Assembly (NCBI GenBank): GCA_001577715.1
Contig: LQAA01000143.1
Span: 1 to 51,286, forward strand
Origin: Candidatus Adiutrix intracellularis
GTDB taxonomy: Bacteria > Desulfobacterota > Desulfarculia > Adiutricales > Adiutricaceae
Direction of reading: 5' to 3'
Length of the DNA stretch: 51,286 bases
Under the pieces are notes generated by a model. It saw only the letters and a list, made by a program, of their open reading frames with translations, was not told where the DNA came from and did not search any database. The position numbers were made by a program, and so were the translations under genes. Of the stretch, positions 1 to 51,286 are shown one piece after another (position 1 is the first letter of the stretch; every line of letters begins with the position of its first letter).

Positions 1-5
1 ACTTT

Positions 6-1055
6 ATGCCGATGGATTGGGAAGAGTGGCAGAAGAATCGTCAAAAAAACAAGGGTTCTTTAGGCGGTAATTTACCTAAAATGGGCGAGGTTTTTAAAGG
101 GTTCAAGCTACCTGCTGCTTGTCATTTTTTTGTTATAGTGCCTGTGGCGTTATTGGCTCTGTGGGCCGTTAGCGGCATTTTTCAGGTTCAGGCGGCTGAA
201 GTGGGTCTGGTTAAACGTTTTGGCAAATACGTTCGTTCGGTGGAACCTGGCCTCAACTATCATTTGCCTTTACCTATTGAAGATGTGATTAAAGTAAATA
301 TTAATCGGACTAATCGTTTGGAAATAGGTGGTTCTGGCTCCGACGACGAGACTATGATGCTGACCCAGGATGAAAATATAGCCGATATTAAATTTGTCGT
401 TCAATACCGAATCTCTAACCCCCAGCAATATGCCTTCAAAGTTTTCAATCCCGAAAAGGCTATTGTGGATGCCTCGACTAGCGCTATGCGTGAGGTTATC
501 GGTCGCAATACTATTGACGACGCTCTCACTGATAAGCGCCTAGTCATTCAGGAAGATACCAAAAAAACTCTTCAGGCTATGTTGGATCGTTATGAGGTTG
601 GGGCCACAGTGGAAACGGTGGAACTTCAAGATGTCCATGTGCCTCGCGAAGTTAGCCAGGCTTTTCGTGATGTGACTTCGGCTAAGGAAGATAGCGTTCG
701 TTCTATCAATGAGGCCACTGGCTACGAAAACAAAGTACTACCAGAGGCTGAGGGGCAAGCCTTCGCCATTGAGGCCGCAGCTCGGGCCTATAGCGCCCAG
801 CGGGTTAATTTGGCTCTGGGCGAGGCTTTTCGGTTCAAGGCCCTGATCGCTGAATATCGAAAAGCTCCGGATATCACCCGTCGCCGTCTTCTTTTGGAGA
901 CTATGGATCAGGTTTTACCTGGTGCGGAAAAATTTGTTATCTCTGGTCAGATTGGATCATCCGTTCTACCTCATCTTGGCCTTAAAACGGATCTACCCCG
1001 GCCTGCGGCTTCTGGTCAGATCGCGGGCTCAGGTACCCGAGAGACGAATCCATGA
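6..1055 (+). CDS. hflK: HflK, membrane protease modulator (SPFH family)
   Basis: HflK pairs with HflC in a large inner-membrane complex facing the periplasm that encloses and moderates the FtsH protease (family knowledge). The 349-residue protein has a basic N-terminus, one membrane segment at about residues 38-62, then an SPFH/band-7 domain at about 65-240 containing EVGLVKRFGKY and PGLNYHLPLP. A long alpha-helical stretch rich in Ala and Glu follows (about 225-290). The ATG lies 5 bases from the window edge, so no upstream signal is visible and a slightly longer form cannot be excluded. Its stop overlaps the hflC start by 4 bases (ATGA), implying coupled translation. The N-terminus is shorter and less Gly-rich than in E. 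coli HflK. Confidence 0.93.
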   Translation: MPMDWEEWQKNRQKNKGSLGGNLPKMGEVFKGFKLPAACHFFVIVPVALLALWAVSGIFQVQAAEVGLVKRFGKYVRSVEPGLNYHLPLPIEDVIKVNINRTNRLEIGGSGSDDETMMLTQDENIADIKFVVQYRISNPQQYAFKVFNPEKAIVDASTSAMREVIGRNTIDDALTDKRLVIQEDTKKTLQAMLDRYEVGATVETVELQDVHVPREVSQAFRDVTSAKEDSVRSINEATGYENKVLPEAEGQAFAIEAAARAYSAQRVNLALGEAFRFKALIAEYRKAPDITRRRLLLETMDQVLPGAEKFVISGQIGSSVLPHLGLKTDLPRPAASGQIAGSGTRETNP

Positions 1056-1969
1056 ATAAACTGCCTGCCATTGTTATCGGGCTAATTGTCGCTATTTTGG
1101 TTATTAACAATACTATCTTTACTGTGGACCAGACTAGATCTGCTTTGGTTTTGCAATTCGGAGAGCCTCTAGACGTTAAGAATGAATCGGGGCTTTACGC
1201 TAAATGGCCCTTTATTCAAAACGTCATTCACCTTGATAATCGTCTAATGGAGTATGATTTGCCTCCCACCATTATTTACACCAAAGACAAAAAGAATATG
1301 CTCGTGGACGCCTATGTTCGCTGGCGCGTGGTCGACCCGCTTTTATTTTATAAACGTTTTAAGAATGACAATAGTTATTCTACTATTGAAGACGCCAAAC
1401 GTCGTTTAAGTGATGTAATTATTGGAGAGCTTAAATCAGAATTAGGGCTCCATGTTATGAGCGACGTTATCAGTCAGAGCCGTAGTACCATTATGGATTC
1501 GGTTACCGAAGGTTCTAACGGTAAACTTTTGGCCGACGGCGGGAAATCTTCAGGCTTGGAGGTCGTTGATACCCGTATTAAACGGGCAGATCTGCCGGAA
1601 GAAAATCAAAAATCTGTCTATGAACGTATGAAGGCTGAACGCGACCAACAAGCTATGAAGTACCGTAGTGAAGGTAAGATGAAGGGCCAGAAAATTCGGG
1701 CTGATGCAGACCGGAGGAAAGAAATTACTATTGCTGAAGCTCAGCGAATTAGCCAGGAAATTCAGGGTGAAGCCGATGCTAAGGCCGCCTCCATTTATGC
1801 CGAAGCCTACAGCCTCGACCCGGAATTTTATGCCTTTACTAGATCTTTAGAATCCTATCAGACCTCTTTCCATCTTAATAGTACTATGATTCTTTCTCCA
1901 GAAGATACTGATTATCTGCGTTATTTCGGTCGGGAAAATATAGCCACCGGGCTAAGGGGACGTAATTGA
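1052..1969 (+). CDS. hflC: HflC, membrane protease modulator (SPFH family)
   Basis: This is the partner of HflK in the FtsH-regulating complex. The 305-residue protein begins with a single uncleaved membrane segment (about residues 4-22), then a band-7 domain with VLQFGEP and an E-A-rich helical region around 190-250 (KIRADADRRKEITIAEAQ). The C-terminal part has YAEAYSLDPEFYAFTRSLE, typical of HflC. It starts inside the hflK stop codon. The gene looks intact and of normal length. About 390 bases without a protein gene follow, holding a promoter and an RNA candidate. Confidence 0.93.
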   Translation: MNKLPAIVIGLIVAILVINNTIFTVDQTRSALVLQFGEPLDVKNESGLYAKWPFIQNVIHLDNRLMEYDLPPTIIYTKDKKNMLVDAYVRWRVVDPLLFYKRFKNDNSYSTIEDAKRRLSDVIIGELKSELGLHVMSDVISQSRSTIMDSVTEGSNGKLLADGGKSSGLEVVDTRIKRADLPEENQKSVYERMKAERDQQAMKYRSEGKMKGQKIRADADRRKEITIAEAQRISQEIQGEADAKAASIYAEAYSLDPEFYAFTRSLESYQTSFHLNSTMILSPEDTDYLRYFGRENIATGLRGRN

Positions 1970-2130
1970 TTATAGGTTTTTTTGTCTAGCCAAAGCTAGT
2001 CTTTTTGGGCGCGTTGCTTCCTTATAGCTTCATGAGCCAGTTTGTTTTAATTTACGGGTTGAACTTGGTTGAATTTAAAATCTAGATGTAGTCCAGCCTC
2101 ATCTCTAATTCTATGAGTATTTTTTTATTA

Positions 2131-2160
2131 TTGCTACCTAGTTAATCTGTTCTTTATACT
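2131..2160 (+). promoter_or_regulatory. sigma70-type promoter upstream of RNA candidate
   Basis: TTGCTA (2131-2136), an 18-base spacer and TATACT (2155-2160). The expected start is near 2167, at the 5' edge of a long imperfect hairpin. It may also drive the downstream hypothetical gene and queD. The bases from 1970 to 2130 show no gene. Confidence 0.55.
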
Positions 2161-2166
2161 ATGTAG

Positions 2167-2333
2167 AAGGTCGGGGATTAAAAATGAAAGGCCTGTGGGC
2201 GGTGTTTATAGCTACCATTCTGGTGGGTGTCTTCCGTGAGAGTGCTCCTCTTTTTCTATTTGTGCGAGTAGGTTCTAGCCACATAGAAGGGACGTGAAGC
2301 AACCGAGGAAGTTGTCTCCCTACCCCCGGCTAT
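2167..2333 (+). ncRNA. candidate structured RNA, 6S-like fold
   Basis: The region has no open frame but folds by eye into one long interrupted hairpin. GTCGGGG (2170-2176) pairs with CCCCGGC (2324-2330, one G-U). TGTGG (2194-2198) pairs with CCACA (2279-2283). TAG..ACC (2209-2216) pairs with GGT.CTA (2271-2277). The 3' arm has a small hairpin, CAAC (2300-2303) with GTTG (2311-2314). A promoter sits 7 bases before the predicted 5' end. Length (about 165 bases), end-to-end pairing and a small hairpin in the 3' arm suggest 6S RNA, but I see no diagnostic sequence, and it could be a leader of the next gene. No T-run terminator follows. Confidence 0.35.
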
Positions 2334-2361
2334 GAAATACTGGAAAGAAAGGTAAAGTTAG

Positions 2362-2682
2362 ATGGCGGAAACTGTTTCCGAGATCACAGTTAATTATGAA
2401 GAAGAAGGCGAGCTGCTTATCGAAGAACTTGATAAGATTGTTTTGAACCGGGGTGCTTGGATTTCTATTCTATTTCGTTATCGTGAATTGGATCGGCAGA
2501 GCGGAAAAATGAAGCCGCCTAAAGCTACTTTGCGGCGTTACCAGAAATTAAAAGGGGTCTATAAAAAACGGGATGCCATTAATCTTTCCGATAATATGGC
2601 TAGAATTTTAGTGACCAGTCTTAACCAGTGGTTGAACGAGGGTCTTTTGGGTAACGGTTTAGCCGAGGATGAGAAGGACTAA
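2362..2682 (+). CDS. conserved hypothetical protein (deltaproteobacterial type)
   Basis: A 106-residue soluble, charged protein with no signal peptide or membrane segment. It has an acidic N-terminus, then a compact region around residues 20-60 with VLNRGAWISILFRYRELDR and KATLRRYQKLKG, then a helical C-terminal part. It resembles from memory a small family of Desulfovibrio-like bacteria with a GAW...Y.ELDR core, whose function is not known. Its stop is immediately followed by the queD ATG with no gap, so the two are almost certainly co-translated. No catalytic motif is apparent. Confidence 0.75.
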   Translation: MAETVSEITVNYEEEGELLIEELDKIVLNRGAWISILFRYRELDRQSGKMKPPKATLRRYQKLKGVYKKRDAINLSDNMARILVTSLNQWLNEGLLGNGLAEDEKD

Positions 2683-3063
2683 ATGTTTGAACTTAAAGTT
2701 ACCAGTTATTTCGCTGCCGCTCATAATCTACGGGAATTTTATGGTAAATGTGAAAAATTACACGGACACAATTGGTTTGTCGAAGTTCGCGTACGGGTCA
2801 GAGATTTGGATAAGATCGGCATAGCCTTAGACTTCGGTCGTCTTAAAATAATTTTAGGCGAAATTCTTGAACTTATTGACCACCAGTATTTAAACGAATT
2901 GCCTACTTTTAAAACCTTGAATCCTTCTTCCGAGAATATTACTAAGTTTATTTTTGATCAACTGGCCCCTAGAGTTGGTGAGGAAACAGGTGGCCGGGCC
3001 GGGCTTTATTCAGTTTCGGTCTGGGAAAGTAAAAATGCCTCGGTTACCTATAGCTCCGATTGA
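2683..3063 (+). CDS. queD: 6-carboxytetrahydropterin synthase (QueD/PTPS family)
   Basis: QueD converts dihydroneopterin triphosphate to 6-carboxytetrahydropterin in the queuosine (7-deazaguanine) pathway. The 126-residue protein matches the family length. The zinc-binding histidines are visible at AAAHNL and KLHGHNW, and the catalytic Cys is in YGKCEKLHGHN. IALDFGRLK and LDHQYLNEL-like segments (here LIDHQYLNELP) and the C-terminal SVWESKNASVTY substrate-binding Glu are conserved. It directly abuts the hypothetical gene upstream. Other queuosine genes are not in the window. Confidence 0.93.
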   Translation: MFELKVTSYFAAAHNLREFYGKCEKLHGHNWFVEVRVRVRDLDKIGIALDFGRLKIILGEILELIDHQYLNELPTFKTLNPSSENITKFIFDQLAPRVGEETGGRAGLYSVSVWESKNASVTYSSD

Positions 3064-3152
3064 CGATCTAGAATGGGCCCTGGTAAAATCGGGTTCTTTG
3101 TTGCTAACATTTAAAAAATTTGGAGGTGAGCGACCTTTAACCATTTGCTTTT

Positions 3153-3379
3153 GAGGCAGGGTAGGGAACATCCGCGTAAATCGGGGACGGGCCCGCCGCT
3201 GTGACTGGGGACGAACATGGTGAGGCTGTGCCTTTTAAGGCAGCGGGAGATGAGTTCAGGTGGATACCGGTCGCGCCTGGCGGAAAGCTCATCCCCTCGG
3301 CTTTAAGCCACTGGCGGTTCAACTGCTGGGAAGGTGCCGTAATTAGGTTAATCCAGAAGTCAGAAGACCTTCCTGCCTC
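3153..3379 (+). promoter_or_regulatory. cobalamin (adenosyl-B12) riboswitch, orphan
   Basis: The closing stem is perfect: GAGGCAGG (3153-3160) with CCTGCCTC (3372-3379). The conserved core CCCGCCGCTGTGACTGGGGA lies at 3193-3212, preceded by a GTAAATC segment. The 3' conserved part has GCTGGGAAGG, TTAATCCAGAAGTCAGAAGA and ACCT, matching the B12-box region. A variable arm of about 100 bases separates the two conserved parts. Such riboswitches normally repress B12 uptake or synthesis genes, or B12-independent isozymes, when B12 is bound. No intact gene follows on this strand until 8204. The longest frame here (3201-3587) overlaps the RNA and is not credible. Confidence 0.9.
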
Positions 3380-3590
3380 GTGCGCGGGCTGTTTCCTACC
3401 TCTTAAAAAAGGCTGGAAATGGAGATCGCTTCAAATGGCGCCCGAGACGCCTTCGGTTGTTTACTCTTTAGTCAGAGAAATTAGCCTAAAGGTCCGGGAA
3501 AGAGGCTCGTGGATTAAGCCTGGCGTCAAAACTCATGGATTTAGGGCGTCCCTGGGTAAAATAGTTGGCTTTCGGGCCGACTCGTAAAGA

Positions 3591-3640
3591 CCGCTGGACG
3601 ATTCTGGTTTCTACTTTCCCAGACCGCCCAGCGGCTTTTT
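3591..3640 (+). terminator. strong intrinsic terminator after the riboswitch
   Basis: CCGCTGG (3591-3597) pairs with CCAGCGG (3628-3634), with an inner TCTGG/CCAGA stem, followed by five T (3636-3640). It lies about 210 bases after the riboswitch. The stretch 3380-3590 contains only short frames (for example 21 codons from 3419). The terminator could be the riboswitch's own expression platform displaced by sequence drift, or the end of a lost short transcript. A 21-codon frame starting at 3665 just beyond may be the eroded start of the regulated gene. Confidence 0.75.
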
Positions 3641-3869
3641 GTTATGATGATAAAATGGGGGTACATGACCATCAATAAAAAACGGCTTACTGATTCAGCT
3701 TGCCCTGAGAGAATACCTCTAAATATATAGATTTAGTTTAAAAAATATTCATAAATTTATTTAAAAAACTTACTTACCCGAAGATATTTGGCTGGAATAG
3801 ATTAGTTGCTTTTTGGAAATAAAAGAGTAGCTGCCTAAATTAAAAAAGTAATTTCTAGTTTCTAGGGTT

Positions 3870-6570
3870 TAGGCTTGGAGCCGCAGTAGTTTATAGATGG
3901 CCGATACCACGAAGAGGATGATGACAGTGAAAGTAGGTAGCCCTTTTGGTGACGGGTCCCCCGGGCTAGGGTAGCGTGATCCTCAGTTTTCGCTAAAGTC
4001 TAGGGTAGGGGGGTAAGGCCCAGAATAGTGGTTAGTGTAGTTATGAGAATAGGGTATAGGTGGTAGCGGTTGATTTTCTGTAGGGCGCTATTTATTCATA
4101 TTTTTTGCGGTGGCGTAGTAAATTCGCTTGATCTACTGCAAAATAGCGTTTGAAACTGCAATGTCCATCAGCATTATGGCCCCTGTAAAAGAGTTAATAT
4201 CAAATATGTGCTGGTGAAGAAATGGATCGTTATGATTCTGATGGTAGCAAAGGACACCGGAAATATTACCAGTAGAAGTCTTTTAATTGTTCGAACTAAT
4301 AAGCTAGAATCATTTTGAGCTCGGTAAAGGTCTCGTCTTGCTCTTTAGTTCCGCTCATGAGAGATAATTAAATTCCCGGCTTAGAGGTTGTTTTTTTAAC
4401 TCCTGATTAACATTGCTGTTGAGGTTGTTTATATTTCGACTGTTGTAATCGTCGGAAATAGTTACTATTAGTGATTAATCTTCGCGGTTAATGAGTAAAG
4501 AGCCGCTGTTTTTTCTACCCGGAGCATGCTGCTTAGAATTATTTATCCCCTCTTGTCGTTAATCATGGTTAAAACTTGAAGTTTTTATGTCGGTCTGTCT
4601 GGCGTCTTTGATCCGCACCAGGATCTGGTATTTCTTACTGTCTTTGTGGTAGTTACCAGCTTTACTATCGGTTGAGGCCATTTTGACTAAAACTGAAATC
4701 CTAGCTACGGATAGGCTGGCATAGGTAGTCCAGTCGCGGTCAGTGACGATAAGTTAGTTTTTCCGGGTGGTGTCTTTATTAGAAAGTTCTACATCGGTGA
4801 TGCCCGGTACCTGGCGGACTATTTTCTTCATCAGGTGGCTTATACGGTTGGATTTAGTTAAATCGTTGCCGCACAGTTTTAATTTAACCTTATCACCGTT
4901 TCCCCCCTGGTAAAAAAGGACTGGTTGGTTTGCAGCTGAATCTCAGTGCCGGGATAACCCTCTAGATGCCTCCGCAGATTATCTCTTTGGCTATAGACCG
5001 GGGTCTTATCCTTAGTTTTCTAGTGTGATTATCTCCACTGGGGCTGACTCTCCCATTTTCATTGATGGAAGTTGCGATAGCTCGGATCTCCGGGTTCGAA
5101 TTAGCCATCACAACCTCATGAGTTTTATTATTTCCTAAGTCTTATCAATTCGAGTGCCTACTTCTATATTCATGTAGACTCTGAAGGAACTTTTATAGGT
5201 ACAGGGTGGAAATTAGGTGTTAGTTACTAGAATTATCATTAGGGAAGGGGTTGTCCGAATTTTAACTAGCGACCGCCTTTAGTTGTCGGGTTGTCGCCTA
5301 AAAAGTGGGCTGCCAGCATGGGGGCTAGACTCGGGCTCGTCGCTAGGAAAACGGCCAGAGCGAAGTAGATGATCTAGGCGAAGGGGCGGAAATTTATCCC
5401 AACCATACCCTTTAGAAAAACCATGGGTAAGAAGATAGCTAGAACGGTTAGGGTGTTTGTCAGCATGATTCCGGTCATTTTATTAACTCCGATGGCTGCA
5501 GAAAAATAAGTAAAACTAGAGTAGTCAGAACCGCATCCCCAATAGCCAAGCTAGTCACTTTGTGGATAGTTGTTTTGTGTAAATCGAGCTGTCATGCAGA
5601 ACTGTAAGCTGGATGTTAGGGAGAGCCTGATTTATCACGGCGATGGACTGGTTAATTTGCTTGGTCACATCTACGGTGTTGGAATCGGATTATTTGAAAA
5701 ATTGGATAAACATGTGTTGTTACCGTTGACTCAGACGATACGGTTAACTTTAATTCAGTTGTTTTTTACTTTGGTGATGTTTTCAAAGCGTAAAAAAGAC
5801 TCTTCCGGACGTGGGCCGTTACGGTGGAGCCCAGTTTAGTCGGAGAGGTAAACCAGTTTGAATGACTATATTTTTGTCAACCAGGTTGATCTGTGTTACA
5901 TCTTATTTCGGGTCAGGCTCAGGTTAGCTCTGGCTTCCGCGGGTTGAGTCACGCTTAGTTTCTATACCCGGTGGGTAGCCTGATCCTGGAGCAGTTTATA
6001 TCTGTTGTCGTTAAACCGGACCAGAAGTTAGCCGTTTTCCATCTAGTTACTCAATTCATTAAATTCTTTTTAAGGATCCTGTCTACCCGGAGGAAAACGA
6101 TAAACTATTTTAGTGAAGTTATTGAGTTATAATAAAGGTTCACTTTCCGCTTGGTTCCAAAAGTGGTTGATCTAATTTTATATAGATAGACCGATTGCCT
6201 CACTCTCCGGTTGGGGTTCCTTCCCGATAAAGACCGAAGTGAAACGGTAGATTCTTAAAGTCACCAGGAAATCAGGATTAATGAGGTAAGAATGGGGTGG
6301 TGGGTTGCTGATTTTAGGATAGGTCTAGAATCGTATTTCAGTGGCTTAATATAGTTCCCTCCAGCGCTTTTGACAATATTAAATAGAGGTTTAAATATCT
6401 TAGTTATTAGGTTTATCCACACTAGGTATACACCTGTCAGAGCCCGATTACAATCTTAAAATTATAAAAAGTTGTATCGGCGATTCGATTGGCAACTGGA
6501 ACCAGGTTTTATTTATGCTCTTTATTGAGGGATAGCTTTTTAGATTGAAAGTGGTAAATTATGCTAGTAT
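3870..6570 (-). pseudogene. RND multidrug efflux pump (AcrB/HAE1-type) relic
   Basis: On the minus strand, pieces of an RND permease appear in the right order but in changing frames with many stops. Around 5540-5280 I read AAIGVNKMTGIMLTNTLTVL, then AIFLPMVFLKGMVG, FRPFA and a SPSLAPMLAAHFLGD segment, the classic motif run between the two membrane halves. Around 5130-4740 comes a porter-domain stretch (MANSNPEIRAI, GYPGTEIQLQTNQS, VRQVPGITDVELSN). The C-terminal membrane helix ending VVSAIYKLLRLQA lies near 3880. Length (about 2.7 kb) is slightly short of the usual 3.1 kb. No open frame exceeds 90 codons. The N-terminus is poorly preserved. Clearly dead. Confidence 0.78.
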
Positions 6571-6615
6571 ACCACGTTTGGGCGAGTGATAGGTTATAAT
6601 CTTAGCTATAATCTC

Positions 6616-6641
6616 GGCCCGCCATAGATTACGAGCGGGCC
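6616..6641. repeat. GC-rich inverted repeat in relic DNA
   Basis: GGCCCGC (6616-6622) and GCGGGCC (6635-6641) form a 7-base stem with a 12-base loop. A T-rich stretch follows on the plus strand after about 10 bases. It may be an old terminator near the start of the RND relic. It is unusual because the surrounding DNA is AT-rich and eroded. Confidence 0.35.
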
Positions 6642-7515
6642 ACCTTTGATCTTTTTAGTCATTAGTTTTAAGGAGGTTATCGTATTTATGAATTGTTATA
6701 AGGAGTGCTTATATAATTTAGCGAATAAATAATGATAAACAAGTTGACGACCTTCAGTTTTACGCTTAATTTTAGCTTCTCTTACCTGTTTATACCGCTA
6801 GTCTACCCGCGCTAAATTTCAAAAGTTGTCGCTGATCCTGCGGATGGCTGAGAAAAAAAGAACAAAGTTGAAAAAATATTGAAAATTAAAAGTAGGGGGC
6901 GTGAATTTAGCCATTCAAGGTTAAACCCAATAAAGAACCATCATAGAGTTGGGACGCAAACAGTTACGGATTGTATATTAATAACGTAAATATAATGGAC
7001 AGCGCTACTATTGAGGGTTACAGTTATGGTATTGAAGTAGCCACAAATACTGTCGAACAAAATCTCGTTTATTCAAAATATATAATCTTTAAAACTATAA
7101 TTATCATTACACTAATCAACCGCATCGTAGCCCCTTTATTTATTTCAGTTCTAGCTCTTCTGGCCACTATCCGTAAATACTCAACATGAGGTGAACTAGA
7201 ATTATTCGAAGTAAGAAGTGGCAGAGCCTAATAGATATGTATTACCAGTCCAGTTGGAATTCAATACTTTGGTGAAGGCTAAGTTACGGTATAATTAGGA
7301 CTGCTTCCATCGTAACTAAAATCAGGCATCGGTGTATCACCAGCATAAAAATTATGGTAGTAAATGTGTCATATGTTACATTTGTATTAAGATCATTACT
7401 CCCTGTAGAAAATGAAGTGTCATACTTCTTGGCTCAGTCTTTGGACAAAGTCAAAAAAAATTAATCTTTCTGAACATAGCTAAGAATCTATCACTGAAAC
7501 TTATTATTTATTCTC
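6642..7515. other. eroded intergenic DNA, nothing recognised
   Basis: No credible gene. One open stretch of 72 codons starts at 6971 on the plus strand. It encodes a hydrophobic C-terminal half but has no ribosome binding site, no recognised motif and AT-rich composition, so it is probably chance or a remnant. I see no RNA gene or repeat here. Confidence 0.6.
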
Positions 7516-7519
7516 CAGT

Positions 7520-7675
7520 ATAAGTAGTTGATCCTTAAAGTATTTTAAAATAGCTATTAACTCAAGCGTTACAGATTTTATTAGCGTAAAATGCGGGTAA
7601 AAGTCTTAAAATCGCCAGATGTAAATAAATTATTACCTTTTACATTCATTCTATTGAGTAAGATTGCGAAAAGAA
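7520..7675 (-). mobile_element. fragment of IS5-type element, 3' end
   Basis: This segment matches, with scattered changes, the end of two other IS5-type relics in the window (38495-38640 on the minus strand and the reverse complement of 19890-20030). The shared pattern is GTTGATCCTTAAA, GTATTTTAAAA, a TTAACTCAAG stretch, and CGCCAGATGTAAATAAA. Only the transposase C-terminal end and flank remain. The similarity fades after about 7675. Confidence 0.6.
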
Positions 7676-7856
7676 CAGTGGAATACATTGACCCGTTTAT
7701 GGGTGAGTCGGCAAACAAGGGCAAAAAGGAATAGTCTCGTTAAGAGTAAGCCTGTGGATATGGTACATTCCCCTTGTAGGGGTGTGAGCAGACCATTCGC
7801 TAAGCGGGTAATCTTAATTGAAGTTAGTTCATTTAATAGATAATGAGGGGGCTATT

Positions 7857-8040
7857 ATGAAACAATACTTTCGTGTTTAGGTGGAAGTTTTAGAAGATAT
7901 TTATCAGCAGATGCCTACTCAGAATTATCTATGCTACGATAAAATAATAGTCGAACGCCACGATGAGTGCTTTGACAGAAACTGAGGCCTGTTTTTAACT
8001 AAGATGACCGCTTGGCGGCTGGAAACGTTTTTGCTTTAAA
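7857..8040 (+). pseudogene. broken short gene, unrecognised
   Basis: An ATG at 7857 follows a good ribosome binding site (GAGGGGG, 7844-7850). The frame begins MKQYFRV, hits a stop after 7 codons, then reads on as VEVLEDIYQQMPTQNYLCYD and, after another stop, GLFLTKMTAWRLETFLL. The residual amino-acid bias suggests a former soluble protein; I do not recognise the family. Upstream (7750-7830) lies a small C4/G4 hairpin (CCCCTTGTAGGGG) with no clear role. Confidence 0.4.
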
Positions 8041-8142
8041 AACTTTTTTAATTAATTTAGGTACCCTCAAGGGTATTTCTTTACCCGTTCCTTAATTTCT
8101 TATTCAGGGGGAATTTTTGGCCGATTATTTAAGGTAAGAGAT

Positions 8143-8171
8143 TTGAGGTAATAGCCGCATCGTGCTATAAT
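8143..8171 (+). promoter_or_regulatory. sigma70-type promoter for the RHH-yciO-serS cluster
   Basis: TTGAGG (8143-8148), a 17-base spacer and a consensus TATAAT (8166-8171), about 32 bases before the next ATG. It is the first clean promoter after 4.5 kb of relic DNA. Confidence 0.65.
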
Positions 8172-8203
8172 AAAAAATTAAAGCATCAAAGCTGGAGGGT
8201 TTT

Positions 8204-8458
8204 ATGGACAATGTGGATATTACCATCAGTCTTGATTATGGGTTAAGGGAAAAATTAAGTCAGTTGGCCGCCATCACTAAACGCAGTGAGGTTGTGGTTA
8301 TCGCCGATATGGTTGCTGCCGGTATTGACCGGGAACTAGCTCTGATGAAGGATTTGCGGCGGTCGGTGGAATCTTCTTTTTCTTTAGGCTCTGGTCGGGT
8401 TATATCTCATCAGGAAGCTATGAAGATGCTGGAAGATGTTATAAAAAAAACTTCTTAA
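8204..8458 (+). CDS. ribbon-helix-helix (CopG-like) DNA-binding protein
   Basis: An 84-residue protein with a short N-terminal strand (VDITISLDYGLREKL), then two helices (LSQLAAITKRSEVVVIADMV and AAGIDRELALM), the layout of an RHH dimeric repressor. A C-terminal tail ending in a helix around residues 65-84 would fit an antitoxin that grips a partner. The ATG follows a GGAGGG ribosome binding site (8192-8197). No toxin gene follows: the next gene is a YciO-type protein. Possibly an orphaned antitoxin, or a small autoregulator of this cluster. The fold call is fairly safe; the role is inference. Confidence 0.7.
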   Translation: MDNVDITISLDYGLREKLSQLAAITKRSEVVVIADMVAAGIDRELALMKDLRRSVESSFSLGSGRVISHQEAMKMLEDVIKKTS

Positions 8459-8506
8459 ATATACTTTTGAATAACCAGCGGATTGAATTAAAAACGGCCT
8501 AGAATA

Positions 8507-9109
8507 ATGATCATAACCATCAACCCGGATAATCCTCAGGGGCGGCTAATCAGTCGGGCTGTTGAAATTATAGCCAGCGGTGGTCTCGTCATATATCCTA
8601 CTGATACTCAGTACGGTCTAGGTTGCGATTTGACTCAGAAGAAATCCATTGAAAAGATTTATCGTTTAAAACAGCGTAGTCAGAAGACTCCTTTCAGTTT
8701 CGTCTGCTCCGGCTTGACCGATATCGCTCAGTACGCTAAGATTTCTAAGTTTGCCTATCGCATTATGAAACGGCTTTTGCCGGGGCCGTATACTTTTATT
8801 TTGAGCGGCACTAAATTAGTACCGCAGCTAATGCTTACCAAACGCCATGAATGCGGCCTTCGCGTGCCTGATCATCCCATTACCCTGGCTTTGGTTACTG
8901 CTCTGGGTCGACCGGTCATTAATACTTCGGCCGCTCTGGAAGGCCAGCCCATTCCTACTGACCCTCAGGATTTCGTTGATTTGTTTAAAAATCAGGTGGA
9001 AGCGGTTATCGATGGTGGTTTCGTTCCGGGTAAGCCTTCAACTATAGTCTCTCTGATAGACGATAATCCGATCGTCTTGCGTCAGGGCCGGGGGCCCTGG
9101 CCGGTTTGA
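8507..9109 (+). CDS. YciO/TsaC/Sua5-family protein (threonylcarbamoyl-AMP synthase-like)
   Basis: The 200-residue protein has the YrdC-type fold signature: IYPTDTQYGLGCDL near residues 32-45, a KQRSQKTPFSFVC loop, LLPGPYTFIL around 87-96, GLRVPDHP and the INTSAALEGQP motif. Length and the KQRS loop fit the YciO branch better than true TsaC, which has a KxRP-type loop. Family members make threonylcarbamoyl-AMP for the tRNA t6A modification; for YciO this activity is reported as weak or uncertain. I do not see another TsaC/Sua5 gene in the window, so it may or may not be the cell's t6A enzyme. It lies between the RHH gene and serS on the same strand. Confidence 0.85.
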   Translation: MIITINPDNPQGRLISRAVEIIASGGLVIYPTDTQYGLGCDLTQKKSIEKIYRLKQRSQKTPFSFVCSGLTDIAQYAKISKFAYRIMKRLLPGPYTFILSGTKLVPQLMLTKRHECGLRVPDHPITLALVTALGRPVINTSAALEGQPIPTDPQDFVDLFKNQVEAVIDGGFVPGKPSTIVSLIDDNPIVLRQGRGPWPV

Positions 9110-9123
9110 TGGCTCGCCTCTGA

Positions 9124-10440
<1,317 letters not shown>

Positions 10441-10935
10441 TAGATCCTTAAAAATATAATCGGTGAGAAAAATACCGTGGTTTTTTTAAAGCAAGAGCTT
10501 CAAGGGTGTTATTCCGATCAGGAGCGGATAGCTAAAAATATTTGCTTAATATATAATTTATTGATTACAAAACAGTTTAAAGAGTTAAGCGATAATTAAG
10601 CTATTTAAGAATGGGTACGGAGGACTGCGTTGTGTACGTTGTTTAATTTAACTGATTAAATTAAAGTTTTATGACAGATTTAAAGTTATTTGTTAATTAT
10701 TTAAAAGTACTATTTAAAAAGATAATATTTAGTTATTAGGTATAATTTATATAGTGGAATAAATCAAAAGTTTTTTATTATAGTGGGGTAGGCAAATCTA
10801 TCAGAATGAATGTAGTACTTATATTAACTTTATTCTGATTGTCCCTGTTCATTTGGTAGGTATTCAAACGAATGCTGGCTAGACTGAGAAGCAAGTTGAT
10901 AAAGCTCTAAACAGGAAGATCGTTTAAACTTTTTC
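10441..10935. other. eroded intergenic DNA, nothing recognised
   Basis: About 500 AT-rich bases after serS with no credible gene, RNA or terminator. An imperfect tract around 10540-10760 is nearly pure A/T with poor coding potential. Confidence 0.6.
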
Positions 10936-10939
10936 TGTT

Positions 10940-12390
10940 TCAGGCTTTTAACGTTGTACCCTTTGATTTTTCGGCCAGGATAATTTTAATCCGGTATTCT
11001 TTAGCTTCTATTTCTTCATCGGTAAAGGTCAATTTCCACCAAGCCGCTGAATATGCCATTCGACATAATAAGCCAGTATACATAAAAAGATTATGTGTCT
11101 TAACTCTTTATTCCAACTAGTGACGAACAGGCCGTATTTTTATGCTAAAATCTCTTATCATTCTGAAAGTCCGCTTCACCGGAGAGAAATTTTTGTAAGT
11201 GTAAACGCACTCCTTTAGGCTTATTTTATCTTTATTAATTGATATTCTAATTATATAGGTCCTATTTAACTTTGACTTTTGCTCTATACTAAAAATATGG
11301 CGATGGAAGCTGAATGAAAAGCTACTAATTTTAAGAACAAAATAGTTTTTAGTTTTTTTGCAATTTATCTTTTGCCTGACAATTAGATTTACGGTCTCCT
11401 GTTTCTTTAAATGCTTGGCTTTGACACTAACCCTGATTTATCCCAGATCTTTCTCGGTAGCGGTTGTCAGTTCTTCTCTGGGGTGGATTCGTTTATTGAT
11501 TCGGAAATAGATTGCGGTAGACTATCAGTCTCTTTTTCAGATATTCATTAGGCGCCATAAATTCAAAAAAATTGTTTCTTTAAAAAGAGGTGGCTATATT
11601 TTACGATTATCAAGTAATCTCTGTATATAAATGTAGATTTTAAGGCACATATCCAGTCTATATTTACTATGATTTGTAAAAGACCATATTTTTAGCCTTC
11701 AACATCTCCTAGTTATTTACAGCTCCTATTTTATTAAGCCCAAATTTAGTCTTAATTTTTTTGATCGTTAGGATGAGTGTGGCTAAATCAGGAGTATTGC
11801 CTGGTCAGGTGTTGATAGATATGAACTGTCTGTTTCTATTGGTTAGTAGGCCATAGTTTATCTAGTGCTTACCTTTCTTTTTACTATGTAAACACCCGAA
11901 ACGTTCCAAAGGGCGATGCCCACTTTCGACATAATTTAACGATAAGTTGTAAAATATACTATCTTCGTCATGAAGGTGATATTTAGCTAGCCTAGCTTCA
12001 AGAAATATCTCACTGCTTATCTATTAGTTGGTCCAGAGCTGCGTAAAGCTTATTTTCGTCAGAAGTGGCGATATTTAATTCGGTGAGTAAGATTGTTTGC
12101 CATTAACCAGTCGTAATAACTAATAAAAACTTAGATCTAAAAGCTATTAAAAAGACCGGGGCAAAATTTATAGAGTCACAAGAAGAATTACTTTTGGCTA
12201 TTAGGGTTGTTAGTTGTTTAACTTCATGGCTTCTTTTAGTTTGAACTATCAAGAAATCCTCAGTAGTTACAGCTTCGGAGAGTTCATCGTTAGAAAAAAT
12301 ATTTTTTAGATAATGCCAGAAATATCGCAGCTTGTTAAGTCCTTTTGTTTGATCTAGACTGCCATTAGGATTCAGAATGCTGTCCATATT
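10940..12390 (-). mobile_element. IS1634-type transposase relic
   Basis: Read on the minus strand from 12120 down, long stretches of one frame broken by stops give KLYAALDQLID, LAKYHLHDEDSIFYNLSLNY, RPLERFGCLHSKKKGKH and INYGLLTNRNRQFISI, then PGNTPDLATLILTIKKIKTK. These line up in order with IS1634-family DDE transposases (the KLYxALD, L.DVSSSYFEG, GxxRDGKRGKLQI, FxGNTxDxxT blocks). Further on, NEYLKKRLIVYRNLFPNQ (near 11550) and WWKLTFTDEEIEAKEYRIK (near 11000) match the family's later blocks. A 94-codon frame at 12103-12387 is part of the N-terminal half. Terminal inverted repeats were not found. Confidence 0.75.
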
Positions 12391-12441
12391 GCATTTAATG
12401 ACAGTATACTCTACTGTCGCAACAAGTTTAGTTTTGGTCTC

Positions 12442-12470
12442 TTGGCAGGGGGTTAAAAATCTGCTATACT
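12442..12470 (+). promoter_or_regulatory. sigma70-type promoter for the ppx-guaB-dnaE operon
   Basis: TTGGCA (12442-12447), a 17-base spacer and TATACT (12465-12470). The expected start near 12477 leaves a leader of about 60 bases. Confidence 0.7.
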
Positions 12471-12537
12471 AATTTATAGATTTTAAGGTTATCAATCGTT
12501 ACCCCACACCATATATCCCCTCTACGGAATCCCATCC

Positions 12538-13473
12538 ATGCCCTCCGCCCCGACCATTGCCGCTTTAGATTTAGGTTCTAACACCTTTCGGCTTATGTTG
12601 GCTGAAAAAGAGGGTGGCGCTTGGGCGGGCAAACGGGTTTTTCAAGATATTCCTAGACTTTCCGAAGGTTTAACTGAAGGTGGTCTTTTGCAACCTCAGG
12701 CTCTAGCCCGGGCCTGGGCGGCATTGGAATTTTTTGCGGCTGAAGCTCGTTCCGCTGGGGCGGTGCGGGTTCTGGCCGGGGCTACTATGGTTGCTCGCTT
12801 AGCCGCCGACAGCTCGGCTCTTTTAGCCGAGATTAGTCGCCGGTATGGTTGGGAAACGGTTATCCTCTCCGGACGAGAAGAGGCTGGTCTTACGGCTACC
12901 GGCGTTTTAACAGTTTTGGCCCAGCTTCCGGCCCGGGGGCTTATTTTTGATATCGGGGGGCGTTCCACTGAATTTATTTTAGTGGAAGGGGCGCGAATTT
13001 TGCGAAGCTGGAGTTTGAATATCGGTGTAGTTGGTCTAGTAGAGGCTTATTTAAGTGCTTCGGCGGGTCCCGACCAGTTCGAAGCTGCCCGTCGAGTCGT
13101 CAGGGTCGTTTTAGCTGGGGTTGATTTTAGTCTGGTCCCGGTTGGTGTAACTCTCTTGGGTACGGCAGGTACAGTCACCACTGTCGCCACCTTATTATTA
13201 GATTTAAAAGAATACAGCTCGGAATTGATTAATGAGGCTCGATTAACTCGATCCGCTGTGGAGGGGCTTTTAAGCACTTTAGCTCCATTAACCGTGGCTG
13301 AAAGGGTTAGCCGATATAACCTTCATCCTCGACGGGCTGACGCCATAGTGGCTGGTCTGCTTCTTCTTCTGGAAGTTCTGAATTTTTTCCACCAGGATGA
13401 ATTTCTGGTCAGCGATAATGGTCTGTTAGAAGGATTATGGTTGAAAGCCGCCGGATTTTCATATCAAAAGTAA
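12538..13473 (+). CDS. Ppx/GppA family phosphatase
   Basis: The family hydrolyses inorganic polyphosphate or the 5' phosphate of pppGpp; sequence alone does not separate the two. The 311-residue protein has the ASKHA ATPase fold: IAALDLGSNTFRLML (phosphate-1), LIFDIGGRSTEFILVEG (phosphate-2) and VTLLGTAGTVTTVATLLLD (adenosine-type loop). Its length matches the short two-subdomain form without a C-terminal HD-like domain. Eight bases separate it from guaB. Its promoter lies 68 bases upstream of the ATG, and the ATG has only a weak ribosome binding site. Pairing with guaB suggests a tie to guanine nucleotide and stringent-response physiology (inference). Confidence 0.88.
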   Translation: MPSAPTIAALDLGSNTFRLMLAEKEGGAWAGKRVFQDIPRLSEGLTEGGLLQPQALARAWAALEFFAAEARSAGAVRVLAGATMVARLAADSSALLAEISRRYGWETVILSGREEAGLTATGVLTVLAQLPARGLIFDIGGRSTEFILVEGARILRSWSLNIGVVGLVEAYLSASAGPDQFEAARRVVRVVLAGVDFSLVPVGVTLLGTAGTVTTVATLLLDLKEYSSELINEARLTRSAVEGLLSTLAPLTVAERVSRYNLHPRRADAIVAGLLLLLEVLNFFHQDEFLVSDNGLLEGLWLKAAGFSYQK

Positions 13474-13478
13474 GGTGA

Positions 13479-18508
<5,030 letters not shown>

Positions 18509-19290
18509 AGAAGAGGTGATTAAAAGGGGTTAATCGTGAGTATCGTTAACATTGATGGAAGAACCCAGGCTGAGGCGGATACGGTGTTGATCTGGTTGGT
18601 GTTGTTTATATTTAAAACTTTGCGATAAACTTTAGAACGTATAGCTAGAGGTGGCTATTTTTCGGTGGATGAGGTAGCCGAAAAATCCCAAATATAATCG
18701 GTTTTTAAAGCTACTAAAATTGGAAGTGGCAGCCGCGTAAACCCGGCCTGAGGGTCTGAGTATAATCGAAAGGGTGCAAACTGTTCAAAAAAGACTAGTT
18801 TCCGGAATTATTTAATCGTTCGCCTCTGGAACTGGCTGAAGAAGTCGCCTGCGAGTCTAATAGTCCCCATAATTGGTACGTGGGCCAATCAGGGAGGTAT
18901 GGCCGATCCCAACTTCTGGAGACGGACCTACTAGGAACAGCGTTGCAGGCGTCTGGAGACCTTACCGTTTTGATTAATACTAACACGTCTTTATTTGGGT
19001 ATTGTCTAAAATCTCTGACGCTGAGGCAGCTATCGCGGCTATTCTTTTGGAAGAGCACTCTATTTTCATCATTAGTTGTTTAGAATTAATTGAAGAAGTG
19101 CGTGACAAGGTTGAATTAAAATATTTAGCCGCATAACTTTAAAACTTGGCCTTAATATGTGGCCGCTAAACGTCCAAATAGGTAGCTTAGCCGGTGATTT
19201 AATGCGTTTTTTCAGTCTCATATTCAGGTTTGCAAAATGATGATGTTTTAATCGCCGCTATTGTCACATTTTATGCGGAAATACTATACA
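18509..19290 (+). pseudogene. unidentified gene relic after dnaE
   Basis: Short in-frame stretches on the plus strand keep a protein-like bias but change frame. Near 18537 a GTG start reads VSIVNIDGRTQAEADTVLIW. Near 18797 I read FPELFNRSPLELAEEVACES, and near 19006 SDAEAAIAAILLEEHSIFII followed by SCLELIEEVRDKVELKYL up to a stop at about 19135. These are probably parts of one or two dead genes that once followed dnaE. I considered a 3-methyladenine glycosylase for the second piece but the match is too weak. The flank 19140-19290 shows nothing. Confidence 0.45.
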
Positions 19291-19296
19291 TCACAT

Positions 19297-20035
19297 ATTT
19301 GTTAGGAGGAGTTTCACAATTGGATTTTTTACTCACTAAATAAATCTAAAATTGTACCTAAAAAGTATTGTTATTATAAAATATTATAATTATTTATAGA
19401 CTATAAGATAGTCGGCTTTCAGTAAAAGACAAAAATAAAATTTATAGTTTACATAAGTCGAAAACATCCTGTATAGCTAAAGATAAAAAATATAAGAAAT
19501 ATGAATTCAGTTCGAAAATTTTAACAATTAATATTAAACTTACGATATGGTTATAGTTATCAAAAAATTTGACCGAAATCTATATGATGGTAATACGTTT
19601 GACGATATAATTTAACAGATAGTTAAAAAACTAAATTATAACCTAGATTTAAGAATTTATGGCCGAAATTATTGATATCGCAAAATAGTTGAAGAGGTCT
19701 AAATATTAACACCGGAGAAACAAAATCAAAAAATTAGCGAACATAAAAAACAAAAATTGCAACAACAACGTAGTGTAGGAGAACTAATCACTAGATATCT
19801 TAAATTAAATTTTCGAATGTTTCGAAATTTCCTGAAAGGATCCTTAAAAAATGAGATTAATATCCTCGTGATCATCTCGTGCTTAACTCCATAAAATGGA
19901 GATGGGAGGGTAAAGTTTTATTTGTAGCTAGTGATTTTAAGACTAATGATTGCGTTTTGTGCCAAAAAAGTCGCAATAATTGAGTTACTGGTTGTTTTAA
20001 AATACTTTTTAAGGATCGACTAAAACGACTAATTT
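19297..20035 (+). mobile_element. IS5-type transposase relic
   Basis: Decayed DDE transposase in shifting frames on the plus strand. Around 19445-19530 I read LHKSKTSCIAKDKKYKKYEF, then near 19590 YDGNTFDD, near 19700 YRKIVEEV, and near 19760 KKQKLQQQRSVGELITRYLK followed by LNFRMFRNFLKGSLKNEINI. These match in order the IS5-group blocks H-P-E-V-x-C-I-A-K-G-K, YEFG, N-P-Y-D-G-H-T-L, R-R-S-x-I-E-P-x-I-G-H-x-K and N-x-L-K-G-x-x-G-D-x-x-N. The N-terminal third is largely deleted. A second copy lies inverted at 38490-39700, and its end is also at 7520-7675. From 20036 to 20363 there is only AT-rich DNA with no gene. Confidence 0.8.
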
Positions 20036-20363
20036 TTTCTGACCAACCAAAAAATTAATTAGTATTTTAGGAACTTGACTAACATAATGGGAAGCGAAGG
20101 AATTTAGTCCAGGAGATTATATTCTGAATATATAATATTGTTACAAAAAAATTAATGCTACTGGAAAAAAAGAAAATTACTCCTAACAATATAATAATAT
20201 ATTACAAATTATAAATATTACAAAGATATGGGTATATCTATTTAATGTTTTGTTAAACTATAATTGAAGACCATCAAAAATTGATTAGATCATGAATTAT
20301 GGAAAAATCGACATTTAGTCCTCAGATAAAATTAAGTTTCAAGGCGTATTTTAGAGTTTATTA

Positions 20364-21524
20364 ATGCCGGAACAGCTCCAGTCTCAACTTATAGATAGCT
20401 TATTAGCTGACTCTTCAGACCCAGTTGCGTTTGCTCTTTTTCGTCGTCCTGGGCATAAAATAACCCTGATCTGGCAAGAGGCCTGTCTTCTTCATACATT
20501 TAATGAACTAGAAGAGCTGGATACTCTTTGGGATGAGGGCCGTCCCATTAAATCAGGCTTCGTCTTGGCACCCTTTCAATCGGGTGAGGGTAAGCCGATT
20601 ATAGTGATTGAGGCCGAACATCAACTAGATGGGTTTGAACTCAGCCATTTTTTGGCTTACTGGCGGGGAAAAAATGACTCGCTGAAATCTTCGCCCTCAG
20701 GCGGGCAGGAATTAACCGGCGACTTTACAGCCAGGTCTAGCGGTAAATCTGGGTATAGCCGCATCTTCGCTATATTTTCTGCTGCTCTACGCCAGAAAGG
20801 AGCTAGGCTGACTAAACTCGTGCTTTCCCGTACTCTGACCCATGTCCTGCCTGTCGGACTTTCTAGGGGGGGTCTTTTTTTGCGGGCTTGTGCCGACTTT
20901 CCGGAAAGCTTTGTCTATCTCTGTTCCACTCCTGATAGCGGTACTTGGTTCGGTTGTACCCCGGAAACGCTCCTAACCGGTGCTGGGTCAAACTGGCAAA
21001 CCGTGGCTTTAGCTGGTACCAGGTCCGAACTGGAACCGTGTTGGGATGGGAAAAACATTTTAGAGCAGCGTATAGTTGCGGATTATATGCGGGATCAGCT
21101 AGTTAGCGCTGGGTATCTTTGTGCCGTTCGAGGGCCGGTAACCATACACCAGGGGCGGCTTAGTCATTTGCGCACCGATTTTTATTTTACGGCTGCTGTT
21201 GGCCTGGGTCGCCTCATCCGCTTGCTTCACCCCAGCCCAGCGGTTTGCGGCTTCCCCCGACCAGAAGCTCTGGACTTCATCAATCGCTATGAAGGGTATG
21301 ATCGAGGTTACTATTCCGGTTTCTTAGGCTTCATTTCCGGGCCGGGGCCGGAGGGACGGCCCAGAAATGTTGATATTTACGTCAACCTTCGCTGTCTACG
21401 TTTGAATCGGAATCAGGCTACGTTATATGCTGGTGGTGGGATTCTGCCGGCTTCAACTCTGGAATCAGAATGGCGGGAGACGGAAAATAAGCTGGACATT
21501 TTGCTTTCTCTTATAGATAGATAA
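20364..21524 (+). CDS. menF: isochorismate synthase (menaquinone pathway)
   Basis: MenF isomerises chorismate to isochorismate, the first committed step of classical menaquinone synthesis. The 386-residue protein is a chorismate-binding enzyme. Visible are SYSRIFA-type N-domain sequence (here SGYSRIFAIFSAAL), WFGCTPETLLTGAGSNWQTV, ALAGTRSE, the conserved HLRTDFYFTAAVG, HPSPAVCGFPRPEAL and the C-terminal AGGGILPASTLESEWRETEN. It heads a five-gene operon; 21 bases separate it from menD. No clear Shine-Dalgarno or promoter is seen in the AT-rich upstream DNA. The menF assignment over other chorismate enzymes rests on the operon and the A-P-S-P-A-V-C-G motif. Confidence 0.92.
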   Translation: MPEQLQSQLIDSLLADSSDPVAFALFRRPGHKITLIWQEACLLHTFNELEELDTLWDEGRPIKSGFVLAPFQSGEGKPIIVIEAEHQLDGFELSHFLAYWRGKNDSLKSSPSGGQELTGDFTARSSGKSGYSRIFAIFSAALRQKGARLTKLVLSRTLTHVLPVGLSRGGLFLRACADFPESFVYLCSTPDSGTWFGCTPETLLTGAGSNWQTVALAGTRSELEPCWDGKNILEQRIVADYMRDQLVSAGYLCAVRGPVTIHQGRLSHLRTDFYFTAAVGLGRLIRLLHPSPAVCGFPRPEALDFINRYEGYDRGYYSGFLGFISGPGPEGRPRNVDIYVNLRCLRLNRNQATLYAGGGILPASTLESEWRETENKLDILLSLIDR

Positions 21525-21545
21525 AATTGAAGCGGTTCTCAGATT

Positions 21546-23285
21546 ATGTATTCAATTAAAGAAAATGTACTCCAGACCGTGGCCCTACTCAAAGTCTGGG
21601 GCCTAAGGTATATTATCGTCTCGCCTGGTTCCCGTAACGCGCCGTTAATCCATTGCTTTAGCCAGGATTCTTTTTTTAACTGTCAAGTGGTGCTGGATGA
21701 GCGCGAGGCGGCCTTTAGGGCTATTGGTCTAATCCTGGCTCGGCGCCAGCCGACGGTACTCTGCTGCACATCAGGTTCTGCTCCGCTCAACTACGCTCCT
21801 GCGGTGGCTGAAGCCTATTATCAGAATCTACCCTTACTGATTCTAAGCGCCGACCGACCCGCCGCTTGGCTGGGGCAGATGGATGGGCAGACTTTACCCC
21901 AGCCTGAAGTTTTTGGTCGCTTAGTCAGAGCCGCGGTTACTCTGCCAGAAATTCCATCAAACTTAGAAACTTTATCGGCTCAGGAAGCTATTTGGCACTG
22001 CAACCGCTTGCTTAATGAAGCCCTTATTGCTTGTACCGGAGGTGGATTAGAAAACAGCCTCGTCAATGGCGCTTCTGGACCTGCGCACGTTAATATCCCC
22101 CTGTCGGAACCTCTTTTCGATTATTCGGTGATGGCTTTACCTGTCGTTCGCCGTATAGTCCCTGCGTCTTTTCAGCCGCAAGTAACGGCCAGGGATTTGG
22201 TTAGGTGCTGGGTTAACAGCCCGCGCAGGCTTATCGTAGTGGGTCAGATGTTCCGACAGCCGGAACTGGCTGCCGTCTTGAAAGAATTGGCTAGGCAGGA
22301 AGACTGCGTTGTTCTGGCCGAACATCTTGCCAACTGCGCCGGTGGCGATTCTCCTGTTATTGGCAACTTTGACCAGGTGCTGAGCGCTCTGTCCCCGGAA
22401 TGCGAGGCCTCTTTTGCCCCCGACCTTGTTTTGAGCTTAGGTGGTCATATCGTTTCCAAACGGTTTAAACAATTTTTGCGGCGGAATAAACCCCAGATTA
22501 ATTGGCGGCTGAGCCCGACGGGTGATTTAACCGATACTTTTCAGTCTCTGACGGAGTTGATTCGTTGTGACCTTCGTTCTTTTCTCGAAGAATTGTTGAA
22601 AGAAATGCGTCTAGTAGTAGTTTCTTCGGCGTCCCCTCATTCGGTCGAATTTTACCGGAATTGGCGCGAGGCTTCCGCCGGTTTAAGTGAACCGGCGGAC
22701 GACCTGCCTTATTCAGATATTTCCGCTCTGGGGGCGCTACTTAAAAAATTGCCCGGCGGCTGCGCCTTACACCTGGCTAACAGTTCGGCGCTGCGTAACG
22801 CTCAGCTCTACCGGCTTCCCCCCGGTATCAATGTCTTCTGCAACCGGGGAGTCAGCGGTATTGAGGGTAGCCTGGCCACCGCTTGGGGCTTTGCTGAGCA
22901 GTATGAGGGTCCGGTCTATCTGGCTACGGGTGACCTTAGTTTTTTTTACGGCCTGAATTCGCTGTGGAACCGGCGGAAACCCGCCAACTTGCGTATTTTT
23001 TTACTTAACAACGGCGGTGGTGGTATTTTTCATCATCTGCCGGGCCTAGGTGGGACCGCTTCTCTGCGGGATTTTGTGGCCGCCGGGCACCAAGAAAGTG
23101 CCGCAGTTTGGGCCCGGGCCGCCGGGTTAGACTATGCCGACTGTGATGATTTTCCCTCGCTTAAAAATGCGCTGACTGACTTTACTCGCGAGGGGTACGG
23201 TTCGGCTCGGCTACTGGAAGTCTTTCTCGACATGGATAAAAGTGTGCAAACTCAGACCGATTTTTATCGTGCTCTGAAAAATTAA
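21546..23285 (+). CDS. menD: SEPHCHC synthase MenD
   Basis: MenD is a thiamine-diphosphate enzyme that adds 2-oxoglutarate to isochorismate. The 579-residue protein has the three ThDP domains in order: an N-terminal pyrimidine-binding part with IVSPGSRNAPLIHCF, the catalytic Glu region DEREAAFRAIGL, CTSGSAPLNYAPAVAEAYYQ and SADRPAAWLGQMDGQT. The C-terminal PP-binding part has ATGDLSFFYGLNSLW and LLNNGGGGIFHHLP. NSSALRNAQLY and NRGVSGIEGSLATAWG are also family-specific. Full length. The gap to menB is 25 bases with a GGGGAGG-type ribosome binding site. Confidence 0.96.
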   Translation: MYSIKENVLQTVALLKVWGLRYIIVSPGSRNAPLIHCFSQDSFFNCQVVLDEREAAFRAIGLILARRQPTVLCCTSGSAPLNYAPAVAEAYYQNLPLLILSADRPAAWLGQMDGQTLPQPEVFGRLVRAAVTLPEIPSNLETLSAQEAIWHCNRLLNEALIACTGGGLENSLVNGASGPAHVNIPLSEPLFDYSVMALPVVRRIVPASFQPQVTARDLVRCWVNSPRRLIVVGQMFRQPELAAVLKELARQEDCVVLAEHLANCAGGDSPVIGNFDQVLSALSPECEASFAPDLVLSLGGHIVSKRFKQFLRRNKPQINWRLSPTGDLTDTFQSLTELIRCDLRSFLEELLKEMRLVVVSSASPHSVEFYRNWREASAGLSEPADDLPYSDISALGALLKKLPGGCALHLANSSALRNAQLYRLPPGINVFCNRGVSGIEGSLATAWGFAEQYEGPVYLATGDLSFFYGLNSLWNRRKPANLRIFLLNNGGGGIFHHLPGLGGTASLRDFVAAGHQESAAVWARAAGLDYADCDDFPSLKNALTDFTREGYGSARLLEVFLDMDKSVQTQTDFYRALKN

Positions 23286-23310
23286 ATTCTAGTAAACTAG
23301 GGGAGGCTAG

Positions 23311-24135
23311 ATGCCTGAAGTCAAAAAATGGAGCACTATTAGGGAATATAAAGAAATTCTTTTCGATTTTTATGACGGTTTGGCTCGCCTAACTATTAAC
23401 CGTCCTCGTTATCGAAACGCGTTTACCCCGAAAACGGTTATGGAAATGAGTGAAGCTCTGCATTGGTGTCGGGAAGCACCGGAGGTTTTAGTTGTGGCCT
23501 TGACCGGGGCCGGGGATAAAGCCTTTTGCGCTGGTGGCGATCAGCGAGTTAAAGGTTGGGGTGGCTATATCGGTCCGGACGGTGTACCTCGTTTAAATAT
23601 TTTGGAAGTGCAAAAACAAATTCGCTCCCTGCCTAAACCGGTTATTGCCATGGTTAATGGCTTTGCTATAGGTGGGGGACAGGTGCTGCAACTAGTTTGT
23701 GACCTTTCCATAGCTTCGGATCGGGCTATTTTTGGCCAGACCGGGCCGCGCGTTGGTAGTTTCGATGCGGGGTTCGGCGCTTCTTATTTGGCTCGGGTGG
23801 TTGGGCAAAAAAAAGCTCGGGAAATTTGGTTTCTCTGTCGCCAGTATTCAGCCGCCGAAGCCTTGGCTATGGGTCTAATTAACACGGTGGTGCCGCCGGA
23901 TCGTCTTGAAGATGAAACCATTGCCTGGGCCCGAAAAATTATGCTCCACAGTCCGATAGCTTTGCGCATGATTAAGATGGGGCTAAATGCGGAACTGGAT
24001 GGGCAGGTCGGCCTGCAGGAATTAGCCGGTAACGCCACTATGCTTTATTATATGACCGAAGAAGCGCAGGAGGGTAAAAACGCTTTTCTGCAGAAACGCG
24101 AGCCTAATTTTAAAAAATTTCCTAAATTCCCTTAA
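23311..24135 (+). CDS. menB: 1,4-dihydroxy-2-naphthoyl-CoA synthase MenB (type I)
   Basis: MenB closes the naphthoquinone ring by an intramolecular Claisen-type reaction. The 274-residue crotonase-fold protein has [61 protein letters not shown] and [20 protein letters not shown], all very close to E. coli MenB. The residue after QT is Gly, as in the bicarbonate-dependent type I enzymes; type II enzymes carry Asp there (family knowledge). AGGGGAGGC lies 7 bases before the ATG. Followed 12 bases later by menC. Confidence 0.97.
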
Positions 24136-24147
24136 GGAATCGTTATT

Positions 24148-25206
24148 ATGAAGCTTACGGTTAGAATATTTCGGCGTCGGTTGATTTTTAAACTTCCGGC
24201 TGCTACTTCCCGCGGTCTTTATCACGAGCACTTAGCTCACTATGTATTGCTACGCCGAAAGGACGCTCCGGAAATTTTCGGAATAGGAGAGTGTTCCCCG
24301 CTACCAGGCTTAAGCTGTGATTTTTTTGTAGATTACGAAACTATACTAGCGGAACAGAGCCATCGATTGGAAGAAACCAGCCGGCTGGATAAGGAAAGTC
24401 TGCGTCCTTATCCATCAATGTTGTTTGGTTTGGAAACGGCCTTACGTCACTTGGAACAGGGTAGTTTGAAGCTTTGGGATAGCCCCTTTAGCCGGGGTGA
24501 GCGAGGTCTCGCTATCAATGGCCTCATTTGGATGGGTGACTTTGGATTTCTGCGGGAACAGATCGAAGCCAAGCTAGGACAGGGCTTTAGCTGTCTTAAA
24601 TTAAAAATAGGAGCTTTAGATTTTAACAGGGAAATAGCTTTATTAGCCTCTATCCGCCGGCGTTTTTCGGTGGATAAAATTATCCTGCGGGTCGACGCTA
24701 ACGGGGCATTCACACCTCGGGAGGCTTTAGACAAACTTAAACGTCTGACGGAACTACAGCTGCATTCTATCGAGCAACCCATCCGTGCCGGGCAATGGGC
24801 AGAAATGGCCCGGTTGGTCTCTCAGTCCCCGTTGCCCATAGCTTTGGATGAGGAATTAATTGGTCTTCACACCCCGGCTGCCAAAAAAGAAATGCTGGAA
24901 CGTATCCGACCGGACTTTCTCGTGCTTAAACCCACCCTCCACGGTGGTTTTAGTGGCGTTGAGGAATGGACGGATCTAGCACAACAGCTGGGTCTAGGTT
25001 GGTGGGCCACTTCGGCCCTGGAATCTAACCTTGGTCTCAATGCCGTTGCTCAGTGGAGTGCGGCGCACGCGGACGAAAAACCGCAGGGCCTGGGTACCGG
25101 TGGTTTGTATATCAATAATCTAGCCTGCCCTTTGGTGGTGCGAGGTGAGAGGCTTTGGTTTGATCTCGCTGGCCCGACGCCGGTTGAAACAGACCTAGCG
25201 GAATGA
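24148..25206 (+). CDS. menC: o-succinylbenzoate synthase MenC
   Basis: MenC dehydrates SHCHC to o-succinylbenzoate. The 352-residue enolase-superfamily protein has the expected catalytic set: the Lys pair in CLKLKIG (about 150-156), Asp in RVDANGAF, Glu in HSIEQPI, Asp in ALDEEL and the second Lys in LVLKPTLHGGFSG. The N-terminal capping domain carries GIGECSPLPGL. It overlaps menE by 4 bases. Ribosome binding site AAGGAAT upstream. The family is sequence-diverse, so the operon position adds weight. Confidence 0.94.
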   Translation: MKLTVRIFRRRLIFKLPAATSRGLYHEHLAHYVLLRRKDAPEIFGIGECSPLPGLSCDFFVDYETILAEQSHRLEETSRLDKESLRPYPSMLFGLETALRHLEQGSLKLWDSPFSRGERGLAINGLIWMGDFGFLREQIEAKLGQGFSCLKLKIGALDFNREIALLASIRRRFSVDKIILRVDANGAFTPREALDKLKRLTELQLHSIEQPIRAGQWAEMARLVSQSPLPIALDEELIGLHTPAAKKEMLERIRPDFLVLKPTLHGGFSGVEEWTDLAQQLGLGWWATSALESNLGLNAVAQWSAAHADEKPQGLGTGGLYINNLACPLVVRGERLWFDLAGPTPVETDLAE

Positions 25207-26381
25207 GGGGGAGTGGCCCTTTGCCTGATACTCTTTTTTTTCGTCAAATCCGGGCTGTAACAGTTGAAGGCCGGCTCTATTCTGTCGTAGATTTTAACGC
25301 TGGTCGACGTCCGGAATTTGCTAGCCGTTCTTCTTTTCATCGTGAACTTAGTGATTTTCTGGCGGATTGGTTCAGCGCTGAAACTAGCTTGACAGTTCAG
25401 ACCTCTGGTTCTACCGGCCGGCCTCGAAGATTGCTTGTACTTAAGGAACGCCTTTGGAACAGTGCAGGGTTGACTTGCCAATTTCTGGGTTTACAGGCCG
25501 GGCAAAGCGCGTTGCTATGTCTACCTTTGCGTTATATAGCCGGGAAGATGCTGGTGGTGCGTGCGCTTCGGGCTAGGCTGGATTTGCAGTTGGTCGAACC
25601 AGACGGTCATCCCTTACGTACTGTTGAAACCACGCCATACGTTGCGGCTTTCACCCCGCAGCAAATTTTCAATACACTGGGTTCTGAGCAAGAGACGGAA
25701 CGCCTAAAGGCTATCCGTCAGGTTCTTATTGGCGGCGGAGCGGTGAGCGGGCAACTAGCTGAGCAGCTTCGCTCTTTTCCTAGCGCCGTTTATTCCACTT
25801 ATGGTCTGACGGAAACGCTCTCGCACATCGCTTTATGCCGACTGAGCGGTCCGGAGGCCTCAGATCGTTATCGTCCTTTGCCGGGGGTGCGCCTGGCGCT
25901 TTCTAGTGACGGCACTTTGGTTATTGAGGCCCCGGCGGTGGCTGAGGGCCTCATCGTCACTAATGATTTAGCAGCTTTGGCCTTGGACGGTAGTTTTAAA
26001 ATTTTGGGCCGAATGGACAACGTTATCAACACGGGCGGCTTCAAAGTTGGAGTGGAAGAACTGGAAGAAACTTTATCTGCTGTCATGCCAGCTCCTTTTG
26101 CTATTACGGCTGCACCGGATGAAAAGTTTGGGGAAGTTATTGTGCTAGTATTGGCGAAAAATTACGTTAGCCGCCAGCAGCCCGGCGGGTCTTCTCTGGC
26201 CGAACTTGGCCGGCGGGCGGTGGTTCAACTAGTGGAAGGTGGCAAAATATCGGCCTTTCAAGTCCCCCGCCGGATTGTACTGGTGAATGAGTTACCGTTG
26301 ACCGAGACCGGTAAACCGGCTCGGGCGAAAATTAGGGCTCTGGTTGGCGCTGCTTCAGATTGCCTTTCCGGATGGAAATAA
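25203..26381 (+). CDS. menE: o-succinylbenzoate-CoA ligase MenE
   Basis: MenE activates o-succinylbenzoate with CoA and ATP before the MenB step. The 392-residue ANL-superfamily protein is shorter than most acyl-CoA ligases, as is usual for proteobacterial MenE. Visible are the P-loop TVQTSGSTGRPRRLLV, YSTYGLTETLSHIAL, the hinge ILGRMDNVINTGGFKVGVEE and the catalytic C-terminal Lys in LTETGKPARAKI. It is the last gene of the operon. No menH, menA or menG lies here, so those steps must be encoded elsewhere or be lost. Eroded DNA begins right after the stop. Confidence 0.95.
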   Translation: MRGSGPLPDTLFFRQIRAVTVEGRLYSVVDFNAGRRPEFASRSSFHRELSDFLADWFSAETSLTVQTSGSTGRPRRLLVLKERLWNSAGLTCQFLGLQAGQSALLCLPLRYIAGKMLVVRALRARLDLQLVEPDGHPLRTVETTPYVAAFTPQQIFNTLGSEQETERLKAIRQVLIGGGAVSGQLAEQLRSFPSAVYSTYGLTETLSHIALCRLSGPEASDRYRPLPGVRLALSSDGTLVIEAPAVAEGLIVTNDLAALALDGSFKILGRMDNVINTGGFKVGVEELEETLSAVMPAPFAITAAPDEKFGEVIVLVLAKNYVSRQQPGGSSLAELGRRAVVQLVEGGKISAFQVPRRIVLVNELPLTETGKPARAKIRALVGAASDCLSGWK

Positions 26382-26409
26382 AAATATTTTATACTGCATG
26401 AACCATACA

Positions 26410-26510
26410 TTCGCTAGGAGGGATTTTACAATCAAACTTTTTTGTTTGTCAAATAAATTTAAAATCGTACTTGAAAGAAGATGTTTATTATAAAACATTG
26501 TATTTATTTA
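26410..26510 (+). repeat. about 100-base direct repeat of 19297-19395
   Basis: This stretch and 19297-19395 share CTAGGAGG/GTTAGGAGG, TTTTACAATC, AAATAAATTTAAAATCGTAC and TTATTATAAAACATT with scattered substitutions. Both copies sit just after an operon or relic end and just before transposase relics. They may be the left end of one IS type or a separate small repeat. Confidence 0.55.
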
Positions 26511-26639
26511 TATTTATAAAAAAAGATAATTCATGTTTTATTATTTTTTCTATAACCGCTAGTAGTGATTATAAAGCAAGCTGTAATTATGCATTAATAT
26601 AAAAGTTACTATATTATAATCATAAAAACAGGTAAACCG

Positions 26640-27740
26640 TAACAATATTTTAAACTCTCCAGCGTATAGATAAACTGGAATGTGTACCTGAAGTTTTATA
26701 TGATAAGAATATCCTGTTACGAGTAAAGAATGTTATCTTACGGGATAAAGTTACTGAATTAAAAACTAAACTAACTGGAATCCAAAAGAATTTCAACAAT
26801 TTCTTAAAGCCCCCAGCGTTTAATATTACTAATTTCCATCAATAAAAAGAAGCACAAAAAAAACGTAAAGTCGGAGCGTAACTAGAGAATAGGTCTTATT
26901 TCCGTACGCCTTTTATCTCTGAAGAATTTTATGAAATTAAAACCTTTACTTTAGAGTTAAAGATCTCCGATTGCATTGGAAAATTGATTATCGAACCAGT
27001 TGAAGACATTGTGCGGCAACAAATTAAACTGGGTATTAATTCCTGACGGCTTAACTAAATATTGTGGAGTTATCTATCGTTATGAACGCTGTAGAGAGAT
27101 TTATCGTAGTTAGATATCGCTTGGGGATATTAAAATTAGGTCTATTGGTTTGAATTTAACTACCTATCTAGTTTTTTTAAAAGGCTAGACCCATTCCTCG
27201 TATTAGTCTTTGCGATCTTTTGCAATCGAAGTATTAGGATATTCTCTCGGTCGTAGGGGAACAACTAAATATTTTAAAGAAAATATTTGTTGCTTTGAAG
27301 GCTCCTTAATAAAGAGACTTTGATTTCTTTGCTCAAACGGACCTTGCTAAATATAGACGGGATCAGATATAAAAAATAGTCATCGTTTTTAGGTCTAGAT
27401 TTTTAGAGTTGCTGGCTTTGTAGTATTTAGAATATCAGTCTATCGATCGGTAGAGGTTCTTCAATCAGTTTTTGGGAAAGGTTTTATCTGGTTATTCGGT
27501 TGTGATTACTATTCAGCTTATCACAAGTATTTGAAAGACTATTCGGCCCAGGATTACCTTTGTCTGGCTCATTTCATTGGGGACGCATGATTTTTGTCAG
27601 AAAATTAGGAATTGGAAGCTCGAAGTTATGGTTAAGGTTTTTGGGATGATTACGACGCCTATTTCGGCTTCATCTAGTAAAAGGAATCGAGAGCTTGGTT
27701 CGGCAACTCAAAAATTGAGCCTGCCAATAATTTGATCGAG
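26640..27740 (+). mobile_element. IS66-type transposase relic
   Basis: Plus-strand pieces of a TnpC-like transposase in changing frames. Around 26725-26830 there is a coiled-coil and KPP stretch (LRDKVTELKTKL, FNNFLKPPAFNIT). Near 27050-27240 comes a YCGVIYRYERCREIYRS zinc-finger-like part with LNLTTYLVFLKG. Near 27340 I read LLNIDGIRYK, and near 27470-27590 FGCDYYSAYHKYLKDYSAQD and YLCLAHFIGDA. These match the IS66 blocks D-E-T-G, the D-x-x-S-A-Y motif and the C-L-A-H-x-x-R-D motif. The catalytic Glu-Thr after Asp is already changed. A homologous relic lies at 40300-40900. The sequence 27740-28000 shows nothing else. Confidence 0.75.
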
Positions 27741-28019
27741 TAACTCATTCGTTTTGTAGTTCTGAATAGGATTCGTCATTTATAGAGCTTACTCCGAAAC
27801 TGGGCGTAACTAGTCAAAGTATAACTAAATGACTAATACCGCTTACATCATAAGGAAGTACTTCCGTTTTCATTTTTTACGCTAGGCTGTTATTTTTTTT
27901 TATATAATGTAGGTGTATCTGTTTGTAAATATTTATTTGCAAAAAATATGTTTCGTGAACGATTACGATAAGTTTATTCTGAATATTCGCTAGGCTGTGG
28001 TTGAAATAGTTTTTAAAGA

Positions 28020-28895
28020 TCATAGAATTATGCTTAGTCGTCTGGATAAAAGTCATGCTGTTAACGACCTCATCCTGTTCGTTGTTGACAAGGGTGGCTA
28101 TGATAATCGCGTCTGGATTGGTAGCTTCGGGTCTTGGGCTAAGTAAAATTAGCGTGATAAGGTGGTTGGGTATAAATACAATAACGGTAATTTCGCCTTG
28201 GGTTATAACTTTTTTTCCGTTGATATATCTAGCTTCACTCTGGGTGCGGGAATATTTTTTTCTTTCGGCGAGGTGAAAGATGATAACGATTTGGATAGAC
28301 TAACGTAGATACGGTTAATTTAAGGGGTTACGGTGGTTATGAGTTCGATGATGGTGTTTTCGTCGATGGCAATATTGCCTATGGATTTACTAAGCGGTTC
28401 AAGATCGACAGCTTACTAGTTTGAGGTTAGGAATAGCAAGATCATAGAGGTCTATAGCGTAAGGATAACCTCCTTAGCCGGATTAGTCGGATTTTCTTAT
28501 TAGGTTAAAGTAGGAAGGCTGGACGGAAGGTATTATTAACGGGTCAATATTCCGGTCAACTGGTTCGCTGGGAAAAGTGAAAATCTGTATGAGATTCTCC
28601 TGTGAGTAAAACCAGTAACTGATATTGAAATTAGATAGAACCGTGTGACCTAGGAACTAAGTCTCAGTTAGATCTATACGGCCAAAATACTGATAATAAT
28701 CTAGTTATAAGTTTCGTCAATTTATCGGGATTAGCCGAAATTACCGGGGCCAAATCTGGACACAGTACTTTTTAGGCGAGAACCGGGGTTAAAATTAAGG
28801 CTGACAATATTGACCTTTTTGTGATTTATAATTTGAATACCGGTTATAATTATCATAATTATAGCGCCTCTATTAGTTTCGAGGCTGGTTTCTAA
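28020..28895 (+). pseudogene. autotransporter beta-barrel domain relic
   Basis: A near-complete type V autotransporter translocator read across several frames. Near 28030 I read MLSRLDKSHAVNDLI, then GGYDNRVWIGSFGSWAK, GYKYNNGNFALGYNFFSVD and ISSFTLGAGIFFSFGEVKDD up to 28300. Then NLRGYGGYEFDDGVFVDGNI and AYGFTKRF follow (to 28400). Near 28720-28895 come SGHSTF, TGVKIKADNIDLFVIYNL and NTGYNYHNYSASISFEAGF, ending in a terminal Phe as outer-membrane barrels do. At least five stops or shifts interrupt it. The passenger domain is not recognisable upstream. This gene would have displayed a protein on the cell surface. Confidence 0.72.
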
Positions 28896-29031
28896 AATCT
28901 TTCAAAAGCGGGATAAAATAGATCGGGTTGGGAATATCATTACCCCAGCTTTGTTTTTTTCTGAGCCATTCAGCCTTCCTTTTGATTATATAATTCTGAA
29001 ATGAGAATTGATATATTTGAAAAGCCTCTTT

Positions 29032-29060
29032 TTGCTCTCTTGCCTGGTTTGAGTTATAAT
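29032..29060 (+). promoter_or_regulatory. sigma70-type promoter for lplT-aas
   Basis: TTGCTC (29032-29037), a 17-base spacer and a consensus TATAAT (29055-29060), with a leader of about 30 bases to the ATG. From 28896 to 29031 no gene is seen. Confidence 0.65.
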
Positions 29061-29095
29061 AGTCTTTATTATAATTTTAAGCGGGGGGCGTTCAT

Positions 29096-30388
29096 ATGAA
29101 TACTTTTCGCCGCATTTTGGCACAGCGCGATTTCTGGCCTCTGTTTGGCGCTCAGGCTTTTGGCGCCTTTAACGATAATTTTTTCCGTTCCGCCCTTATC
29201 GCTTTCGTGGCCTTCGAAGCCTTAAATGTTAGCAATTTTGAAAAGACCATCATTAGCAGTTTGGCTACCGGTCTTATGATGCTGCCTTTTTTTATCTTCT
29301 CGTCTCTATCGGGTGAATTGTCTGATCGCTGCCCTAAGTCTAGTTTACTGAAGATCATCAAAGGGGCGGAGGTGGTTATAATGCTGCTAGCGGCCTTTTT
29401 TTTCGTTAGTGGCCATATTTATGCTCTTTTGATTATTCTGTTTTTAATGGGGCTTCAGTCAACTTTCTTTGGACCCCTCAAATATAGCCTACTACCGGAA
29501 GTTTTGGAAGACGAATTTTTGGTGGCCGGCAACGGCTTAGTGGAGGGGGTTACATTTCTAGCTATTGTTCTGGGTACTATGGCTGGCTCCTGGCTGGTGA
29601 CTATTCCGGGAGGGCGGGAAATGTATTTGCCAGCCGGGCTAGTTCTGGCGGCTATTTTGGGTTTACTAATGGCCTTAAAACAGCCCCATTCGGTGGAATG
29701 TAACCCTGGGCTTAAAATAAATTTAAATCTTTTCCGTTCTACCTATGAAATAGTCGCCTCCATCAAAAATCGTCGGGATATTTGGTTAACCGTGATCGGT
29801 ATTTCCTGGTTCTGGGCGGTCGGGAGTATTCTCATTACTCAGATCCCTATTTTGTGTAGTACCATTTTGGGTGGCACTCCTGGTGTTAGCACTTTTTTGG
29901 TGACCATGTTCGCTCTGGGGGTGGCCATCGGCTCAGTAGCTGCCCATTTTTTTTTGCAGGGCCGGGTTAGCGCTAATTTGGTACCAGTCTCGGCTACCCT
30001 CATGGCTGTTTTTATTGCCGGCTTGGCTTACAGCGCCTGGCGTCTCCCTTCAACCGTTCCGGCTTCAGTAGGTCTGGACCTTTTTTTTAGCCAGTGGGTT
30101 TATATACGCCTGGGACTGTCCTGTTTAATGGCTAGTATCACTGGGGGGCTCTTCGCGGTGCCTCTGAATGCTCTTTTGCAGCATTTTTCCGAGATCGGTG
30201 AATGTTCTAGAGTCATGGCGGCTAACAATATCGTTAATTCTCTGTTCATCTGTTTGGGGAGCCTTCTGGTTATGTTTTTTATTAGTCAGGGAGCTGGCCT
30301 GCCCGTAATTTTTACCTTGCTTGCTGTTAGTGCTCTGGCAGTCGCTGTTCTGAGTCTTTATTTTTTGCCGGAATATGCCGGCCGTTAG
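29096..30388 (+). CDS. lplT: LplT-like lysophospholipid transporter (MFS), now separated from Aas
   Basis: LplT flips lysophospholipids across the inner membrane for re-acylation. The 430-residue protein is a 12-helix major-facilitator protein with the family start FWPLFGAQAFGAFNDNFFRS, GELSDRCPKSSL at the first cytoplasmic loop, and FFGPLKYSLLPEVL. In related bacteria this domain is fused to an acyltransferase and an acyl-ACP synthetase. Here a TAG at 30386-30388 ends the frame, and the acyltransferase continues in the same frame at once (GR-stop-LIKLVIKLVY). The transporter itself looks undamaged. Without its partner activities its role is doubtful. GCGGGGGG precedes the ATG. Confidence 0.85.
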   Translation: MNTFRRILAQRDFWPLFGAQAFGAFNDNFFRSALIAFVAFEALNVSNFEKTIISSLATGLMMLPFFIFSSLSGELSDRCPKSSLLKIIKGAEVVIMLLAAFFFVSGHIYALLIILFLMGLQSTFFGPLKYSLLPEVLEDEFLVAGNGLVEGVTFLAIVLGTMAGSWLVTIPGGREMYLPAGLVLAAILGLLMALKQPHSVECNPGLKINLNLFRSTYEIVASIKNRRDIWLTVIGISWFWAVGSILITQIPILCSTILGGTPGVSTFLVTMFALGVAIGSVAAHFFLQGRVSANLVPVSATLMAVFIAGLAYSAWRLPSTVPASVGLDLFFSQWVYIRLGLSCLMASITGGLFAVPLNALLQHFSEIGECSRVMAANNIVNSLFICLGSLLVMFFISQGAGLPVIFTLLAVSALAVAVLSLYFLPEYAGR

Positions 30389-30397
30389 TTAATCAAG

Positions 30398-30898
30398 TTG
30401 GTCATTAAGCTGGTTTATCGGCCGCGGGTGACTGGGCTTGAATATCTGGCTGCTTTAGAAGGCGGGCCGGGTTTGTTGGTGGCCAACCACACTTCTCATC
30501 TTGATGCGGTCTTGCTTGTAGCCTTTATCTCCCGGCGCTTAACTTTTGCTGTGGACTTTAAGTGGACTAGAGCTTGGTGGCGGCAGCCGCTACTACGACT
30601 TTTCCGTGTTCTGTCACTTAATCCCGACCAGTCTCTGACCACTCGGGGTCTGGTTGAGGTCCTGGAGCGGGGTGAGTTGGTGGTTATCTTTCCTGAATGT
30701 CGTTTGACAATCACTGGGGGACTAACGAAAGTTTACGACGGTTCGGGTCTAATTGCCGCCAAAAGCGAGGTTCCAATTCTGCTGATTATCATCGATGGCC
30801 CACAATTTACTCGCTTTGGCCGCTTAAGGGATCTTTTACGTTATTGCCCTCGCTACCCCAAAATTAGTCTAACGGTTCTGCCCCCCCCTGTTGTTTGA
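30398..30898 (+). pseudogene. PlsC-type acyltransferase domain of broken LplT-Aas fusion
   Basis: A 166-codon stretch with the glycerophospholipid acyltransferase signature NHTSHLDAVLL (HX4D) and the substrate-binding block that is normally F-P-E-G. Here that block reads FPECRLTITGG, so the conserved Gly is Cys. KVYDGSGLIAAKS and the closing VLPPP match E. coli Aas. It lies in frame with lplT after one TAG. The only possible start is TTG at 30398 without a ribosome binding site. It ends at a run of eight C (30881-30888), where the frame is lost. It could still be translated by re-initiation, but the Gly-to-Cys change argues that it is dying. Confidence 0.75.
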
Positions 30899-32506
30899 AT
30901 CTAATCCGCCAAGCCGGGGAAAAGCAGCGGGAGTTGAGGCGCCGCATCAGTGAGGCTCTGTATGCCCTCCTGGTCCGGAGTCGTTTTGAGGCCATGGACT
31001 ATCGGCGCAATCTCTGGTTGGCGCTGAACCAGGGAGCTCAGCGCCTAGGGCTAGGTCGCAAAATTTTGGAAGATATGGAACGCCGGCCTTTAAGTTACCA
31101 GGATTTAATTCGCCAGGCCCGAATGTTTGGGCGTCGTTTCATGACTTTCAGCCGGCCTGGTGAAAATGTGGGTTTGATGCTTCCTAACACTAATATCGCC
31201 GTAATTAGCCTCTTTGCCCTTTGGGCCGGTGGTCGGGTTGTCGTGCTGCTTAATTATATTCAGGGGGTGGTTTTTCTTAATTCGGCTTTGGTCACGGCTC
31301 GGGTTCAGATCATTATCACTTCCTGTCGTTTTTTGGAAAAGGCGAAATTAATTGGGCTAGTTGAGGCTCTTTCGGTCCGGTTAGTATATTTAGAAGACTT
31401 TAAAATCGGGTTTAGGGACTGGTTGGTAGTTTTTACCTGGCGGGGTCGACCGCCTTGGCCGCAGATCCAGCGGCTATAGTTTTTACTTCCGGTTCCGAAG
31501 GCCGACCCAAGGGGGTAGTCTTAAACCACAGCAATATTCTAGCTGATATTTTCGCGGTTAAATGTCAGATCGATGTCAATGAAGACGATATTCTTTTTAA
31601 CGCCATACCCATATTTCACGCCTTCGGCTTAACTATAGGCATTATTTTACCAATTTTATTAGGGTTCAGAAGTTTCAACTGCTTCAGCTCCATTCGGGCC
31701 AGTCTGGTGCCGGAATTGATCTATGACACCCAGGCTACTGTGGTTATAGCCATCGACACTTTCGCCTGGGCCTGGGGTCGGAACGCTCACCCCTGTGATT
31801 TTAATAGCGTTCGCTTCATGCTGCTGGGGGCTGAAAAGTTGAAGAGTCGGACCAGAGAATTTTACGCCAAAAAAAATTGGCGTACGTCTGTATGAAGGTT
31901 ACGGCGCTACTGAGGCTGCCCTGTGTTGGCCGTGAGCACGCTATGTGTTATTGAGAAGGTTCAGTTGGGCTGCTATTACCGGGCCTCACTGCTCGGTTGG
32001 AATCGGTTACTGGGCTAGCCGGTGGGGGTCGGCTTCTAGTTAAGGGTCCAAATATTATGATGGGATATTTACGACTCGACAGTTCTGGAGGGTTTATTCC
32101 GCTGAAAGATGGTTGGTATAATACCGGCGACATAGTGGATATAGATAGTGACGGTTTTGTCTGGATTAAAGGCCGGAGCGGTCGGTTCGCTAAGATCGCG
32201 GGAGAGATGGTTTCCTTAGTTGCTTTAGAAGAAGTTGCTGCTGCCCTTTGGCCCGGCTTGGTTCAGACGATTATAGCTCTGTTAGATGACCGGAAGGGTG
32301 AAAAGCTAGTGTTGGTCACTGAGAACCCGGCCCCGAATTTGGAAGTTCTGAAGATCGCCCTTAAAGCTACTGGTTTCTCGAAACTGGCTTTTCCTCGTAA
32401 GTTTATTTATCTTCCAAAAATTCCTCTGACCGCTTTGGGTAAGGTCAGTTTATCTGAACTTATGGAAGTAGTCGAGGTTGTTAAGTCACCTGAGGAGTTT
32501 TTATAA
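30895..32506 (+). pseudogene. acyl-ACP synthetase (Aas AMP-binding) domain, frameshifted
   Basis: The ANL-type half of Aas, in pieces. 30895-31479 carries VGLMLPNTNIAVISLFALWA and LVYLEDFK. 31455-31895 carries the P-loop IVFTSGSEGRPKGVVLNHSN and LLGAEKLKSRT. After a run of eight A (31869-31876), EGYGATEAA is found one frame over until a stop near 31935. From about 31955 to 32506 the last part is open: RLLVKGPNIMMGYLR, GWYNTGDIVDID, RSGRFAKIAGEMVSL and LTALGKVSLSEL. Shifts lie at the C run, near 31440, at the A run and near 31940. Order and motifs match E. coli Aas throughout. Its 3' end overlaps the opposing MFS gene by 26 bases. Confidence 0.85.
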
Positions 32507-33659
32507 AACGGGTCATGATCAGGGACAAAAAGGCGAAACCGCAACCCATGATAAAGGGAATACGATAATTTATCATCCACAGCGTGCCGCCAACGAAGGG
32601 TACGACTACGGCGGCAATGTGGTTGATGGTTACGCCCATAGCCATGCTGGGGGCGATATCGGCTGGGTCGGCTATTTTTTGAAAATAAGTTCGAATGGAG
32701 ACAGTAAAACAGAAGAGTAGTTGATCAATAGTGTAAAGGGCGGCCGCGAGAACGGCTGAACTACACCAGATGTAGGCTATGTAGACTAGAATTACTATTA
32801 TGTATTTAGCGGTCAAAAGCTGCTGTTCACCTATAGTATTTATGGCTAGACCGACATAGGGATTTAATACCCAGTTGATGAAATTGTTAGCCAGGAGCAG
32901 AAGGCTCATGTCGATGAGAGTAAAATGGAAATTATTCACTAGTAGAAATACTGCGAAGACATTGAATATCTGCCGGTGGCCGCCGGAAAGACAGGTAAGA
33001 ATGTAAAATAGCTGGTAACGTTTTCTTAGAATTACCCCTCGTCGCTGGATCGTCTGCTCGGTAAAAACCGGCTGGTTAAAAAAAGACCAGATCGCCGCTA
33101 TTACGGCTACGGAGCCCACTAGAAAAAAAAGGCTCTGGAAAGTTAGCTGCTCGGCTAGAAGGATTATCATTAAGCCCATGAATAGGTTGCCTAAAGCTGT
33201 CACCGCTCGCAGACGACTGATAGCCAGAGGAGCCTCAGCAATGGAAAAGAATTGCAGGGTTAGAGACTGGTTGGTAGTTTCAAACCAGTGGAACCCGCAG
33301 GACAGAATGAAAGTCCAGATAATCTGTCCCTCCAGCGTTGGGAACCAGCCGGTGAAGATCACCCCCAGACCGAAAATTAAAATAGCCGTTGAAGTCAGGG
33401 TTACTTCTCGGACAAGTAGCAGCAGAGCAATCACCATCACTGATAAAAGCCCCGGTAATTCTCGCATTGATTGTACTATCCCGTTCTGAAAGCCGTTGAA
33501 TTTAATTATTTCCACTGCGAAGTTGGTGTAAAGGGCATTCCAGCCTAGAAAGGTGGCGGCTTGGGCAAACGTTAGTATCATGAGATAGGTATAAATAGGC
33601 TGGTTTCTTATGCTGCGGTCGGTAGTCATGATAAAGTCATAGTTAGTGAGCGACTTCAT
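32481..33659 (-). CDS. MFS transporter, unknown substrate
   Basis: A 392-residue membrane protein with about 11-12 predicted helices; major-facilitator features include the N-terminal helix region with GWNALYTNFAVEIIKF and FNGFQNGIVQSMRELPGL, the GNLFMG helix, and a C-half with SPSMAMGVTINHIAAVVVPF-like sequence (here APSMAMGVTINHIAAV). Motif A is weak. The gene begins inside the 3' end of the lipoprotein gene (17-base overlap) and would be the last gene of the mla operon. An internal ATG at residue 11 is an alternative start without that overlap. Convergent overlap with the aas relic suggests that relic no longer needs to be read. Substrate unknown; a link to lipid or envelope traffic is only suggested by position. 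Confidence 0.78.
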   Translation of the reverse strand: MKSLTNYDFIMTTDRSIRNQPIYTYLMILTFAQAATFLGWNALYTNFAVEIIKFNGFQNGIVQSMRELPGLLSVMVIALLLLVREVTLTSTAILIFGLGVIFTGWFPTLEGQIIWTFILSCGFHWFETTNQSLTLQFFSIAEAPLAISRLRAVTALGNLFMGLMIILLAEQLTFQSLFFLVGSVAVIAAIWSFFNQPVFTEQTIQRRGVILRKRYQLFYILTCLSGGHRQIFNVFAVFLLVNNFHFTLIDMSLLLLANNFINWVLNPYVGLAINTIGEQQLLTAKYIIVILVYIAYIWCSSAVLAAALYTIDQLLFCFTVSIRTYFQKIADPADIAPSMAMGVTINHIAAVVVPFVGGTLWMINYRIPFIMGCGFAFLSLIMTRFIKTPQVT

Positions 33660-34266
33660 CCAATTCCCGGACCAGACGATTGAGGGAATCAGTGAGGCAG
33701 AGACTTAGGGCGGCTACTAGGCCATCGGGCGTTACGTTTTTTAGGGGCCAGAGGCAGGGATAAGTTTTATCTAGCACAACTCGGGATTGGGTCGGGCGTA
33801 GGTCGTTCAAGGTGAAGCGCAGATTTAGAACGGCCAGGGGCGGAGTTGGCCGGTAGTCGCCATGAAGGGCTTCGATGTAGGTTTCCAAGCCGAAATCGGC
33901 TAGGGTTAGGCCGGGGGAATCCACCACTCGTAGTCGGTGGCTAGTTCGGTTGAGATGCTGAGTTTCGGTATCGGCCAAAAGGCGGACTGGTGGGGCGATG
34001 AAGACGTTGTAGAAATCAGGTTCATAATGGTTATCTCCGAGTCGGTAAATCAGAGCCTGGCCGTCGCTATTTTCGGTGGTAGTAACGGTACCGATGAGAA
34101 GAGTGCGTCGGTTTGGGGCGGGAATATCCGCTCCTGGAAAGGTTTCTGGTTTGGTTTCCAGGGTGAAATATTTTAACGCCGGGTGCGGCTGACTGAGGCA
34201 GGCGGATGAAAGAACTGCCGTTAGACTTAAAAGAAAAAGGGTGAAAATTTGGCCGGGGCTGGTCAT
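33643..34266 (-). CDS. ABC-transport auxiliary lipoprotein (PqiC/LetC-like)
   Basis: A 207-residue predicted lipoprotein. It has a signal peptide with a hydrophobic core (LFLLSLTAVLSSA) and a likely lipidated Cys at residue 23, followed by the family start ALKYFTLE near residues 31-38. The body has GTVTTTENSDGQALIYRLGD and YNVFIAPPVRLLADTETQHL, typical of the PF03886-type domain found with MCE transporters. It would sit in the periplasmic leaflet of the outer membrane and receive lipid from the MlaD-type channel. Overlaps mlaD by 4 bases. Confidence 0.85.
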   Translation of the reverse strand: MTSPGQIFTLFLLSLTAVLSSACLSQPHPALKYFTLETKPETFPGADIPAPNRRTLLIGTVTTTENSDGQALIYRLGDNHYEPDFYNVFIAPPVRLLADTETQHLNRTSHRLRVVDSPGLTLADFGLETYIEALHGDYRPTPPLAVLNLRFTLNDLRPTQSRVVLDKTYPCLWPLKNVTPDGLVAALSLCLTDSLNRLVRELDEVAH

Positions 34267-35231
34267 GGGCGTTTCCTCTCCCGGTCTTGGTTAGGGTCTA
34301 CCCGGGCGGGGGGTTGACCGAAAATAATCTGGCTAGGTTGGTTTTTTAGAAGCTCAGACAGTTCTCGTAGATTGTCTGATATGGTTTGTAGATTATTTAG
34401 AGTCAGTGGCAAAGCTCCTTGTGAGGAGCCCATTATTTGATCCAGTCGTTTTAGGAATTGCCGCATCTGTCGAGCTGAATTTCCAAGTTCCTGGCTCAGT
34501 GAGCCGCTGCCTTTGCCAGCTAGGTGGCTCATGGCGTTTCCGGCGTTTTTAATTTCCGCCAGGGCGCTGTTTAGGTTATTAGTTAGCCCGCTGGTTTCCA
34601 GATTAATCATTAGGCGGTCGACGGTCGCTAGTACATTTTTCAGATTAAGATTAAGGCTAACGAAGTCGATGTCGTTTAAACTTTTGACTAGGCGGCTTAC
34701 AGATTCGCCAATTTCAACTATTTTACTGGGACCGTTGGGGATATAAACCACCTGGCGCAGGTTTTCCAATTCCTGCCAGTGGATTAAATCGATAGGAGAG
34801 CCTGCCGCCGGAGGGTCTAAACTGTAGTCTAAATCCAGAAAACAGGTGCCGGTGACTCCCTGTAGAGTTAGGTAGACTTTGAGACCCCGTTCTATTTCTC
34901 TATTTAAATAATTGTAGATATTTCCTCCTTTTTCAATTTGGGCGGCCAGGGTATCCGGGTTTATTGTAAAACGAACTCGCACTAGAGGCTGGCCTGTCCG
35001 GTCATTAACCGAGGCCAGGGAAATAGCTGTGACCCGGCCCACGGTGAACCCTCTAAATTTGACCGGTGAATCTTCCGATAGTCCTTGCACTGAGCGGTTG
35101 AAAAGAGTTGCGCACTCTACCTGTTCCGAACCGATTTTTTCTCGTAGGCCGAAGATGAACAGGCCGCTCGTCAGTAAAAAAAAACCGGCTAGGGTAAAGA
35201 GACCCAGCTTGAAATAATTATAGTCAGGCAT
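34263..35231 (-). CDS. mlaD: MCE-domain protein (MlaD-like), lipid transport
   Basis: A 322-residue protein with an N-terminal membrane anchor (residues about 9-30), then an MCE domain at about 38-115 with SVQGLSEDSPVKFRGFTVGR and the VRVRFTIN strand. A long helical tail (about 180-300) with coiled-coil character follows, longer than in E. coli MlaD, as in PqiB/Mce-type proteins. MCE proteins form hexameric rings that guide phospholipids across the periplasm. It starts 25 bases after mlaF. No frame damage. Gene symbol by operon and family, not by strict orthology. Confidence 0.88.
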   Translation of the reverse strand: MPDYNYFKLGLFTLAGFFLLTSGLFIFGLREKIGSEQVECATLFNRSVQGLSEDSPVKFRGFTVGRVTAISLASVNDRTGQPLVRVRFTINPDTLAAQIEKGGNIYNYLNREIERGLKVYLTLQGVTGTCFLDLDYSLDPPAAGSPIDLIHWQELENLRQVVYIPNGPSKIVEIGESVSRLVKSLNDIDFVSLNLNLKNVLATVDRLMINLETSGLTNNLNSALAEIKNAGNAMSHLAGKGSGSLSQELGNSARQMRQFLKRLDQIMGSSQGALPLTLNNLQTISDNLRELSELLKNQPSQIIFGQPPARVDPNQDRERKRP

Positions 35232-35256
35232 GATTTATCTCCGGCTTTAAGTTATT

Positions 35257-36045
35257 TTAGACGCCCGGGATCGAAAGGGGACGGCGGTTAAAAAAAGCGG
35301 CTACAAAAGGTGGGCTGGTCATTTTGGCAAGCTCGACCGGCCGTCCGGTGGCGACAATGCCCTGGATTGTTCGATCTAGAAGAATAGCCCGGTCAACTAT
35401 ACTCATGATACTACCTAGCTCATGGGTTACTATCCCGAATGCAATGCCTAGATTGCGAGCTAGAGTTAGAATGAGCTGATCGAGTTCGGCTGAAGTAATG
35501 GGGTCGAGGCCGGCCGAAGGTTCGTCTAGAAAAATTAGGCCCGGTTCCAGGGCCATTGCCCGGGCTATGGCTGCTCGTTTACGCATACCACCCGAAATAT
35601 GGGCCGGGAGGTGATATTCAAATCCGTCCAGGCCGACTAGAGACAGCTTCAGGCGGGCCGCCGTTATAATTGATTCCGTCGACATGGTCGTAAACTTTCG
35701 CAGGGGCATTGCCACATTTTCTATAAGGTTCATTGAGCCAAAGAGAGCCCCACCCTGATACATCATGCCGAAAAGATGGCGGCATTGGTTTAAGTGCAGA
35801 CCTTCCCCTGCCCAAAGATCCCGTCCAAAGATAAAAATTTGACCTGCGCGAGGTTTTCTGAGGCCGATGAGATTTCGCAATACCGAACTTTTACCGCTGC
35901 CGCTACCCCCTAGAATACCAAAAATTTCCCCGGTCTCTATGGTGAAATTAAGATTGGTGAGAATAGGTGAGTCATTGTCGTAGGCCACGGTGAGATTGCG
36001 GACTTCTACCGGGGGGGATACGTTGAGGCTAGAGGTCGACAACAT
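35257..36045 (-). CDS. mlaF: lipid-transport ABC ATPase (MlaF-like)
   Basis: A 262-residue ABC ATPase: Walker A GGSGSGKSSVLRNLIGL, Q-loop around GMMYQGGALFGSMN, signature HISGGMRKRAAIARAMAL, Walker B GLIFLDEPSAGLDP and switch His in VTHELGSIM. The Y-Q-G-G-A-L-F-x-S sequence after the Q-loop is typical of the MlaF family. It powers lipid transfer together with the MlaE permease, which it overlaps by 17 bases. Intact. Confidence 0.94.
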   Translation of the reverse strand: MLSTSSLNVSPPVEVRNLTVAYDNDSPILTNLNFTIETGEIFGILGGSGSGKSSVLRNLIGLRKPRAGQIFIFGRDLWAGEGLHLNQCRHLFGMMYQGGALFGSMNLIENVAMPLRKFTTMSTESIITAARLKLSLVGLDGFEYHLPAHISGGMRKRAAIARAMALEPGLIFLDEPSAGLDPITSAELDQLILTLARNLGIAFGIVTHELGSIMSIVDRAILLDRTIQGIVATGRPVELAKMTSPPFVAAFFNRRPLSIPGV

Positions 36046-37144
36046 AGAAAATAACTGCGAAAAAACTGTCTAAAATAGCAATAACTACTATATTGGTCAC
36101 CACTCCGCTGGTCGTTGCCACACCTACCGCTCTGGGGCCGTCGCCGGCGGTGAGGCCTCTCTGGCAGCTGATGGCTCCGACGGTGAAACCAAAGACGAAA
36201 GACTTGAAAAAACCGATCAAAAAAGTGGCTAAGCTCACTCTTTCTATAGCTCGCACCCAATAGGCCGTCAGGGTGTAGCCCATGGCTAGAAGAACTAGGC
36301 TGCCGCCCATAATTCCTACGAAACAGGCAATCAGGGTTACGATAGGGGTAGTTAGAAATTGAGCCAGAACCCTGGACAAAGCTAGTTCGCGCACTGGTGA
36401 TAGTCCCATGGTGATGAGGGCGTCGACTTCTTCCGCGGCGCGCATGGCTCCGAGTTCGGCGGAAAAAGCTGAGCCGGAACGGCCGGCCAGAACAATGGCC
36501 GCGATGAGTGGGCCTAGTTCCCGCACCACCGAAATACCTACTAAAGTAGCTACATAAATTTCTGCTTTGAACATCTTGAGTAGCATGGCCGCCTGAAAAG
36601 CGATAATGAGTCCAACCAAAAAGGCTACTAGGGCCACAATAGGTACAGAATTGACTCCAGAGCGCTCAGCTACGGTTAGGACATTGCGCCAGTTAAAGGT
36701 CAGTGGGTGGATGGCCAGGCGAAAAAATTCCACTATCAGTTCGCCGGTAAAGGCGACCAGATTCTTTATATCTCGCCCCAGAGCTAGCATTGTCCGGCCC
36801 AGTTCTTCCATTATAGAAATTCGAGGCGGGGGAGGAGCCATGGGACGGGCTAGAGCCTCTCGGGCCAATTGGAAAATAGTTGTGAATCGTTCCGGTAGGC
36901 CGGTAGTCTTAACTGCCCAGCCCACCTTTTCGGCCCGGCTAATGGCGGTCAGAATCTGGGCTGAGCCGTTTAAATCCAGCGCGGTTACGCCCGTTAAGTC
37001 GAATATTAGAACACAAGTCGATTTAGCTTTCTTTTTTAGCAATGTCTCCATCGGTTGCCAGTTGACGACCGGAATGCCTACGAGCAGGGAACCGATCACT
37101 AGTACCCGAGCCTCCCCGATCTGTTCTTCGACCGTTAGATTCAC
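36029..37144 (-). CDS. mlaE: lipid ABC permease MlaE with N-terminal STAS domain
   Basis: A 371-residue protein. Residues about 5-95 form a STAS-like domain (VLIFDLTGVTALDLNGSAQI), which in E. coli is a separate protein (MlaB). Residues about 125-371 are an MlaE permease with SVPIVALVAFLVGLIIAFQA, VVRELGPLIAAIVLAGRSGS and AFSAELGAMRAAEEVDALI. The STAS-permease fusion is common outside the Enterobacteria. It begins at a GTG that overlaps the stop of the preceding frame (GTGA), so it was coupled to the now-split TctC-like gene. Intact. Confidence 0.93.
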   Translation of the reverse strand: MNLTVEEQIGEARVLVIGSLLVGIPVVNWQPMETLLKKKAKSTCVLIFDLTGVTALDLNGSAQILTAISRAEKVGWAVKTTGLPERFTTIFQLAREALARPMAPPPPRISIMEELGRTMLALGRDIKNLVAFTGELIVEFFRLAIHPLTFNWRNVLTVAERSGVNSVPIVALVAFLVGLIIAFQAAMLLKMFKAEIYVATLVGISVVRELGPLIAAIVLAGRSGSAFSAELGAMRAAEEVDALITMGLSPVRELALSRVLAQFLTTPIVTLIACFVGIMGGSLVLLAMGYTLTAYWVRAIERVSLATFLIGFFKSFVFGFTVGAISCQRGLTAGDGPRAVGVATTSGVVTNIVVIAILDSFFAVIFYVVDL

Positions 37145-37998
37145 TGGGTCTCCAACAAGTCGAAATAATTTAATAGTTTTTCTTGCCGCTTATATTTCTG
37201 GCTCAAAAGGACCTTGGAACTTTCAATATCCTCTAGGTAAAGTATGAAGCTTGTCGCAGGGATGTGTTTGGTAAGTTCATTTGATTTCAGAAATTTGGTG
37301 ATAGTCGCCGACAGTCGGCTATAAATCCGCCAGTTAACTTCAGTCGGAAGGTAAAAGGCGAATAGGGGAGGTGGGGTTAGGTCCAAACCTAGGGTTTCCA
37401 AAGTGGGTAGTATTTTTGCGCCGAGAACCATTTTATTGGTCAAGAGGGTCAATATCTTGAAAGACGAAACTTTGGGGTAGTTTTTAAAAGCGCCCCATGG
37501 CATAACCATGAAGTCAATTTGGCTCTGCAGTAAAACTTTGGGGTCCAGATGTTTCATCGGGGTCATGTTTCAGGTAAAGCTAAAGCCGAGGGCTCGGGCC
37601 GCCTCCACGATCGTCAGGGTGGCGGGATTAATCATTTTTAATTGGTCATATTTCGCCAGGCGTAAATTTTCGAGATCATAGTTCTGAGTCGGATTTTTCG
37701 AATTAGTTTCTGTCACGTTGTTTTTTGCGATGACGACATATGGTACCTGCCAGCTCGTAGCTATTGGAATGCCGTCGCCTTCAGTTTGAGCGACTAAGTG
37801 CACCCGGACCTTCAGTTTCAGGTCGAGTCTGACTGTCAGAAATTCCAGAATAGTTGCTTGGGGGTTGGGAGTTTGTATCCAAAGTAGGGCCGGTGAAAAG
37901 AAGATCACTAGAGTCAGCCCCAGTCTCGGCCAGACACTGCAAGTCGTACCTCTAGCTGAAAAGCAGATCAGAGTCTTCAGGGGGGTTAAGAGTTCCAT
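37141..37998 (-). pseudogene. TctC/Bug-type solute-binding protein split by one in-frame stop
   Basis: Two frames of 142 and 141 codons lie in the same reading frame, separated by one TGA (37570-37572) and one codon. Joined, they resemble a tripartite-tricarboxylate-type periplasmic binding protein: a hydrophobic segment (LGLTLVIFFSPALLW), EFLTVRLDLKLKVRVHLVAQ, GDGIPIATSWQVPYVVIAKN, then PMKHLDPKVLLQSQIDFMVM, ILPTLETLGLDLTPPPLFAF and a helical C-terminus. The N-terminal lobe is short. TGA is used as an ordinary stop elsewhere (hflK), so recoding is unlikely. The family call is tentative. Position before mlaE suggests a periplasmic partner of that operon. Confidence 0.5.
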
Positions 37999-38353
37999 CG
38001 GGCTATCTTTTCCGCCAAGGTGGCGCCGTCGTTCGCCTGAGTTTTAAAATAGGGGGTTACCAGGGTCAAATTTCCTTTCTCTGGGTTATTCGCTGCTAAG
38101 TCATCTGAGGATAGGGCTTCCCGAAAGATACCCAGTAGATCGTCGAAAGACTAGTGTTTATCTAGAAATCAGTTAGCGGCAGCCGTGTAAAAAATAGCTA
38201 CCACTTGAGTTTCAAGCCCGTATAGTGAATCTGCCCGGCTGAAACCTTAAAGCCAGCTCGTCGGGCCATTATCTCTAGGAACTGTAAAATTACTAGTTGT
38301 TTTTTGTTATGTGGTAAAGCTTTAATTAGTCGCTGCTTCTCTATTTCGGCCAT
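37986..38353 (-). pseudogene. small conserved-type protein, frameshifted
   Basis: From an ATG at 38353 the frame reads MAEIEKQRLIKALPHNKKQL then VILQFLEIMARRAGFKVSAG before failing near 38215. Another frame resumes near 38147 with DDLLGIFREALSSDDLAANN and ends LTLVTPYFKTQANDGATLAE-KIARWNS at 37986. The stop overlaps the ATG of the next gene. I do not know a function. The frame break makes it dead or nearly so; it was probably the first gene of the mla transcript. Confidence 0.5.
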
Positions 38354-38489
38354 GACATATAGAGCTCCTTATAAAAATTAAATACAATATGTTGAGGCAA
38401 AAATATTCTTCATTATATGTCTTGGGGCAAGGCTAGTCAAGAAAGACCTAAATAGAACTACTGGTTCAATAGTTTTTTCCGCCTTTTTT

Positions 38490-39700
38490 ACGGTAGTTAA
38501 TCCTTTAAAAGTGTTTTAAAACAAGTATTAACTTAAGCATTGCGGGTTCTATCGGTGTAAAACGTGGTCAAAAGTTTCAAAATCACTAGATGCAAATAAA
38601 GCTTTACCACCCGTATCCAATTTATGAAGTTGAAAATAGCGTTGGTTATGAGGGCGTTGATTCTATCTCCCAGGGTTCTTTTCAGGAAAATTCGAAACGT
38701 TTAAAAACCTAAATTAATATGCCTGACAACTGATTCTATTGCACTATGTTATGTGTTGTGGATTTGTTTTTTATTTTGTAGGTTCGTTAATTTTTTAACC
38801 TTGATTCTCTGGGGCTAATATTTGGACTCTTTCAACTGTTCTGTGATCTTGATAATTTCGATTACAAATTCTTAAATCTGGTTTATAGTTTAATTTTTTG
38901 GCTATTTATTTGGATTATAGCTTCAAGCGTAATACTAGCTTAGAGGGTCCGGTTAAATTTTTTTTAATAACTATAATCATCTTGTAAGTCTTGATCACCG
39001 TTATTAAGACTTTCGAGCTGAATTCATAGTTCTCGTATTTTTTATCTTTGGCGATGTAGGGTGTTTTCGGCTTATGTAAACTGTAAAAAGTAGTTTTATT
39101 TTTTTACTGTTGGAGTAAAAGATATTTGAAAACTTAAATTATTTTTGGTAAAATTCTAAATTAGCTGCTAATTTGTTCCCTTAATTTTACGAAATAAGAT
39201 CAAGGTAATAGTCTTAAGGCAGCTCTTGACTTTCTTTATTTCTTTGTTCTTTTTAGGACTCTTGTAGAAACTTATCGTTTTGATAATTTTTTATCTCTTT
39301 TTTGTAGCTATAGTATAAAGAAAAACTTGTAGACTATACTATACTTCTAAAGGCGAGTTATTACTTTTATTTACGATTTAGAACTAGTTAGAAAGACAAT
39401 ATTTTTTGAATAGTATTGTTAAAGAGAACTTCTTCCTCAAGTACTTTCTCCTTATGCAATAAAGTAGATACCTTAAAATTTTTCTCCACCTATTCAATTC
39501 CATATGTTAACGAAAATAAGTTAGATTAGATGATGCGTGCGATTCGGCCCATTGAAAGGTTGTCTTTCAACAAAAAGATAAAAGTGGTATTTTTTAAGCC
39601 AGTTGTAAGTAAGCATCTTGAGGGTCAATTTACTCTGATAAATTTCCTTTAAACAAAACGCTTTACCCTGATTATTGTGATGGTAACCTCATACATACCT
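38490..39700 (-). mobile_element. IS5-type transposase relic, second copy
   Basis: The minus strand repeats the relic at 19297-20035 over its C-terminal two thirds. LHKPKTPYIAKDKKYENYEF and SSKVLITVIKTYKM are read near 39080-38970, and LKRTLGDRINALITNAIFNF with INWI near 38690-38620. More of the N-terminal third survives here (39100-39700), with pieces such as LIFVNIWN and IGGEKF that fit the R-W-R-x-R-I-G block. Every frame is broken. The 38354-38490 flank shows no gene, and 39700-40300 contains only AT-rich sequence. Confidence 0.78.
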
Positions 39701-40299
39701 TGAAAAAAGAGAGTGTTTCGACTGAATTTTAAGGTACCCCCTGAACTATATGGTCGAAATTATACTACGATTACTATAATTAGTTGATTAAAAATCAAGT
39801 GATTAACATATTTTTAAGGGTCGACTATGATATAATTCCTGTTAAATGGGTTTGTATTGCGATGCTAAGGGTCCCTCAGCTATATCGGCGAAAGTTGAGT
39901 AGCAACGATTCTCATTGGGTACATTTTGTCTTGGGCTTGGTAAAATATATTTGAAGCTATAGTAAATTATATTAAAATATAGTAACTATTCAGTTGGGTT
40001 AGTCAATGAGTAGATGAAAATAGGGAGCTTTTTATGGAAGAGTAAGTTGAGAGTTTTAGAAGGGGGGTATTATTTTTATGGCATGTAGAGAGATGGACTC
40101 TAATGTGGTAGAATATTTTCGCTACACTCCAAATTTTGGAGTGTTCCGATATTTTTTTCTGTACTCTTATCATTCGAAGGTCTTTTTCGGTTAAGTTATT
40201 GGTAAAAGGTATGTCTTTGCGGACCGCGAGTAGTGTACTGCTATTCTTTAAATTTTTTTGGTAAGCGTTCTATGAGAAGCATACATAAGGTGATAAGGA

Positions 40300-40900
40300 G
40301 TTCGATGGTTATTTTAAGGGTAACTGGTAGAAAAGTCCCCATCGTCTGATATTATTAATTCCTATCACTAAAAGAAGCGTGGTAAAGAAGCGTAAAGTTA
40401 GAGTGCAACTAGGAGCCGAATCAGATTAAGATAACGTACAGCAACAAACTGGACTGGTTATCAAACCCCGGCGGATTACCAAATATTGTGGAGACGCCTA
40501 CCGTTGTAAATATTGTGGAAGGTCTTGCCGTGGTCAGATACCGACTTAAGTTATCGACACTGGGTCTATAGTCTCAAATCTATCTGCCAATTAGCTCTTT
40601 AAAGACAAGTCCTGTACTCCGTATTTATCTTTGTAGCCTTTTGTAGTCGAAGTACTGGGATGTTCTGTCAATCGTGGAGAAATAGTTAATGTCTGAAAGA
40701 AAGCCTCCGCTGCCATTAAGATTCTTTACGAAGAGGCTTTGAACGCTTTATCTGAACAGCCGTTGTTAAATATAGACGAAATCGGATATAAAGGAAATGG
40801 TCATCATTTGTGGACCTGGATTTTTTGGGTTACTTTCTTTAAGGTATATCGCTACCAAGAATAGATTAGCCTAGACAGATAGTTGCGGCCATACTGGTAG
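40300..40900 (+). mobile_element. IS66-type transposase relic, second copy
   Basis: Plus-strand homolog of 26760-27480. The stretch with GATATTATTAATTCC and AAAAGAAGCGTGGTAAAGAA matches the first copy. Translated pieces include ITKYCGDAYRCKYCGRSCRG (a four-Cys zinc-finger-like part better kept here), AAIKILYEEALNALSEQPLL and NIDEIGYKGNGHHLWTWIFW, the D-E-x-G-x-K catalytic block of IS66 transposases. The second Asp and Glu blocks are absent after about 40900. Confidence 0.78.
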
Positions 40901-42360
40901 TGATTATTTAATAATAGTAATTTTTGGCTAATTAAAGATTATATATCTGATGCCATTGGTACTACTGCTAAATCTATAGGAAGTTAAGTTTATTTAACGA
41001 TGGATGCAGTAGGTTAATGGAGGGTTACAGTTATAGCTGAGGTTGGTGGCGTGACTTCAGATCCGGAATCATTTAAATTTTGTAAAGGTTCGTTATCAGT
41101 GTTTAACAAGATAACTATTAGGTACTAATGGGAAGAGTTGAGTTGGCAAGTATACTAAATTTTACTATTGATGACTTTTAGTCTTTAACTATAGTAGCGG
41201 AGTTTCAGGAGATTAAGTTTTATAATTCTATCCTTCCTGAGCTAAAAACTGGCGTAAATGATAATATTGCACCAAGTGGTACTGTAGATCCTTTTTGTGC
41301 TAGTTTTGTGGCTAACTCTCCTGGTGGAGGTTGGTTAAAATAGTTTCGTGTTATAATAATAATTTCAATGAGTATTTAGTAACGTATTGCGTAGACGTTT
41401 TTAAACTGGCTAAAATAGAGTAATTATTAGCAGTAGTTGCTTATATACAGTTTATATTAATGGAATAACATAAATTAGGAAGGCTGTAGTTTTAGTGGCT
41501 AATTAGTTAACATCCTGTTCGGCTTGGAATAGTGAGAGGGTAGGGGACAGCAAGGTTTTCAATGTTGCTATTATCAATCTTGGTAGTATGTGTCAGTGCT
41601 CGAATTAGTCTTACCATTTGGAGGGGGGGATGTTTTTTGCCTAGAAGCTTTAAATTTTTTTGGTTTTGTTCATCTCTTCTTAGCCACTTGTTAGGGGCGG
41701 CGGTAATTTTTAAAACTTAGCGCGGGTAGTCTGGCGGTATGATTAGGGAAGAAAAGCTAAGATTGAGCACGGAAGCGGAGGTTATTTATTTTTTTTGTCA
41801 GGGCTTATTGACCAAGTTATACGAACTATCACTGTGGCAGTTTATAATTACGGTGAATTCCTTAAAACTAATAATTTAAAAGGTTGAAGATTAGGTTATC
41901 AATAATCTATGGTGGGCTATCTTTGTAAGCTTGGAAAGGCTACCACAGCGTAAACAAAAGTCGGAACCAGGTACTATCCAAATCTTCCTATGTACAAATA
42001 TCTACAACTTTAATCATGGGCCGGTTTATTTTTATAGAATTTATTGGCATAACCACCAGCACCCGCCTAAAGGTTTTCAGTAAACTACGAGGGGTATCAT
42101 TAAAATATTAATTTTCTCTCACTTTTTGGTAGCTTTAATCTTAACTCAATCCCCTATTTTGTCATTTTAATGAAAGTTTAGACTTCATAAAATATGAAAA
42201 ACTATTGCAATTCTAGATTCCTTAATCTATTAAAAAAGCTAAAATGATAACTGTGTGCGTTAGCTATTGACTATTTTAAAATAGGCCTTATATTAGTAAA
42301 CTGAAATAAAAGCTTTATAAGGGTTTATTTCTTTGGAGCTATTCTAAGTTAGGAGTTTTT
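40901..42360. other. eroded DNA with protein-like scraps, unidentified
   Basis: About 1.45 kb without a gene. Near 41160-41340 one frame keeps LNFTIDDF, LTIVAEFQEIKFYNSILPEL and KTGVNDNIAPSGTVDPFCAS, which looks like former secreted-protein coding sequence, but I recognise no family. The rest is AT-rich. AGGAG (42350-42354) at the end serves the next gene. No promoter close to consensus was found. Confidence 0.45.
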
Positions 42361-42735
42361 ATGCTAAAAAATATCGTCACCTGGGAGAACCGCCGGATTT
42401 TGACCGATAATCCAGCTACTAGCCCGGAGACCTATCAGCGTATTGGACGGGAGCTTTTGGACTTGGATCTATGTTATGAAGCCACTGAATTTTTTGCTCG
42501 GGGCGGAGATGACCAGGGCCTGAGGAAAATAATGAGTCGGGCAGTTGAAGGGGGCGATTTTTTCGTTTATCGGGGGGCTCTGACGCGTCTACGTGATAAA
42601 AACCCGGTGTACGATGATATTATAAAGCTAAGAGACAATGCGGAAAAGGGTGGCAAGATTCTCTACGCCGCTAAAGCTGCCGCTTATATTGAGGAAAAAA
42701 TCAAGCCGACTTTAGATACGGGTTTAGATAGATGA
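42361..42735 (+). CDS. conserved hypothetical protein upstream of dnaJ
   Basis: A 124-residue soluble protein, helical and charged, with no signal peptide. It carries [40 protein letters not shown] and a central Gly-rich turn. The spaced helices are TPR/HEAT-like in feel, but no repeat is clear. A good ribosome binding site (AGGAG) precedes the ATG, and its stop overlaps dnaJ by 4 bases (ATGA). Tight coupling and intact frame next to 4 kb of decayed DNA argue that it is a real gene, perhaps a co-factor of chaperone work (inference). Confidence 0.7.
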
Positions 42736-43868
42736 GTGCTAAGATTTGTTATTATGAAGTACTGGGAGTGGAACGCCAGGCTGACTCCGCTACTATTAAG
42801 AAAGCTTACCGGGGTTTGGCTCTGAAATACCATCCCGACCGTAATCCTGGCGACACCGAGGCTGAAATCAGATTTAAAGAAGCCGCCGAGGCCTATGAGG
42901 TTCTGAGTGACCCCGAAAAACGTCGGCTCTATGATCAATATGGTCACGATGGTTTGAGCCAGGCCGGTTTTTCGGGTGGATTTCAGGACTTCGGCGATAT
43001 TTTTTCGGCCTTTGGCAATATCTTTCAGGATTTTTTTGGTGGATCTGATTCTAGTGGTCAAACCCGACCTCGACGTGGTCGTGACCTGATTTATGAAATA
43101 GTTATTGAATTTACCGAGGCTTTTACTGGCGTTGAGCGGGAATTGAAAATCCCCCGTGAAGAAAATTGCTCAGCTTGCGACGGTAGCGGTTCTCAAAGCC
43201 GCCGTCGTTCAACTTGTCAGCAGTGTGGCGGCTCTGGTCAGATTTATCAGGGACGAGGCTTTATTCGCATGGCTAATACCTGCCCCATCTGTCGGGGTGC
43301 TGGGTCCATCATCGTTGATCCTTGCGATAACTGTAACGGCCAGGGGCGGCTAAAGCGGGTTCGAACCTTGTCTGTGAAAATTCCGGCTGGAGTCGATACC
43401 GGCACCCGGTTACGTTTGAGTTGCGAAGGTGAAGATGGGCATAACGGGGGGGCGTCGGGCGATTTGTTAGTGGCCGTTATTGTGCGTCACCATGAGTATT
43501 TCAGTCGCGAACATAATCATGTGCTGCTGGAAAGAAAAATAGATTTAATTACCGCCGCCTTGGGGGCGGAGATCGAAGTTCCCACCGTCACGGGCGAGAT
43601 TAGAACTTTGACTATTCCTGCTGGGGCTCAAAATGGTAAACTCGTTCGTTTACCCGGGCTTGGTTTCAAAAATCTTACCGGAGGGGGGGCGGGTGATTTA
43701 ATTATTTCGCTTATAGTTACCACTCCAGTGAATCTGACTGAGCGCCAGGAAGAATTGTTATTAGAATTTGCTGATTTGGAATTCCGTAAAACGGGCGACA
43801 CTCCCCTATCTCGTCTTGCTAAAAAAGCCCGACGCAAACTGAAACGGGTTTTAGCTTGCTTTATCTGA
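42732..43868 (+). CDS. dnaJ: chaperone DnaJ (Hsp40)
   Basis: DnaJ delivers unfolded clients to DnaK and stimulates its ATPase. The 378-residue protein has a J domain (residues 5-72) with the HPD in [10 protein letters not shown], a Gly/Phe region ([13 protein letters not shown]), and all four zinc repeats: [24 protein letters not shown] and CDNCNGQG. The C-terminal substrate domains include [16 protein letters not shown]. Full length and intact. dnaK and grpE are not in the window. No terminator is evident before prfB. Confidence 0.97.
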
Positions 43869-44001
43869 GATCATCCCTTTTTACCGGATTTTAGTTTTGA
43901 CCCTAGAATTTTTAGATGGATCTGAATCTCTAGGCATACTGTAATTATTCCAAATTGACTAAATCCGGATTAATCAATACTAGATTGACGAGAAACGCCA
44001 A

Positions 44002-45112
44002 ATGCTGATAGATCTCAACCCTGTCGCTAAAAATATCGCCGAACGCCTGACTATCCTCAGGGGGTATCTTTGACCTACCAGCTTTGAACCGTCGTCTGAG
44101 CGAACTGGATGAAATCATGACTCAGGCCGGCTTCTGGGATGACCCTCAGAATGCTCAGTCTGTAAGTCAGGAGCGCACCCAGCTCGGCGAACGCCTGAAA
44201 GACTGGGTGACTTTGGAAAAAGAGGGTGAGGAAATAACCCTGTTATTAGATTTAGCTCTGGAAGAAAATGATGAGACTCAGGCCGAGGGATTATCTGACC
44301 AGATTAAGGCTATGATTCGGGCTCTGGATCTTTATGAAGTCAAACGTACGTTGAACGGTCCCCATGATTCAGTTGGGGCTATAGTTGATATTCATGCTGG
44401 GGCTGGGGGCACTGAGAGTCAGGACTGGGCCCAGATTCTTCTGCGCATGTATTTGCGCTATGCTGACCGTAACAATTTTAAAGCTGAGATCGTTGACCGA
44501 CTTGAGGGCGATGAGGCGGGTTTGAAAAGTGTTACTTTTACTCTAGCCGGTCCTTATGCCTTTGGTCTGATGCGTTCTGAAGTAGGCATTCACCGTCTGG
44601 TACGTATTTCGCCTTTTGATTCCCAGAGTCGCCGTCACACCTCTTTTGCTAGTGTCTTCGTCACTCCCGATGTGGCCGACGACATCGTCATTGAAATAAA
44701 CGATCGAGATCTGCGCATAGACACTTATCGGGCTAGTGGGGCTGGGGGGCAGCACGTCAATAAAACTAGTTCGGCCGTCCGTATTACTCATCTGCCCACT
44801 GGCATCGTGGTTCAGTGCCAGGACGACCGCAGTCAGCACCGCAATAAAGATATGGTTATGAAGGTGTTAAAGTCCCGTCTCTATCAGTTTGAAAAAGAAA
44901 AAAAGGCTGCTGAGGTTAGTAAACTTAATAACAGCAAAAAAGAAATAGCCTGGGGTAGCCAGATTCGCTCTTATATCCTTCAGCCCTATAGGCTAATTAA
45001 AGATAACCGCACTACCTATGAAAGCGGCAACGTCGACGCGGTGCTGGATGGCGATTTAGCCGGCTTTGTTCAGGCCTATCTCCTCAAACAGGCAAGCGAG
45101 TCTGGCACATAA
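44002..45112 (+). CDS. prfB: peptide chain release factor 2, with programmed +1 frameshift
   Basis: RF2 ends translation at UGA and UAA. The gene begins at ATG 44002 (MLIDLNPVAKNIAERLTILR), reads 23 codons to an in-frame TGA at 44071-44073, then shifts +1 (CTT TGA C to CTT-GAC) and continues to 45112, giving about 369 residues. The N-terminal helical domain, the stop-recognition SPF in RISPFDSQSRRHTS and the catalytic GGQ in RASGAGGQHVNKTSS are all present. The 3' part alone is open only from the TTG at 44084, so a naive annotation loses the first 28 residues. Eroded DNA follows the stop. Confidence 0.95.
44060..44074 (+). promoter_or_regulatory. RF2 autoregulatory frameshift site
   Basis: AGGGGGTATCTTTGAC: an internal Shine-Dalgarno (AGGGGG), three bases, the slippery CTT and TGA followed by C, as in E. 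coli prfB. Low RF2 lets ribosomes pause at UGA and slip +1, so RF2 controls its own level. The sequence starts with the A at 44059 or the G at 44060. Confidence 0.95.
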
Positions 45113-46010
45113 AAGCTTGGTTGTTTACTTTATTTGGCATTATAGAGTAGCTTTTATTTTTAATTTTATCTATTTTTTGTAATCTGGCCTGGATTTCTAT
45201 GCTTAGCCAGGCCTGCGAGTCTCTAGTCGGAACTTTAGATTCCCTTGAGTTCAATATTTAGGCCGCCGACGAGGTTTATTTAATGGCGCTTAGTGACAGC
45301 TATTTTTTGATCAAATTCCCCTCGCTGACTCTCGAAGTCCTGATTTAGGATAATAAAATCCGTTGTTTCTGGGCTATCACTCTGGAAATTTGAGGTGGAG
45401 CCTATATTTCTTAATTTCTGATTATGCCTTAGTTTGAACACGGCAGCCTAAAATTAACCCTTCATCTTTTGAGCACTTTCGGTCCCTAGACTAGCTCTCA
45501 CTTGCCGGTATAATTCAAAGACCGATGCCCCCTTCTGTCTCTTAAAATTAGTTTGAGTCGTCTTTTTGTTTTGGGTGATGTCGATTTAGTTCCGAAATTA
45601 ACCGTCCTGGCCGCTCACATGGGGCTGCTTGTAAGTTAATTTACCATCGTAAAGTTACCGCCCCTGAATTGGCTGAGGTCCATCTTTTAGCCAATTTCGA
45701 CCGGGTCACTCTACATTAGTGGCTTACTAAAACTAACTCCCGGTCGTTTGGTGGAACTGGACGTCAAAAATAGTGTCCGTTTTGTGGTCACTACCGATGA
45801 AAAATAAAAAATCCCCCTCGCCTGACCGAGACTAACCTCGTCTACTTAGCTTTTTCCGGCAAAGTCGGAAGTTAGTCTACTTTCCTTTCTGACCTTTTCA
45901 AAAAATATTTTATTAGTACTAAGAAAGCTTTTGACTTAGTGATGGAAATGCTGCGATAAAATTAATCGGCTTTTTACTTATTCAATAAGACATAGTGAAT
46001 ACAGAGAGGG
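45113..46010 (+). pseudogene. unidentified gene relic after prfB
   Basis: Plus-strand scraps with protein-like bias and many stops. Near 45200-45400 I read MLSQACESLVGTLDSLEFNI, LMALSDSYFLIKFPSLTLEV and DNKIRCFWAITLEI. Near 45440 comes FEHGSLKLTLHLLSTFGP, and near 45745 LVELDVKNSVRFVVTTDEK. The alternating strand pattern would fit an envelope protein such as a GspN or AsmA-like family, but the match is too weak to name. One or two former genes may be represented. Confidence 0.4.
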
Positions 46011-46019
46011 TATAAAACG

Positions 46020-46410
46020 GTGGCTAGCTTTAAGCTTAAAATGACCGAAATTTAGGGAACTAAAACTAGACTGATGACTGAGCTGGAAGAAAAAATTAGA
46101 AGTGAGGTTATAAGTATCGCCCTTGTGATTATAGATCAAGATTATAATTATAAATGGGCCAAGGATTTAATGTGGCTGGAAGAGTTTACGCCTCAACCGC
46201 GAAGAAAAAATTAAGGAGTAAGCTGCCCTGATTAAAGCTTCCGTTAACTATAACGTAATGGAAAATTTGAAAGGAAAAAAATGGTTGAATTTATGGTCGA
46301 GTAGATATATCTGTAACAGAACAAACTTAAGGGAATAGTTACTCCGGCCAAAGCCCGAAGGGACCGGGGAGTCGAGCGATTTAAGATGAGAGTTTAATTA
46401 TGGCTAGGGA
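46020..46410 (+). pseudogene. probable fliJ (flagellar export chaperone) relic
   Basis: A GTG at 46020 follows GAGAGGG. The frame reads MASFKLKMTEI, a stop, then TRLMTELEEKIRSEVISIAL and VIIDQDYNYKWAKDLM, and later KGIVTPAKARRDRGVERFKM. The short basic start F-K-L-K followed by Glu-rich helix is the look of FliJ. The identification leans on the likely motE relic that follows, as fliJ and motE are often neighbours. Interrupted by at least three stops. Confidence 0.4.
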
Positions 46411-46929
46411 AAGGGAATACTTGTAATTAAAACTAGTTTTTCGCTTGCGGCTTGGTTACCCTGGCGCTAAAAAACCAAGGTTCAGTTGAAATTTTTTATT
46501 TGAAGATTAGGCCGATAGATAAAAGCTTTCCGGTACACTCGGGTGGGAGTATTTTTGAAAGGGTCGGAGCGACTGCTTTGGTTTCGGCCCTTCGCTTGGT
46601 TCCGATAGAGGCGGGTGTGAAAAAAATTCGGCCTGCTGCAGGTTAATTCGTTTTAGGGTGCCTGGGTTTATCTGGTGGCGGCCCCCGGGAGGTTGTGGCC
46701 CTAGCTTAGGCTCAGGCGGTTTCGTTCTAATCGTTTTCGTTGGGATCCTTTTAGTTATAGACGGGTAGGAGGTTTCGGCCGAAGTGTTCCTTCTTCTTCT
46801 CCCGAGGGAGATGATCTCATGTTCCCGGTGACGTTTTCTTTCCGACCGGCTCCTGGAACCGTTGCCCCAATATTGATCCCGGTGGTCGGAAAGGTGTTTC
46901 TTAGTCTGAAACGATGAAAAACTTGTGTT

Positions 46930-47397
46930 GTCCGTAGGAACAGGAGTAGAATTTGGCTCGGAAAGAGGTCTTTTTAGCTGGTAAAGAAAGCGACCTAAGC
47001 GTTTTGGAGGAAGCGTCGAAGAAGAACCTTCAAGACGCTGATATCAGTAAGCGGAAAATCGTAGTTATATTGCAGTGGAACTAAACCATTTTGGTCGAGT
47101 AGAAGGCCCTGGCTGAACAGCAAAAAAAAGAAAACTAACGCGACGCTCGCATTCTGTATCTAGCTATCACTTATGACGGAATTAAAGCTAAGTAGGTTGG
47201 GGGGTGGGGGGACAATCAACAATTTGGATGGCGATGTAGTTGTGTTTATTTTGTCAGGTATGGTCGGCCGGAAAACTGGTTTAATTTTGGTTAACGTTGA
47301 CCCGGGGAAAACCGCCAGGCGGACTAAGGCTATTTTAGAAGAATGCATTAATCCTAATATGTTGATCGAAGATGAAGGTGCTCAGTCGGGCCAATAA
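46930..47397 (+). pseudogene. probable motE (flagellar MotC chaperone-like) relic
   Basis: Scraps of a Lys/Glu/Ala coiled coil (LARKEVFLAGKESDLSVLEE, ASKKNLQDADISKRKI, ALAEQQKKEN, ILYLAITYDGIKAK) precede NLDGDVVVFILSGMVGRKTG and LILVNVDPGKTARRTKAILE. The last part fits the MgtE-N-like repeat of MotE (A-V-x-I-L-x-x-M-x-x-R-K-A-x-x-I-L-x-x-x-D-P-x-K-A-A). One open stretch of 74 codons (47173-47397) covers it without a ribosome binding site. Between the two flagellar relics, 46440-46930 has a hydrophobic scrap but no clear gene. Confidence 0.42.
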
Positions 47398-47429
47398 TCT
47401 GGGTAGGACTCCTTAATTAAAGAAAAAAG

Positions 47430-47458
47430 TTGACATATTAATTTTTTTCTGGTAAAAC
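47430..47458 (+). promoter_or_regulatory. consensus sigma70 promoter
   Basis: A perfect TTGACA (47430-47435), a 17-base spacer and TAAAAC (47453-47458). It is the only consensus -35 box I found. It points at a structured, terminator-ended RNA and, by read-through, the str operon. Confidence 0.75.
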
Positions 47459-47465
47459 TCACAAA

Positions 47466-47655
47466 CTATGCCGATGGCCCCAAGCAACCGAGTAGGTTAA
47501 AAGGTCGCAGTTCAAAGAAAAAGGGCAGACCATAAGAAAGTAGGATAACCCGTAAGCGGGTGAACTTTCGTAGCCTGACTTGGGTCAATCGTTGCTCTAA
47601 CCCCTTCCTGGGTGTACCTTGTGGGGGTAACCCATCAAGCCTAAACGGCTTTTTT
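47466..47655 (+). ncRNA. candidate small RNA of about 190 bases (6S-like)
   Basis: There is no frame, but a promoter just upstream and an intrinsic terminator at the end define a unit of about 190 bases. It folds into a long broken hairpin. GATGG (47473-47477) pairs with CCATC (47632-47636), CCCC with GGGG (47623-47627) and AAG with CTT (47618-47620). At the tip GAAAGT pairs with ACTTTC around ACCCG-TAAG-CGGGT (47548-47561). The apex falls in the middle, as in 6S RNA. An AACC/GGTT side hairpin lies in the 5' arm. The 11-base string AAGCAACCGAG is shared with the candidate at 2298-2308. It could instead be a leader of rpsL. Confidence 0.45.
47637..47655 (+). terminator. short intrinsic terminator of the candidate RNA
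   Basis: AAGCC (47637-47641), loop TAAAC, GGCTT (47647-47651), then T to 47655. The stem is short, so read-through into rpsL is likely. From 47656 to 47756 no further promoter is clear. Confidence 0.55.
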
Positions 47656-47756
47656 GGTGCCCGGTTTCAGAGTGGACCTGATGTTTCCTAGAAGGCGCAA
47701 GGGTTTAAGGCTTGGCGAAGGAATAATTGTTTATTAGTTATTTTTAAGGTTGTGTC

Positions 47757-48128
47757 ATGCCGACTATTAATCAGTTGATTCGTAAAGGCCGCAAGGTCCA
47801 GCTTAAGAAAAATACTGTGCCAGCTCTGAAAGCCTGTCCTCAAAAGCGTGGAGTCTGCATCAGGGTTTATACCGCTACGCCTAAGAAGCCCAATTCGGCT
47901 CTCAGAAAAGTGGCTCGCGTCCGGCTCTCCAATAGTATGGAAGTAACCGCTTATATTCCCGGTGAAGGTCATAATCTTCAAGAGCATTCTGTGGTTATGA
48001 TCCGCGGTGGCCGTGTTAAGGATTTACCTGGAGTGCGCTACCATGTTATCCGCGGGGCTTTGGACGCCATCGGGGTTCAGAAACGGCGTAATGGTCGCAG
48101 TAAATATGGGGCCAAACGGCCTAAGTAA
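47757..48128 (+). CDS. rpsL: 30S ribosomal protein S12
   Basis: S12 sits at the decoding centre of the 30S subunit. The 123-residue protein has [11 protein letters not shown], the [17 protein letters not shown] loop, [20 protein letters not shown] and [16 protein letters not shown], all conserved. The two lysines linked to streptomycin response (in TPKKPN and VKDLPG) are wild-type. The ATG follows AAGG at 47745-47748. It is the first gene of the str operon. Confidence 0.97.
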
Positions 48129-48206
48129 AGTGATGCTACGCCCCGGTTTTCGGGAAGTAGCGATTTCGATCTTCGCTCATTATAAAAAAGCTAAGGATAG
48201 ATCACG

Positions 48207-48677
48207 ATGCCCAGGCGTAGAGATGTTTCTAAAAGGGAAATTGCTCCCGATCCCAAGTATGGCTCAAAGTTAGCGGCTCGTTTTATTAATAATCTGCTCC
48301 GCAAAGGTAAAAAGAGCACGGCTGAGCGCATATTTTATGGGGCCATCGATATCATCGCCGAAAAAACTAAAGACGACCCGTTGAAAATTTTTGAAAAAGC
48401 TTTGGAGCAGGCTAAGCCGGTGGTAGAAGTTAAAAGCCGCCGGGTAGGCGGCAGCACTTATCAGGTTCCGGTGGAAATTCGCGCTGACCGACGCAGCGCC
48501 CTTTCTATCCGTTGGTTGATTAATTATGCTCAAAGCCGCGGAGAAAAGGGGATGCAGGCTAAACTAGCTGGTGAACTTATGGACGCTGCTCAAGGGCGGG
48601 GGTCAGCCGTTAAAAAACGCGAAGACACGCATCGTATGGCCGAAGCTAACAAGGCCTTCGCTCATTACCGTTGGTAA
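48207..48677 (+). CDS. rpsG: 30S ribosomal protein S7
   Basis: S7 nucleates the 30S head and, in many bacteria, represses its own operon by binding the rpsL-rpsG gap. The 156-residue protein has [36 protein letters not shown], and [19 protein letters not shown], all conserved. The 78-base gap after rpsL could hold the S7 site; a structured stretch (CCCGGTTTTCGGG) is visible at 48141-48153. Intact. Confidence 0.97.
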
Positions 48678-48689
48678 AGGATTGCTCTT

Positions 48690-50789
48690 TTGGCCCGTCA
48701 GATTTCTATAGCTAACACGCGTAATATTGGCATTATCGCCCACATTGACGCCGGTAAGACCACTACTACGGAACGTATTTTATTCTATACTGGGGTCTCT
48801 CAAAAAATAGGAGAAGTACATGATGGCCAGGCCACTATGGACTGGATGGAGCAGGAGCAGGAGCGTGGCATTACCATCACTTCAGCGGCTACCACTTGTT
48901 TCTGGCGTAAGCATCGTATAAATATCATTGATACTCCGGGGCACGTTGATTTTACGGTTGAAGTTGAACGGAGCCTGCGGGTATTGGATGGAGTGGTTGC
49001 GGTTTTCTGTGCCGTGGGTGGCTGTCAGCCTCAGACGGAGACTGTCTGGCGGCAGGCTGATCGTTATGGTGTCCCCCGCTTGGTTTTTATCAATAAGCTG
49101 GATCGGGTGGGTGCGGATTATGGATGCTGCCTTCAGGAAATGAAAGATCGTTTGGGGGCTAACCCGGCTTTGCTACAATTGCCCATAGGCCGTGAAGATC
49201 AATTTGAGGGTCTCATTGATCTATTGGAAATGAAGGCCCTTATCTACTCTAAAAACTCAAAGGATCCAACCATTTTTGAGGTTAGAGACATCCCGGCTGA
49301 TCGCCTGGAAGAGGCCAAAGCTGCGCGTAGCGCTTTAGTTGAAATTATATCTGATTGTGATGATGAACTTATCGAAGCTTTTCTGGAAGGGCGCGAAGTT
49401 CCGGCAACTCGTCTGCGCGAAGTTTTGCGGCAGGCGACTATTGATTTGAAGATAGTTCCGGTTTTGTTGGGTTCAGCTTTCAAAAATAAAGGCGTTCAGC
49501 CCCTTCTAGATGCGGTGGTAGATTTTTTGCCTGCGCCTACTGATATTCCTCCGGTATCTGGTGTGAATCTTAAAGGGGAAAAGACCGAACGACCCGCCGC
49601 CGATGAGGCTCCTTTTTCGGCCCTGGCCTTCAAATTGATGACCGACATTTATGTAGGCCATTTAACTTTTTTGCGGGTTTATTCTGGAATTCTCAAATCT
49701 GGTGACCAGGTCTACAATGCTAATCGTGAAACTCGGGAAAAGATCGGGCGGTTGCTGAAAATGCACGCCAATAAGCGGGAAGAGATCAAAGAGGCCGAGG
49801 CTGGTGACATTGTGGTGGCGGTAGGTTTGCGAAATTCTACTACAGGCGACACTCTATGCGATGAAGCCAGTCCATTGATTTTGGAAAGGCTCCATATTCC
49901 TGAACCGGTTATCCATATTGCTCTAGTTCCAGCCAGCAAGGATGATCAGGAAAAACTGGGTAATGCTTTGGCCAAATTGGCCTCCGAAGACCCTTCTTTT
50001 AGGGTGAGGACTGATGAGGAAACTAATGAGACTATTATTTCCGGCATGGGCGAATTGCACCTGGAAATCATAGTTGATCGTTTAGTGCGTGAATTTAAGG
50101 TTGCGGCCAACATGGGGGCGCCTCAGGTGGCTTACCGTGAAACCGTCACTAAGACCGTTGAAGTTCAGGGCCGGCATATCCGCCAATCGGGTGGTCGGGG
50201 CCAGTATGGTGATGTCTGGTTACGGGTTGAACCCTTACCGCCTGGTTCCGGTCTAGTCTATGAGACGGCTGTAGTAGGTGGTACCGTGCCCAAGGAATAT
50301 CATTCCGCCGTGGGCGAAGGCGCTCTGGAAGCCGCCCGTAAAGGTGGAGTTAGGGCTGGTTTTCCGGTAACCGATCTTAAAGTTACCTTGTTCGATGGTT
50401 CTTACCATGAGGTCGATTCCTCGGAGATGGCTTTTCATATTGCCGGGTCTTTAGCTTTAAAAGAGGGTCTACGGAACGCTAAATCAATTCTGCTGGAACC
50501 AATTATGGATTTAGAAGTAGTTTCACCGGAAGAATACCTTGGCGATGTTATGGGCGATCTATCTTCTCGGCGTGGCCGGGTCTCCGGGTTGGAAGTTAAG
50601 AGCGGCTTTCAAATTATTCGGGCCGAAGTACCTTTGGCTTCCATGTTTGGTTATTCTACCGAATTAAGATCCAGAACTCAGGGCCGGGCTAATTTTAGTA
50701 TGCAGTTCGGCCGTTATCAGCCCATGCCGGAAAGCGTAGCTACTGAAGTTGCTGCTGCCCGCGAGGCTAAGAAAACTGTTAATCGTTAA
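48690..50789 (+). CDS. fusA: elongation factor G
   Basis: EF-G drives GTP-dependent translocation. The 699-residue protein has G1 [20 protein letters not shown], switch [32 protein letters not shown] (G4), domain [21 protein letters not shown] and the domain IV loop [17 protein letters not shown]. It begins at TTG (48690), matching the family start [13 protein letters not shown], after TAAAGGA (48675-48681). Full length and close to the usual fusA length. Twelve bases separate it from rpsG. Confidence 0.97.
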
Positions 50790-50839
50790 TTTCTTATATT
50801 GATGATGGTATTTATTCCTAATTGTTATCTGAGCGCGAG

Positions 50840-50867
50840 TTTCTCGGTATAGGTTCGCGTTTATAAT
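50840..50867 (+). promoter_or_regulatory. possible promoter for tuf
   Basis: TATAAT at 50862-50867 has a poor -35 partner (TTTCTC at 50840-50845, 16-base spacer). The 124-base gap between fusA and tuf is long for one operon, so a separate tuf promoter is plausible. Confidence 0.4.
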
Positions 50868-50913
50868 AAAAAATTTTGTTAGCGGCGGACCCGGACCGTC
50901 AGGGGAGGCGAAA

Positions 50914-51286
50914 ATGGCCAAAAAGAAGTTCGATCGTACCAAGCCCCACGTGAATGTGGGTACCATAGGGCATATAGATCATGGCAAGACCACTCTCACC
51001 GCGGCTATAACTTTGGTGTTGTCGAAGGCTGGGGGTGGAGATTACGTTCCATTCGACAAGATCGACAAGGCCCCGGAAGAAAAAGAGCGAGGCATAACTA
51101 TAGCTGCCAGCCATGTGGAGTATGAAACTTTTAACCGTCATTATGCCCACGTTGACTGTCCTGGTCATGCCGACTACATCAAAAATATGATTACCGGTGC
51201 AGCCCAGATGGATGGAGCCATATTAGTAGTGGGGGCCGATGACGGGCCCATGCCTCAGACTAGGGAACATATTCTTCTGGCTCGCC
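50914..51286 (+). CDS. tuf: elongation factor Tu, N-terminal part (runs off the window)
   Basis: EF-Tu brings aminoacyl-tRNA to the ribosome. The first 124 residues are present: [20 protein letters not shown], the P-loop [15 protein letters not shown], switch I ERGITI, switch [14 protein letters not shown] and [13 protein letters not shown]. The G4 motif lies beyond the end. The ATG follows AGGGGAGG (50901-50908). Small departures from the usual sequence are seen ([21 protein letters not shown]) but nothing at catalytic positions. The gene is cut by the window edge, not broken. Confidence 0.97.

Follow-up and report, generated by a model that had tools for sequence, protein, structure and literature searches.

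A structured RNA conserved upstream of rpsL in the family of Candidatus Adiutrix intracellularis, probably a cis-acting leader of the str operon

The DNA analyzed here (the window) is 51,286 nt of contig LQAA01000143.1 from Candidatus Adiutrix intracellularis (assembly GCA_001577715.1), read on the forward strand. It carries the str operon, rpsL-rpsG-fusA-tuf, and directly upstream of rpsL lies the element under study (Table 1). A preliminary description, made from the sequence alone, had proposed that a promoter at 47430 and a terminator at 47655 enclose a non-coding RNA of about 190 nt, folded into one long hairpin, and that this RNA could be 6S RNA or an undescribed regulator of ribosomal protein synthesis. 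Elsewhere in the window, a cobalamin riboswitch (RF00174) was found at 3141–3390 on the forward strand (41.6 bits, E = 3.5e-07), and prfB has the classical programmed-frameshift signal of RF2 (AGGGGGTATCTTTGAC) at 44055–44075, with the listed open reading frame beginning after it.

Table 1. Features at the rpsL locus of the window
Feature	Position	Strand	Basis or remark
Decayed MgtE_N/MotE-like pseudogene	46941–47397	+	tblastn of the intact L004 protein; outside the element
Sigma-70-type promoter	47430–47458	+	TTGACA 47430–47435, 17-base spacer ending in TGG, TAAAAC 47453–47458
P1, 5′ strand (CGAT...GCCCCAAG) and conserved loop CAACCGAGTA	47473–47494	+	Loop conservation; loop at 47485–47494
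Lineage-variable hairpin insert within P1	47495–47578	+	84 nt here, 2 nt in compact genera
P1, 3′ strand (CTTGGGTC...ATCG)	47579–47591	+	Pairs with 47473–47484; covariation
3′ domain, 5′ strand (CCTTCCTGGGTGTACC...): P3, start of P4	47603–47621	+	Conserved in 33/33 genomes
Terminator-like hairpin AAGCC-TAAAC-GGCTT (AAGCCTAAACGGCTT) plus T6	47637–47655	+	Within the 3′ domain; genus-specific
3′ domain, 3′ strand (AAGGGTTTAAGGCTTGGCGAAGG)	47698–47721	+	U5–8 directly after it in other genera; degenerate here (AATAATTGTTTATT)
Probable rpsL ribosome-binding site AAGG	47746–47749	+	Sequence
rpsL (ribosomal protein S12)	47757–48128	+	Open reading frame; homology

The promoter is present as described, and relatives have one at the matching place, with 8–11 of the 12 consensus positions. 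Transcription would start near 47465. The promoter at 47430–47458 escaped an automatic sigma-70 scan, since the last T is missing from its –10 hexamer. TTGACA had been called unique in the window, yet it occurs 15 times, against 17 copies expected by chance. The terminator-like hairpin with its run of six T also exists, and what failed was its reading as the end of the unit: conserved sequence runs beyond 47655 to 47721 (TTTAAGGCTTGGCGAAGG), so 47655 is not where the element stops. Judged by this conservation, the true element extends to about 47721. The adjoining DNA is indeed heavily decayed. The remnants of the MgtE_N/MotE-like gene contain in-frame stops and a change of frame, and an intact version of 364 aa is found in a genome of the same genus (L004, 1767–2861). 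Since the promoter, the loop and the 3′ strands of the leader are all kept while the gene upstream has decayed, selection on the leader is supported.

An initial DNA search detected pieces of the element upstream of rpsL in three genomes of the same genus. rpsL was collected across the family of the window, and the sequence upstream was then inspected, giving 33 genomes from 11 genera in which it was readable. The element was found upstream of rpsL, in the same orientation and with a sigma-70-type promoter, in all 33. Within the genus of the window, the promoter, the terminator and the motifs between them were kept in each of the six genomes with a readable rpsL. Strong matches to a model of the 3′ domain were confined to the region upstream of rpsL; the window's own copy scored weakly (24.6 bits). 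Roughly 390 sampled genomes from other families of the phylum gave no match at E ≤ 0.001, and the weak matches seen in other families of the order lay on contigs different from that of rpsL. Seen in the window only, the element would not stand out; with these comparisons, the best reading is of a leader family restricted to one bacterial family and new to Rfam.

In the sister families examined, rpsL apparently follows the end of rpoC, which was recognized by eye from its reading frame, and it is preceded by a promoter of its own and by a leader with a different pattern of conservation. Seven genomes of one sister family (L160, L161, L163, L167, L172, L173 and L175) share another motif upstream of rpsL, a hairpin of the type TTCCA(G/T)YG...CGCTGGA with GGCGAACGTGCTTT, which looks like an analogous but unrelated rpsL leader. 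These differences accord with the published view of rpsL leaders as multiform (PMC2965389).

Comparison of the 33 sequences resolves the element into a 5′ hairpin (P1), variable hairpins and a 3′ domain, the variable hairpins lying between the other two. The loop of P1 is near-invariant, with consensus CANC(C/U)GAGU(A/G), and the columns AGCA.C.GAGT do not vary across the 33 genomes. Its pattern occurs once in the window (0.03 expected). Compact genera have a 12-nt loop, and the other genera carry a further hairpin between GUA and the 3′ arm. The stem itself changes in compensatory fashion, as in CCAAG/CUUGG, CCGAG/CUCGG, GCGAG/CUCGC and UUAAG/CUUAA. Paired cells made up 86.4% of P1, versus 72.0% in shuffled alignments, and double changes numbered 53 versus 17.8, with none of 500 shuffles as high. 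Every control in which the register was slid scored lower. Sequence conservation in close relatives and covarying pairs, both of which the preliminary description had named as checks, are thus found.

The 3′ domain begins with CCUUCCYGGGUGYACC (47603–47618 in the window) and ends with RGGUSYUAAGGCYYGGNGAAGG (47698–47721). These strands can form a long-range closing helix, CCUUC.YGGG with CCYGG.GAAGG, and an inner helix, ACCY with RGGU. Minimum-free-energy (MFE) folding of the isolated domain returned the same two helices in nearly all 33 sequences, that of the window included (47603–47621 with 47710–47721). In the register taken from this folding, 93.5% of cells were paired and double changes numbered 13, versus 4.3 in shuffles (0/500 as high); further pair types numbered 12 versus 10.1. 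Because the domain is so conserved, covariation here is modest, and with only 18 sequences most measures fell short of significance. The inner helix ends in a U-A pair, in place of C-G, in the genus of the window, as it does in single members of two other genera. Another register for P3, containing an internal mismatch, was discarded as worse than the bulged MFE register (one of its pairs was unpaired in 24 cells). In many rows of the alignment, though not all, P3/P4 face competition from a local hairpin, YRGG-UGYA-CCYR, which could be the alternative state, with uneven support.

The proposed fold into one long hairpin, with its apex at the mid-point, does not stand out. The stretch from 47430 to 47655 is no more stable than its shuffled versions (z = –0.52; 60 of 200 shuffles as good), a longer stretch gave z = –1.32 with an MFE fold that differs from the conserved structure, and the modules described above are separate, the last of them closing beyond 47655. 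The identification with 6S RNA fares no better. The element is of similar length to 6S RNA, and a divergent 6S could be sought here, since RF00013 had no match in 29 genomes of the order. The 6S model did not match the site, however, at the gathering threshold or at E ≤ 10, and it did not match the relatives' copies either. Nor does the architecture fit: separate modules, with conserved loops and a 3′ domain closed over a long range, stand in place of one long hairpin with a central bubble, and the invariant place before rpsL, with the readthrough geometry described below, is that of a cis element. We regard a 6S RNA of this lineage as very improbable. More broadly, Rfam searches of the window, of the 400-base site and of the loci of eight relatives, at gathering thresholds and at E ≤ 10, yielded only chance-level matches at the element, with no Rfam family accounting for it. 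As a separate observation, RF00013 matched elsewhere in the genome in 10 of 10 sampled sister-family genomes, versus 0 of the 29 from the order. The order's 6S RNAs could be lost or diverged, and the model could miss them.

Signals resembling terminators recur at the 3′ end. Outside the genus of the window, 27/27 genomes have five or more U close to GAAGG, at most a few bases away. The helix before this U tract is the closing helix of the large domain, not a classical compact terminator hairpin. In the genus of the window the U tract next to GAAGG is degenerate, and a GC hairpin followed by U5–6 sits inside the 3′ domain in all six genomes. Five genomes (L102, L104, L106, L109 and L110) have a second conserved T run just past the U tract (GGYGA...TCRCC plus T6), which is possibly a second, mutually exclusive terminator hairpin.

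Do these signals delimit a free-standing RNA or a leader? A trans-acting small RNA, bounded by a promoter and a terminator of its own and located before rpsL by chance, would account for the 190-nt unit that the two signals enclose in 6/6 genomes of the genus, and for the U tract that follows the structured domain in other genera. Yet the position upstream of rpsL is fixed in 33/33 genomes with no strong match elsewhere, and in the genus of the window the conserved RNA extends past the inner terminator. Moreover, in one other genus (g7) the distance from the end of the U tract to the rpsL ATG is only 31–45 bases, with promoter-like scores of at most 3–5 of 12 in that interval. A further promoter would not fit into this gap, so transcription of rpsL most likely passes through the U tract. 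The preliminary description was right about the two signals, but a free-standing RNA is less likely than a leader; we consider the trans-acting reading unlikely. The fixed position, the readthrough geometry and the confinement of strong matches to the region before rpsL therefore point to a cis leader.

A leader could also act after transcription, on rpsL translation or on mRNA stability or processing, with the U tracts incidental. The conserved structure with loops resembling protein-binding ones would suit such a role, as would the degenerate U tract in the genus of the window. On the other hand, the conserved structure does not obviously include the probable Shine–Dalgarno sequence of rpsL in its pairing, and the presence of U5–8 after GAAGG in 27/27 genomes, with a substitute terminator where it is lost, favors termination. 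We rate this reading slightly below the trans-acting one. Attenuation by a leader peptide is scarcely credible. A short open reading frame (ATGCCGATGGCC...), encoding a peptide like MPMAQATE, is present in the genus of the window, but the window itself preserves neither its frame nor its length, and the other genera lack it, with no ATG in their 5′ arm. With the frame not conserved, comparison largely refutes this model.

These data suggest, with a probability that we put at about 0.68, that the str operon has here a structured leader acting in cis, about 260 nt long from the promoter at 47430–47458 to about 47721, which functions as a transcription attenuator. Promoter, structure, conserved loops, U tracts and position rest on comparison, and we infer the steps of termination and ligand binding. 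As in r-leaders, a structured 5′ UTR of a ribosomal protein operon carries covarying pairs; as in rpsL leaders, it lies directly before rpsL on the same strand, with a terminator-like structure before the start codon. Of the ideas in the preliminary description, selection on the element and an undescribed regulator of ribosomal protein synthesis are thus well supported, by the position in 33/33 readable genomes and by the covarying pairs.

In the attenuation model, the helix before the U tract would end part of the transcripts before rpsL. In the genus of the window, the short inner hairpin with U6 would do so instead, and attenuation would then yield the 190-nt unit from promoter to terminator, so that a short RNA of about this size may be made. 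A ligand of the conserved loops would shift the balance towards termination by stabilizing the terminating form, and the CANCCGAGUA loop and the UGYA/YUAAGG internal loop are candidate contact sites. Comparison of the leader rows revealed no clear antiterminator. The ligand would most likely be an excess ribosomal protein of the operon, with S7 or S12 plausible. For a comparison of possible rRNA mimicry, the 16S rRNA recovered was a partial 5′ part from one relative only. We know of no case in which S12 has been shown to be the ligand of an r-leader. A more specific version, tentative and clearly less likely than the leader reading itself, is that of a new str-operon leader family in this bacterial family only, in which one genus has moved its terminator inside the domain and the ligand is S12 or non-ribosomal.

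Premature terminators before rpsL are a recurring arrangement, described as rpsL-leader attenuators in Listeria, Xanthomonas, Pseudomonas and Rickettsia (Naville and Gautheret 2010, PMC2965389), and such leaders are multiform, without sequence or structure conserved between phyla (PMC2965389). The element studied here is likewise a structured leader that lies directly before rpsL and holds a predicted premature terminator. It differs in lineage, in having no Rfam match, in its strongly conserved loop motifs and in an antiterminator that is only a candidate. The rpsL motif of Candidatus Pelagibacter ubique is also a conserved structured RNA before rpsL and a proposed regulator of ribosomal proteins (PMC2704228). 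That motif is a three-stem junction without a terminator, lies downstream of rpoC and is limited to marine SAR11 (PMC2704228), whereas the element in the window is not downstream of rpoC. In E. coli, S7 (uS7) autoregulates the str operon at the level of translation, through a site between rpsL and rpsG (PMC10931766). The operon is the same and the feedback signal is likely of the same kind, but the structure described here precedes rpsL and is associated with terminators. Neither its sequence nor its structure is among the variants in PMC2965389, PMC2704228 and PMC7247131, and it is absent from Rfam. As a kind, rpsL leaders are already known; this sequence family appears to be new, and its relocated terminator is its most unusual feature.

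rpsL leaders have been predicted in scattered phyla without shared sequence or structure, and their ligand is unsettled (PMC2965389). Here, 33 alignable examples with near-invariant loops and covarying stems are enough to design tests of binding and termination. In the window, the element is still kept although the neighboring gene has decayed. Within one family, the terminator appears to have been relocated while the rest of the switch was kept. If true, a terminator shift with the remaining structure under selection would be a visible step in the rebuilding of an attenuator.
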